Positions 1 to 34,566 of a stretch of 34,566 bases of DNA are shown here, piece by piece (the first letter of the stretch is position 1; each line of letters begins with the position of its first letter). The stretch is from assembly GCA_026391945.1 (NCBI GenBank), contig JAPLDA010000076.1, forward strand, positions 77,633 through 112,198, given 5' to 3'. The position numbers and the translations under genes were made by a program. The DNA is from Bacteroidota bacterium. Its GTDB lineage: Bacteria; Bacteroidota; Bacteroidia; AKYH767-A; 2013-40CM-41-45. The notes beneath the pieces are model-generated. The model saw only the letters and a list, made by a program, of their open reading frames with translations, was not told the DNA's origin and ran no database searches.

Positions 1-1
1 A

Positions 2-451
2 GTCGTCATCGTCGGAGACATCCTTCATTCGCGCGTAGCATTATCGAATATTTTCTGCCTGCAGAAACTGGGCGCGGAGGTCATGGTTTGCGGCCCCACG
101 ACACTGATCCCGAAATACATTTCCTCCCTGAACGTGAAAGTGGAACACAACCTGAGGAAGGCGCTGGAATGGTGCGACATCGCCAACATGTTGCGCATTC
201 AACTGGAACGGCAGGACACCAAAAATTTTCCTTCGATCAGGGAATACACGATGATGTATGGATTGAATATGGAGATGCTCCGTTCGCTGAAAAATAAAAT
301 CACCATCATGCATCCCGGGCCGATCAACAGGGGAGTTGAGATCACCAGTGAAGTAGCCGACTCCGATCAATCCATCATTCTCAACCAGGTGGAAAACGGT
401 GTCGCCATCCGGATGGCAGTGCTTTACCTGCTGGCAGCCGACACCTATTGA
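2..451 (+). CDS. pyrB: aspartate carbamoyltransferase, C-terminal part (left end cut off)
   Basis: This is the last 149 residues of aspartate transcarbamoylase, which joins carbamoyl phosphate and L-aspartate in the second step of pyrimidine synthesis in the cytoplasm. The reading frame is open from base 2 and begins VVIVGDILHSRVA, the start of the aspartate-binding domain. It then shows CGPTTLIP and, near the end, HPGPINRG, both hallmark strings of the catalytic chain. The stop at 449-451 is followed by the STAS gene 115 bases later, which has its own promoter, so pyrB probably ends its transcript here. The N-terminal carbamoyl-phosphate domain lies outside the window. Nothing looks broken; the truncation is only the window edge. 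Confidence 0.95.
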   Translation, partial: VVIVGDILHSRVALSNIFCLQKLGAEVMVCGPTTLIPKYISSLNVKVEHNLRKALEWCDIANMLRIQLERQDTKNFPSIREYTMMYGLNMEMLRSLKNKITIMHPGPINRGVEITSEVADSDQSIILNQVENGVAIRMAVLYLLAADTY

Positions 452-519
452 AAAACCCTTCGCACTCCCGCTTTTCAACAATCATGGATGTTTCAGTGTT
501 CATAAAATCTGCCGGATTT

Positions 520-550
520 TTTGAAGTCCGCCTATTAAGTCGTAAATTTG
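520..550 (+). promoter_or_regulatory. Bacteroidota-type promoter for the STAS gene
   Basis: TTTG at 520-523, a 19-base spacer and TAAATTTG at 543-550 match the phylum's -33/-7 consensus (TTTG, TAnnTTTG) perfectly. The -7 element ends 16 bases before the STAS start codon. The match is seen; transcription from it is inferred. Confidence 0.7.
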
Positions 551-566
551 AACAAACCTTATAACT

Positions 567-938
567 ATGAAGTTCTCAATCGAAAAAAACGAGAAGTATG
601 TGCTCTTCAAGCTTCATGAAGCTAAATTGAATTCATTGATATCCTCTGAACTGAAAGCAGAATTTGTGCTGCTCAATCAGCAATTGAATAACAACATCAT
701 CGTTGACCTGAGTGAAACCCAATATTGTGATTCATCCGGCCTGAGCGCCATCCTGGTTGGATTTCGCCTCTCGCGCAATTCCAATGGCGCATTTGTCCTG
801 ACTGGTTTGCAGGATCACGTGCGCAAACTGATCTCCATTTCCCAACTCGATAACATGCTGGTGATCACTCCGACCGTGAGTGAAGCCGTTGATTATATTT
901 TTATGGATGAAGTGGAGAAACATCTTCACAAAGAGTAA
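567..938 (+). CDS. STAS-domain protein (anti-sigma factor antagonist-like)
   Basis: A 123-residue single-domain STAS protein of the SpoIIAA/RsbV type. These small cytoplasmic proteins bind an anti-sigma or switch kinase and are controlled by phosphorylation of a serine. The motif CDSSGLSAI (residues 54-62) is the typical phosphorylation loop, with Ser57 the likely acceptor. The fold pattern is complete: early beta strands, the loop, then the helix containing LVGFRLSR. No anti-sigma kinase or PP2C phosphatase gene is near, so its partner is unknown. In many Bacteroidota I recall a STAS gene directly before rnz; here a secreted-protein gene lies between them. The following gene starts 21 bases downstream and is probably cotranscribed. 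Confidence 0.88.
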   Translation: MKFSIEKNEKYVLFKLHEAKLNSLISSELKAEFVLLNQQLNNNIIVDLSETQYCDSSGLSAILVGFRLSRNSNGAFVLTGLQDHVRKLISISQLDNMLVITPTVSEAVDYIFMDEVEKHLHKE

Positions 939-959
939 CGAAAGTTCAATTCAATTGAA

Positions 960-1727
960 ATGAAAAGATTTATTTTTCTCTGTGTAAGTATTTTCTTCTT
1001 TGGTGTGCGCTGTTTTTCGCAGTGTGCGATCGATACAGCCATCACCCACAATGTTCCGGGCATTTATCCCGACAGTGTCACCGGTTTGCCGCATGCTGTG
1101 GTGGGAGATCCGTATTCAACGGTGATCCAGATGAAAGTCATTCACGACACAACGGTGATCGTGTTGGGTACTCCGCAACCGGCCACCATCGACTCCGTTG
1201 ACATCACCAATGTAACAGGATTACCAACCGGTTTTACCTATTCATGCAACCCGACGAGTTGTCATTTTCCGGGAGGAAGCGATGCATGCATTACCTTGCA
1301 GGGACCTGCGCCTGTAAGCGGCATGGTGGGAGTGTACCCGATTACGGTTTTCATCACCACCTATGGAAAAGTACTTGGGTTCTCAACGCCGCCACAGTCG
1401 TCCACTGTGAACCGTTACAGCATTGTCATTGATCAGAATGTGGGCATGCAGACCAATACCAGTTTGAAGTTTGATGCATTTCAAAATACGCCAAACCCGT
1501 TTGGAAAATCAACAGAGATTTCTTTTTCATCACCGGGGAATGAACGTGTGGAATTGAAGGTCATCAACCTGCTTGGCAAAGTGGTTTTTCTTAAATCGGT
1601 GCTGGCACAAAGAGGATTGAATAAAATGATGCTCTCTTCCAAAGATTTTGAAAATGGCATTTACATATACACACTAAGTAATTCAAAGAATTCGATCACC
1701 CGCCGGATGATCGTATCCAACGAATAA
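960..1727 (+). CDS. small T9SS type A sorting-domain protein, unknown function
   Basis: A 255-residue secreted protein. The first ~20 residues form a signal peptide (MKRF, then a hydrophobic run ending near FSQC). The middle (~25-165) has many Thr, Pro and Val residues and a cluster of cysteines (Cys96, Cys101, Cys110), giving a beta-sandwich look, but I recognise no named domain. From about residue 175 the sequence NTPNPFGKSTEISF, then a strand-rich stretch, then ENGIYIYTL fits the type A T9SS sorting domain, which sends cargo across the outer membrane and is then removed. Its stop codon TAA shares its last base with the ATG of rnz (TAATG), so the two are translationally coupled although their functions look unrelated. 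The cargo role is unknown. Confidence 0.8.
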   Translation: MKRFIFLCVSIFFFGVRCFSQCAIDTAITHNVPGIYPDSVTGLPHAVVGDPYSTVIQMKVIHDTTVIVLGTPQPATIDSVDITNVTGLPTGFTYSCNPTSCHFPGGSDACITLQGPAPVSGMVGVYPITVFITTYGKVLGFSTPPQSSTVNRYSIVIDQNVGMQTNTSLKFDAFQNTPNPFGKSTEISFSSPGNERVELKVINLLGKVVFLKSVLAQRGLNKMMLSSKDFENGIYIYTLSNSKNSITRRMIVSNE

Positions 1728-2641
1728 TGATTTTCGAAGTAACCATTCTCGGAAGCAGTTCTGCCACACCCATATATCAACGACATCCTACCGCCCAGGT
1801 ACTGAATATTCATGAGCATCTTTTTTTAGTGGATTGCGGGGAAGGAACCCTCATCCAGATGAACCGTTACCGGGTTAAGTTCCACCGGATCAATCATATT
1901 TTCATCAGCCATCTTCACGGCGACCATTACCTCGGCCTCATGGGATTGCTCTCCACCATGCATTTGCAGGGAAGGGCGAATCCTTTACACCTGTTTGCTC
2001 CCGGGGACTTGCAGGAGATCATCGGGATTCAGTTGAAATTTTCCCAGACGGTACTTCGTTATGAAATTATCTTTCATCCTTTGAATCCAACTTCACCGAT
2101 GCTGATTTACGAAGATGACGATATTGAAATTTCCACCATCATTCTCAATCACCGCATTCCATGCACCGGCTTTTTGTTTGCTGAAAAACAAAGACAAAGA
2201 AAGTTGCTGAAGGAAAAACTTTTTGAGTACCAGGTTCCTGTTTCAGCTTACCAGGATTTGAAAAACGGGAATGACTACATCAGGGAAGACGGAAGGAAGT
2301 TGCTCAACAGCGAATTAACCGGTGACCCAAGAACTCCCAGGAAGTATGCGTTCTGTTCGGATACGTCGTATGATGAAAGAATTTTACCGCACATTGCCGG
2401 GATTGATTTGTTGTATCATGAAGCCACGTTTATGAACGACAAAGTGGAACGTGCTTCCGAAACTTTTCATACCACGGCAGCCCAGGCTGCAACGATTGCA
2501 TTAAAGGCCAACGTGAAACGCCTGCTGATCGGGCATTTTTCAGCACGCTATAAAAATCTTTATCCATTGCTCGGGGAAGCGAAGGAGATTTTCAGCAATA
2601 CGACGATGGCGATGGAAGGGGACCGTTTTTTAATTGAATAA
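1727..2641 (+). CDS. rnz: ribonuclease Z
   Basis: A 304-residue metallo-beta-lactamase-fold endoribonuclease that trims the 3' trailer of tRNA precursors. The zinc motif SHLHGDH is at residues 61-67 (His62, His64, Asp66, His67). Further family marks are VDCGEGT before it, the NHRIPCTGF segment, CSDTSYDE, LYHEATF and the late LIGHFSARY. The length agrees with the short bacterial form. The start codon ATG at 1727 overlaps the preceding stop by one base, and no other good start is nearby. It lies at the end of STAS-T9SS-rnz, and the next gene follows after 11 bases, so all four probably share a transcript. Confidence 0.96.
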   Translation: MIFEVTILGSSSATPIYQRHPTAQVLNIHEHLFLVDCGEGTLIQMNRYRVKFHRINHIFISHLHGDHYLGLMGLLSTMHLQGRANPLHLFAPGDLQEIIGIQLKFSQTVLRYEIIFHPLNPTSPMLIYEDDDIEISTIILNHRIPCTGFLFAEKQRQRKLLKEKLFEYQVPVSAYQDLKNGNDYIREDGRKLLNSELTGDPRTPRKYAFCSDTSYDERILPHIAGIDLLYHEATFMNDKVERASETFHTTAAQAATIALKANVKRLLIGHFSARYKNLYPLLGEAKEIFSNTTMAMEGDRFLIE

Positions 2642-2652
2642 TTCCCGACAAC

Positions 2653-3513
2653 ATGATTCTGATTGCGGATAGCGGATCTACGAAGACAGACTGGAGACTG
2701 GTTGATGATGAAAAAAAAATTCATTCATTCCGGTCGGCGGGATTGAATCCCTATTTTTTGAATATAGATGAAATTGCCGGCATCATTGAAAAAGATCTGC
2801 TTCCTTTTGCAAAGCCGGAACAAATCCGGAGTATTTATTTTTACGGAGCAGGTTGTTCGCCGGGGGATAAGCGCAGGATCGTTTCTGATGGAATAAAAAA
2901 AAATTACCCGGATGCAAACCTGGAAATGAATGATGACCTTGTGGCGGCATGCCGTGCGTTGAGCGGGAAACAAAAAGCAATTGTCTGCATCCTGGGGACA
3001 GGATCGAATTCATGCCTGTTCGACGGAAATAAAATGGTTGACCAGGTTCCTTCTCTTGGTTTTATTTTAGGCGACGAAGGAAGCGGAACCGACATCGGGA
3101 AAAAATTTTTGCGTGCGTATTTTTACCGCGAGTTGAATGCTGAGTCACTGAAATTATTTGAGCATGAGTTGAAGTATACAAGGGAAGAAATACTTCATGC
3201 TGTTTACAAAGAGCCGTCACCCAACCGGTTCATCGCATCGTTTTCTGAATTTGTTTTTAAACATCGTACTCTTCCGGAAATGACAGGAATCGTTCATGAA
3301 TCCTTTTCCGGATTTTTCGACCGGCATGTCTGCAAGTACCATGATTACAGAAACCTGGAAGTGCATTGCACGGGTTCCATCGGTTTTCATTTTGAAAATA
3401 TTTTCCGGGAAGTTGCCGGTGAAAAAGGAATAAGGGCCGGGAAGATAACCCGCAGCCCGATGGAAGGGCTCATTGCTTTTCACCTTGGTAAAGACGATGG
3501 ATCAAACTCCTGA
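2653..3513 (+). CDS. N-acetylglucosamine kinase-like protein (BadF/BadG/BcrA/BcrD ATPase family)
   Basis: A 286-residue cytoplasmic sugar kinase-like ATPase of the actin/hexokinase fold. The N-terminal phosphate-1 loop reads ADSGSTKTDW (residues 5-14). The second phosphate motif is CILGTGSNS, and LGDEGSGTDIGKKF follows, all typical of bacterial homologues of eukaryotic GlcNAc kinase. Bacteroidota usually encode one such protein, thought to phosphorylate GlcNAc released from cell-wall turnover; that substrate is inferred from the family. The gene starts 11 bases after rnz. Its last 12 bases overlap, tail to tail, the end of the receiver-Hpt gene on the other strand, so there is no room for a separate terminator. 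Confidence 0.85.
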   Translation: MILIADSGSTKTDWRLVDDEKKIHSFRSAGLNPYFLNIDEIAGIIEKDLLPFAKPEQIRSIYFYGAGCSPGDKRRIVSDGIKKNYPDANLEMNDDLVAACRALSGKQKAIVCILGTGSNSCLFDGNKMVDQVPSLGFILGDEGSGTDIGKKFLRAYFYRELNAESLKLFEHELKYTREEILHAVYKEPSPNRFIASFSEFVFKHRTLPEMTGIVHESFSGFFDRHVCKYHDYRNLEVHCTGSIGFHFENIFREVAGEKGIRAGKITRSPMEGLIAFHLGKDDGSNS

Positions 3514-4374
3514 TTGTTTTAGTTTTTTCAGTTCTTCCCGGAGGTCAAGGACGGCCTGGCGGCAACCTCTTCGGAAGAATTCAAAAAGCGTCGGAATGTT
3601 TTCCGTGTGAACATTCTCCCTCGAATATTCTTCGATGCTGAGAATTGTTTTTTTTAATTCGGTGAGTTCGAAAACAGCAATTCCTGATTTTACTTTATGA
3701 GCCACACGATGAACCTCTTTCCAGTCTTCCTTACTCACCAGGTCTTCCAGTTTCTCTATGGAATCCGGAATTTCTTTTAGGAAAAGTTCAATCAGTTGAA
3801 TCGTGACCGCGGAATTTCCTCCTGTAAGTTTATCGAGGAAACTTAAATTCATTCCCCTGCTTTTTTTTGCAGCCGGCTTCTGATTTTTTCCCGGTGAAGA
3901 CTTTACTTTCTTATCACCGTCATGATTTCGGTGAGGATGATCGAGGTATTTTACCAGGAATGAATAAAGATCATCCGGGGTATACGGCTTCACGAGGTAG
4001 TCATTCATGCCCTGTTCAGCGGCTTTAACTTTTTCATTTGCATCGGCAGACAAGGCGATCACAGGTACGTGCCGGATGGATTCCCGCATCCTGGTCCGGA
4101 TGGTATTCGTGATTTCGTAACCATCCATTTCCGGCATTTGAATGTCCATCAGGATCAAATCATAATCTTTTCCAGCCAGACACTCCAGCGCCACTTTCCC
4201 GTTTTCCGCACAATCAAAATTCAGGAACCCGAATTTTTTCAGAATGTTTTTCAGCAGCAACTGGTTGATTTTATTGTCTTCCACAATGAGGATACAGGCC
4301 CCATACATTTTTTTTTGAGGTGTTTCCTGTGACAGGTTTTTTCCGGATGAATTCTTTTTTTTATCGACGGGCAT
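3502..4374 (-). CDS. orphan response-regulator receiver plus Hpt protein
   Basis: A 290-residue phosphorelay protein. Residues ~25-145 are a CheY-type receiver: acidic pocket Glu32-Asp33, phospho-acceptor Asp77 in LILMDIQMPEMDGYE, Ser109 and Lys129 in the KPYT motif. A lysine- and serine-rich linker (150-172) leads to an Hpt helical domain (~178-285), whose AHKVKSG at 225-231 supplies the phosphorylatable His226. There is no kinase, HATPase or DNA-binding domain. The layout equals the tail of a hybrid histidine kinase that has lost its kinase part, or a free-standing phosphorelay shuttle. It sits 51 bases after the glycosyltransferase gene, probably in one operon, and overlaps the GlcNAc kinase-like gene end by 12 bases. 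The cognate kinase must be elsewhere. Confidence 0.88.
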   Translation of the reverse strand: MPVDKKKNSSGKNLSQETPQKKMYGACILIVEDNKINQLLLKNILKKFGFLNFDCAENGKVALECLAGKDYDLILMDIQMPEMDGYEITNTIRTRMRESIRHVPVIALSADANEKVKAAEQGMNDYLVKPYTPDDLYSFLVKYLDHPHRNHDGDKKVKSSPGKNQKPAAKKSRGMNLSFLDKLTGGNSAVTIQLIELFLKEIPDSIEKLEDLVSKEDWKEVHRVAHKVKSGIAVFELTELKKTILSIEEYSRENVHTENIPTLFEFFRRGCRQAVLDLREELKKLKQSGV

Positions 4375-4425
4375 GAACGTTCGGCTTGTGTGGAAGGTTC
4401 CCGGTATAATGAACAGGCTGGTAAA

Positions 4426-5451
4426 TCATTTTTGATTGATTGAGTAATGGCGAAGATCCGGGAATTTTTTTTTATTGAAAATAAAATATCCGAACAGGAT
4501 GCTTTTCGGGTAAATTAATTCTGATGTCCTGTTTAGTTGTGAAGGATGGTCGCCGCAATCGAGGTGTTTCTTTTTCCTGTGAAAGTCGATGTGCGCCTGT
4601 ACCACGGCTTTGAAATCTTTCCATCCGCTGCTGAACAAAAAGATGATGGCGGCCACCATGTCGAAAACCGTACGGAATAAAAGAATGGAAAAAAGATTTT
4701 TCCGTTCAGCATTTTTATAAATCATTAATAAATTATTCCTGAAGTTAAGGTATGTTTTGCGCGGGTTGTTTTTCGGAAGCGTTCCGCCGCCAACGTGATA
4801 AACCACTGAAGATGGAGAGCACATCACGCTGTAACCAAGCCGGTGAAACCTCCAGCACAAATCAATTTCTTCCATGTGCGCAAAAAAAGAATCATCGAAC
4901 CCTCCGGCCAGGCGAAAACTTTCGGCCCTTACAAACATACATGCTCCCGTAGCCCAGAAAATTTCAATGGCCTCATCATACTGGTGGTGGTCGGTTTCGA
5001 GCGAAGTGAAAATTCTTCCCCGGCAAAAAGGATATCCGTATTTGTCGATGAAGCCCCCGGCAGCACCGGCGTATTCAAATTCATTCCTGTTTTTATACGA
5101 CCGTATTTTCGGCTGGCAGGCAGCCACATTTTTATTATTCTCCATCAGCTCAACGACAGGCCGTATCCAGTGTTCCGTCACTTCAACATCTGAATTCAGC
5201 AGAACATAATAGTCGGCATCCACGTGTTTGAGCGCTTCATTGTAGCCGCCTGCAAAACCATAATTTTTCTGGTTGATGATGATTTTGACTTCCGGGAAAC
5301 GCTCTTTTAAAAAAGAGACTGAATCATCGGAGGAATGGTTATCGGCAACAATGATGTCGGCCGCATCCCGGCTGTGACGAATCACGCCGGGTAAAAACTT
5401 TTCTAAAAAAGATTTACCGTTCCAGTTGAGAATGACGACAGCGACCTTCAT
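4426..5451 (-). CDS. family 2 glycosyltransferase (rhamnosyltransferase-like)
   Basis: A 341-residue GT-A fold enzyme that transfers a sugar from a nucleotide donor. Residues 1-12 (MKVAVVILNWNG), the VADNHSSDDS nucleotide-binding loop (35-44), NYGFAGGYN (63-71) and the NSD metal motif (86-88) are the usual GT2 signatures. The acceptor half contains FDDSFFAHMEEIDLCWR, typical of the wbbL-like subfamily. A hydrophobic stretch near residues 255-280 (FSILLFRTVFDMVAAIIFLF) may anchor it to the inner membrane. Donor and acceptor cannot be read from sequence, and no polysaccharide cluster surrounds it. The receiver-Hpt gene follows after 51 bases. Confidence 0.87.
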   Translation of the reverse strand: MKVAVVILNWNGKSFLEKFLPGVIRHSRDAADIIVADNHSSDDSVSFLKERFPEVKIIINQKNYGFAGGYNEALKHVDADYYVLLNSDVEVTEHWIRPVVELMENNKNVAACQPKIRSYKNRNEFEYAGAAGGFIDKYGYPFCRGRIFTSLETDHHQYDEAIEIFWATGACMFVRAESFRLAGGFDDSFFAHMEEIDLCWRFHRLGYSVMCSPSSVVYHVGGGTLPKNNPRKTYLNFRNNLLMIYKNAERKNLFSILLFRTVFDMVAAIIFLFSSGWKDFKAVVQAHIDFHRKKKHLDCGDHPSQLNRTSELIYPKSILFGYFIFNKKKFPDLRHYSINQK

Positions 5452-5525
5452 AAAGGAGATTAGAACCGCAAGATCAGTTAAAAAATCTGGTTAAGAAAAT
5501 CCGGGAAAAGAATTAAGCCAGGAGA

Positions 5526-7019
5526 TCAATGTGGGGTAATGAAATCTTCTTTTGCCTTACTTTTCAGGTTTCCGTTGGAGTTGCCGTCGTGGCTGTAATC
5601 ATCACCGCGATCGATGTTTCCGAACATGGAGTTGGACTTTGATTCGGAGATGAGTCGCATCTGCCAGTTCGCATCATAAAATTCACCCCGCGCAGTGGAA
5701 TGAATCAGTTCAAAGCAATTGTTGGTAAGGTTACGCGACATGAAAACGAACTTGACATTCGACTGATCCATGGTTTTATAATAGTGCCAGATTTCATAGG
5801 GATAAGCTGCTCCTTCATAATAATTTTTATCGATGGAGTTAGGCTCTCCATATTGCAGGTAAATCCGGCCGCGATCCGATTCATAGCCTTTCCCCGATAC
5901 GCATTTGAAATCAGCATTCACTTTATCCACTTCAGTTTTATAATTCAGCCAGGCCTGTTCAGGGTTCTGTGCACTCCGCTTCGACCAGAAATAATAAAAG
6001 AACTGCTGCATGGATTCCAGGTTGTTGAACTTCATCTGGTTTTCCTCAACGGTCACTTCAAACTGTGCGGAAATAGGATAGAGGGATGAAATGTAATCCG
6101 ACAACGTATCCTTATTGGTCATGTAGGAAACAAAAGTATTGTCAATTTTAATGGTGGAAAGATCATCGGCATTCAATTCCTTTTCCATGGGCTTGCTTCT
6201 TTGGAAGAACTTGTTTTTGGAAGCAAGCAGCTTGTTGGTTTTGTCGCGTACTTCAATCTCCAGGTAATAATTTCCTGAAGAAACATCTTCCATCGGCAAT
6301 TCAGCAATCAGGCTGCTGACGGACGATGCTTTTTGTTTTTTAAAACCAGCGATGTTGTTGATCACCTTCTTGTTCTGGTGTCCTGAAATAGCATACGTGA
6401 CCAGGATGTCCTCATCGCCGGCAACATCTTTTGTATGGTATATTTCCGCATAAAATTTTAATGATCCTGAATTTTTCGGAAAGTAATTATTCACATAAGG
6501 AATCACATCATACCCGCTTTTTGTAAACGAGCCAGCTTGTTCAGCCGGTTTGAAAGATTCCAAAAACTCAATATCAGAAATGGATGGCTGGGAAGGAGAA
6601 TAATTAATGGAAATATTTTCTGTAGATAGGTAACTCTGTTCGGCTGAATGCTTATCCGTAATTTTTAATTCGAGAACATAATCCCCGTTCGGAAGTTGAA
6701 CTCTTTGCTGGTCGATGAAATCAGGAAAAGCCAGGTTGCTGTCGGAAACTTCCGGGCTGAGTAAATTGTACTTGTCAAAATAAACAACCTTGTCGTGTTG
6801 TTTATAGGTCCATTGAACTTCTATTTTCCCCTGCCATTTTTGTCCGGCATTTTGAGTGAACACTGCCGAATTTCCGAGGACATCGATGTACGTTTCAATG
6901 TAAGGGCTTTTGCCGGGCTGATCAAAAGTACAATAAGAAAAAAGTGCATTCAGGTGTTTCCCATGAGTCTGAAGCATGCTGAATGAAAACAACGCAAGTA
7001 CAATCGCGATCTTTTTCAT
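5526..7019 (-). CDS. GWxTD-domain secreted protein
   Basis: A 497-residue exported protein. The start chosen is the ATG at 7019, because MKKIAIVLALFSFSML makes a clean signal peptide; an in-frame ATG 15 codons upstream would spoil it. The middle (~70-300) has repeated beta-strand segments like extracellular Ig-type modules. The C-terminal part (~345-475) carries the features of the GWxTD family: GRIYLQYGEPNSID, then YEIWHYY and a strand FVFMSR. This domain is widespread in Bacteroidota, and its function is not established; a cell-envelope role is likely from the signal peptide. It precedes the glycosyltransferase gene by 74 bases. TAACTTTA at 7047-7040 resembles a -7 element, but I see no matching -33 element. 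Confidence 0.75.
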   Translation of the reverse strand: MKKIAIVLALFSFSMLQTHGKHLNALFSYCTFDQPGKSPYIETYIDVLGNSAVFTQNAGQKWQGKIEVQWTYKQHDKVVYFDKYNLLSPEVSDSNLAFPDFIDQQRVQLPNGDYVLELKITDKHSAEQSYLSTENISINYSPSQPSISDIEFLESFKPAEQAGSFTKSGYDVIPYVNNYFPKNSGSLKFYAEIYHTKDVAGDEDILVTYAISGHQNKKVINNIAGFKKQKASSVSSLIAELPMEDVSSGNYYLEIEVRDKTNKLLASKNKFFQRSKPMEKELNADDLSTIKIDNTFVSYMTNKDTLSDYISSLYPISAQFEVTVEENQMKFNNLESMQQFFYYFWSKRSAQNPEQAWLNYKTEVDKVNADFKCVSGKGYESDRGRIYLQYGEPNSIDKNYYEGAAYPYEIWHYYKTMDQSNVKFVFMSRNLTNNCFELIHSTARGEFYDANWQMRLISESKSNSMFGNIDRGDDYSHDGNSNGNLKSKAKEDFITPH

Positions 7020-7158
7020 GGTGAAGTGGTTTGATCCTGTAAAGTTACTAAAAGCAAAATGCAAATCACCAGGCTGAAGTGTTAAATGTCAGGAATTTGT
7101 AAAACGAAAAATGAACAGGAAATCATTTCCGGCCGGTTTTTTCCGACTTGAGCACAGC

Positions 7159-9714
7159 TTACTGATCATAAAAATCTTTTCGCTTGATCAGTTTCAGATC
7201 CTGGAGTATGGATGATTTGACATTGATCTGGAAAAAATAGCTTTCCTGGAAACCGAAAGGAATCCAGTTCAGGTGCATCTCCCAGCAATGAAGATCACGG
7301 AAAATGTTCACATTGAAACTGGTGATTTTATTGTTCGTGATGTCGTACCATGAACTGAATCCGACCTTCCATTTCGAAGTCAGGTTCACATCGCCATTCA
7401 TCGAAACCGATTGCGTGGCAGATGCCATGAGATTTCCTCTTTTGTTATAACTGTAAGTGTAATTCACATTCAGGCTGTACGGGATGTTGAAGTCCACGTA
7501 ATCTTCCGGATGCTCGTTGATGCCGGATAACTGCTGCGTGGTATACTTTGAACTTGTTTTTTCTCCTTTCGAATTGTTCAGTGAAAAATTCAACGCAACA
7601 TTCGCATTCGTGAGGCGGGCGAAACGCTTGTCTACATCATGCTGGAACCGGTTGTAATCATTGTTGTTTGCATCAAACGCATAAGGATCATAAGTGGTTC
7701 CGAAACTCAGGTTCAGCTTGTCGAACAACGTTGTGTTGCCGCGGACACCGATCACGGAGAGTCTCATCGAATCGGCCACCAGGTTGTAACTGGCGCCGAT
7801 GTTCAGGTTTTCAAGCAGTTTGATTTTCTTCAACGTCGCCCCGGTATCGGAATTTGTCCTGACTTTCATCTCCAGGTTGTTGCCGAGATTGAGACTGACG
7901 CTTCCGTATTTTCCATTCGACGGACTTCCATACACGGTCCTTTCAAAAATGGAATACGTGCGCGTATGTTTCAGCGTATCGTACTGGTAGGTTTTGTAAT
8001 ATCCATAGGAAGGAAGTCCGAAATCGGGACGGTAACTGATTCCCACAGTCGGCGTGAACACATGCCGGATGGCTGCCACCGGACCTTTGGTAAACTGGTA
8101 CATTCCATACATGCGGGTTGACAAAGAAGCGGAAGTACTGTAATCAAACGGAGCCACCAGTTTATTTACAATGGTGGTGTCCACCTTTTTCTTTACATCG
8201 TTCCATTGGTAATCAATGGTCTTGAAATACCACCGGTCCATGAAGTTGATCGAAGGAGATAGGTTGAAGTAACTGAGAATTTTGAATGTGGTGGAGATCG
8301 GGATGTTGTGCTGAATTCCGTTTTTCATTTCACTGAGCGATTCCTTCCGGAACAGCAATGAATCTTTTGTGCTGATGTAATTGGTCGCCGACATCGTGTA
8401 CGTGGTGCCGATCCGTTCATACCATTTTTCTGCGCCAACACTTTCTTTCCGCTTGAATGGAAACAATCTTGCAATTCCGAAGCTGAGATCGGGAGCGTGT
8501 ATGTTCACATCATGCGTAAGCGTGTTCTGATCGTGGCGTAAACCGGCCGTCAGGTTATACTGTTCGCCCCATCTCTTTGAATACTGGATGTTCGACTGGA
8601 AGGTGTTCGAAAGAAAATTATTGACGTTGCTGGATAAAACATTCCGGTAAAAACTGCTGGTTCCTGCCGTGACATCGGCGCTGAAACTGCTGCTGGGCCT
8701 TGCTTTCGGATCCTGCACATGATTCCACCTGAACTGGAAATTCTTTTGCGTGGAGTAATCAGGTAGTTCGGGTTCGCTGTTGACGGTGTACAAATAACTG
8801 ACCTGGAAATTCCCGCGGTACTTATACCGTTTGGCATACACCGAACTTCCGAACAGGTTGTAGCTGCCCTTCGTAAAAATATCCGATGTCAGTGCAAAAT
8901 TGAAGTAGTCGTTGATGCCTAAATAATACCCGATGTGCTGAAGAAAAAAACCGCGGTTCACCGATTCACCGATGCTTGGAAAGATCAGCCCCGAACTTCT
9001 CCCTTTTTTGTTTGGGAAAAAACCAAACGGAATGAGCAGGGGAGTGGGAACGCTTTCAATATTTAAAAAGGCCGGGCCGGTGACAATCTTATTGTTGTTG
9101 ATGACTTTCAGTTTCCTTGACGCGATGGAATAATGAGGAACGTCCAGGTCGCAGGTGGTGAACTGTCCGTTGCGGATGAAAAAATTATTTTCAGGATCTT
9201 TCTTTACGACATCACCATGGATGTATCCTTCACCTTCTTTTGTGATCACATAAGCAATCTTCCCTTTCTTCGAATCGAAATTGTAACGGATGGTATTGGA
9301 TTTGAAATTTTGCCCGGCTTCCGAAAATTCAGGCTTCCCTTTCAACACTCCCAGCGAATCCGCCGACCCTTCGGCATACAATTCCTTTTTATTGAAATCG
9401 ATCCGGATGAAATCTGCTTTCAGGTGAAGGTCTTCGTAATCAACGGTGGCGCTGCCATACAGGTTCACCACTTCCTCCGTAAGGTCGGTGATGATGGAGT
9501 CGCGCGAATGGTATTTGACCTTTGCTTTGAGACTTTCCGTGTCCATTGTGGAATCAGGATGAATCCATACAGAATCTTTTTTGACGTTTGTTTCCACTGA
9601 AAAAGTATCCAAAACGGATGATGGAATGTTCGCAGATGAACCAACAACTTCATGTTGAAAAAGAGTGAACAGGCACACGAAGAACCCTGGCGATATTTTG
9701 AGTAATTTAGACAA
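7159..9714 (-). CDS. lptD: LPS-assembly protein LptD (OstA-like outer-membrane protein)
   Basis: About 851 residues. It begins with an OstA/LptA-like jelly-roll domain (VVNLYGSATVDYEDLHLKAD and ADFIRIDFNKKELYAEG-type strands), followed by a long beta-barrel rich in alternating aromatic residues. LptD inserts lipopolysaccharide into the outer leaflet of the outer membrane together with LptE. The frame is open to an ATG at 9843, but that start would overlap the divergent amidase gene antisense. I chose the TTG at 9714, which gives MSKLLK followed by a hydrophobic signal-peptide core (FFVCLFTLF). The choice of start is inference; the product call rests on the OstA domain, the barrel and the synteny with the amidase and MlaD gene, an arrangement I recall as common in this phylum. 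Confidence 0.87.
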   Translation of the reverse strand: MSKLLKISPGFFVCLFTLFQHEVVGSSANIPSSVLDTFSVETNVKKDSVWIHPDSTMDTESLKAKVKYHSRDSIITDLTEEVVNLYGSATVDYEDLHLKADFIRIDFNKKELYAEGSADSLGVLKGKPEFSEAGQNFKSNTIRYNFDSKKGKIAYVITKEGEGYIHGDVVKKDPENNFFIRNGQFTTCDLDVPHYSIASRKLKVINNNKIVTGPAFLNIESVPTPLLIPFGFFPNKKGRSSGLIFPSIGESVNRGFFLQHIGYYLGINDYFNFALTSDIFTKGSYNLFGSSVYAKRYKYRGNFQVSYLYTVNSEPELPDYSTQKNFQFRWNHVQDPKARPSSSFSADVTAGTSSFYRNVLSSNVNNFLSNTFQSNIQYSKRWGEQYNLTAGLRHDQNTLTHDVNIHAPDLSFGIARLFPFKRKESVGAEKWYERIGTTYTMSATNYISTKDSLLFRKESLSEMKNGIQHNIPISTTFKILSYFNLSPSINFMDRWYFKTIDYQWNDVKKKVDTTIVNKLVAPFDYSTSASLSTRMYGMYQFTKGPVAAIRHVFTPTVGISYRPDFGLPSYGYYKTYQYDTLKHTRTYSIFERTVYGSPSNGKYGSVSLNLGNNLEMKVRTNSDTGATLKKIKLLENLNIGASYNLVADSMRLSVIGVRGNTTLFDKLNLSFGTTYDPYAFDANNNDYNRFQHDVDKRFARLTNANVALNFSLNNSKGEKTSSKYTTQQLSGINEHPEDYVDFNIPYSLNVNYTYSYNKRGNLMASATQSVSMNGDVNLTSKWKVGFSSWYDITNNKITSFNVNIFRDLHCWEMHLNWIPFGFQESYFFQINVKSSILQDLKLIKRKDFYDQ

Positions 9715-9748
9715 CAATTTTTTTAAGAAAGAAGTGCTCCTGATTTTG

Positions 9749-11038
9749 TTGTCAAAACTAACTAAAAAAATAAATCTGAATTTGAAACGCCCCGGTATCG
9801 TCATTCTCTTGGGTGTGGTGTTGCTGCTGGCTTCTTCTTTCATCCCTCCACACAGGTATTCGTATGTCTTGAAAAAAGTGGTGATCGATGCCGGGCATGG
9901 AGGTCATGATTCAGGTTGCCTGGGAAAAAAAACGAAGGAAAAGGATGTAGCCCTCGCCATTGCTTTAAAACTTGGTGAATACATTGAAGCGAATTTTAAA
10001 GATGTGAAAGTGATCTATACCCGGAAAACGGACGTGTTCGTTGAATTGTTTGAACGGGCTGCCATCGCCAACAACGCAAAAGCCGACCTTTTTATTTGTA
10101 TCCATTGCAACTCAGCCTGTGTGTATGATAAGAGAAAAAAGAAGGACATCTGCAACGATGAACCGAACGGCGTCGAAACGTGGGTGATGGGATTGCATAA
10201 ATCGGAAGCCAACCTCGATGTCGCCAAACGGGAAAACAAAGTAGTCCTCCTCGAAAAGGACTATAAGAAACAATACGATGGCTTTGATCCGAATTCTCCG
10301 GAAGCCAATATTATTTTCTCTCTTTACCAGAATACCTTCCTCGATCAAAGTCTTCATTTCGCTTCCAATGTGGAAGAGGAAACCGGGAAAAAGGGAAGGG
10401 AAAAAAGAGGAGTGAAGCAGGCTGGCTTCCTGGTGCTTTATAAGACGTATATGCCGAGTGTTCTCATCGAAACCGGTTTCCTGTCGAACCTGGAGGAAGA
10501 AAAATATCTTTCTTCTGAAAAAGGCCAGGATAACATGGCGCATTCCATTTTCAACGCTTTCAGAAACTATAAAAATTCTGTTGAGAGTAATACCGGTGAT
10601 CGTAATGCCGATGAAGTACCTCTGAAACAAATGGTGAAGCCGGGTGAAGATACGGCTATGAAGGCTGACCGGGAGAAAGATTCAATTCCTACCGTTCAGA
10701 AAACAGAACCGGAGGAAAAAATGAATGCTGATCATGAGAAGAATCCCGGACCCCTTCAACCCAAAAAAGATGAATTGATATTTGCTGTTCAATTGGTTTT
10801 GTCGCCGGGAAAACTTCCCGCAGGCGACAGGAAACTCAAAGGAATGAAGGACATCCGTGAAGAAAAGGCAGGTGGAACCTATAAATACAGTTCGGGAAAT
10901 TTCACTTCGTTGAATGATGCCATCAGCTACCAGGGGAAAATGAGAGAGAAGGGATTCAAAGATGCCTTTGTGATTGCTTTCAGGAATGGAGCCCGGATCA
11001 GCATGAAAGAAGCGAGGGAAATTTTACTGAAGAAATAA
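9749..11038 (+). CDS. N-acetylmuramoyl-L-alanine amidase with C-terminal SPOR-like domain
   Basis: A zinc Amidase_3 (AmiC type) that cuts the amide bond between MurNAc and the stem peptide during cell separation. Counting from the chosen TTG start (429 residues), a signal/anchor segment occupies ~16-32. The catalytic domain starts VVIDAGHGGHDSG, with zinc ligand His50. A second ligand, His119, is in FICIHCNSA, and the catalytic Glu is in VLIETGFLSN. A charged, low-complexity linker follows, and residues ~345-429 (FAVQLVLSP to the end) look like a peptidoglycan-binding SPOR domain. An upstream ATG at 9665 and a GTG at 9734 are alternative starts; they place the membrane segment too deep or overlap lptD more. 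MlaD follows after 129 bases. Confidence 0.9.
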   Translation: MSKLTKKINLNLKRPGIVILLGVVLLLASSFIPPHRYSYVLKKVVIDAGHGGHDSGCLGKKTKEKDVALAIALKLGEYIEANFKDVKVIYTRKTDVFVELFERAAIANNAKADLFICIHCNSACVYDKRKKKDICNDEPNGVETWVMGLHKSEANLDVAKRENKVVLLEKDYKKQYDGFDPNSPEANIIFSLYQNTFLDQSLHFASNVEEETGKKGREKRGVKQAGFLVLYKTYMPSVLIETGFLSNLEEEKYLSSEKGQDNMAHSIFNAFRNYKNSVESNTGDRNADEVPLKQMVKPGEDTAMKADREKDSIPTVQKTEPEEKMNADHEKNPGPLQPKKDELIFAVQLVLSPGKLPAGDRKLKGMKDIREEKAGGTYKYSSGNFTSLNDAISYQGKMREKGFKDAFVIAFRNGARISMKEAREILLKK

Positions 11039-11103
11039 TACCGACGTAAGAATATGAGTTTTCAAAAATCCGGTTCAAAAAAAATATCTACTTTTAAAAA
11101 CTT

Positions 11104-11120
11104 TTCCGGCCTTGCCGGAA
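11104..11120 (+). terminator. GC-rich hairpin after the amidase gene
   Basis: TTCCGGC, a 3-base loop and GCCGGAA form a perfect 7-bp stem 65 bases after the amidase stop. There is no following T run, so it is at best a weak terminator or an RNA-stability structure. Confidence 0.35.
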
Positions 11121-11167
11121 GTTCCGGTCGACGGTGAAAAAAAATCCATGAGGAAGAAAAATTAGTT

Positions 11168-12142
11168 ATGAAAGTATCGAGGGAAATTAAAATAGGAATC
11201 ATTGTCATCACCGGGATCATCCTGCTGTTCTGGGGCATCAATTACCTCAAGGGCAAGGACTTTTTTACCAGTCAGAAACTTGTTTTCGCCGTCTATGACA
11301 GGGTCGACGGACTTGCTCCTTCCAATCCCGTACAGGTGAACGGATTAAAAATCGGTTTGGTGAAAAGTCTTTACCTGCTGCCCGACCATTCAGGAAGAAT
11401 TGTGGTCAGCATGCACATCACTCATGACGTTTTGATTCCGAAAAATTCGGTCGCTGAAATTTTTGGTACCGATTTGCTTGGATCAAAAGCCATCCGCTTT
11501 GTATTTGGCGACAGCAAAGACGATGTAAAAAATGGCGATACGCTTGCCGCGGGAATTGAAAAAAGTCTCTCGCAGGAAGTGAGTGCTCAGGTTGTTCCCA
11601 TCAAACAAAAAGCGGAAAATCTGCTTTCGTCTTTCGATTCAGTCCTGGCTGTGGTGAGGGATGTGTTCAATGAAAGCACGAAAGAAAATCTGCGAAAATC
11701 TTTTGAGAGCATTTCCAACTCGCTCACGTCCATTCAGAATGTGGCCGGCAACCTCGACACCGTGTTGAGGAAGGAAGGAAAACTAAAAAATATTTTTGAT
11801 GACGTGTCATCCATCATGGCGAACATCAAAAACAACAACGAGAAAATTTCGTCCATCATCAGTAATTTTTCTGCCATCTCCGATACGCTGGCAAGAGCCA
11901 ATATTGCACTCACGCTCGACAACACGAGAAAAACGCTTGAGCAAACTTCATCGTTGTTCCAGAAAATAAATAAGGGCGAAGGGACGATGGGACAACTGGC
12001 AACGAACGACAGTTTGTATATAAACCTGAATGCTACAGCCCGCGACCTCGATGTGTTGCTGAAAGATTTTAATGAAAACCCGAAACGTTACATCGGGTTG
12101 TCGTTGATATCAATCGGGGGAAAGAAAAAGAAAACGCATTGA
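11168..12142 (+). CDS. MlaD/MCE-family phospholipid transport protein
   Basis: A 324-residue inner-membrane-anchored periplasmic protein. Residues 9-26 (IGIIVITGIILLFWGINY) form the single membrane segment. The MCE domain follows (~38-115; VYDRVDGLAPSNPVQVNGLKIG is its conserved strand pair), and then a long helical, coiled-coil-prone tail (~130-300). MCE proteins form rings or tubes that carry phospholipids between inner and outer membrane with an MlaEF-type ABC transporter. No mlaE or mlaF gene is in the window. It lies between the amidase and the Fe-S electron-transfer genes, in the order I recall as common in Bacteroidota. With lptD nearby, this block concerns outer-membrane lipid supply. 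The Gly-Lys-rich end (GGKKKKTH) is ordinary for the family. Confidence 0.9.
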   Translation: MKVSREIKIGIIVITGIILLFWGINYLKGKDFFTSQKLVFAVYDRVDGLAPSNPVQVNGLKIGLVKSLYLLPDHSGRIVVSMHITHDVLIPKNSVAEIFGTDLLGSKAIRFVFGDSKDDVKNGDTLAAGIEKSLSQEVSAQVVPIKQKAENLLSSFDSVLAVVRDVFNESTKENLRKSFESISNSLTSIQNVAGNLDTVLRKEGKLKNIFDDVSSIMANIKNNNEKISSIISNFSAISDTLARANIALTLDNTRKTLEQTSSLFQKINKGEGTMGQLATNDSLYINLNATARDLDVLLKDFNENPKRYIGLSLISIGGKKKKTH

Positions 12143-12219
12143 TGTCGATGCATTGTGCAGATTGTATTTCGACAAAAAATATCAGCTGACAAAAGAAAAA
12201 GTTCAATAAACCCATTGCA

Positions 12220-12930
12220 GTGATTGCCCAGGTTATTTTTATTCTGCTTCTCGTTTCCGGATCCGTTTTATTCACCATAAATGTCCGGAAGATCATCCGC
12301 AACATTCGTTTGGGAAAAGAGTTGGATCTCAGTGACCGGCCGAAGGAAAGATGGATGACCATGATCCGGGTTGCATTGGGACAAAGTAAAATGGTGGTCC
12401 GCCCGGTGGCCGGCATCCTCCATATTTTTGTTTACGCCGGGTTCATCATCATCAACATCGAAGTGCTGGAGATCATCGCTGACGGAGCACTTGGAACGCA
12501 CCGTGCCTTTTCATTTTTCGGTTCGCTCTATAATCTATTGATAGGAAGCTTTGAAGTTCTTGCGTTGTCGGTACTTTCAGGTTGTGCTGTTTTTCTCATC
12601 CGTAGAAATGTTCTCAGGCTGAAAAGATTCCGGATGCGCGAAATGACGAGCTGGCCGAGAACGGATGCGAATCTGATTTTGATTACGGAGATTTTACTGA
12701 TGTCTGCCTTTTTAATTATGAATGCTGCTGATAGCGTACTTCAGTCAAGATCATTCGAACATTATATACAGGCCGGTGCATTTCCCGTTTCTTCTTTGTT
12801 CAGCGGAATCTTTTCATCCATGTCAAACGAATCACTGGCGCTTACAGAACGCTGCTGCTGGTGGTTTCACATCGTCGGCATCATGGCTTTCCTGAATTAC
12901 ATACCGTACTCCGAAGGTTCACGAATATGA
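12220..12930 (+). CDS. membrane (cytochrome b-like) half of a split Fe-S electron-transfer protein
   Basis: A 236-residue integral membrane protein with about five hydrophobic segments (~3-20, 65-87, 103-126, 152-170, 213-228). It starts at GTG 12220, the first usable start after an in-frame stop at 12187. His68 in GILHIF and His217 in WWFHIVG lie in membrane segments, as heme b ligands do in the NarI/HdrE-like fold. In Bacteroidota homologues as I recall them, this membrane part continues after NYxPYS through a short histidine-containing linker into a two-cluster ferredoxin domain, as one ~440-residue chain. Here the chain stops after NYIPYSEGSRI. The TGA overlaps the ATG of the next ORF as ATGA, so coupled translation is possible. 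It probably passes electrons between quinone and the Fe-S partners; the exact reaction is unknown. Confidence 0.75.
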   Translation: MIAQVIFILLLVSGSVLFTINVRKIIRNIRLGKELDLSDRPKERWMTMIRVALGQSKMVVRPVAGILHIFVYAGFIIINIEVLEIIADGALGTHRAFSFFGSLYNLLIGSFEVLALSVLSGCAVFLIRRNVLRLKRFRMREMTSWPRTDANLILITEILLMSAFLIMNAADSVLQSRSFEHYIQAGAFPVSSLFSGIFSSMSNESLALTERCCWWFHIVGIMAFLNYIPYSEGSRI

Positions 12931-13469
12931 ATTCCGTTACCCAGGAAGTGAAGTTGATGCTCGATCCTTCTGCAACTGCTCCGGCTGATTATATTCCTCC
13001 TGTTGGCTTCGGCGCCAAAGATGTCTATGATCTCACCTGGAAAAACCTGATGGATGCTTATTCCTGTACAGAGTGCGGAAGATGTTCCAGCGTTTGTCCT
13101 GCCAACCAGACCGGGAAACTTTTATCTCCACGGAAAATCATGATGGATACGCGCGACCGCCTCGAAGAAGTCGGTAGAAACATCGACAAACATGGCGCTG
13201 ATTTCCGCGATGAAAAAAACCTGTTCAGTTACATCACCGAAGAAGAACTGTGGGCCTGTACCAGTTGCAATGCCTGTACGGATGCCTGTCCTGTCAATAT
13301 TGATCCGCTGAACATCATTATTGACATGAGAAGATACCTGGTGATGGAACAGTCGAAGGTTCCTTCCGGACTGGCAACGATGTTCAGTAAAATCGAAAAC
13401 AACGGTGCGCCATGGCAGTTTGCACAGGCCGACCGGTTCCAATGGGCGGAGAACATTAATACTGATTGA
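12927..13469 (+). CDS. two-[4Fe-4S] ferredoxin half of the split electron-transfer protein
   Basis: A 180-residue protein with two classic [4Fe-4S] motifs: CTECGRCSSVCP (Cys47, 50, 53, 57) and CTSCNACTDACP (Cys111, 114, 117, 121). Between them is SPRKIMMDTRDRLEE, typical of HdrC-like proteins. The ATG at 12927 lies inside the preceding stop region (ATGA). The frame is open further upstream to 12861, and the residues RRFTN just before the Met resemble the family's linker, which supports a former fusion with the upstream gene. A missing stretch of about 20 codons at the junction is inferred. It is followed after 2 bases by the CCG-domain gene, its likely partner, as HdrC is to HdrB. Membrane attachment would now depend on a non-covalent contact with the upstream protein. 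Confidence 0.85.
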   Translation: MNSVTQEVKLMLDPSATAPADYIPPVGFGAKDVYDLTWKNLMDAYSCTECGRCSSVCPANQTGKLLSPRKIMMDTRDRLEEVGRNIDKHGADFRDEKNLFSYITEEELWACTSCNACTDACPVNIDPLNIIIDMRRYLVMEQSKVPSGLATMFSKIENNGAPWQFAQADRFQWAENINTD

Positions 13470-13471
13470 CG

Positions 13472-14257
13472 ATGAATTTTAAAGTTGAAACCATAGCAGA
13501 TTACACGACGCGTAACGAAACTCCCGAAATTCTTTTTTGGGTTGGTTGTGCCGGTAGTTTTGATGAACGCGCACAGAAGATTACTAAAGCGGTTGCGAAA
13601 ATTCTTTATCATGCCGGAATAAAGTTTGCTGTCCTGGGAACAGAAGAAAGCTGTACAGGTGATCCTGCGAAAAGAGCCGGCAATGAATTTCTTTTCCAGA
13701 TGCAGGCGATGATGAACATCCAGGTTCTCAATGGTTATGGGATTACAAAAATTGTTACGGCCTGTCCGCATTGCTATAATACCTTAAAGAATGAGTACCC
13801 GGCTTTGGGAGGAACATACGATGTGATTCATCACTCTCAACTCATTCAACAGCTGATTGACGATGGCAAGCTGGTGATAGAAGGCGGTGAATTCAAAGGA
13901 AAAAAAATTACGTTTCATGATTCTTGTTACCTTGGACGAGGCAATGGCGTGTATGAAGCTCCACGAAGGGTGATTGAAAAACTGGATGCTGAACTTTCTG
14001 AAATGAAACGATCCCGTGAGAAGGGGTTTTGTTGTGGCGCCGGCGGCGCACAGATGTTCAAAGAGCCAGAGAAAGGGTCAAAGGATGTGAACGTGGAACG
14101 AACGGAAGAAGCGTTGTCGCTGAATCCTGATGTGATCGCCGTTGGCTGTCCTTTTTGTATGACGATGATGACCGATGGTGTGAAAAATTTTAATAAGGAA
14201 CAGGAAGTAAAAGTTCTCGATATCGCAGAGCTGATCGCGTCTGCAAATGATCTGTAA
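13472..14257 (+). CDS. CCG-domain (Fe-S)-binding protein, HdrB-like
   Basis: A 261-residue cytoplasmic protein with two cysteine-rich CCG-type modules. The first runs from FWVGCAGSF (Cys26) through EESCTGDP to ACPHCYNTL. The second runs from FHDSCYLGR through the signature GFCCGAGG to GCPFCMTMM. In heterodisulfide reductase subunit B, such modules hold unusual [4Fe-4S] clusters at the thiol-reducing site; related pairs occur in lactate, glycolate and succinate-type reductases. The physiological substrate here is unknown. The first module has CTGDP where the second has the CCG string, which is normal for this subfamily. ATG 13472 was chosen over a TTG two codons earlier. With the two preceding genes it makes an HdrE/C/B-like set. 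Confidence 0.88.
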   Translation: MNFKVETIADYTTRNETPEILFWVGCAGSFDERAQKITKAVAKILYHAGIKFAVLGTEESCTGDPAKRAGNEFLFQMQAMMNIQVLNGYGITKIVTACPHCYNTLKNEYPALGGTYDVIHHSQLIQQLIDDGKLVIEGGEFKGKKITFHDSCYLGRGNGVYEAPRRVIEKLDAELSEMKRSREKGFCCGAGGAQMFKEPEKGSKDVNVERTEEALSLNPDVIAVGCPFCMTMMTDGVKNFNKEQEVKVLDIAELIASANDL

Positions 14258-14299
14258 CATGGTAGTGTCTCATTCTGGATTTCTCTTTAAAAAAAATTA

Positions 14300-14482
14300 C
14301 GCGCATGGCGCCTTTGCGTGAAATATTTTTTTGAAAAAATAAGAGTGATTATTGAACTCAGCGCCCTCTGCTTCTCTGCGTCCCCTGCGTGAAATAATTT
14401 TCCAAGGAAGAATGAGGAATTAAGAATTAAACTCTGCGACGTGGCTCCTCGTGAAAAAAATTTCTCGCAGATCGCAAAGGAA
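14300..14482. repeat. three degenerate intergenic repeat units (TGCG...TGCGTGAAA type)
   Basis: Three related units occupy the 279-base gap before the TrmO-like gene: near 14308-14334 (GGCGCCTTTGCGTGAAAT), 14374-14403 (CTCTGCGTCCCCTGCGTGAA) and 14432-14480 (CTCTGCGACGTGGCTCCTCG, then GTGAAA and an inverted GCGCAGA-like part). They share a CTnTGCG core, a short spacer and CnnGTGAAA followed by a T/A-rich tract. This looks like a dispersed, decaying intergenic repeat family. No ORF of quality is present between 14258 and 14536. Confidence 0.55.
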
Positions 14483-14536
14483 GAAATTATTATCATCAAA
14501 CAGATCAGCTAAACATAAACTCAACCTTATCTTGAA

Positions 14537-15004
14537 ATGGGAAACTCCATCCAGATCCGGCCGATTGGTTTTGTCATCAACGACAGGAAAACTCCGGAAG
14601 ATTATTGCTGGGGAGAAGTAGTCTCTGAAATAAAGCTCGTTGATTTATTTTCGGTAGAATGCCTCGATGGCATTGAAAATTTTTCTCACCTCGAAATCAT
14701 CTTTCATTTTCACTTGCTAAAAGATGAAGACGTCGTTTTTGATTTACGGCATCCACGGAACAACAAACAATACCCGCTTACCGGAATTTTCGCACAGCGT
14801 GGAAGAGCCAGGCCGAATAAACTCGGAGCTACCATTGTTGAGCTGGTAAAGCGGGAAGGCCGTTCGTTGTTTGTGAAAGGCCTCGATGCCATTGATGGAA
14901 CACCGGTTGTGGATATCAAACCGGTTATGAAAGAATTTCTTCCACGGGATGCTGTTAAACAGCCGGAATGGTCAACCGACCTCATGAAAAATTACTGGAA
15001 ATAA
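14537..15004 (+). CDS. TrmO-like tRNA N6-methyltransferase (UPF0066/TsaA family)
   Basis: A 155-residue protein of the YaeB/TrmO family, which uses S-adenosylmethionine to methylate the N6 position of threonylcarbamoyladenosine-37 in tRNAs reading ACY codons. The beta-barrel core begins IRPIGFVIND. The family signature is GIFAQRGRARPNKLG (residues 83-97), corresponding to the usual GIFATRSPxRPNPIG. This copy has QRGRARPNK, so the SAM-contact loop is a divergent variant seen in a separate subgroup whose target is less certain. LDAIDGTPVVDIKP (residues 115-128) is the second conserved motif. It stands alone, with repeats upstream and a T9SS cargo gene downstream. Confidence 0.75.
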   Translation: MGNSIQIRPIGFVINDRKTPEDYCWGEVVSEIKLVDLFSVECLDGIENFSHLEIIFHFHLLKDEDVVFDLRHPRNNKQYPLTGIFAQRGRARPNKLGATIVELVKREGRSLFVKGLDAIDGTPVVDIKPVMKEFLPRDAVKQPEWSTDLMKNYWK

Positions 15005-15015
15005 TTTCCGGAACG

Positions 15016-15046
15016 TTTCTTTATTGAACCCGGCTGATTATCTTTA
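15016..15046 (+). promoter_or_regulatory. Bacteroidota-type promoter for the 15068 T9SS gene
   Basis: TTTC at 15016-15019, a 19-base spacer and TATCTTTA at 15039-15046 each differ from the TTTG / TAnnTTTG consensus by one base. The -7 element ends 21 bases before the start codon. Matched by eye; transcription is inferred. Confidence 0.5.
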
Positions 15047-15067
15047 CGGTAAACAAAACCGTCATCC

Positions 15068-16156
15068 ATGAAAAATAGATACCTTATTCTTGCCTCCTGT
15101 TTTTATTTTTTACTTCAAAGCTTGTCATCGCAGGCACAGATAACGATTGCCAGCGGCGACCTGCCAGCGGCAAATGATACGTTTCGTGTCAGCATCGGCC
15201 AGGCATTTACAGGAATGGATCCGGCTCTTACCGGAGCGAATTATACATGGGATTATTCTCAGTTGACTTCCGCTTCACAAACTACGGATACATTTGTTTC
15301 GATCCTGTCAACCGGGCTTTATGCATTTGCATTCTTCGGTTCTTCGTATGCTTTGAAATCGAATACGGCACCAGTCAATCTCGGGGCACTGACGATCGAT
15401 TATCAATACGATTTTTTTAAAAAGACATCTTCCTCTTATGTAGAGACCGGCATGGGTGCGAACCTGAATGGTTTTCCGTTGCCGATCGTATTCAATCCGA
15501 AGGACACGATTTATCGTTTGCCTTTGCATTACAATAATACGGGCATTTGTTCTTCAGCATTTGCTGTCACAGTACCGAGCCTCGGATACTATGGCGGACA
15601 TAAAACAAGGATTGATACGGTTGACGGCTGGGGAACACTAACGACTCCTTTCGGAACCTTCTCAGCGCTGCGTATTAAATCCATGATCAGCGAAACGGAT
15701 TCCATTCATATTGATACGTTCAACATAGGATTTAATATTCCTCGTCCTGTTGTTACCGAATACAAATGGCTTGGAAACGGACAGGGAATGCCGATTCTGC
15801 AGATCAATACCAATGGTGCATTTGTAAACCAGATCATTTACCTCGACAGCGTGCATGTAAGTCCGCTTGCAGTTTTACCGGTAAAAAATGAACGGGAAGA
15901 TTTTGCCTTGTATCCGAATCCATCATCCGGAAATTTTTTCATTCGTTTTAATCTCGATAAGAACGTTGATGTTTCGGTGGAAGTTCTGAATCTTTTGGGT
16001 GAAAGTATTTTTTCCAATCACTATAAGAACCGACCACCCGGTGAAAATTTTCTTTGGATTGATTTACCCGGAAAAAATATTTCTGCCGGAACGTATCTCG
16101 TCAAATTGAAAGCCGGCGAACGAAATTATCAGAAGCAGTTGGTGGTTGCTGAGTAG
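15068..16156 (+). CDS. T9SS type A sorting-domain protein, unknown function
   Basis: A 362-residue secreted protein. A signal peptide covers ~1-23 (MKNRYLILASCFYFLL, ending SSQAQ). The body (~24-270) is rich in Thr, Ser, Gly and aromatic residues, with beta-strand patterning and the phrase YTWDYSQLTS, which recurs in Bacteroidota secreted proteins; I know no function for it. The C-terminal ~80 residues fit the type A sorting domain: FALYPNPSSGNFFIRF, VEVLNLLGESIF, then SAGTYLVKLKAGERNYQKQLVV. It has its own candidate promoter and lies in a cluster of four T9SS cargo genes. It could be an adhesin or matrix component, but nothing in the sequence decides this. Confidence 0.82.
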   Translation: MKNRYLILASCFYFLLQSLSSQAQITIASGDLPAANDTFRVSIGQAFTGMDPALTGANYTWDYSQLTSASQTTDTFVSILSTGLYAFAFFGSSYALKSNTAPVNLGALTIDYQYDFFKKTSSSYVETGMGANLNGFPLPIVFNPKDTIYRLPLHYNNTGICSSAFAVTVPSLGYYGGHKTRIDTVDGWGTLTTPFGTFSALRIKSMISETDSIHIDTFNIGFNIPRPVVTEYKWLGNGQGMPILQINTNGAFVNQIIYLDSVHVSPLAVLPVKNEREDFALYPNPSSGNFFIRFNLDKNVDVSVEVLNLLGESIFSNHYKNRPPGENFLWIDLPGKNISAGTYLVKLKAGERNYQKQLVVAE

Positions 16157-16514
16157 GGATGTGTTATATCATTTAATAACCAGCCATTGAATTGAATCAT
16201 GACTAATACAGTACAAAAGTTATACAGCGAATTCAGGTCGGCAATTGAACATTCACCTGACAGTACACTTGATTTCTTTACACAGAATTCAATTTTGCTT
16301 AAAAACATCAAATCGTTTCAAATCGGTTTTGAGTTGGATCTTTATATTCAACTTGCCTGGCAACATTTAAACGCTTTATACAAGAAGAACAGGTTCAACG
16401 ATACTGCTGACAACGCCATAAAGTATTTACAGATTGTTGACGGTGAAATTGAACGACTTAATTTGTATTCACTCAAGGGTAACTGGTATTTCGGACTTTT
16501 ATTAATGAGACTAT

Positions 16515-16656
16515 GATTTCAGAAGTGGCCGAAGGCGGCGCACTGAAATCATTAAGTCGAATTAATCCCGAGCAACGTCGAGGGATCTGGTCAATACCCC
16601 ACAGCTCTGCTGCGGAAAATGAAATTCATATTGATACCTCAAGCTTGCTGCGGGGT
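16515..16656. repeat. three consecutive short palindromic elements inside the pseudogene
   Basis: Element 1: GATTTCAG (16515-16522) pairs with CTGAAATC (16543-16550). Element 2: ATCCC (16566-16570) pairs with GGGAT (16583-16587) around GAGCAACGTCGA, and resembles the widespread CTGAGCGAAGTCGAAGG-type bacterial repeat. Element 3: ACCCCACAGC (16597-16606) pairs, with one mismatch, with GCTGCGGGGT (16647-16656) around an A/T-rich loop. No transposase ORF is present, so these look like REP- or MITE-like non-autonomous repeats. Confidence 0.5.
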
Positions 16657-16840
16657 CATTCATGTTTTAAAGGAATGTCAACATGCCAACTTCGTGATTA
16701 TAAAACTTCCACTCCTGTTTTCAAAACAACTTGTTGAACTCGACACTAAGAATGAAAATTATAAAAAAATGGTAGAGCTACTCGCAGTATTGTCAACGAA
16801 TTTGGATTACAAAAAACAATTACCATTATTAGCTTCATTT

Positions 16841-16860
16841 CCGCCTCGGCGGAGGTATTA
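16841..16860. repeat. CCGCCTCGGCGGAGGTAT repeat, copy 1
   Basis: CCGCCTCGGCGGAGGTATTA here is matched by CCGCCTTGGCAGAGGTATGA at 18878-18897, 17 of 20 bases alike and each containing an inverted CCGCC/GGCGG-type core. The two copies flank the 17319 T9SS gene. This suggests a dispersed intergenic repeat. Confidence 0.5.
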
Positions 16861-16933
16861 CACAGCAATAGCGGTTGAAAACATGAAGGGAAGGCTTGTG
16901 GCATTTGTATGTTTTCAATCCGCGGTTTTTTGA

Positions 16934-17318
16934 AGTGTGGGAAGGAGCGAAGGAGAAAAAATTGCCTTGTAACGCATGATTCTTTTGGTTCCTTTTCTTC
17001 TAAAGAAAAGGAACGTTATAGAAAATATCATTCTCCGCTAAGGTAGCCTTCAAACGATACCTGTGCGAACGATTGCAGCGCTTTTTGTATTTCCCTAAAA
17101 TCCCGCCATCCAAAACTTACATGCACTGATCATTTTCGGCAACAATAATATTGACTGGATTTTTTTTGAAGGTTATCGGAAGCCTTAGAACAGTTCAAAA
17201 GAAAATACCATTCTCTAAATTTACCGGCAGAATTGCCTTCATCCCGACCTGTAATCGGTCTTTCTTTCACGACATTGTGAAATTCCTATCTTTACTAACT
17301 ACTTTAAAAACAAAAACA
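16934..17318. other. non-coding stretch with a strong hairpin and a degenerate direct repeat
   Basis: No convincing gene. At 16988-17014 a perfect 12-bp stem (GTTCCTTTTCTT / AAGAAAAGGAAC, 3-base loop) lies after the pseudogene. The 15-base string GAAAATATCATTCTC at 17021-17035 recurs as GAAAATACCATTCTC at 17201-17215, each followed 25-34 bases later by GCCTTCA and then ACCTGT, so a ~50-base unit is loosely duplicated 180 bases apart. The end of the stretch holds a candidate promoter for the next gene. Confidence 0.5.
17265..17294 (+). promoter_or_regulatory. Bacteroidota-type promoter for the 17319 T9SS gene
   Basis: TTTC at 17265-17268, an 18-base spacer and TATCTTTA at 17287-17294. The same two boxes occur with a 19-base spacer before the 15068 gene. 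The -7 element is 24 bases before the chosen ATG at 17319, which supports that start over the 56-codon longer frame. Confidence 0.45.
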
Positions 17319-18848
17319 ATGAAAACAAAACTACTTCTCATCCTGTTACTCTCTGCCTTTGGCAGCATGAACATGAATGCCCAGGTGACTTTTGAAAAAA
17401 CTTATGGCGGCGGAGCGCCGGAGGAAGGGAGTTCGGTTCGGCAAACTTTTGATGGAGGATATATCATGGCCGGTTTCACCCAAAGTTTCGGAGTGAATTC
17501 AGTGGATGATTTTTACCTCGTAAAAACAGATGCTAATGGCGATACGCTGTGGACAAAAACGTATGGAGGAGCTTCGTACGACAAAGCATATTCCGTTGAA
17601 CAAACCAGCGACAGCGGATATATAATAACAGGTATGACCAGCAGTTTCACGGCAGGGCTGGAAGATGTTTACCTGGTCAAAACCGATAAAGACGGAGTAT
17701 TGCTCTGGTCAAAAACGTACGGAGGAAACCTGGGTGGCACAGGGAATTCGGTTAAGCAAACTACCGATGGCGGATACATTATCGGCGGAACAAAAGTCAA
17801 TTCAGGTGGCATACATGATATGGTGCTCATTAAAACCGACGCAGCCGGAGATACACTCTGGACCAGAACTTATGGCGGTGGTGGTGATGATTATGGTTTT
17901 TCTGTTGTGCAAAGTTATGACGGGGGTTATATGCTTGCCGGAGGCGGAAGTACAACAGGTGTATATTTAATAAAGACCAACTCCGTTGGAGATACTCTCT
18001 GGACAAATACCAGCTATGTTACGGGAGGTCCTCCACATCTGAATATCCCTTATTCCATTCAGCAAACAGCCGACAGCGGGTACATTGTTGCAGGCATTAC
18101 GTATGGTGCAACCGGCCTGGATATGTATGTACGCAAAACCGATAGCAGCGGCACCCTGCAATGGGCAAACATATACGCAGGAGCAAGCAATGATTATGCG
18201 TTGTCGATTCAGCAAACCACTGATGGCGGATATATTATGGGCGGATGGTCACAGAGTTTTTCGGGCTATCACAGTACTGTCCTGAGGATGGATGCAGTGG
18301 GCGATACACTCTGGACAAGAATTTTTAACGGAGGAGGGACATCGTACGGTTATTCCGTCAGGCAAACTGCTGACGGTGGATTTATTTTTCTCGGCACGGC
18401 AGCGCAGGAGATGTATTTGGTAAAGATGGACGCCAACGGAAACAGCGGATGTAGCCAGGGTTATGCTTCGGCCACAACAACACCTGCTACCCATACTGCA
18501 ACTCCTTTCACATCCATTTCTTCGGGCGGTACCGTTACAACTCCTGCTACACTTGTACATAGCGGAAGCATTGTTAATACGCTATGCTTTACCGTTGGCA
18601 TTCATGACATAGCAGATAAAAATACGCTCCTGGTTTATCCCAATCCCTTCACCGATGAACTCTTCATTAAGGGAACCAATCAGAATGGTATGATCCTTAT
18701 TTTTGATTACACAGGAAAGGAAATCGCACGGCAAAAGTCTTTGAATGCTGAAACAAAAATCAACACCGAAAAATTATTGCCCGGTTTTTATTTGCTCAAC
18801 TATATGGATGGAGATAAAACGGCGAACACTAAACTTTTGAAATTCTAA
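17319..18848 (+). CDS. T9SS cargo protein with seven ~50-residue beta-propeller-like repeats
   Basis: A 509-residue secreted protein. ATG 17319 gives MKTKLLLILLLSAFGSMNMNAQ, a clean signal peptide; the open frame upstream to 17151 is probably untranslated. From residue ~25 to ~390 there are seven repeats, each with a core like SVxQTxDGGYIxxG followed by a strand, then LVKTDxxGDTLWTKTYGG. Such repeats are expected to fold as blades of a beta-propeller. A Ser/Thr-rich stretch follows, and the last ~75 residues (LLVYPNPFTDELFIKG, IFDYTGKEIARQ, LLPGFYLLNYMDG) form a type A T9SS sorting domain. Function is unknown; surface binding is a guess. The Asp-Gly-rich repeat edges could bind calcium, also a guess. 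Confidence 0.85.
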   Translation: MKTKLLLILLLSAFGSMNMNAQVTFEKTYGGGAPEEGSSVRQTFDGGYIMAGFTQSFGVNSVDDFYLVKTDANGDTLWTKTYGGASYDKAYSVEQTSDSGYIITGMTSSFTAGLEDVYLVKTDKDGVLLWSKTYGGNLGGTGNSVKQTTDGGYIIGGTKVNSGGIHDMVLIKTDAAGDTLWTRTYGGGGDDYGFSVVQSYDGGYMLAGGGSTTGVYLIKTNSVGDTLWTNTSYVTGGPPHLNIPYSIQQTADSGYIVAGITYGATGLDMYVRKTDSSGTLQWANIYAGASNDYALSIQQTTDGGYIMGGWSQSFSGYHSTVLRMDAVGDTLWTRIFNGGGTSYGYSVRQTADGGFIFLGTAAQEMYLVKMDANGNSGCSQGYASATTTPATHTATPFTSISSGGTVTTPATLVHSGSIVNTLCFTVGIHDIADKNTLLVYPNPFTDELFIKGTNQNGMILIFDYTGKEIARQKSLNAETKINTEKLLPGFYLLNYMDGDKTANTKLLKF

Positions 18849-18877
18849 TTCCATTACACAATATAAAATAATCCAAT

Positions 18878-18935
18878 CCGCCTTGGCAGAGGTATGATGC
18901 CGATAGGTGTCCCGATTATTATCGGGAGACTATTA
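18878..18935. repeat. dispersed repeat copy 2 with an adjoining CCCGAT/ATCGGG hairpin
   Basis: CCGCCTTGGCAGAGGTATGA at 18878-18897 repeats the element at 16841. It is followed by GATAGGTGTCCCGATTATTA and then TCGGGAGAC, where CCCGAT and ATCGGG pair around TATT. The rest of the 235-base gap is A/T-rich; TTCGCAAT and TCCGCAAT at ~18971-18987 look like further degenerate repeats. No gene is seen between 18849 and 19083. Confidence 0.45.
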
Positions 18936-19025
18936 CAGGTACCGTATCAGAATAAATTTCTTAATTCGCAATTTTAAATCCGCAATCTGAAATTATTAAG
19001 CCCGGGTTCATGTGGATACAATAAA

Positions 19026-19070
19026 TAAAAATCCGGCTGCCATCTTTTTCAAAGACTGACAGCCGGATTT
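19026..19070 (-). terminator. intrinsic terminator of the 19084-21483 gene
   Basis: AAATCCGGCTGCCA pairs with TGACAGCCGGATTT (one G-U-type mismatch). Read on the minus strand, it is followed by TTTTTATTTA, just after the stop codon of the 799-residue gene. Strong stem and T tract. Confidence 0.75.
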
Positions 19071-19083
19071 AAGTTTCAATGAA

Positions 19084-21483
19084 TTATTGTTTGATCAGCT
19101 TCCTCACGATGTTATTCTTACCGGTATTCAGGTGAATCATATAAATTCCGGAAGGATAAGTACTCAGGTCGAGAACTTCTTTTACTTCCCGGTTTCCGTT
19201 GGTTTGAATATTTTTCTCCCGGATTTTTTCTCCAAGTGAATTATATATCTGCAACGTGACAACAGGCTGATTGGAGAAGAACTGAAGTACGGCCTGGTTG
19301 ATTGCCGGGTTAGGAGTCAATGAAATTCCCTCGTTCGAAACCAACTCACCAATTCCTGAAACAACGATGGCATGAACAACCGTATCGGGATCGCATGTGC
19401 CGCTGTTGGCGATTAACGTTACGTAATACGTGCTGTCGGATGTAAAGGTATACGTCGGGCTGGTGGAGACACTGAAACTACCATCTCCAAAATCCCAGAA
19501 ATAGGATACAGCGCCAGTGGAATTATTAGTGAAGTGAACGGTATGTCCGGTAATCGAAAATGAAAATGCTGCCGTTGGCTGATTGAATACCGAAACATGT
19601 ACCGTATCGTGGAGCTGGCAGCCTCCATTGTTATTGGTAACCTGGAGAATAATTGTGGAGCCGGTTGATGGCAACAAGTGCTGCGACGTAGTCGTATCGC
19701 CGCTTGGTGACCATAGGTATGAATAATTGCCTCCGAATCCTCCGACCTGTGTTTGGATAATGAGTGAATCGCCGGCACAGATTGAATCACCTGGGTTTAC
19801 CGTCATTGTAACGTTCGGAGAATTCGCTCTTCTGACACGGATGGTATCACTGGCAGAACATCCTCCTGCATTGGTGGCAGTTACTGTATAAAGAACACTT
19901 CCGCCGCCCGGGCCTCCGCCTGTAGGAGTTGAGTAAACGGTGTCGCCTGTTGTTGTATTCAAGCCGTTTGCAGGAGACCATGTATAGGTAATAGCTCCCG
20001 TTGCATTCACAACAAGCATGATGGAGTCGCCGCCGGTGCAATACAAAGCATTATTAGAAGCAGAAATGGAAGTGATGCTTGGAATACTGCCGGTGATCAC
20101 ATGAATGCGGATGGAGTCAGTATAAGGGCATCCCCAGTTGTTCACCACGTTCACGGTGTAAGTTCCATCAGCAGTTGGTGTATCGGTAGTGGATTGTGTT
20201 GCATCACCTGTTGGTGTCCATAGATAACTGGTAATTGCCGGTTGTCCGCCGGCCGGATTGGCATTTAACGTAACCTGCTGGCCTGAACAAATCGTGTCGT
20301 TGGGATTGGCCTGGATGGTTACTGTTGAAGTTGAATGAACGGTAACACCGATGGAATCTCTTGCAGAGCATCCCGAACCGTTGGTTCCTGTTACCGTGTA
20401 CATGACGAAAGTTCCAGGGTTACCGGCAGGAGAAGCAAGAACAGTATCACCGGTAGTGGTGTTTAATCCGGTAGCAGGACTCCATGAATAATACGTAGCT
20501 CCGGTGGCAATGATTTCAACCGGTTGGCCGGCGCAGGCATTACCATTGTTCGATTCTGAAAGTGTCAAAACCGGTACCGGGTTCGCATCAACGGTTACCT
20601 GGATAACAGCAGTGGAGTCAGATAAGCCTGAGTTGGAACAGGTGAGCAGGCAATAGTAATATGTGGTGGCAGTAATGGTTCCTGTAGAGATGTTGGCAAC
20701 ACTGGTTCCGAAATCTGTCCACGGACCTGTTGCTGAAGAAGAATATTTCCACTGATAGGAAATTCCCATATCCGTTGTTTGTCCGTTAAGCGACAAAAGA
20801 GTCGAGCCGCTTCCTCCGCAAATAATGGTGTCAAGAGCGCTGATGGTTCCCGGTGTCGGTGTGCCTGAACAGGCCGTAGGATAAGCATCCCATTGAACAT
20901 CATCAATGAAAATATTATTTCCTTGTGTTGAGCCACTGGAACCGCGGAAGAGAATGTAATTTGTGTTGGAACTGAAACCGGATGGAATAGGAAAAGAATA
21001 TTGATACCAGCCATTCGTTGCTGCGGTATCAGGATAATTCAGTTGTCTTGACCTGGCAACCATTCCCAATTGCGTTGCTCCGTTCAAATCGGGAGTTGAG
21101 TTCACAAACAAGGTGATCATGTCGAGAACAGTTGGTGCGCCGTCGTCCCGGAAAATCCAGAAACTTACGGCAGGTGTACTCACACCTCTTGCAGAATAAT
21201 CGATCACCGGTGTGGAAATCGTTTGAATGGTACTGGGCTGAGCATTCCGGCTTGCGAACCTCGCCATGGCCGTGTCGGTGTGTGGCAAACATGTCGGAAA
21301 AGTTCCGGTAAGTCTCCGGCTCCATAAATTCGTGGTGCCAACCGCAGTCCATCCGGTAGGTAAGAATGTGGTGCTTTCAAATCCTTCTGTGTAGGTGATT
21401 TGCGCCGATACAAAATTAGTGACTGACGCAACAGACAACAGGCATATTAAAAGACTGATGTTAAGTAGTAATTGTTTTTTCAT
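19084..21483 (-). CDS. T9SS cargo protein: choice-of-anchor-J-like, Ig-like modules and PKD domain
   Basis: A 799-residue secreted protein. The signal peptide is ~1-28 (ISLLICLLSVASVTNFVSAQ). Residues ~30-205 (EGFESTTFLPTGW; IFIDDVQWD) resemble cleaved-adhesin/choice-of-anchor J domains. Then come several Ig-like modules of ~90 residues that repeat the phrases ATGAxTYxWSPAxGLNTTTGDT and CxGDS or CxGQQ, as in gliding-type adhesins. A PKD domain near 635-710 has the signature FWDFGDGS. The final ~80 residues (ISLTPNPAINQAVLQFFSN to YPSGIYMIHL) are a type A sorting domain. It is probably a large surface or extracellular adhesin. It is transcribed towards the 17319 gene and ends in a strong terminator. 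No catalytic motif is visible. Confidence 0.87.
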   Translation of the reverse strand: MKKQLLLNISLLICLLSVASVTNFVSAQITYTEGFESTTFLPTGWTAVGTTNLWSRRLTGTFPTCLPHTDTAMARFASRNAQPSTIQTISTPVIDYSARGVSTPAVSFWIFRDDGAPTVLDMITLFVNSTPDLNGATQLGMVARSRQLNYPDTAATNGWYQYSFPIPSGFSSNTNYILFRGSSGSTQGNNIFIDDVQWDAYPTACSGTPTPGTISALDTIICGGSGSTLLSLNGQTTDMGISYQWKYSSSATGPWTDFGTSVANISTGTITATTYYYCLLTCSNSGLSDSTAVIQVTVDANPVPVLTLSESNNGNACAGQPVEIIATGATYYSWSPATGLNTTTGDTVLASPAGNPGTFVMYTVTGTNGSGCSARDSIGVTVHSTSTVTIQANPNDTICSGQQVTLNANPAGGQPAITSYLWTPTGDATQSTTDTPTADGTYTVNVVNNWGCPYTDSIRIHVITGSIPSITSISASNNALYCTGGDSIMLVVNATGAITYTWSPANGLNTTTGDTVYSTPTGGGPGGGSVLYTVTATNAGGCSASDTIRVRRANSPNVTMTVNPGDSICAGDSLIIQTQVGGFGGNYSYLWSPSGDTTTSQHLLPSTGSTIILQVTNNNGGCQLHDTVHVSVFNQPTAAFSFSITGHTVHFTNNSTGAVSYFWDFGDGSFSVSTSPTYTFTSDSTYYVTLIANSGTCDPDTVVHAIVVSGIGELVSNEGISLTPNPAINQAVLQFFSNQPVVTLQIYNSLGEKIREKNIQTNGNREVKEVLDLSTYPSGIYMIHLNTGKNNIVRKLIKQ

Positions 21484-21751
21484 TTGGTGTTTTGGTTTTA
21501 GTTTTAAAAGGGGTTTAAAGTTTCAAAAACAATCTGACATGTAGATGAATTTTTTGATGTTTTTTCCGTAATTAAAAAGGAATCGATTTTGAATCGTTTG
21601 ATAGTGACATAAGCAATTCGTCTCACCGGGTAACCTGCCCTTTAGGCTTCGATTATTAGATCAAAGTAATCGAAAATCTTACACTTTCAATGGATTAGGT
21701 AACATCGGGATTGAATGTGCGTTTCCATATAAGCAACAATCTATCAAAGTC

Positions 21752-23974
21752 ATGGAAAAACAAAAACGTAACCGGAAGTCACTATCCCAAAAAACAAGGC
21801 TGAAGTCATCCTTCCGAATCATTCTTTTCAGTGGCCTTGCCATCGTTATGATTTTCTCAATCCTGTTCATCTATAATATGATTGGTACTTCCAAAAAATC
21901 GATGGCTGAATTGGGCAAGCATGGTTCCATCACTGTATCCACAGCGAACACGATCTTAAATGAATTCACAACGCTTTCGTCCAATGCTTCAACAGGAGCA
22001 ACTTCCATTACTGTTGCTGCTTCATCCATGAATGCGAATGGCCGGTTCTCCGGGAGTTTATCAGTGGGAGAATTAATCATGATCATCCAGATGCAGGGTG
22101 CAACCATGACAACTTCCAGTTCAACATCATCCACATGGGGAGCGGTTTCAGCATACAACAATGCAGGAAAATTTGAGTTTGCAGAAGTTGCTGATGTTCC
22201 CAACGCCACCACGATCACCCTGGTTGCACCGTTAAAATATTCTTATACCAGCAGCGGAAAAGTACAGATCGTAAGGGTGCCGCGCTATACGACATTTACG
22301 ATTAACGCCGGCGCATCGGTGACAACGGATGCATGGAATGGAAGCACAGGTGGCATTGTAGCCATTGAAGCAAACAATTCAACTACCATCAACGGAACCA
22401 TTGATGTTTCCGGTAAAGGATTCAGGGGTGGCACAGTACAGAACAATTCCACCTGTTGCAGCCGTGGAGCAAACAGTTCAACCTATGCAACTGCTACGGT
22501 TACAGCAGCAGCAGAAAAAGGCGAAGGAATCGGCGGAAACACTTCTACATACGATGGACTTGGAGGTCGCTACGGGCGCGGCGCTCCTGCAAACGGTGGT
22601 GGCGGCGGCAATTCACATAATGCTGCCGGTGGTGGTGGTTCCAATGGCGACAACGGTATCACCTGGAATGGTTTCGGTAATCCTGATACTACAACAGTTT
22701 CATCCTGGAAAACAGCGTGGGACTTAGATGGTGCAACAACTACATTTCACAAAAATATTTCTTCAGGAGGAGGAAGAGGAGGATACACGTACTCTTCCAG
22801 TAACCAAAATGCAACATCGAGAGGACCGACCAATTTTTTTTGGAGTGGTGATTATCGTGCGAACGTAGGCGGACTCGGCGGAAGGCCATTGAACAACAGC
22901 GGTGGCCGTATTTTTTTGGGCGGCGGCGGTGGTTCCGGTGATTCCAATAACGGAACGGGAACGTCCGGCGCAAACGGCGGTGGCATCGTATATATTTTAA
23001 GCGGTGGAACTGCCACAGGTACCGGTGCCATTAACGCCAACGGTGCTGATGCAGCAACCGCTACAGGAACCCTCACCGATGGTGATGCTGCGGGCGGCGG
23101 CGGCGGCGGCGGAACCGTTGTGGTTTTTACACAGGGCGCTTCAGTAAATAATTTGACCATCAATGCCAATGGCGGTGCCGGCGGAAACCAGACTATCACG
23201 TTTAACGAAGCTGAAGGTGCCGGTGGTGGTGGCGGCGGTGGTTATATTTCAATTACCAACCCTGGGAGCATTACCCGGAATGTAAATGGAGGAAGTAACG
23301 GAACAACGAATTCACCGGCAATGACAGAATTCCTTCCCAACGGTGCCACCAAAGGTGCAACGGGACTGTTCGTGCCTAACCCGGCTAATCCTTATTCCGG
23401 TACAGTGAGTCTTCCCGTTTCATTAAAAAGTTTTTCAGGAGAAGCCAAAGACAAAGTCATCATGCTGAACTGGATCACCGCATCGGAAGTGAACAACGAT
23501 CATTTTACCATTGAGAAGAGCGCCGATGGTTATAATTTTTCTGAAACAGGAAGAGTACAGGGCAATGGCAACAGTACGATCGACAATGCATACTACTGGA
23601 CGGATGAATCACCAATCCCGGGTGATAATTATTACAGGCTCACTCAAACTGACTATGATGGCATCATCAAAAAATTCAACCCGATCCGGGTAAATTTTTA
23701 TTCGAGGCCCGATCGTTTACAAATAAATTTCATCGGCCCCAATCCTTTCGAAAGTAATCTTCGCGTGGAATATTATGCTGAATCATCTGATGTTATTGAA
23801 ATCAGGCTGATCAATGCCAAAGGAATCGTCCTGCGCAACGACCGCATGATTGCATCGCGCGGAGTGAACTCATTCATCTATGGCGATATTGCTTCTCTTC
23901 AAAGAGGCATTTATTTTATTCAACTGGTAAACGGCGATGAGAAAACACCAGCCATCAAAGTGATTAAACAATAG
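21752..23974 (+). CDS. large glycine-rich T9SS cargo protein with an N-terminal membrane segment
   Basis: A 740-residue protein. Residues 1-20 are very basic, and ~25-45 (IILFSGLAIVMIFSILFIYN) form a hydrophobic segment that is either a long-n-region signal peptide or an uncleaved anchor. The body to ~250 shows beta-helix-like TITLVAP, TFTINAG and TTINGTIDVSGKG strings. Residues ~270-500 hold several runs of five to seven glycines separated by short strands, each of the INANGGxGG kind, as in secreted parallel beta-helix proteins. Residues ~560-650 (VSLKSFSGEAKDKVIMLNWI, VNNDHFTIEKSADG) are the fibronectin-like module often found before the sorting domain. The last 80 residues (NFIGPNPFESNLRVEY to LQRGIYFIQL) form the type A T9SS domain. 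Function is unknown. Confidence 0.83.
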   Translation: MEKQKRNRKSLSQKTRLKSSFRIILFSGLAIVMIFSILFIYNMIGTSKKSMAELGKHGSITVSTANTILNEFTTLSSNASTGATSITVAASSMNANGRFSGSLSVGELIMIIQMQGATMTTSSSTSSTWGAVSAYNNAGKFEFAEVADVPNATTITLVAPLKYSYTSSGKVQIVRVPRYTTFTINAGASVTTDAWNGSTGGIVAIEANNSTTINGTIDVSGKGFRGGTVQNNSTCCSRGANSSTYATATVTAAAEKGEGIGGNTSTYDGLGGRYGRGAPANGGGGGNSHNAAGGGGSNGDNGITWNGFGNPDTTTVSSWKTAWDLDGATTTFHKNISSGGGRGGYTYSSSNQNATSRGPTNFFWSGDYRANVGGLGGRPLNNSGGRIFLGGGGGSGDSNNGTGTSGANGGGIVYILSGGTATGTGAINANGADAATATGTLTDGDAAGGGGGGGTVVVFTQGASVNNLTINANGGAGGNQTITFNEAEGAGGGGGGGYISITNPGSITRNVNGGSNGTTNSPAMTEFLPNGATKGATGLFVPNPANPYSGTVSLPVSLKSFSGEAKDKVIMLNWITASEVNNDHFTIEKSADGYNFSETGRVQGNGNSTIDNAYYWTDESPIPGDNYYRLTQTDYDGIIKKFNPIRVNFYSRPDRLQINFIGPNPFESNLRVEYYAESSDVIEIRLINAKGIVLRNDRMIASRGVNSFIYGDIASLQRGIYFIQLVNGDEKTPAIKVIKQ

Positions 23975-23993
23975 CACAAAACGGGATCCAAAC

Positions 23994-24032
23994 AAAAAGT
24001 CCTTCCGAAAATTTCCGGAAGGACTTTTTTTT
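23994..24032. terminator. strong bidirectional terminator between the T9SS gene and the Usp gene
   Basis: AAAAAGTCCTTCCG pairs perfectly with CGGAAGGACTTTTT around an 8-base loop and is followed by more T on the plus strand. The leading A run supplies a T tract on the minus strand. It lies 20 bases after the 23974 stop and just downstream of the minus-strand Usp gene end, so it can stop both transcripts. Confidence 0.9.
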
Positions 24033-24043
24033 GTTTCATGCAA

Positions 24044-24877
24044 TCAGTCAAGAGCGTGGAAAGCAAGCAGCGGAATGTGTGTGTGAAAAGCCATGCGTTT
24101 GGTTTTGCTGCGGTTAAAAATTTTCTGGAAAAAAGTCCGGTGATGCATCGACATCACCAACATGTCGGCCCTGATTTCATCAAGGTATAAATTCAATCCG
24201 TCGATCACTTCCCTGTTTTCGAGAAGTTTGAACGACACTTTATCATATTTGCTGTCGGCAACCATACGTTCTTTGAAACTTTCAATTGCGTCAAATTCAT
24301 AAGCCTTGTCAATTTCTCCGTTGGAGATGTGAAGCAGGATCACTTCTGCGCCCAGGTTCCGGGCGATCTCCACCACCTTTTCCACATTTTCAAAATCGTT
24401 GTACGCATAATCCGTTGCGAAAACAATTTTGTTGATTCCTTTGAAGGTGGCGTTCTCCGGGATGGCAAGCACGGGGCAGGAGACATCTTCCATGACGGCC
24501 GCTGTTATGCTGCCGATCAATACTTCCCGCAACCCGCTTGCTCCCTGTGTACCCATGATCACCAGGTCTGTTTTTTTATCCGCTGAAATGCGGACGATTT
24601 CATCTTCCGCATACCCCGCGCTTACCATGGTTTCGATTTCCATGCCCGGGTATTCACTTTCAAATTTTTCTTTCAGTTTTTTAATTCCCTTCTTCGCAGT
24701 CTTTTCAAGTTCTTCATCGGAAGGCATCACCACCGGCACATCGGAAGCAAATACCGGTAATACATACGAATGAAACAGGACTATTTTTGAATTCAATTTC
24801 CTGTTCATCTCAAGTGCAAAATGAATGGCATTGTCGGAGTTCTTTGAGAAGTCCGTGGGGATGAGAATTGTTTTCAT
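24044..24877 (-). CDS. tandem-domain universal stress protein
   Basis: A 277-residue cytoplasmic protein made of two Usp domains (~1-142 and ~148-277). The first has the complete ATP-binding pattern G-2x-G-9x-G-S: GTQG, nine residues, then GS (residues ~108-123). The second lacks it, having MSMHHRTFFQKIFNRS at the equivalent place. A pairing of one nucleotide-binding and one degenerate domain is usual in Bacteroidota Usps. These proteins accumulate in growth arrest, oxygen limitation and oxidative stress; the molecular action is not settled. It starts 19 bases after the baeRF-type gene, hence one operon, read from a promoter that carries a Crp/Fnr-like box. A bidirectional terminator follows. 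Confidence 0.9.
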   Translation of the reverse strand: MKTILIPTDFSKNSDNAIHFALEMNRKLNSKIVLFHSYVLPVFASDVPVVMPSDEELEKTAKKGIKKLKEKFESEYPGMEIETMVSAGYAEDEIVRISADKKTDLVIMGTQGASGLREVLIGSITAAVMEDVSCPVLAIPENATFKGINKIVFATDYAYNDFENVEKVVEIARNLGAEVILLHISNGEIDKAYEFDAIESFKERMVADSKYDKVSFKLLENREVIDGLNLYLDEIRADMLVMSMHHRTFFQKIFNRSKTKRMAFHTHIPLLAFHALD

Positions 24878-24896
24878 AGGGTGGTTTTTGGTTTGG

Positions 24897-25985
24897 TTAA
24901 TACCGGGTTATTAAAGCGATGCGCTGGAAGTCGGGAAGCATTCCGTTCTCCACAAAAATGATGTCGCCGTTGTTGAGGAGTACATGTTCGAGAACATCGT
25001 CAACGGCATCGGCGATGAGATTCAAACCTGTAACAGGAACGTCATCAATGATGATGTTGTAACTGTCGTCGCCGAAACGTGCCGGCTGGCGGTAATCTTT
25101 TTCCACGACAAGCAGGCGACCTCGCGCTTCCGTGGCTGCTTTCCAGACTTCTGCAATTCCTGCCGCATACGTGTCTTTGCTCACCGCTGTCGCCAGTTCA
25201 ACCAGCGCATGATCCTGTTCTTTTTTCTCAATCGAATTCAATACCGGGCGAATGGCGGCAAGGAGTTCATTCGACGGGCTATGGTCGAAATTTCCCTCCA
25301 CGTATCCCAGGATATTTTTTTTGTTCATGGTATGCTGCCTGAACAAACCCATCAGTTTGATGTCGCCCATGAGGATCACCGGTAAATTGGTGTGCCTGAT
25401 TTCCCGTTCAAGAATTTCATCGATGAAATGCAAAAAGTTCCGGATGTTTTTTTCTTCGTATGCTTTCGTGTCAAGATAATCCCAGCCGGGAAAGGAATGT
25501 TCGTTCGTGACATCTTTTATATTTTCCGGCATGTCGGGCAATGGCGTGGTGACGAGTGAATTTCCGCTCCCGAGAAAAGTTTTTACACGGTTCTGTGAAA
25601 TGGTAGTAAGCAGGTAACTTTTATTTTTTTTAGCTGAATAAATCAGGTCCCTGATTTCAAACGACTCATCCACGATTACTTTTTCAGAAACTGCAAATGG
25701 AAGATGGATGACCCGTTCATCGTTCGACGAAACATAAATGGCAATGCCTTGTGCAAGGTGATTAAAGTTGATGTTGTTCACGACGCGGTGGAGTTTATCC
25801 ATCAGCAACTCTGTTTTCTGTTTGCTGTATTTTTGTTTCAGCTGATGCTCTGCATTTTTCAAAAGTGAAATCAGCCTTTCCCGGTCGGCTTTGAATTTCG
25901 GATACTGCGGGTTGGTGGAAAGGATAATGGAGATAGCAGGAAAAGCCTTCTGGCCAACCATGCTCTGTTTACTGATTGTCGTCAT
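24897..25985 (-). CDS. bacterial eRF1-like protein (baeRF family; Balon-type ribosome hibernation factor candidate)
   Basis: A 362-residue cytoplasmic protein that I recognise as a member of the bacterial eRF1/Pelota-like (baeRF) group, to which the ribosome hibernation factor Balon belongs. Visible marks: an N-terminal region like eRF1 domain 1 (ISIILSTNPQYPKFKADR), a central RNase H-like segment (~130-260; NRVKTFLGSGNSLV; HTNLPVILMGD), and a C-terminal L7Ae-like segment with AVDDVLEHVLLNNGDIIFVENG and the ending RIALITRY. There is no eukaryotic GGQ or NIKS motif. Balon-type proteins occupy the ribosomal A site in dormant or cold-shocked cells. The pairing with a Usp gene and a divergent osmC fits stress use. 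Ribosome binding by this protein is inference; other baeRF subfamilies have unknown roles. Confidence 0.75.
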   Translation of the reverse strand: MTTISKQSMVGQKAFPAISIILSTNPQYPKFKADRERLISLLKNAEHQLKQKYSKQKTELLMDKLHRVVNNINFNHLAQGIAIYVSSNDERVIHLPFAVSEKVIVDESFEIRDLIYSAKKNKSYLLTTISQNRVKTFLGSGNSLVTTPLPDMPENIKDVTNEHSFPGWDYLDTKAYEEKNIRNFLHFIDEILEREIRHTNLPVILMGDIKLMGLFRQHTMNKKNILGYVEGNFDHSPSNELLAAIRPVLNSIEKKEQDHALVELATAVSKDTYAAGIAEVWKAATEARGRLLVVEKDYRQPARFGDDSYNIIIDDVPVTGLNLIADAVDDVLEHVLLNNGDIIFVENGMLPDFQRIALITRY

Positions 25986-26051
25986 ACATTCAATTTATTT
26001 TCAACTTACGTTGTATAAAAATATTCCTACACGACTATTAAACCTGTTTGG

Positions 26052-26097
26052 TAAAAATAAGTGCGAGGCTTAGTGGCTTAAATGACATACATCATTT
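26052..26097 (-). promoter_or_regulatory. promoter with Crp/Fnr-like box for the baeRF-Usp operon
   Basis: On the minus strand, the palindrome AAATGATGTATGTCATTT (26097-26080; ATGA-N6-TCAT core at 26095-26082) runs into TTTA (26082-26079). A 19-base spacer and TATTTTTA (26059-26052, consensus TAnnTTTG) follow. The operon start codon is ~67 bases further on. The core TGA-N6-TCA has the spacing of Crp/Fnr-family sites. The box and promoter are seen; the regulator is inferred. Confidence 0.55.
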
Positions 26098-26317
26098 CTA
26101 AATATGACGATGATCAGAGAAGAAAAAGCAGCATGATTCAAATTCATGAAAGTTATGAATGGCCTGCTGAAAATATATTTTTTCGTACCGGAACCTGTTC
26201 GAAGTTTTCCGGAAGATGTATTCGAAAATGTACGTTTTGGATCAAGGCGTTTTCCTTCGCTGAAATTTTTCAGGATACATTGATGACATAAATTAAGAGC
26301 GCTGAAGTCTGGTCAGC
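26098..26317. other. non-coding space between the two divergent stress promoters
   Basis: With its flanks, this belongs to the 405-base gap 25986-26390. A 69-codon frame at 26082-26291 exists, but it overlaps the regulatory box and has no recognisable family. Nothing else is supported here apart from a CAAC-N4-GTTG inverted repeat at 26002-26013 in the leader of the baeRF operon. Confidence 0.4.
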
Positions 26318-26361
26318 ATGATTGCTGTCATTTCGCAGGATGTGCTGCCAGAATACTTTTG
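26318..26361 (+). promoter_or_regulatory. promoter with Crp/Fnr-like box for the osmC-like gene
   Basis: ATGATTGCTGTCAT (26318-26331, ATGA-N6-TCAT) runs into TTTC (26331-26334). A 19-base spacer and a perfect -7 element TACTTTTG (26354-26361) follow, 29 bases before the ATG at 26391. The box centre lies 29.5 bases before the -7 element, exactly as in the divergent promoter. That places it near -43, a class II activator position. Confidence 0.6.
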
Positions 26362-26390
26362 GTGAAATCGTATTCTTAAAACAAATCGTC

Positions 26391-26843
26391 ATGAGCGAAG
26401 TGCATGATTACGTCGTTGGATTAACTTGGGACAAAGAACGCATTGGAACTCTTTCAGCTCCGGGCCTCGATGATCAGATTGTCGTGGCAACGCCGCCGCA
26501 GTTTCCAAAAGGAGTGGAAGGTATCTGGTCGCCGGAACATTTGTTCGTATCGGCCATCACCAGTTGTTTCATGACCACATTTCTTTCCATTGCCGAGAAC
26601 TCAAAACTTCCGTTTACATCTTTTGAATGCAAAGGAAGCGGCAGTCTTGAAACCGTGAATGGAAAATACATGGTGAGTGAAGTAACTGTTTTTCCCAAAG
26701 TCGTAATCGCCGATGCAAAGGATCGTGACCGTACCGAACGCATCCTTCAGAAAACAGAAGCCAACTGCCTCATCTCAAATTCCGTTAAGTCAGCGATCAT
26801 CATGAAAACGGAGGTGATCGTGGATGAAAATGCTATCGTTTGA
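26391..26843 (+). CDS. OsmC/Ohr-family peroxiredoxin-like protein
   Basis: A 150-residue cytoplasmic protein of the OsmC superfamily, which reduces organic hydroperoxides through two cysteines. Cys59 lies in AITSCFMTTF and Cys126 in EANCLISNS, the two conserved redox positions. PEHLFVSAITSC is the typical start of the long central helix. The sequence also fits the broader OsmC-like group (YhfA, SACOL1771), so the precise substrate is open. ATG 26391 was chosen because the upstream in-frame extension (from a TTG at 26322) contains the promoter. It diverges from the baeRF-Usp operon and shares the same promoter design. The stop codon lies in one arm of an inverted repeat that encloses a terminator shared with dnaN. 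Confidence 0.88.
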   Translation: MSEVHDYVVGLTWDKERIGTLSAPGLDDQIVVATPPQFPKGVEGIWSPEHLFVSAITSCFMTTFLSIAENSKLPFTSFECKGSGSLETVNGKYMVSEVTVFPKVVIADAKDRDRTERILQKTEANCLISNSVKSAIIMKTEVIVDENAIV

Positions 26844-26918
26844 TTTTGATTGGGCATGAATAGAAAACCCGGCAAGTCTTGTAAACTACCGGGTTTGATT
26901 TTTTCAAAACGATAGCAT
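26830..26918. terminator. nested bidirectional terminator between osmC-like gene and dnaN
   Basis: Inner hairpin: AAACCCGG (26865-26872) pairs with CCGGGTTT (26889-26896), followed by GATTTTTT. Outer arms: ATGCTATCGTTTGA (26830-26843), which is the end of the osmC-like coding region including its stop, and TCAAAACGATAGCAT (26904-26918), complementary except for one extra base, abutting the dnaN stop. The inner part should terminate both convergent genes. Confidence 0.7.
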
Positions 26919-28039
26919 CAGTTATTCAACATCACCGGCATCACCAGCATGAGAATATCTTCTTCGCTGTTTTTTCCGTCGGCCTGTGTAAGAATGCCTG
27001 CGCGGTTTGGCATCGACATTTCGATGTTCACCTGGTCGCTGTCGAGGTTGCTGAGCATCTCTGCCAGGAACCGCGCATTGAAACCGATTTCCATATCCTC
27101 GCCGGAATATTCACACGACAAACGTTCGTTTGCTTCGTTGGCGAAGTCAAGATCTTCGGCACTGATGTGCAATTCACTTCCGTTGATTTTGAGCCGGACC
27201 TGGTGCGTGGTCTTGTTCGAGAAAATGGAAACACGCCGCACGGAATTCAATAATGCCGAGCGATCAATCGTAAGCTTGTTCGGATTTTCAGCAGGAATAA
27301 CTGCTTCGTAATTCGGGTATCTTCCGTCAATCAAACGGCAGATGAGTGAAATATTTCCGAATTCAAAAAATGCATTGTTCTCATTGTAGTTGATCATCAG
27401 CGATTGCTCTGTGCCGGTAAGGATGTTCTTCAGAAGAGTCAATGGTTTTTTCGGAAGAATAAAAGTTCCTTCGTTTTTCGATTTGGCATCGGTCCTTTTA
27501 TATCGTACCAACTTGTGCGCATCCGTAGCGACAAACGTAAGGCTGTCCTTCTCCAGCTGACAAAACACGCCCGACATCACAGGGCGAAGTTCATCGTTGC
27601 CGGTAGCGAAAAGCGTTTTGTTGATGGCGTGAAGCATGACATCAGGTGAAAGCTCAATCGACCTGGTTCCTTCCATCACCGGGAGTTTCGGAAACTCTTC
27701 GCCGTCGAAACCGGTGAGTTTATATTTTCCGTAATCAGAACTGATCTCGATGCCGAATGTTTTTTCATCGATGCTGAACGTAAGCGGCTGCTCCGGAAAT
27801 GTCTTCAATGTTTCGAGAAGTATTTTGGCCGGAACAGCGATCTTCCCGTTTGATTTGGCTTCCACGGTGAGCTTGCTGGTCATCGTGGTTTCAAGATCGG
27901 AAGCGGATATGGTCAGCGATCCTTTTTCGATGACGAAAAGAAAATTATCGAGAATAGGAAGCGGGTTGTTGGAGTTCAATACGCCGCTGATGGCCTGCAA
28001 CTGTTTCAGAAGGCCGGAACTGGATACAATGAATTTCAT
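26918..28039 (-). CDS. dnaN: DNA polymerase III beta subunit (sliding clamp)
   Basis: A 373-residue ring-forming processivity factor that tethers the replicative polymerase to DNA. The start MKFIVSSSGLLKQLQAISGV at 28039 is the conserved N terminus of the family. An in-frame ATG 26 codons upstream (28117) would add residues without family support. Three repeated clamp domains can be followed: ~1-120, ~125-245 (NDELRPVMSGVFCQ, then FVATDAHKLVRYK) and ~250-373 (IDGRYPNYEAVIP and the terminal MLVMPVMLNN). It follows the gld genes on the same strand but has its own promoter, and it is not next to dnaA or gyrB, as is normal in this phylum. Confidence 0.97.
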   Translation of the reverse strand: MKFIVSSSGLLKQLQAISGVLNSNNPLPILDNFLFVIEKGSLTISASDLETTMTSKLTVEAKSNGKIAVPAKILLETLKTFPEQPLTFSIDEKTFGIEISSDYGKYKLTGFDGEEFPKLPVMEGTRSIELSPDVMLHAINKTLFATGNDELRPVMSGVFCQLEKDSLTFVATDAHKLVRYKRTDAKSKNEGTFILPKKPLTLLKNILTGTEQSLMINYNENNAFFEFGNISLICRLIDGRYPNYEAVIPAENPNKLTIDRSALLNSVRRVSIFSNKTTHQVRLKINGSELHISAEDLDFANEANERLSCEYSGEDMEIGFNARFLAEMLSNLDSDQVNIEMSMPNRAGILTQADGKNSEEDILMLVMPVMLNN

Positions 28040-28170
28040 GTAAGAATGGTTTTTACCTGTAACGGAAGATGGCATGTCAATCACAACATCATCTTTCAAA
28101 TTTGAATTTTTGCTCATGGTTGACCTGGTTTATGAATGTGTGCTGAAAAAATAACAATACTGAAACCTTG

Positions 28171-28199
28171 CAAATATAAAATATTAGATGAAACGCAAA
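28171..28199 (-). promoter_or_regulatory. Bacteroidota-type promoter for dnaN
   Basis: On the minus strand TTTG (28199-28196), a 17-base spacer and a perfect -7 element TATATTTG (28178-28171) precede dnaN, in the 108-base gap after the DUF4340-like gene. With the start at 28039, the leader would be about 125 bases long. Confidence 0.6.
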
Positions 28200-28225
28200 A
28201 TTGATGTTGATAAAGAAATACTGCC

Positions 28226-29257
28226 TTATTTCTTTCTCCGGTCTGCGTTAAAGTCATCCAGTTGTCTGAAAATTTTTCCAAAGACGTAATACTGGATCAC
28301 AACAAATTCGCTACCGTCGTTGATGAAAGCATACAACCGGTCGATGTCGTATTTCAGCGGTTTTCCTGATGAATCAGCCTGCGCCAGCGATCGCAGCGTC
28401 ACCGGTTTCGGATAGGTGGTGATGCTTTTGGTCATGCCTCCGTTCGTGGTCACGCTGATGGTATTCACCGGTATCGTCGTTTTCAACGAGTCTCTTTGCC
28501 GGTCGGTGTATTCCACATCCCACGTTTCAAAGCAAAGGTTTCTGAAGAAAGAAAAATAGTTGATCAGCCCAACCGTATCAGGATGCTGAATGATTTTTTT
28601 TGTTTCCGGCGAAACCACGCGGAACTGGCGGCCCGACTGATCAATGGAAAAAGATTTTTCAGGGTCATGATAATAATGTACGGTGATATTTTTTATTTCA
28701 TCAATGGCGTAGTCAAAGACCGTCATGCTGCGCCAGTCTTTCTCGAAAGGAGAATAACGTGGAGTCAGGTATCCCTGGAATCCCGGGATTTCGATGACGA
28801 AGGGCAAACCGGAATTTTCGATCAGCATAAACGTACCTAGCACATCGGCAGTTGATCCGCCCACATAATACACTTTCATCGGTTTACTTTCTCCGTTCTG
28901 ATAGATTTCACATTTGATTCCGCTGGCCGCAATATCCCTGATCACGCCGTTATAACCGGCTTTTGCCACACGCGTTTTTACCGAAAGACTTTTAATGGTA
29001 GTCAGCAGCATTTTAATGGCGTCGGGTCTTGCCTGATATTTTCCATTTACCGACCATTGGAAATCACTCTTTCTTTCAAGAGTCACCATGCCCCCGTTTT
29101 TGTTGGCAAGAAAAATTTTCGTGACGGAACCGGTGTCGGCCACAGCGAAGTCATGGAGTTCCGGTCGTATGGTGCCATTCCTCGTCCTGTAAATGAGAAA
29201 AACCGCCACGAGTGCAAGTACCATGGTGGTAAAAAATATGTTCCTGTTTTTTTTCAT
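28226..29257 (-). CDS. DUF4340-like membrane-anchored protein downstream of gldG
   Basis: A 343-residue protein with one N-terminal membrane segment (~7-23, NIFFTTMVLALVAVFLIY) and a periplasmic part made of repeated strand-rich units. DFQWSVNGKYQARPDAIKML resembles the DUF4340 pattern in which a substrate backbone is followed by a small helical turn. Such proteins accompany GldG-type ABC exporters. The gene starts 3 bases after gldG, and the order gldF-gldG-this gene-dnaN is one I recall from many Bacteroidota. Function is unestablished; a part in the GldFG complex is inferred from position only. Confidence 0.75.
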   Translation of the reverse strand: MKKNRNIFFTTMVLALVAVFLIYRTRNGTIRPELHDFAVADTGSVTKIFLANKNGGMVTLERKSDFQWSVNGKYQARPDAIKMLLTTIKSLSVKTRVAKAGYNGVIRDIAASGIKCEIYQNGESKPMKVYYVGGSTADVLGTFMLIENSGLPFVIEIPGFQGYLTPRYSPFEKDWRSMTVFDYAIDEIKNITVHYYHDPEKSFSIDQSGRQFRVVSPETKKIIQHPDTVGLINYFSFFRNLCFETWDVEYTDRQRDSLKTTIPVNTISVTTNGGMTKSITTYPKPVTLRSLAQADSSGKPLKYDIDRLYAFINDGSEFVVIQYYVFGKIFRQLDDFNADRRKK

Positions 29258-29260
29258 TGG

Positions 29261-30967
29261 TCAGTTACGTTCAAATTTTCTTTTCCTCATCATCGTTCTG
29301 AAAATTCCATACAATACAATCAGCAGCACGGGCAGGAGGGTGTTCAGCCATTTCACTGAACTGTTTTCAGTTTTTGCTTTGTCCAGCAACCGGAGTTTGA
29401 TTTCTTTCGCACGCAGGCTCATCAACCCCGAGTCATCGCATAAATAATCGACACAGTTCAGGATGAAATTACGGTTGCCATACGTTTGACCGGTAAAGCG
29501 ATCGTACCCCAGCGGGTAAATCGTTCCTTTCCGGCTCACGTAACTTTCTGCGACATCACCGTCGCTTACAACAATCATTTTCGAAGACGTCCCGGTTTCA
29601 TGGAAACCAATCGCGGGATCATTCGCAATCGTTTCCGGTATCCTGTTTTTGAAATTGGAAGTGAAACTGCCTTCCAGCAGCACAGCAACCGGCAGGTGTG
29701 ATTTGTTGAATTGTTTCGGGTCAGGTTTTTCTTTCAGGATATTCAGGCTCACGCGTACGGGTGCGAGAATCGCTTTGGAATATTCGGAAGAAAACAGAAG
29801 GAAAGTTTTTTGAATGCCCGCTGCTTCGATCGTGTCAATGGTACTGGCAAAATCAAGTTTGATGGCGTTCAGGTTGCGCACCACAGGGTGCAATGATGTC
29901 GGGTTGATGAGCGGTGAAAAGTACCAGGGAAACAATTCTGTTTTGGGCTGGTTGCCAACCTGCCCGGTTACCACGGGAATCGGCGCCGCCTGCATGTCCA
30001 TGAGCAGGTCATAATTTATCCGTACCCCGTACCTGAACAACTGGTCGTCGAGGTTCAGCTCTTTTGCAATGGCCACATTGGTACTGGTGACAGCCAGGCT
30101 GTCGATGTTGATCTGCATGGCGTCCATCAGCCAGAGAACTCTTCCGCCGTTCATGATGAACTGGTCGATGATGAATTTATCTTTTTCGCTGAAGGCAGAA
30201 TCAGGTTTGGCAATGATCAGCGTTTTGATATTCTTCAGTGCATCCAGCTTTCCATGGATGGAAACCGTGTCGACTTTGTACGACTCCTGCAGTGCACGGG
30301 CAGCATCCGTAATTTGTTTTGTGTTGAGTTCACCGTGTCCCTGTAAAAATGCGATTCGTGTTTTCAGTTTACTCGTCAGGTTTTTTATTCCTTTGATGAA
30401 ATCATATTCCAGTCCTTCGATGGAGTTGTTCAGCATCTGCTCCGAACCGCTTCCCATCTGGCTTTTCAGAAGCTGAAGAGGAATTTCTTCGGCGCGGTAA
30501 TTCAAAATAGCGCCCGGGAAAATAATTTTCTGTGACGTTCCGCCCTGTTGCCTTTCTTCGAGGTTGGTGGGCTCCAGTCCTTTTTTGGATAGTTGCTGGT
30601 ACAGTTTATTCCGTTCTTCCTTGTTGGCAATGGCATTCGGATCGATGAACTCGTATTCGATGTTGTTGCCGGCATACACACGAAACTCATCCAGCAATTC
30701 CCTTGTGGAATTTCTCAGCCGTTTGAAACCGGGCGGAAGCTCACCATCGAGATAAATTTTGACATAGATGACATCATCCAGTTTTTTTAAAAGTTCTTTG
30801 GTGGATGGAGCGAGGGAAAATCTTTTTTCCGCAGTAAGATCCATCCTCGTGAAAACAAAACCGGAAATCACGTTCACCAGGATCAGCATGGTTACGGCCA
30901 GGATGAGCCGGATGATGTTTTGCTTTTTAAGCTGACGTTTCACGGTATTGGAGTTGGATGCATTCAT
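29261..30967 (-). CDS. gldG: gliding-motility ABC transporter auxiliary protein GldG
   Basis: A 568-residue membrane protein. The start ATG at 30967 gives a basic N terminus followed by a membrane segment (~18-38, LILAVTMLILVNVISGFVF). The long frame to 31060 merely overlaps gldF. The large periplasmic part has the ABC-type auxiliary signature: MDLTAEKRFSLAPSTKELLKKL, LPPGFKRLRNSTRELLDEF, and FIMNGGRVLWLMDAMQ. A second membrane segment is at the C terminus (~538-556, LLPVLLIVLYGIF), ending in a basic tail. GldG acts with GldF and the ATPase GldA, which is needed for gliding in Flavobacterium, although homologues occur in non-gliders. gldA is not in the window. The start lies 4 bases after the gldF stop. 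Confidence 0.93.
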   Translation of the reverse strand: MNASNSNTVKRQLKKQNIIRLILAVTMLILVNVISGFVFTRMDLTAEKRFSLAPSTKELLKKLDDVIYVKIYLDGELPPGFKRLRNSTRELLDEFRVYAGNNIEYEFIDPNAIANKEERNKLYQQLSKKGLEPTNLEERQQGGTSQKIIFPGAILNYRAEEIPLQLLKSQMGSGSEQMLNNSIEGLEYDFIKGIKNLTSKLKTRIAFLQGHGELNTKQITDAARALQESYKVDTVSIHGKLDALKNIKTLIIAKPDSAFSEKDKFIIDQFIMNGGRVLWLMDAMQINIDSLAVTSTNVAIAKELNLDDQLFRYGVRINYDLLMDMQAAPIPVVTGQVGNQPKTELFPWYFSPLINPTSLHPVVRNLNAIKLDFASTIDTIEAAGIQKTFLLFSSEYSKAILAPVRVSLNILKEKPDPKQFNKSHLPVAVLLEGSFTSNFKNRIPETIANDPAIGFHETGTSSKMIVVSDGDVAESYVSRKGTIYPLGYDRFTGQTYGNRNFILNCVDYLCDDSGLMSLRAKEIKLRLLDKAKTENSSVKWLNTLLPVLLIVLYGIFRTMMRKRKFERN

Positions 30968-30971
30968 GGCC

Positions 30972-31706
30972 TTACCATTTTCTTTTTTCGATGACAAACC
31001 TGGTGAGCAGCAGGAAGAAACCGGTGAGGGTGATGAAATAAACGACGTCGCGGGTATCAATCACACCGCGGCTGATGGATGTATAATGTGTACTGATGCC
31101 AACCTGGGATAAAATCCCGGGGAGCATTCCGCCGAGACTGAACGTGCTCAGCGATTCGAACCCGGAATAAAAAAAATAAGAAAGGATGACGGCGAGAATA
31201 AAGGAGACGATCTGGTTATTGGTGAGGGCGGAAGCCAGGATGCCGATGGAAACAAAGGCACTGCATAAAAAAAGCAGCCCGGCATAAGAACCAGCGATGG
31301 CACCGCTGTCCACGTTGCCTTTCGGCGAAGCAAGAAAATATACCGAAACATAATAGAGGAGGGTGGGGAGCAACGAAAAAAGCACCAGCAAAACTCCTGA
31401 AAGATATTTGGCAAACACAATCTGGAAATCACTCAGCGGGCGTGTGAGCAGCAACTCAATCGTTCCGGTTTTATTTTCTTCGGCAAAGGAGCGCATGGTC
31501 ACCGCCGGAATTAAAAACAAAAACATCCATGGAGCGAGGATGAACAACGTGTCGATGTTGGCATAGCCGTTTTCGAGGATGTTGAAATCCGTTCCCGGCA
31601 CCACCCACATGAACAAACCGATGGATAAAAGAAAAACAATCATCACGAGGTACCCGATGAGTGAGCCGAGGAAACTGTTGATTTCTTTTTTAAGAAGTGC
31701 GATCAA
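30972..31706 (-). CDS. gldF: gliding-motility ABC transporter permease GldF
   Basis: A 244-residue inner-membrane permease with six hydrophobic segments. The sequence opens with LLKKEINSFLGSLIGYLVM and contains MRSFAEENKTGTIELLLTRPLSDFQIVFAKYL, the conserved ABC-2 permease loop. The start is TTG (31706); no ATG or GTG lies near it in frame before the membrane segments. It forms the transporter with GldA and GldG. The gene follows the SAM hydroxide adenosyltransferase-like gene by 92 bases. A -7-like TACTTTTG at 31735-31728 lacks a matching -33 box, so transcription probably reads through from upstream, but a separate start cannot be excluded. Confidence 0.94.
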   Translation of the reverse strand: MIALLKKEINSFLGSLIGYLVMIVFLLSIGLFMWVVPGTDFNILENGYANIDTLFILAPWMFLFLIPAVTMRSFAEENKTGTIELLLTRPLSDFQIVFAKYLSGVLLVLFSLLPTLLYYVSVYFLASPKGNVDSGAIAGSYAGLLFLCSAFVSIGILASALTNNQIVSFILAVILSYFFYSGFESLSTFSLGGMLPGILSQVGISTHYTSISRGVIDTRDVVYFITLTGFFLLLTRFVIEKRKW

Positions 31707-31798
31707 AGGAATTTAAAATTAGCGAGCCAAAAGTAATTTTTTTTGCTGAAGGATGAGTGATAAAAAATCCCGGCAGCAGGAAAGGAAGATTCAAGGGT

Positions 31799-32590
31799 TC
31801 AGGTAAACTCAATCCGGATTGTATCCATGAGTTTGATGCGAAGCATGGAAGCAGCATTGTCCTGGTTCATGGCAATTTCAAGATACCCGTCATGATTGAA
31901 CAGCGCTGCCATTTCCCCGGGTTCCACATCAAAGTAATTGTTGCTGATCACATCCATATCGTATTCCGCTTTGCGGAGATAGATCATGAACGAACGGCCT
32001 TTCCTCGTGGTGTCGAACAACTCCCTGGTAATGTTGGAAATGATGTTGCCGAAAGAATCAATGTAAACGGCCGAACCGCGTATGCTGCCGGAATGGTCAA
32101 CGGTCGGGAAGGTGTGAAAACTCTGAACCAGTTCATCCATCTTTTCGCCCAGTTCCGAAACGGCACGACCTTCTGCGAAGGAAGAGATGGTCGACAAAAA
32201 ATGATCATACACTTCGGCAAGAGATGCCTTTGCCGGAACCGGAAGTTTATAAATTTCTTTTTCTGACTCACCGAGTACCAGCGAAAACAGACCGCTGTCT
32301 TCCCCCGTAAAAAAATGATCATTACTTTTGACCATGAGGTAATTTCTTTTTTCATCGAGCTGTCCTTGTTTACCGCTTCCCGAGATACCAATGAAATGAA
32401 GCGTTCCGGGTGGGAATTTGTTAAAACAGTTCTTGATGACGAACGATGCCTGTAAAATATCAAATGGCTGGATGTCATGACTGATGTCAACCAACTGAAT
32501 GGCCGGGTTCCGGCTGATCAGTTCTCCTTTAAATGCTGCGAGGTAATGATCTCTCAATCCCCAGTCAGTTGTTAAAGTAATAATAGGCAT
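31799..32590 (-). CDS. SAM hydroxide adenosyltransferase-family protein (DUF62, chlorinase/fluorinase fold)
   Basis: A 263-residue cytoplasmic protein of the family that hydrolyses S-adenosylmethionine to adenosine and methionine. Family marks are LTTDWGLRDHY at residues 6-16, GLFSLVLG near 100-107, and the C-terminal-domain motif YIDSFGNIISNI (177-188). The water-activating Asp-Arg-His triad known from archaeal members is not evident. The usual VDPGVG-type segment reads IGISGSGKQ here, and no HGRD-like string follows; AEVYDHFLS is at that place. Activity may therefore be altered. The gene has a good promoter, is divergent from phoH, and leads into gldF. The order SAM hydrolase-like, PhoH, PurC is one I recall for the phylum. 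Confidence 0.85.
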   Translation of the reverse strand: MPIITLTTDWGLRDHYLAAFKGELISRNPAIQLVDISHDIQPFDILQASFVIKNCFNKFPPGTLHFIGISGSGKQGQLDEKRNYLMVKSNDHFFTGEDSGLFSLVLGESEKEIYKLPVPAKASLAEVYDHFLSTISSFAEGRAVSELGEKMDELVQSFHTFPTVDHSGSIRGSAVYIDSFGNIISNITRELFDTTRKGRSFMIYLRKAEYDMDVISNNYFDVEPGEMAALFNHDGYLEIAMNQDNAASMLRIKLMDTIRIEFT

Positions 32591-32640
32591 CAGGAAAAAA
32601 ATAGCTTGTTGGTGTTCATAACTTCTGTAAGCGTACCCGC

Positions 32641-32671
32641 CAAAAGTACTGATATTTGCATAGTATTGAAA
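32641..32671 (-). promoter_or_regulatory. Bacteroidota-type promoter for the DUF62-gldF-gldG unit
   Basis: On the minus strand TTTC (32671-32668), a 19-base spacer and TACTTTTG (32648-32641, perfect TAnnTTTG). The -7 element lies 50 bases before the start at 32590. The same pair of boxes at the same spacing occurs before the osmC-like gene. Confidence 0.6.
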
Positions 32672-32774
32672 CGATATTTTTTATCCCGGTAAATCTCTTC
32701 ATTCATCAGCGGATGTGGATGAAAAAGGCAGAGCGATTCCGGATCATTCTTAATAAAATAAAAATAACCATACG

Positions 32775-33713
32775 TTGAGCGAAGTAATTATTCCTATTGA
32801 CACCTTCAACCCCGTCGAATTTTTTGGTGTGAACGACAGCAACCTTGAAGTGTTAAGAAAAAATTTTCCTGAACTGAAATTAGTTGCCCGTGGCAATGAA
32901 ATCAAAGTAATTGGTGATGAAAAAAACATCCACGTCTTCAGTGAAAAAATCAACCGGCTGATCCAGCATTACCAGAAGTTTGGAAGCCTCACGGTCGACA
33001 ACGTGGAACATTTCCTCTCCGATAAAGGGAAGGATGCTGTTCCAAACGGCCAGCCTACAACCGATGTCCTCGTGTTCGGACAAAACGGAATCATGGTTCG
33101 TGCACGCACTGTCAACCAGAAAAAAATGGTGGAGAGCACGGAGAAAAATGACATCGTATTTGCCATCGGACCTGCCGGAACCGGTAAAACGTATACTGCT
33201 GTTGCTTTGGCTGTGCGTGCGTTAAAAAACCGTGAGATCAAAAGAATTATTCTCACACGCCCCGCAGTAGAAGCCGGTGAAAACCTGGGATTTCTCCCCG
33301 GAGATCTGAAGGAAAAAATTGATCCGTACCTCCGGCCGTTGTATGATGCCTTGTACGACATGATCCAGGGTGAAAAAGTAAAAACCTATATCGAGAACGG
33401 AATCATCGAAGTAGCTCCGCTTGCATTCATGAGGGGAAGAACTCTTGACAATGCTTTTGTGATTCTCGATGAAGCCCAGAATGCCACTGAAAGCCAGTTG
33501 AAAATGTTTCTGACGAGGATGGGCCCTTCAGCTAAATTCATTGTCACCGGCGACGTTACTCAAATTGATCTTCCAAGGAACCAGCCTTCGGGATTGGTGC
33601 AGGCGATTAAAATATTATCCAATGTAAAAGGAATTGATTTTATTTATCTTGACGGACAAGACGTGGTTCGTCACCGCATCGTCAAGGAAATCATCGAAGC
33701 CTATAATAAGTAA
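32775..33713 (+). CDS. PhoH-family ATPase
   Basis: A 312-residue cytoplasmic P-loop protein. Residues 1-125 hold the N-terminal KH-like part; the PhoH domain follows, with Walker A GPAGTGKT (132-139), LTRPAVEAGENLGFLPGDL (160-178), PLAFMRGRTL (215-224) and Walker B VILDEAQN (229-236). The family is linked to RNA metabolism and rRNA processing (ybeZ-like), with the exact role unresolved. The start is TTG at 32775, giving (M)SEVIIPIDTFNPVEFFGVN; no ATG lies before the conserved N terminus. It diverges from the SAM hydrolase-family gene and precedes purC by 41 bases. Confidence 0.93.
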   Translation: MSEVIIPIDTFNPVEFFGVNDSNLEVLRKNFPELKLVARGNEIKVIGDEKNIHVFSEKINRLIQHYQKFGSLTVDNVEHFLSDKGKDAVPNGQPTTDVLVFGQNGIMVRARTVNQKKMVESTEKNDIVFAIGPAGTGKTYTAVALAVRALKNREIKRIILTRPAVEAGENLGFLPGDLKEKIDPYLRPLYDALYDMIQGEKVKTYIENGIIEVAPLAFMRGRTLDNAFVILDEAQNATESQLKMFLTRMGPSAKFIVTGDVTQIDLPRNQPSGLVQAIKILSNVKGIDFIYLDGQDVVRHRIVKEIIEAYNK

Positions 33714-33720
33714 TTCAAAA

Positions 33721-33741
33721 ACCTGTCATGTTATGGCAGGT
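33721..33741 (+). terminator. hairpin between phoH and purC
   Basis: ACCTGTCAT and ATGGCAGGT form a 9-bp stem with one G-T pair around GTT, 7 bases after the phoH stop and 13 bases before the purC ATG. There is no T run, so it is more likely an RNA-stability or attenuating structure than a full terminator. Confidence 0.35.
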
Positions 33742-33754
33742 ATAAAAAGAAACA

Positions 33755-34566
33755 ATGAATCTTACTGCTGTGTCATCTGTAATTGATAAAACGAATTTCC
33801 ATCTCCCGAAACAAACTACCTATTATCATGGTAAAGTGAGAGATGTTTACACCATTGATAATAAGTTGATGGTGATGATTGTAAGTGATCGTATCTCAGC
33901 TTTCGATGTGGTTCTGCCGAGAGCCATTCCTTTCAAGGGACAGGTACTGAACAGCATTGCTTCAAGGATGATGGAAGCAACCAAAGACATTGTTCCGAAC
34001 TGGATCATCAGCGTACCTGATCCCAATGTCACCATTGGAAAAATGTGTAAACCATTTCGTGTTGAAATGGTGATCAGGGGTTATTTATCAGGGCATGCCT
34101 GGCGCGAATACCAACTTGGGAAACGGGTTCTTTGCGGTGCGAGGCTTCCTGACGGCATGAGGGAAAACGATCAATTCCCGGAGCCCATCATCACGCCGTC
34201 AACAAAAGCATCGGTTGGACATGACCTCGATATTTCCGGAGAAGAGATCGTTGCACAGGGAATTGTTTCTGCAAAGGATTATGATCAGCTTGAAAGATTC
34301 ACAAGAGCTGTTTTTAAACGTGGTACCGAACTGGCTTTGAAACAGGGATTGATTCTCGCCGATACCAAATACGAGTTCGGAAAACTGGATGGCGATATTG
34401 TTCTGATTGATGAAATACACACGCCTGATTCTTCCCGGTATTTTTACGAAGAAGGGTATGCAGAGCGCCAGGAGAAAGGTGAGCCACAGAAACAACTCTC
34501 GAAAGAGTTTGTGAGGGAATGGCTGATCAAAAATAATTTCCAGGGAAAAGAAGGACAGGTGGTTCC
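33755..34566 (+). CDS. purC: phosphoribosylaminoimidazole-succinocarboxamide synthase (right end cut off)
   Basis: The first 270 residues of SAICAR synthetase, which couples CAIR and aspartate with ATP in purine synthesis. The ATG at 33755 leads to [10 protein letters not shown] (ATP site), [35 protein letters not shown] and [11 protein letters not shown], all family hallmarks. The length so far fits the ~300-residue form, so about 30-40 residues lie beyond the window. It is preceded by a short hairpin after phoH and may be cotranscribed with it. The frame is intact to the last base. Confidence 0.96.

Follow-up and report, generated by a model that had tools for sequence, protein, structure and literature searches.

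The intergenic region at positions 26052-26361 of the window, the 34,566-nt stretch of Bacteroidota DNA analysed here, would contain two divergent, activator-dependent sigma-A promoters, one reading into a baeRF-usp gene pair and the other into an osmC-like gene. In the model that we propose, a dimeric activator with a CRP/FNR fold would bind TGAY-N4-RTCA boxes whose centres lie at -41.5, with a further one at -63.5 in the baeRF promoter, and would recruit RNA polymerase to TAnnTTTR -7 elements that lack a usable -33 element. The activator is most likely a response regulator in which a receiver domain is fused to a CRP-type output (receiver-CRP), encoded on contig C48 of the same genome and phosphorylated by a neighbouring PAS histidine kinase, whose signal is probably low oxygen or NO. 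A factor resembling the ribosome-hibernation protein Balon, its universal stress protein (Usp) partner and OsmC would in this way join the regulon of the high-affinity cbb3 oxidase and of denitrification and anaerobic genes. Taken as a whole, that the C48 receiver-CRP activates both divergent promoters within a low-oxygen-type regulon is a reading we consider moderately probable. The boxes, their spacing and conservation, the content of the regulon and the clustering of sites around regulator genes were established by computation.

Boxes and -7 elements between baeRF and osmC

The genes and promoter elements concerned are as follows, with positions counted in the window.

24044..24877, minus strand: two-domain universal stress protein (Pfam Usp, two stretches), co-directional with baeRF
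24897..25985, minus strand: baeRF gene (Pfam baeRF_family3), homologue of the ribosome-hibernation factor Balon by sequence likeness
26052..26059, minus strand: putative -7 element of the baeRF promoter, TATTTTTA; transcription start predicted at ~26047 from the published placement of TAnnTTTG
26082..26095, minus strand: proximal CRP/FNR-type box of the baeRF-usp promoter, ATGATGTATGTCAT; found at the same position in seven relatives
26104..26117, minus strand: distal box of the baeRF-usp promoter, CTGATCATCGTCAT; TGA-N6-TCA at an equal 22-bp spacing in six relatives
26318..26331, plus strand: CRP/FNR-type box of the osmC promoter, ATGATTGCTGTCAT; exact counterpart 5' of the osmC orthologue in L085
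26354..26361, plus strand: putative -7 element of the osmC promoter, TACTTTTG; transcription start predicted at ~26366, 25 nt 5' of the ATG
26391..26843, plus strand: OsmC-family protein, with its ATG at 26391; an upstream TTG frame would begin inside the box

Two ATGA-N6-TCAT boxes had been claimed at 26082-26095 and 26318-26331, and both are present at these coordinates, each with a -7-like element that starts exactly 22 nt past it; from the centre of the proximal baeRF box to its -7 element, the distance is 29.5 nt. The original prediction counted one box on the baeRF side and had missed the second one at 26104-26117 (minus strand), exactly 22 bp further upstream. Its TTTA/TTTC -33 elements did not hold up either, as these consist of just the T of TCAT and non-conserved bases: a T is kept after TCA in 59 of 77 family sites, and the next three positions carry 0.03-0.17 bit each.

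Mapping in Flavobacterium psychrophilum has placed TAnnTTTG at -12 to -5 (PMC9723704). With the start-site geometry borrowed from flavobacteria, box centres are predicted at -41.5 in both promoters, and at -63.5 for the distal box of baeRF. For CRP/FNR promoters, -41.5 is the class II position, and a tandem at -41.5/-63.5 is an activator layout in which a second dimer sits upstream. The earlier assignment of Crp/Fnr-type boxes at a class II position to both promoters is supported by the exact box-to-7 distance, the position itself being predicted from the published geometry. As the proximal box overlaps the site where a -33 element would sit, it could be argued that the bound protein represses instead. 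However, neither the box nor the sequence behind it holds a conserved -33 motif, the tandem has the layout of an activator, and the downstream genes described below are normally induced at low oxygen, which makes repression very improbable. Between the two promoters, at 26260-26273, lies another near-perfect palindrome, CTGAAATTTTTCAG, that departs from TGAY-N4-RTCA and lacks a -7 element at the right distance.

Spacing across genomes and conservation in relatives

On its own, ATGA-N6-TCAT is not enriched, with 2 copies in the window against 1.41 expected and 215 in the 3.1-Mb genome, and the case therefore rests on the composite of box and -7 element, and on its conservation. The combination ATGAN6TCATT-N19..24-TANNTTT occurs three times genome-wide, two of these being both sites of 26052-26361. 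The strict composite TGAYN4RTCA-N23-TAnnTTTR is found 12 times in the source genome (twice in 26052-26361) and once with a control spacer of 28. For true versus control spacing, the counts are 77 versus 4 in 11 family genomes and 257 versus 36 in 42 genomes of the order, where several of the 36 control matches are one conserved coding sequence. These genome-wide figures derive from pattern searches with altered spacing (spacer 28) as the control, a reversed-pattern control having been dropped because it was judged biased in composition. Furthermore, the T after TCA that most of the 77 family sites keep is present in only 11 of 28 control sites, near-duplicates excluded (p=0.0008), and since this T is not part of the pattern, its enrichment at the true sites cannot be caused by the search. 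The spacing between box and core promoter is conserved and non-random.

The promoters of baeRF orthologues from ten further genomes of the order were compared, and were aligned by anchoring on the -7 element, a MAFFT alignment of three having misplaced the boxes on account of unequal ends. Two boxes exactly 22 bp apart precede baeRF in G002, G003, G006, G007, G008 and G010 as well as in the source genome, and in all seven of these tandem-box promoters the proximal box lies 22 nt 5' of TAnnTTTR, with that of G008 being degenerate (TTGTCCGCAGTCAT). In G015, a member of another family, the proximal box and -7 element only are present, and no such promoter was found within 330 bp upstream of baeRF in G009, G011 and G017. 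Where the spacing between box and -7 element is kept, the spacer sequences have diverged.

Could the composite arrangement nonetheless be a coincidence, picked from a long window? The bare box does occur at its expected frequency, and the pattern was defined post hoc. Yet seven relatives keep the promoter with diverged spacers, the enrichment in 42 genomes is specific to the spacing, and the targets are functionally coherent, so that coincidence is hardly credible as an explanation for the arrangement, and for the baeRF promoter it is already refuted.

Conservation of the boxes in relatives had been named as a test from the outset, and the baeRF side stood up to it in seven relatives; on the osmC side, one exact case was found. 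Among 80 osmC orthologue loci, the exact composite is present only in L085 (Chitinophagaceae), and L080 has a box with a weak -7 element. In G002 and G008, which hold the nearest osmC orthologues in the family, the gene lies in a thioredoxin-rhodanese operon without the box, and the source genome retains this operon on contig C65, without osmC. From these arrangements, it seems that osmC moved next to baeRF, out of the thioredoxin-rhodanese operon. A promoter in front of osmC is plausible given the exact fit of its box and -7 element, with weaker support from conservation than on the baeRF side. The conserved thioredoxin-rhodanese operon (L121, L122, L141) also carries a Crp-like gene.

We also considered ATGACN4GTCAT as a marker for the regulon, but dropped it, as four of its nine sites belong to a cccATGACTTCAGTCATggg repeat near gene ends. 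The palindrome CCCATGACTTCAGTCATGGG recurs near gene ends on several contigs of the source genome (L114:2168 on C23, L115:404 on C25, L116:2189 on C28 and L117:2235 on C110), and resembles the box without being a promoter site; it is either a dispersed repeat or terminator-like.

Genes downstream of the composite sites

A genome-wide search for the box and -7 element at fixed spacing, suggested together with the original prediction, gave the 12 composites, with low-oxygen-type targets among the genes behind them. Genes directly 3' of these sites in the source genome include those for Hsp20, a Cu-type ATPase, a POR subunit, and FixS/ccoS with ccoNO behind it, as well as three dehydrogenase genes, for a short-chain enzyme, one of the Glu/Leu type and a fused 3-hydroxyacyl-CoA dehydrogenase. 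Genes behind the composites of relatives include ccoN, ccoS, norC, hemN, Hsp20, Usp, baeRF and that of the PAS kinase itself, of which norC, hemN and ccoN were recognised from sequence starts rather than by profile search. With cbb3 oxidase, norC, hemN, Hsp20 and Usp genes behind them, the composite promoters point to a microoxic regulon, and the target set is that of an FNR/FixK-type low-oxygen regulator. The presence of the cbb3 oxidase, norC and hemN behind these promoters also makes oxygen or NO, as had been put forward, a sensible signal, and with a box and -7 element in both promoters, the coordinated activation of baeRF-Usp and osmC by one type of regulator is plausible. Box, 22-bp tandem spacing and 23-nt gap to the -7 element together would form a cis-regulatory code for a low-oxygen-type regulon of Bacteroidota, an earlier description of which our literature search did not find for this phylum.

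The adjacency of baeRF and Usp genes is conserved in L211, L214 and L217. Over its full length, the baeRF protein matches the Balon chain 8rd8_B of Psychrobacter (E 8e-30), and like Balon it lacks GGQ and NIKS, whereas its score of 257.5 bits against NF052287 (ribosome hibernation factor) is under the NCBIfam equivalog cut-off of 330. Being aeRF1-like, free of GGQ/NIKS and homologous end to end, it can be classed as a Balon homologue, a likeness known here from sequence alone. Mycobacterial Balon homologues are reported to be induced by hypoxia (PMC10901736). Ribosome hibernation would be the expected outcome of baeRF induction, and the model predicts joint induction of a Balon-type hibernation factor and the cbb3 oxidase.

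Candidate regulators and known systems

So which protein binds these boxes? The source genome encodes eight proteins with an HTH_Crp_2 domain: two receiver-CRP fusions (C48, C32), three with an N-terminal Cys cluster (C35, C87, C19) and three others. We infer the identity of the binding protein, its signal, and that it activates rather than represses. The C48 receiver-CRP is favoured on account of the clustering of boxes around its genes, its near-invariant helix, the tracking of box number with its presence, and the lack of a close C35-type orthologue in G009 and G010. It is encoded next to its putative kinase on C48:

L136:6798-7856: receiver-CRP response regulator, adjoining the PAS histidine kinase
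L136:7925-9913: membrane PAS-PAS histidine kinase, neighbour of the receiver-CRP gene

The C48 gene lies between two Usp genes, and tandem box pairs with 22-bp spacing are located upstream of these genes. Beside the kinase/receiver-CRP pair of the source genome, no strict N23 composite was found, the tandem boxes there having a gap of 24 or no clear -7 element. Near receiver-CRP genes (22 loci), box density reaches 0.46/kb versus 0.14/kb elsewhere, boxes are spaced by 22 in 28 of 36 pairs, the box-to-7 gap is 23 in 28 of 44 cases, and most loci examined have tandem or composite sites near the receiver-CRP gene. The cluster of kinase, receiver-CRP, Usp and Hsp20 genes recurs, with baeRF-Usp within ~15 kb in G002, G006 and G009, where kinase, receiver-CRP, Usp and baeRF-Usp together span no more than ~20 kb. 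As the likeliest regulator, a simple Crp/Fnr sensor is not supported here, as the boxes instead cluster around the pair of histidine kinase and receiver-CRP; for the same reason, phosphorylation is more probable as the signal than the bound nucleotide that had also been considered.

Within the family, receiver-CRP identity is 73-79%, compared to ~46-55% for baeRF, and the recognition helix is almost invariant. Among 247 genomes of the class, composite sites number 6.2 per genome with receiver-CRP present versus 2.65 with it absent (p=6.5e-10), and in 24 families holding both states the count goes up in 19 and down in 4 (p=0.0026), with phylogeny and genome size not fully corrected in these tests. 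Several members of the order from other families have a receiver-CRP gene and few composite sites.

The receiver residues EDN, CDIMMP, FLTAK and TKPF are conserved, or nearly so, in 26 aligned receiver-CRP orthologues, and the acidic pair, phospho-acceptor Asp, Thr and Lys thus identified mark the protein by its sequence as a two-component response regulator. Its N-terminus is formed by the receiver domain and has no Cys cluster, which sets it apart from FNR proper. In CRP, cAMP is contacted by E72, R82 and S83; the residues aligned to these in receiver-CRP (HMMER alignment to CRP chains) are Y, K and E, which would not fit a cAMP receptor protein. With the phosphorylation residues of the receiver intact and the cAMP-contact residues changed, phosphorylation is the likely input. 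In the kinase, the first of the PAS domains can be aligned to those that hold heme in FixL and DosP, and 18 of 19 kinases have a His where FixL and DosP carry the heme ligand. Many PAS domains have such a His, and the distal-pocket Arg of FixL is not conserved, so that heme is only a suggestion. Our literature search returned no functional account of such a fusion of receiver domain and CRP-type output, and none of the solved structures that were matched spans both domains.

Alternatively, the boxes may be bound mainly by a classical Cys-cluster FNR of the C35, C19 or C87 type, sensing oxygen through Fe-S, with receiver-CRP having other targets. Such an assignment would suit the three Cys-cluster proteins of the source genome and a regulon content typical of FNR. 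Moreover, the recognition helix of C35 has E..TR, two boxes and TACTTTTG lie upstream of its gene, the presence of C35-type proteins correlates with composite number (10.2 versus 3.8), and C87-type proteins are widespread in the family, with cross-binding being possible. However, G009 and G010 have no close C35-type orthologue, while G010 keeps the baeRF promoter and G009 other composites; the C87-type helix, EQVSK, ends in a K that replaces the DNA-contacting R; and it is the receiver-CRP genes around which the boxes cluster. On balance, a classical FNR as the main binder is unlikely, but deserves to be taken seriously. The C35 FNR-like gene (within L113:1-8253) encodes an N-terminal CX2CX4CX5C and has its upstream tandem boxes 23 bp apart; behind it come cytochrome c genes and two Fe-S/NrfD modules.

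Both kinds of protein might also share the boxes, thereby integrating phosphorylation and direct oxygen sensing, with C35 as a target within the network. The boxes in front of the C35 gene would agree with this, and composite counts look additive (per genome, 11.6 with both, 5.3 with receiver-CRP only, 6.0 with FNR only and 2.5 with neither), but phylogeny and genome size confound a correlation made at the level of genomes, and we regard shared binding as rather improbable.

Control by the phosphorylated receiver-CRP would resemble known systems in part. With the class II promoters of E. coli FNR and CRP, it has in common TGA-N6-TCA centred at -41.5 (predicted here), the CRP fold with its helix-turn-helix, and FNR-like targets. 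In contrast to these, the Bacteroidota -7 element replaces the -10 element, a second box is fixed 22 bp upstream, and the regulator that we favour carries a receiver domain, lacks an N-terminal Cys cluster, and does not keep the cAMP contacts of CRP. The FixL-FixJ-FixK system of rhizobia likewise combines a PAS histidine kinase and a phosphorylated regulator (predicted here) with FixK-like sites and cbb3 targets, whereas in our case receiver and CRP/FixK-like output are fused, which removes the transcription step from FixJ to fixK, and heme is no more than suggested.

The mycobacterial DosS/DosR regulon is reported to include the Balon homologue Rv2629 and Usp genes (PMC10901736; PMC2682197). 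The two systems would share the placing of a Balon homologue and Usp proteins under two-component control of the hypoxia type, for Bacteroidota as a proposal made from sequence. DosR is a regulator of the NarL/LuxR type with other boxes, whereas the output in Bacteroidota would be of the CRP type, and the likeness would be convergent if confirmed. We offer, as a tentative idea that may well turn out otherwise, that a one-protein equivalent of FixJ-FixK, a receiver-CRP driven by a PAS kinase and acting on tandem boxes 22 bp apart, couples low-oxygen respiration to Balon-type hibernation, convergent with mycobacterial DosR. If true, a link between hypoxia and hibernation would have evolved in two or more phyla under unrelated regulators, DosR in mycobacteria and receiver-CRP here.

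On contig C32 (L137:1538-2683 and L137:4185-4439), the second receiver-CRP is 59% identical to that of C48, has the recognition helix ETISR as in FNR/FixK, and is located near a similar histidine kinase fragment at the contig end. G030, a genome without receiver-CRP, has one composite site and encodes a classical Cys-type FNR-like protein (L247:680-1390) whose recognition helix, GTATETTIRLLSEFK, closely resembles the one in receiver-CRP, which suggests that receiver-CRP may have arisen from a Cys-type FNR like this one.
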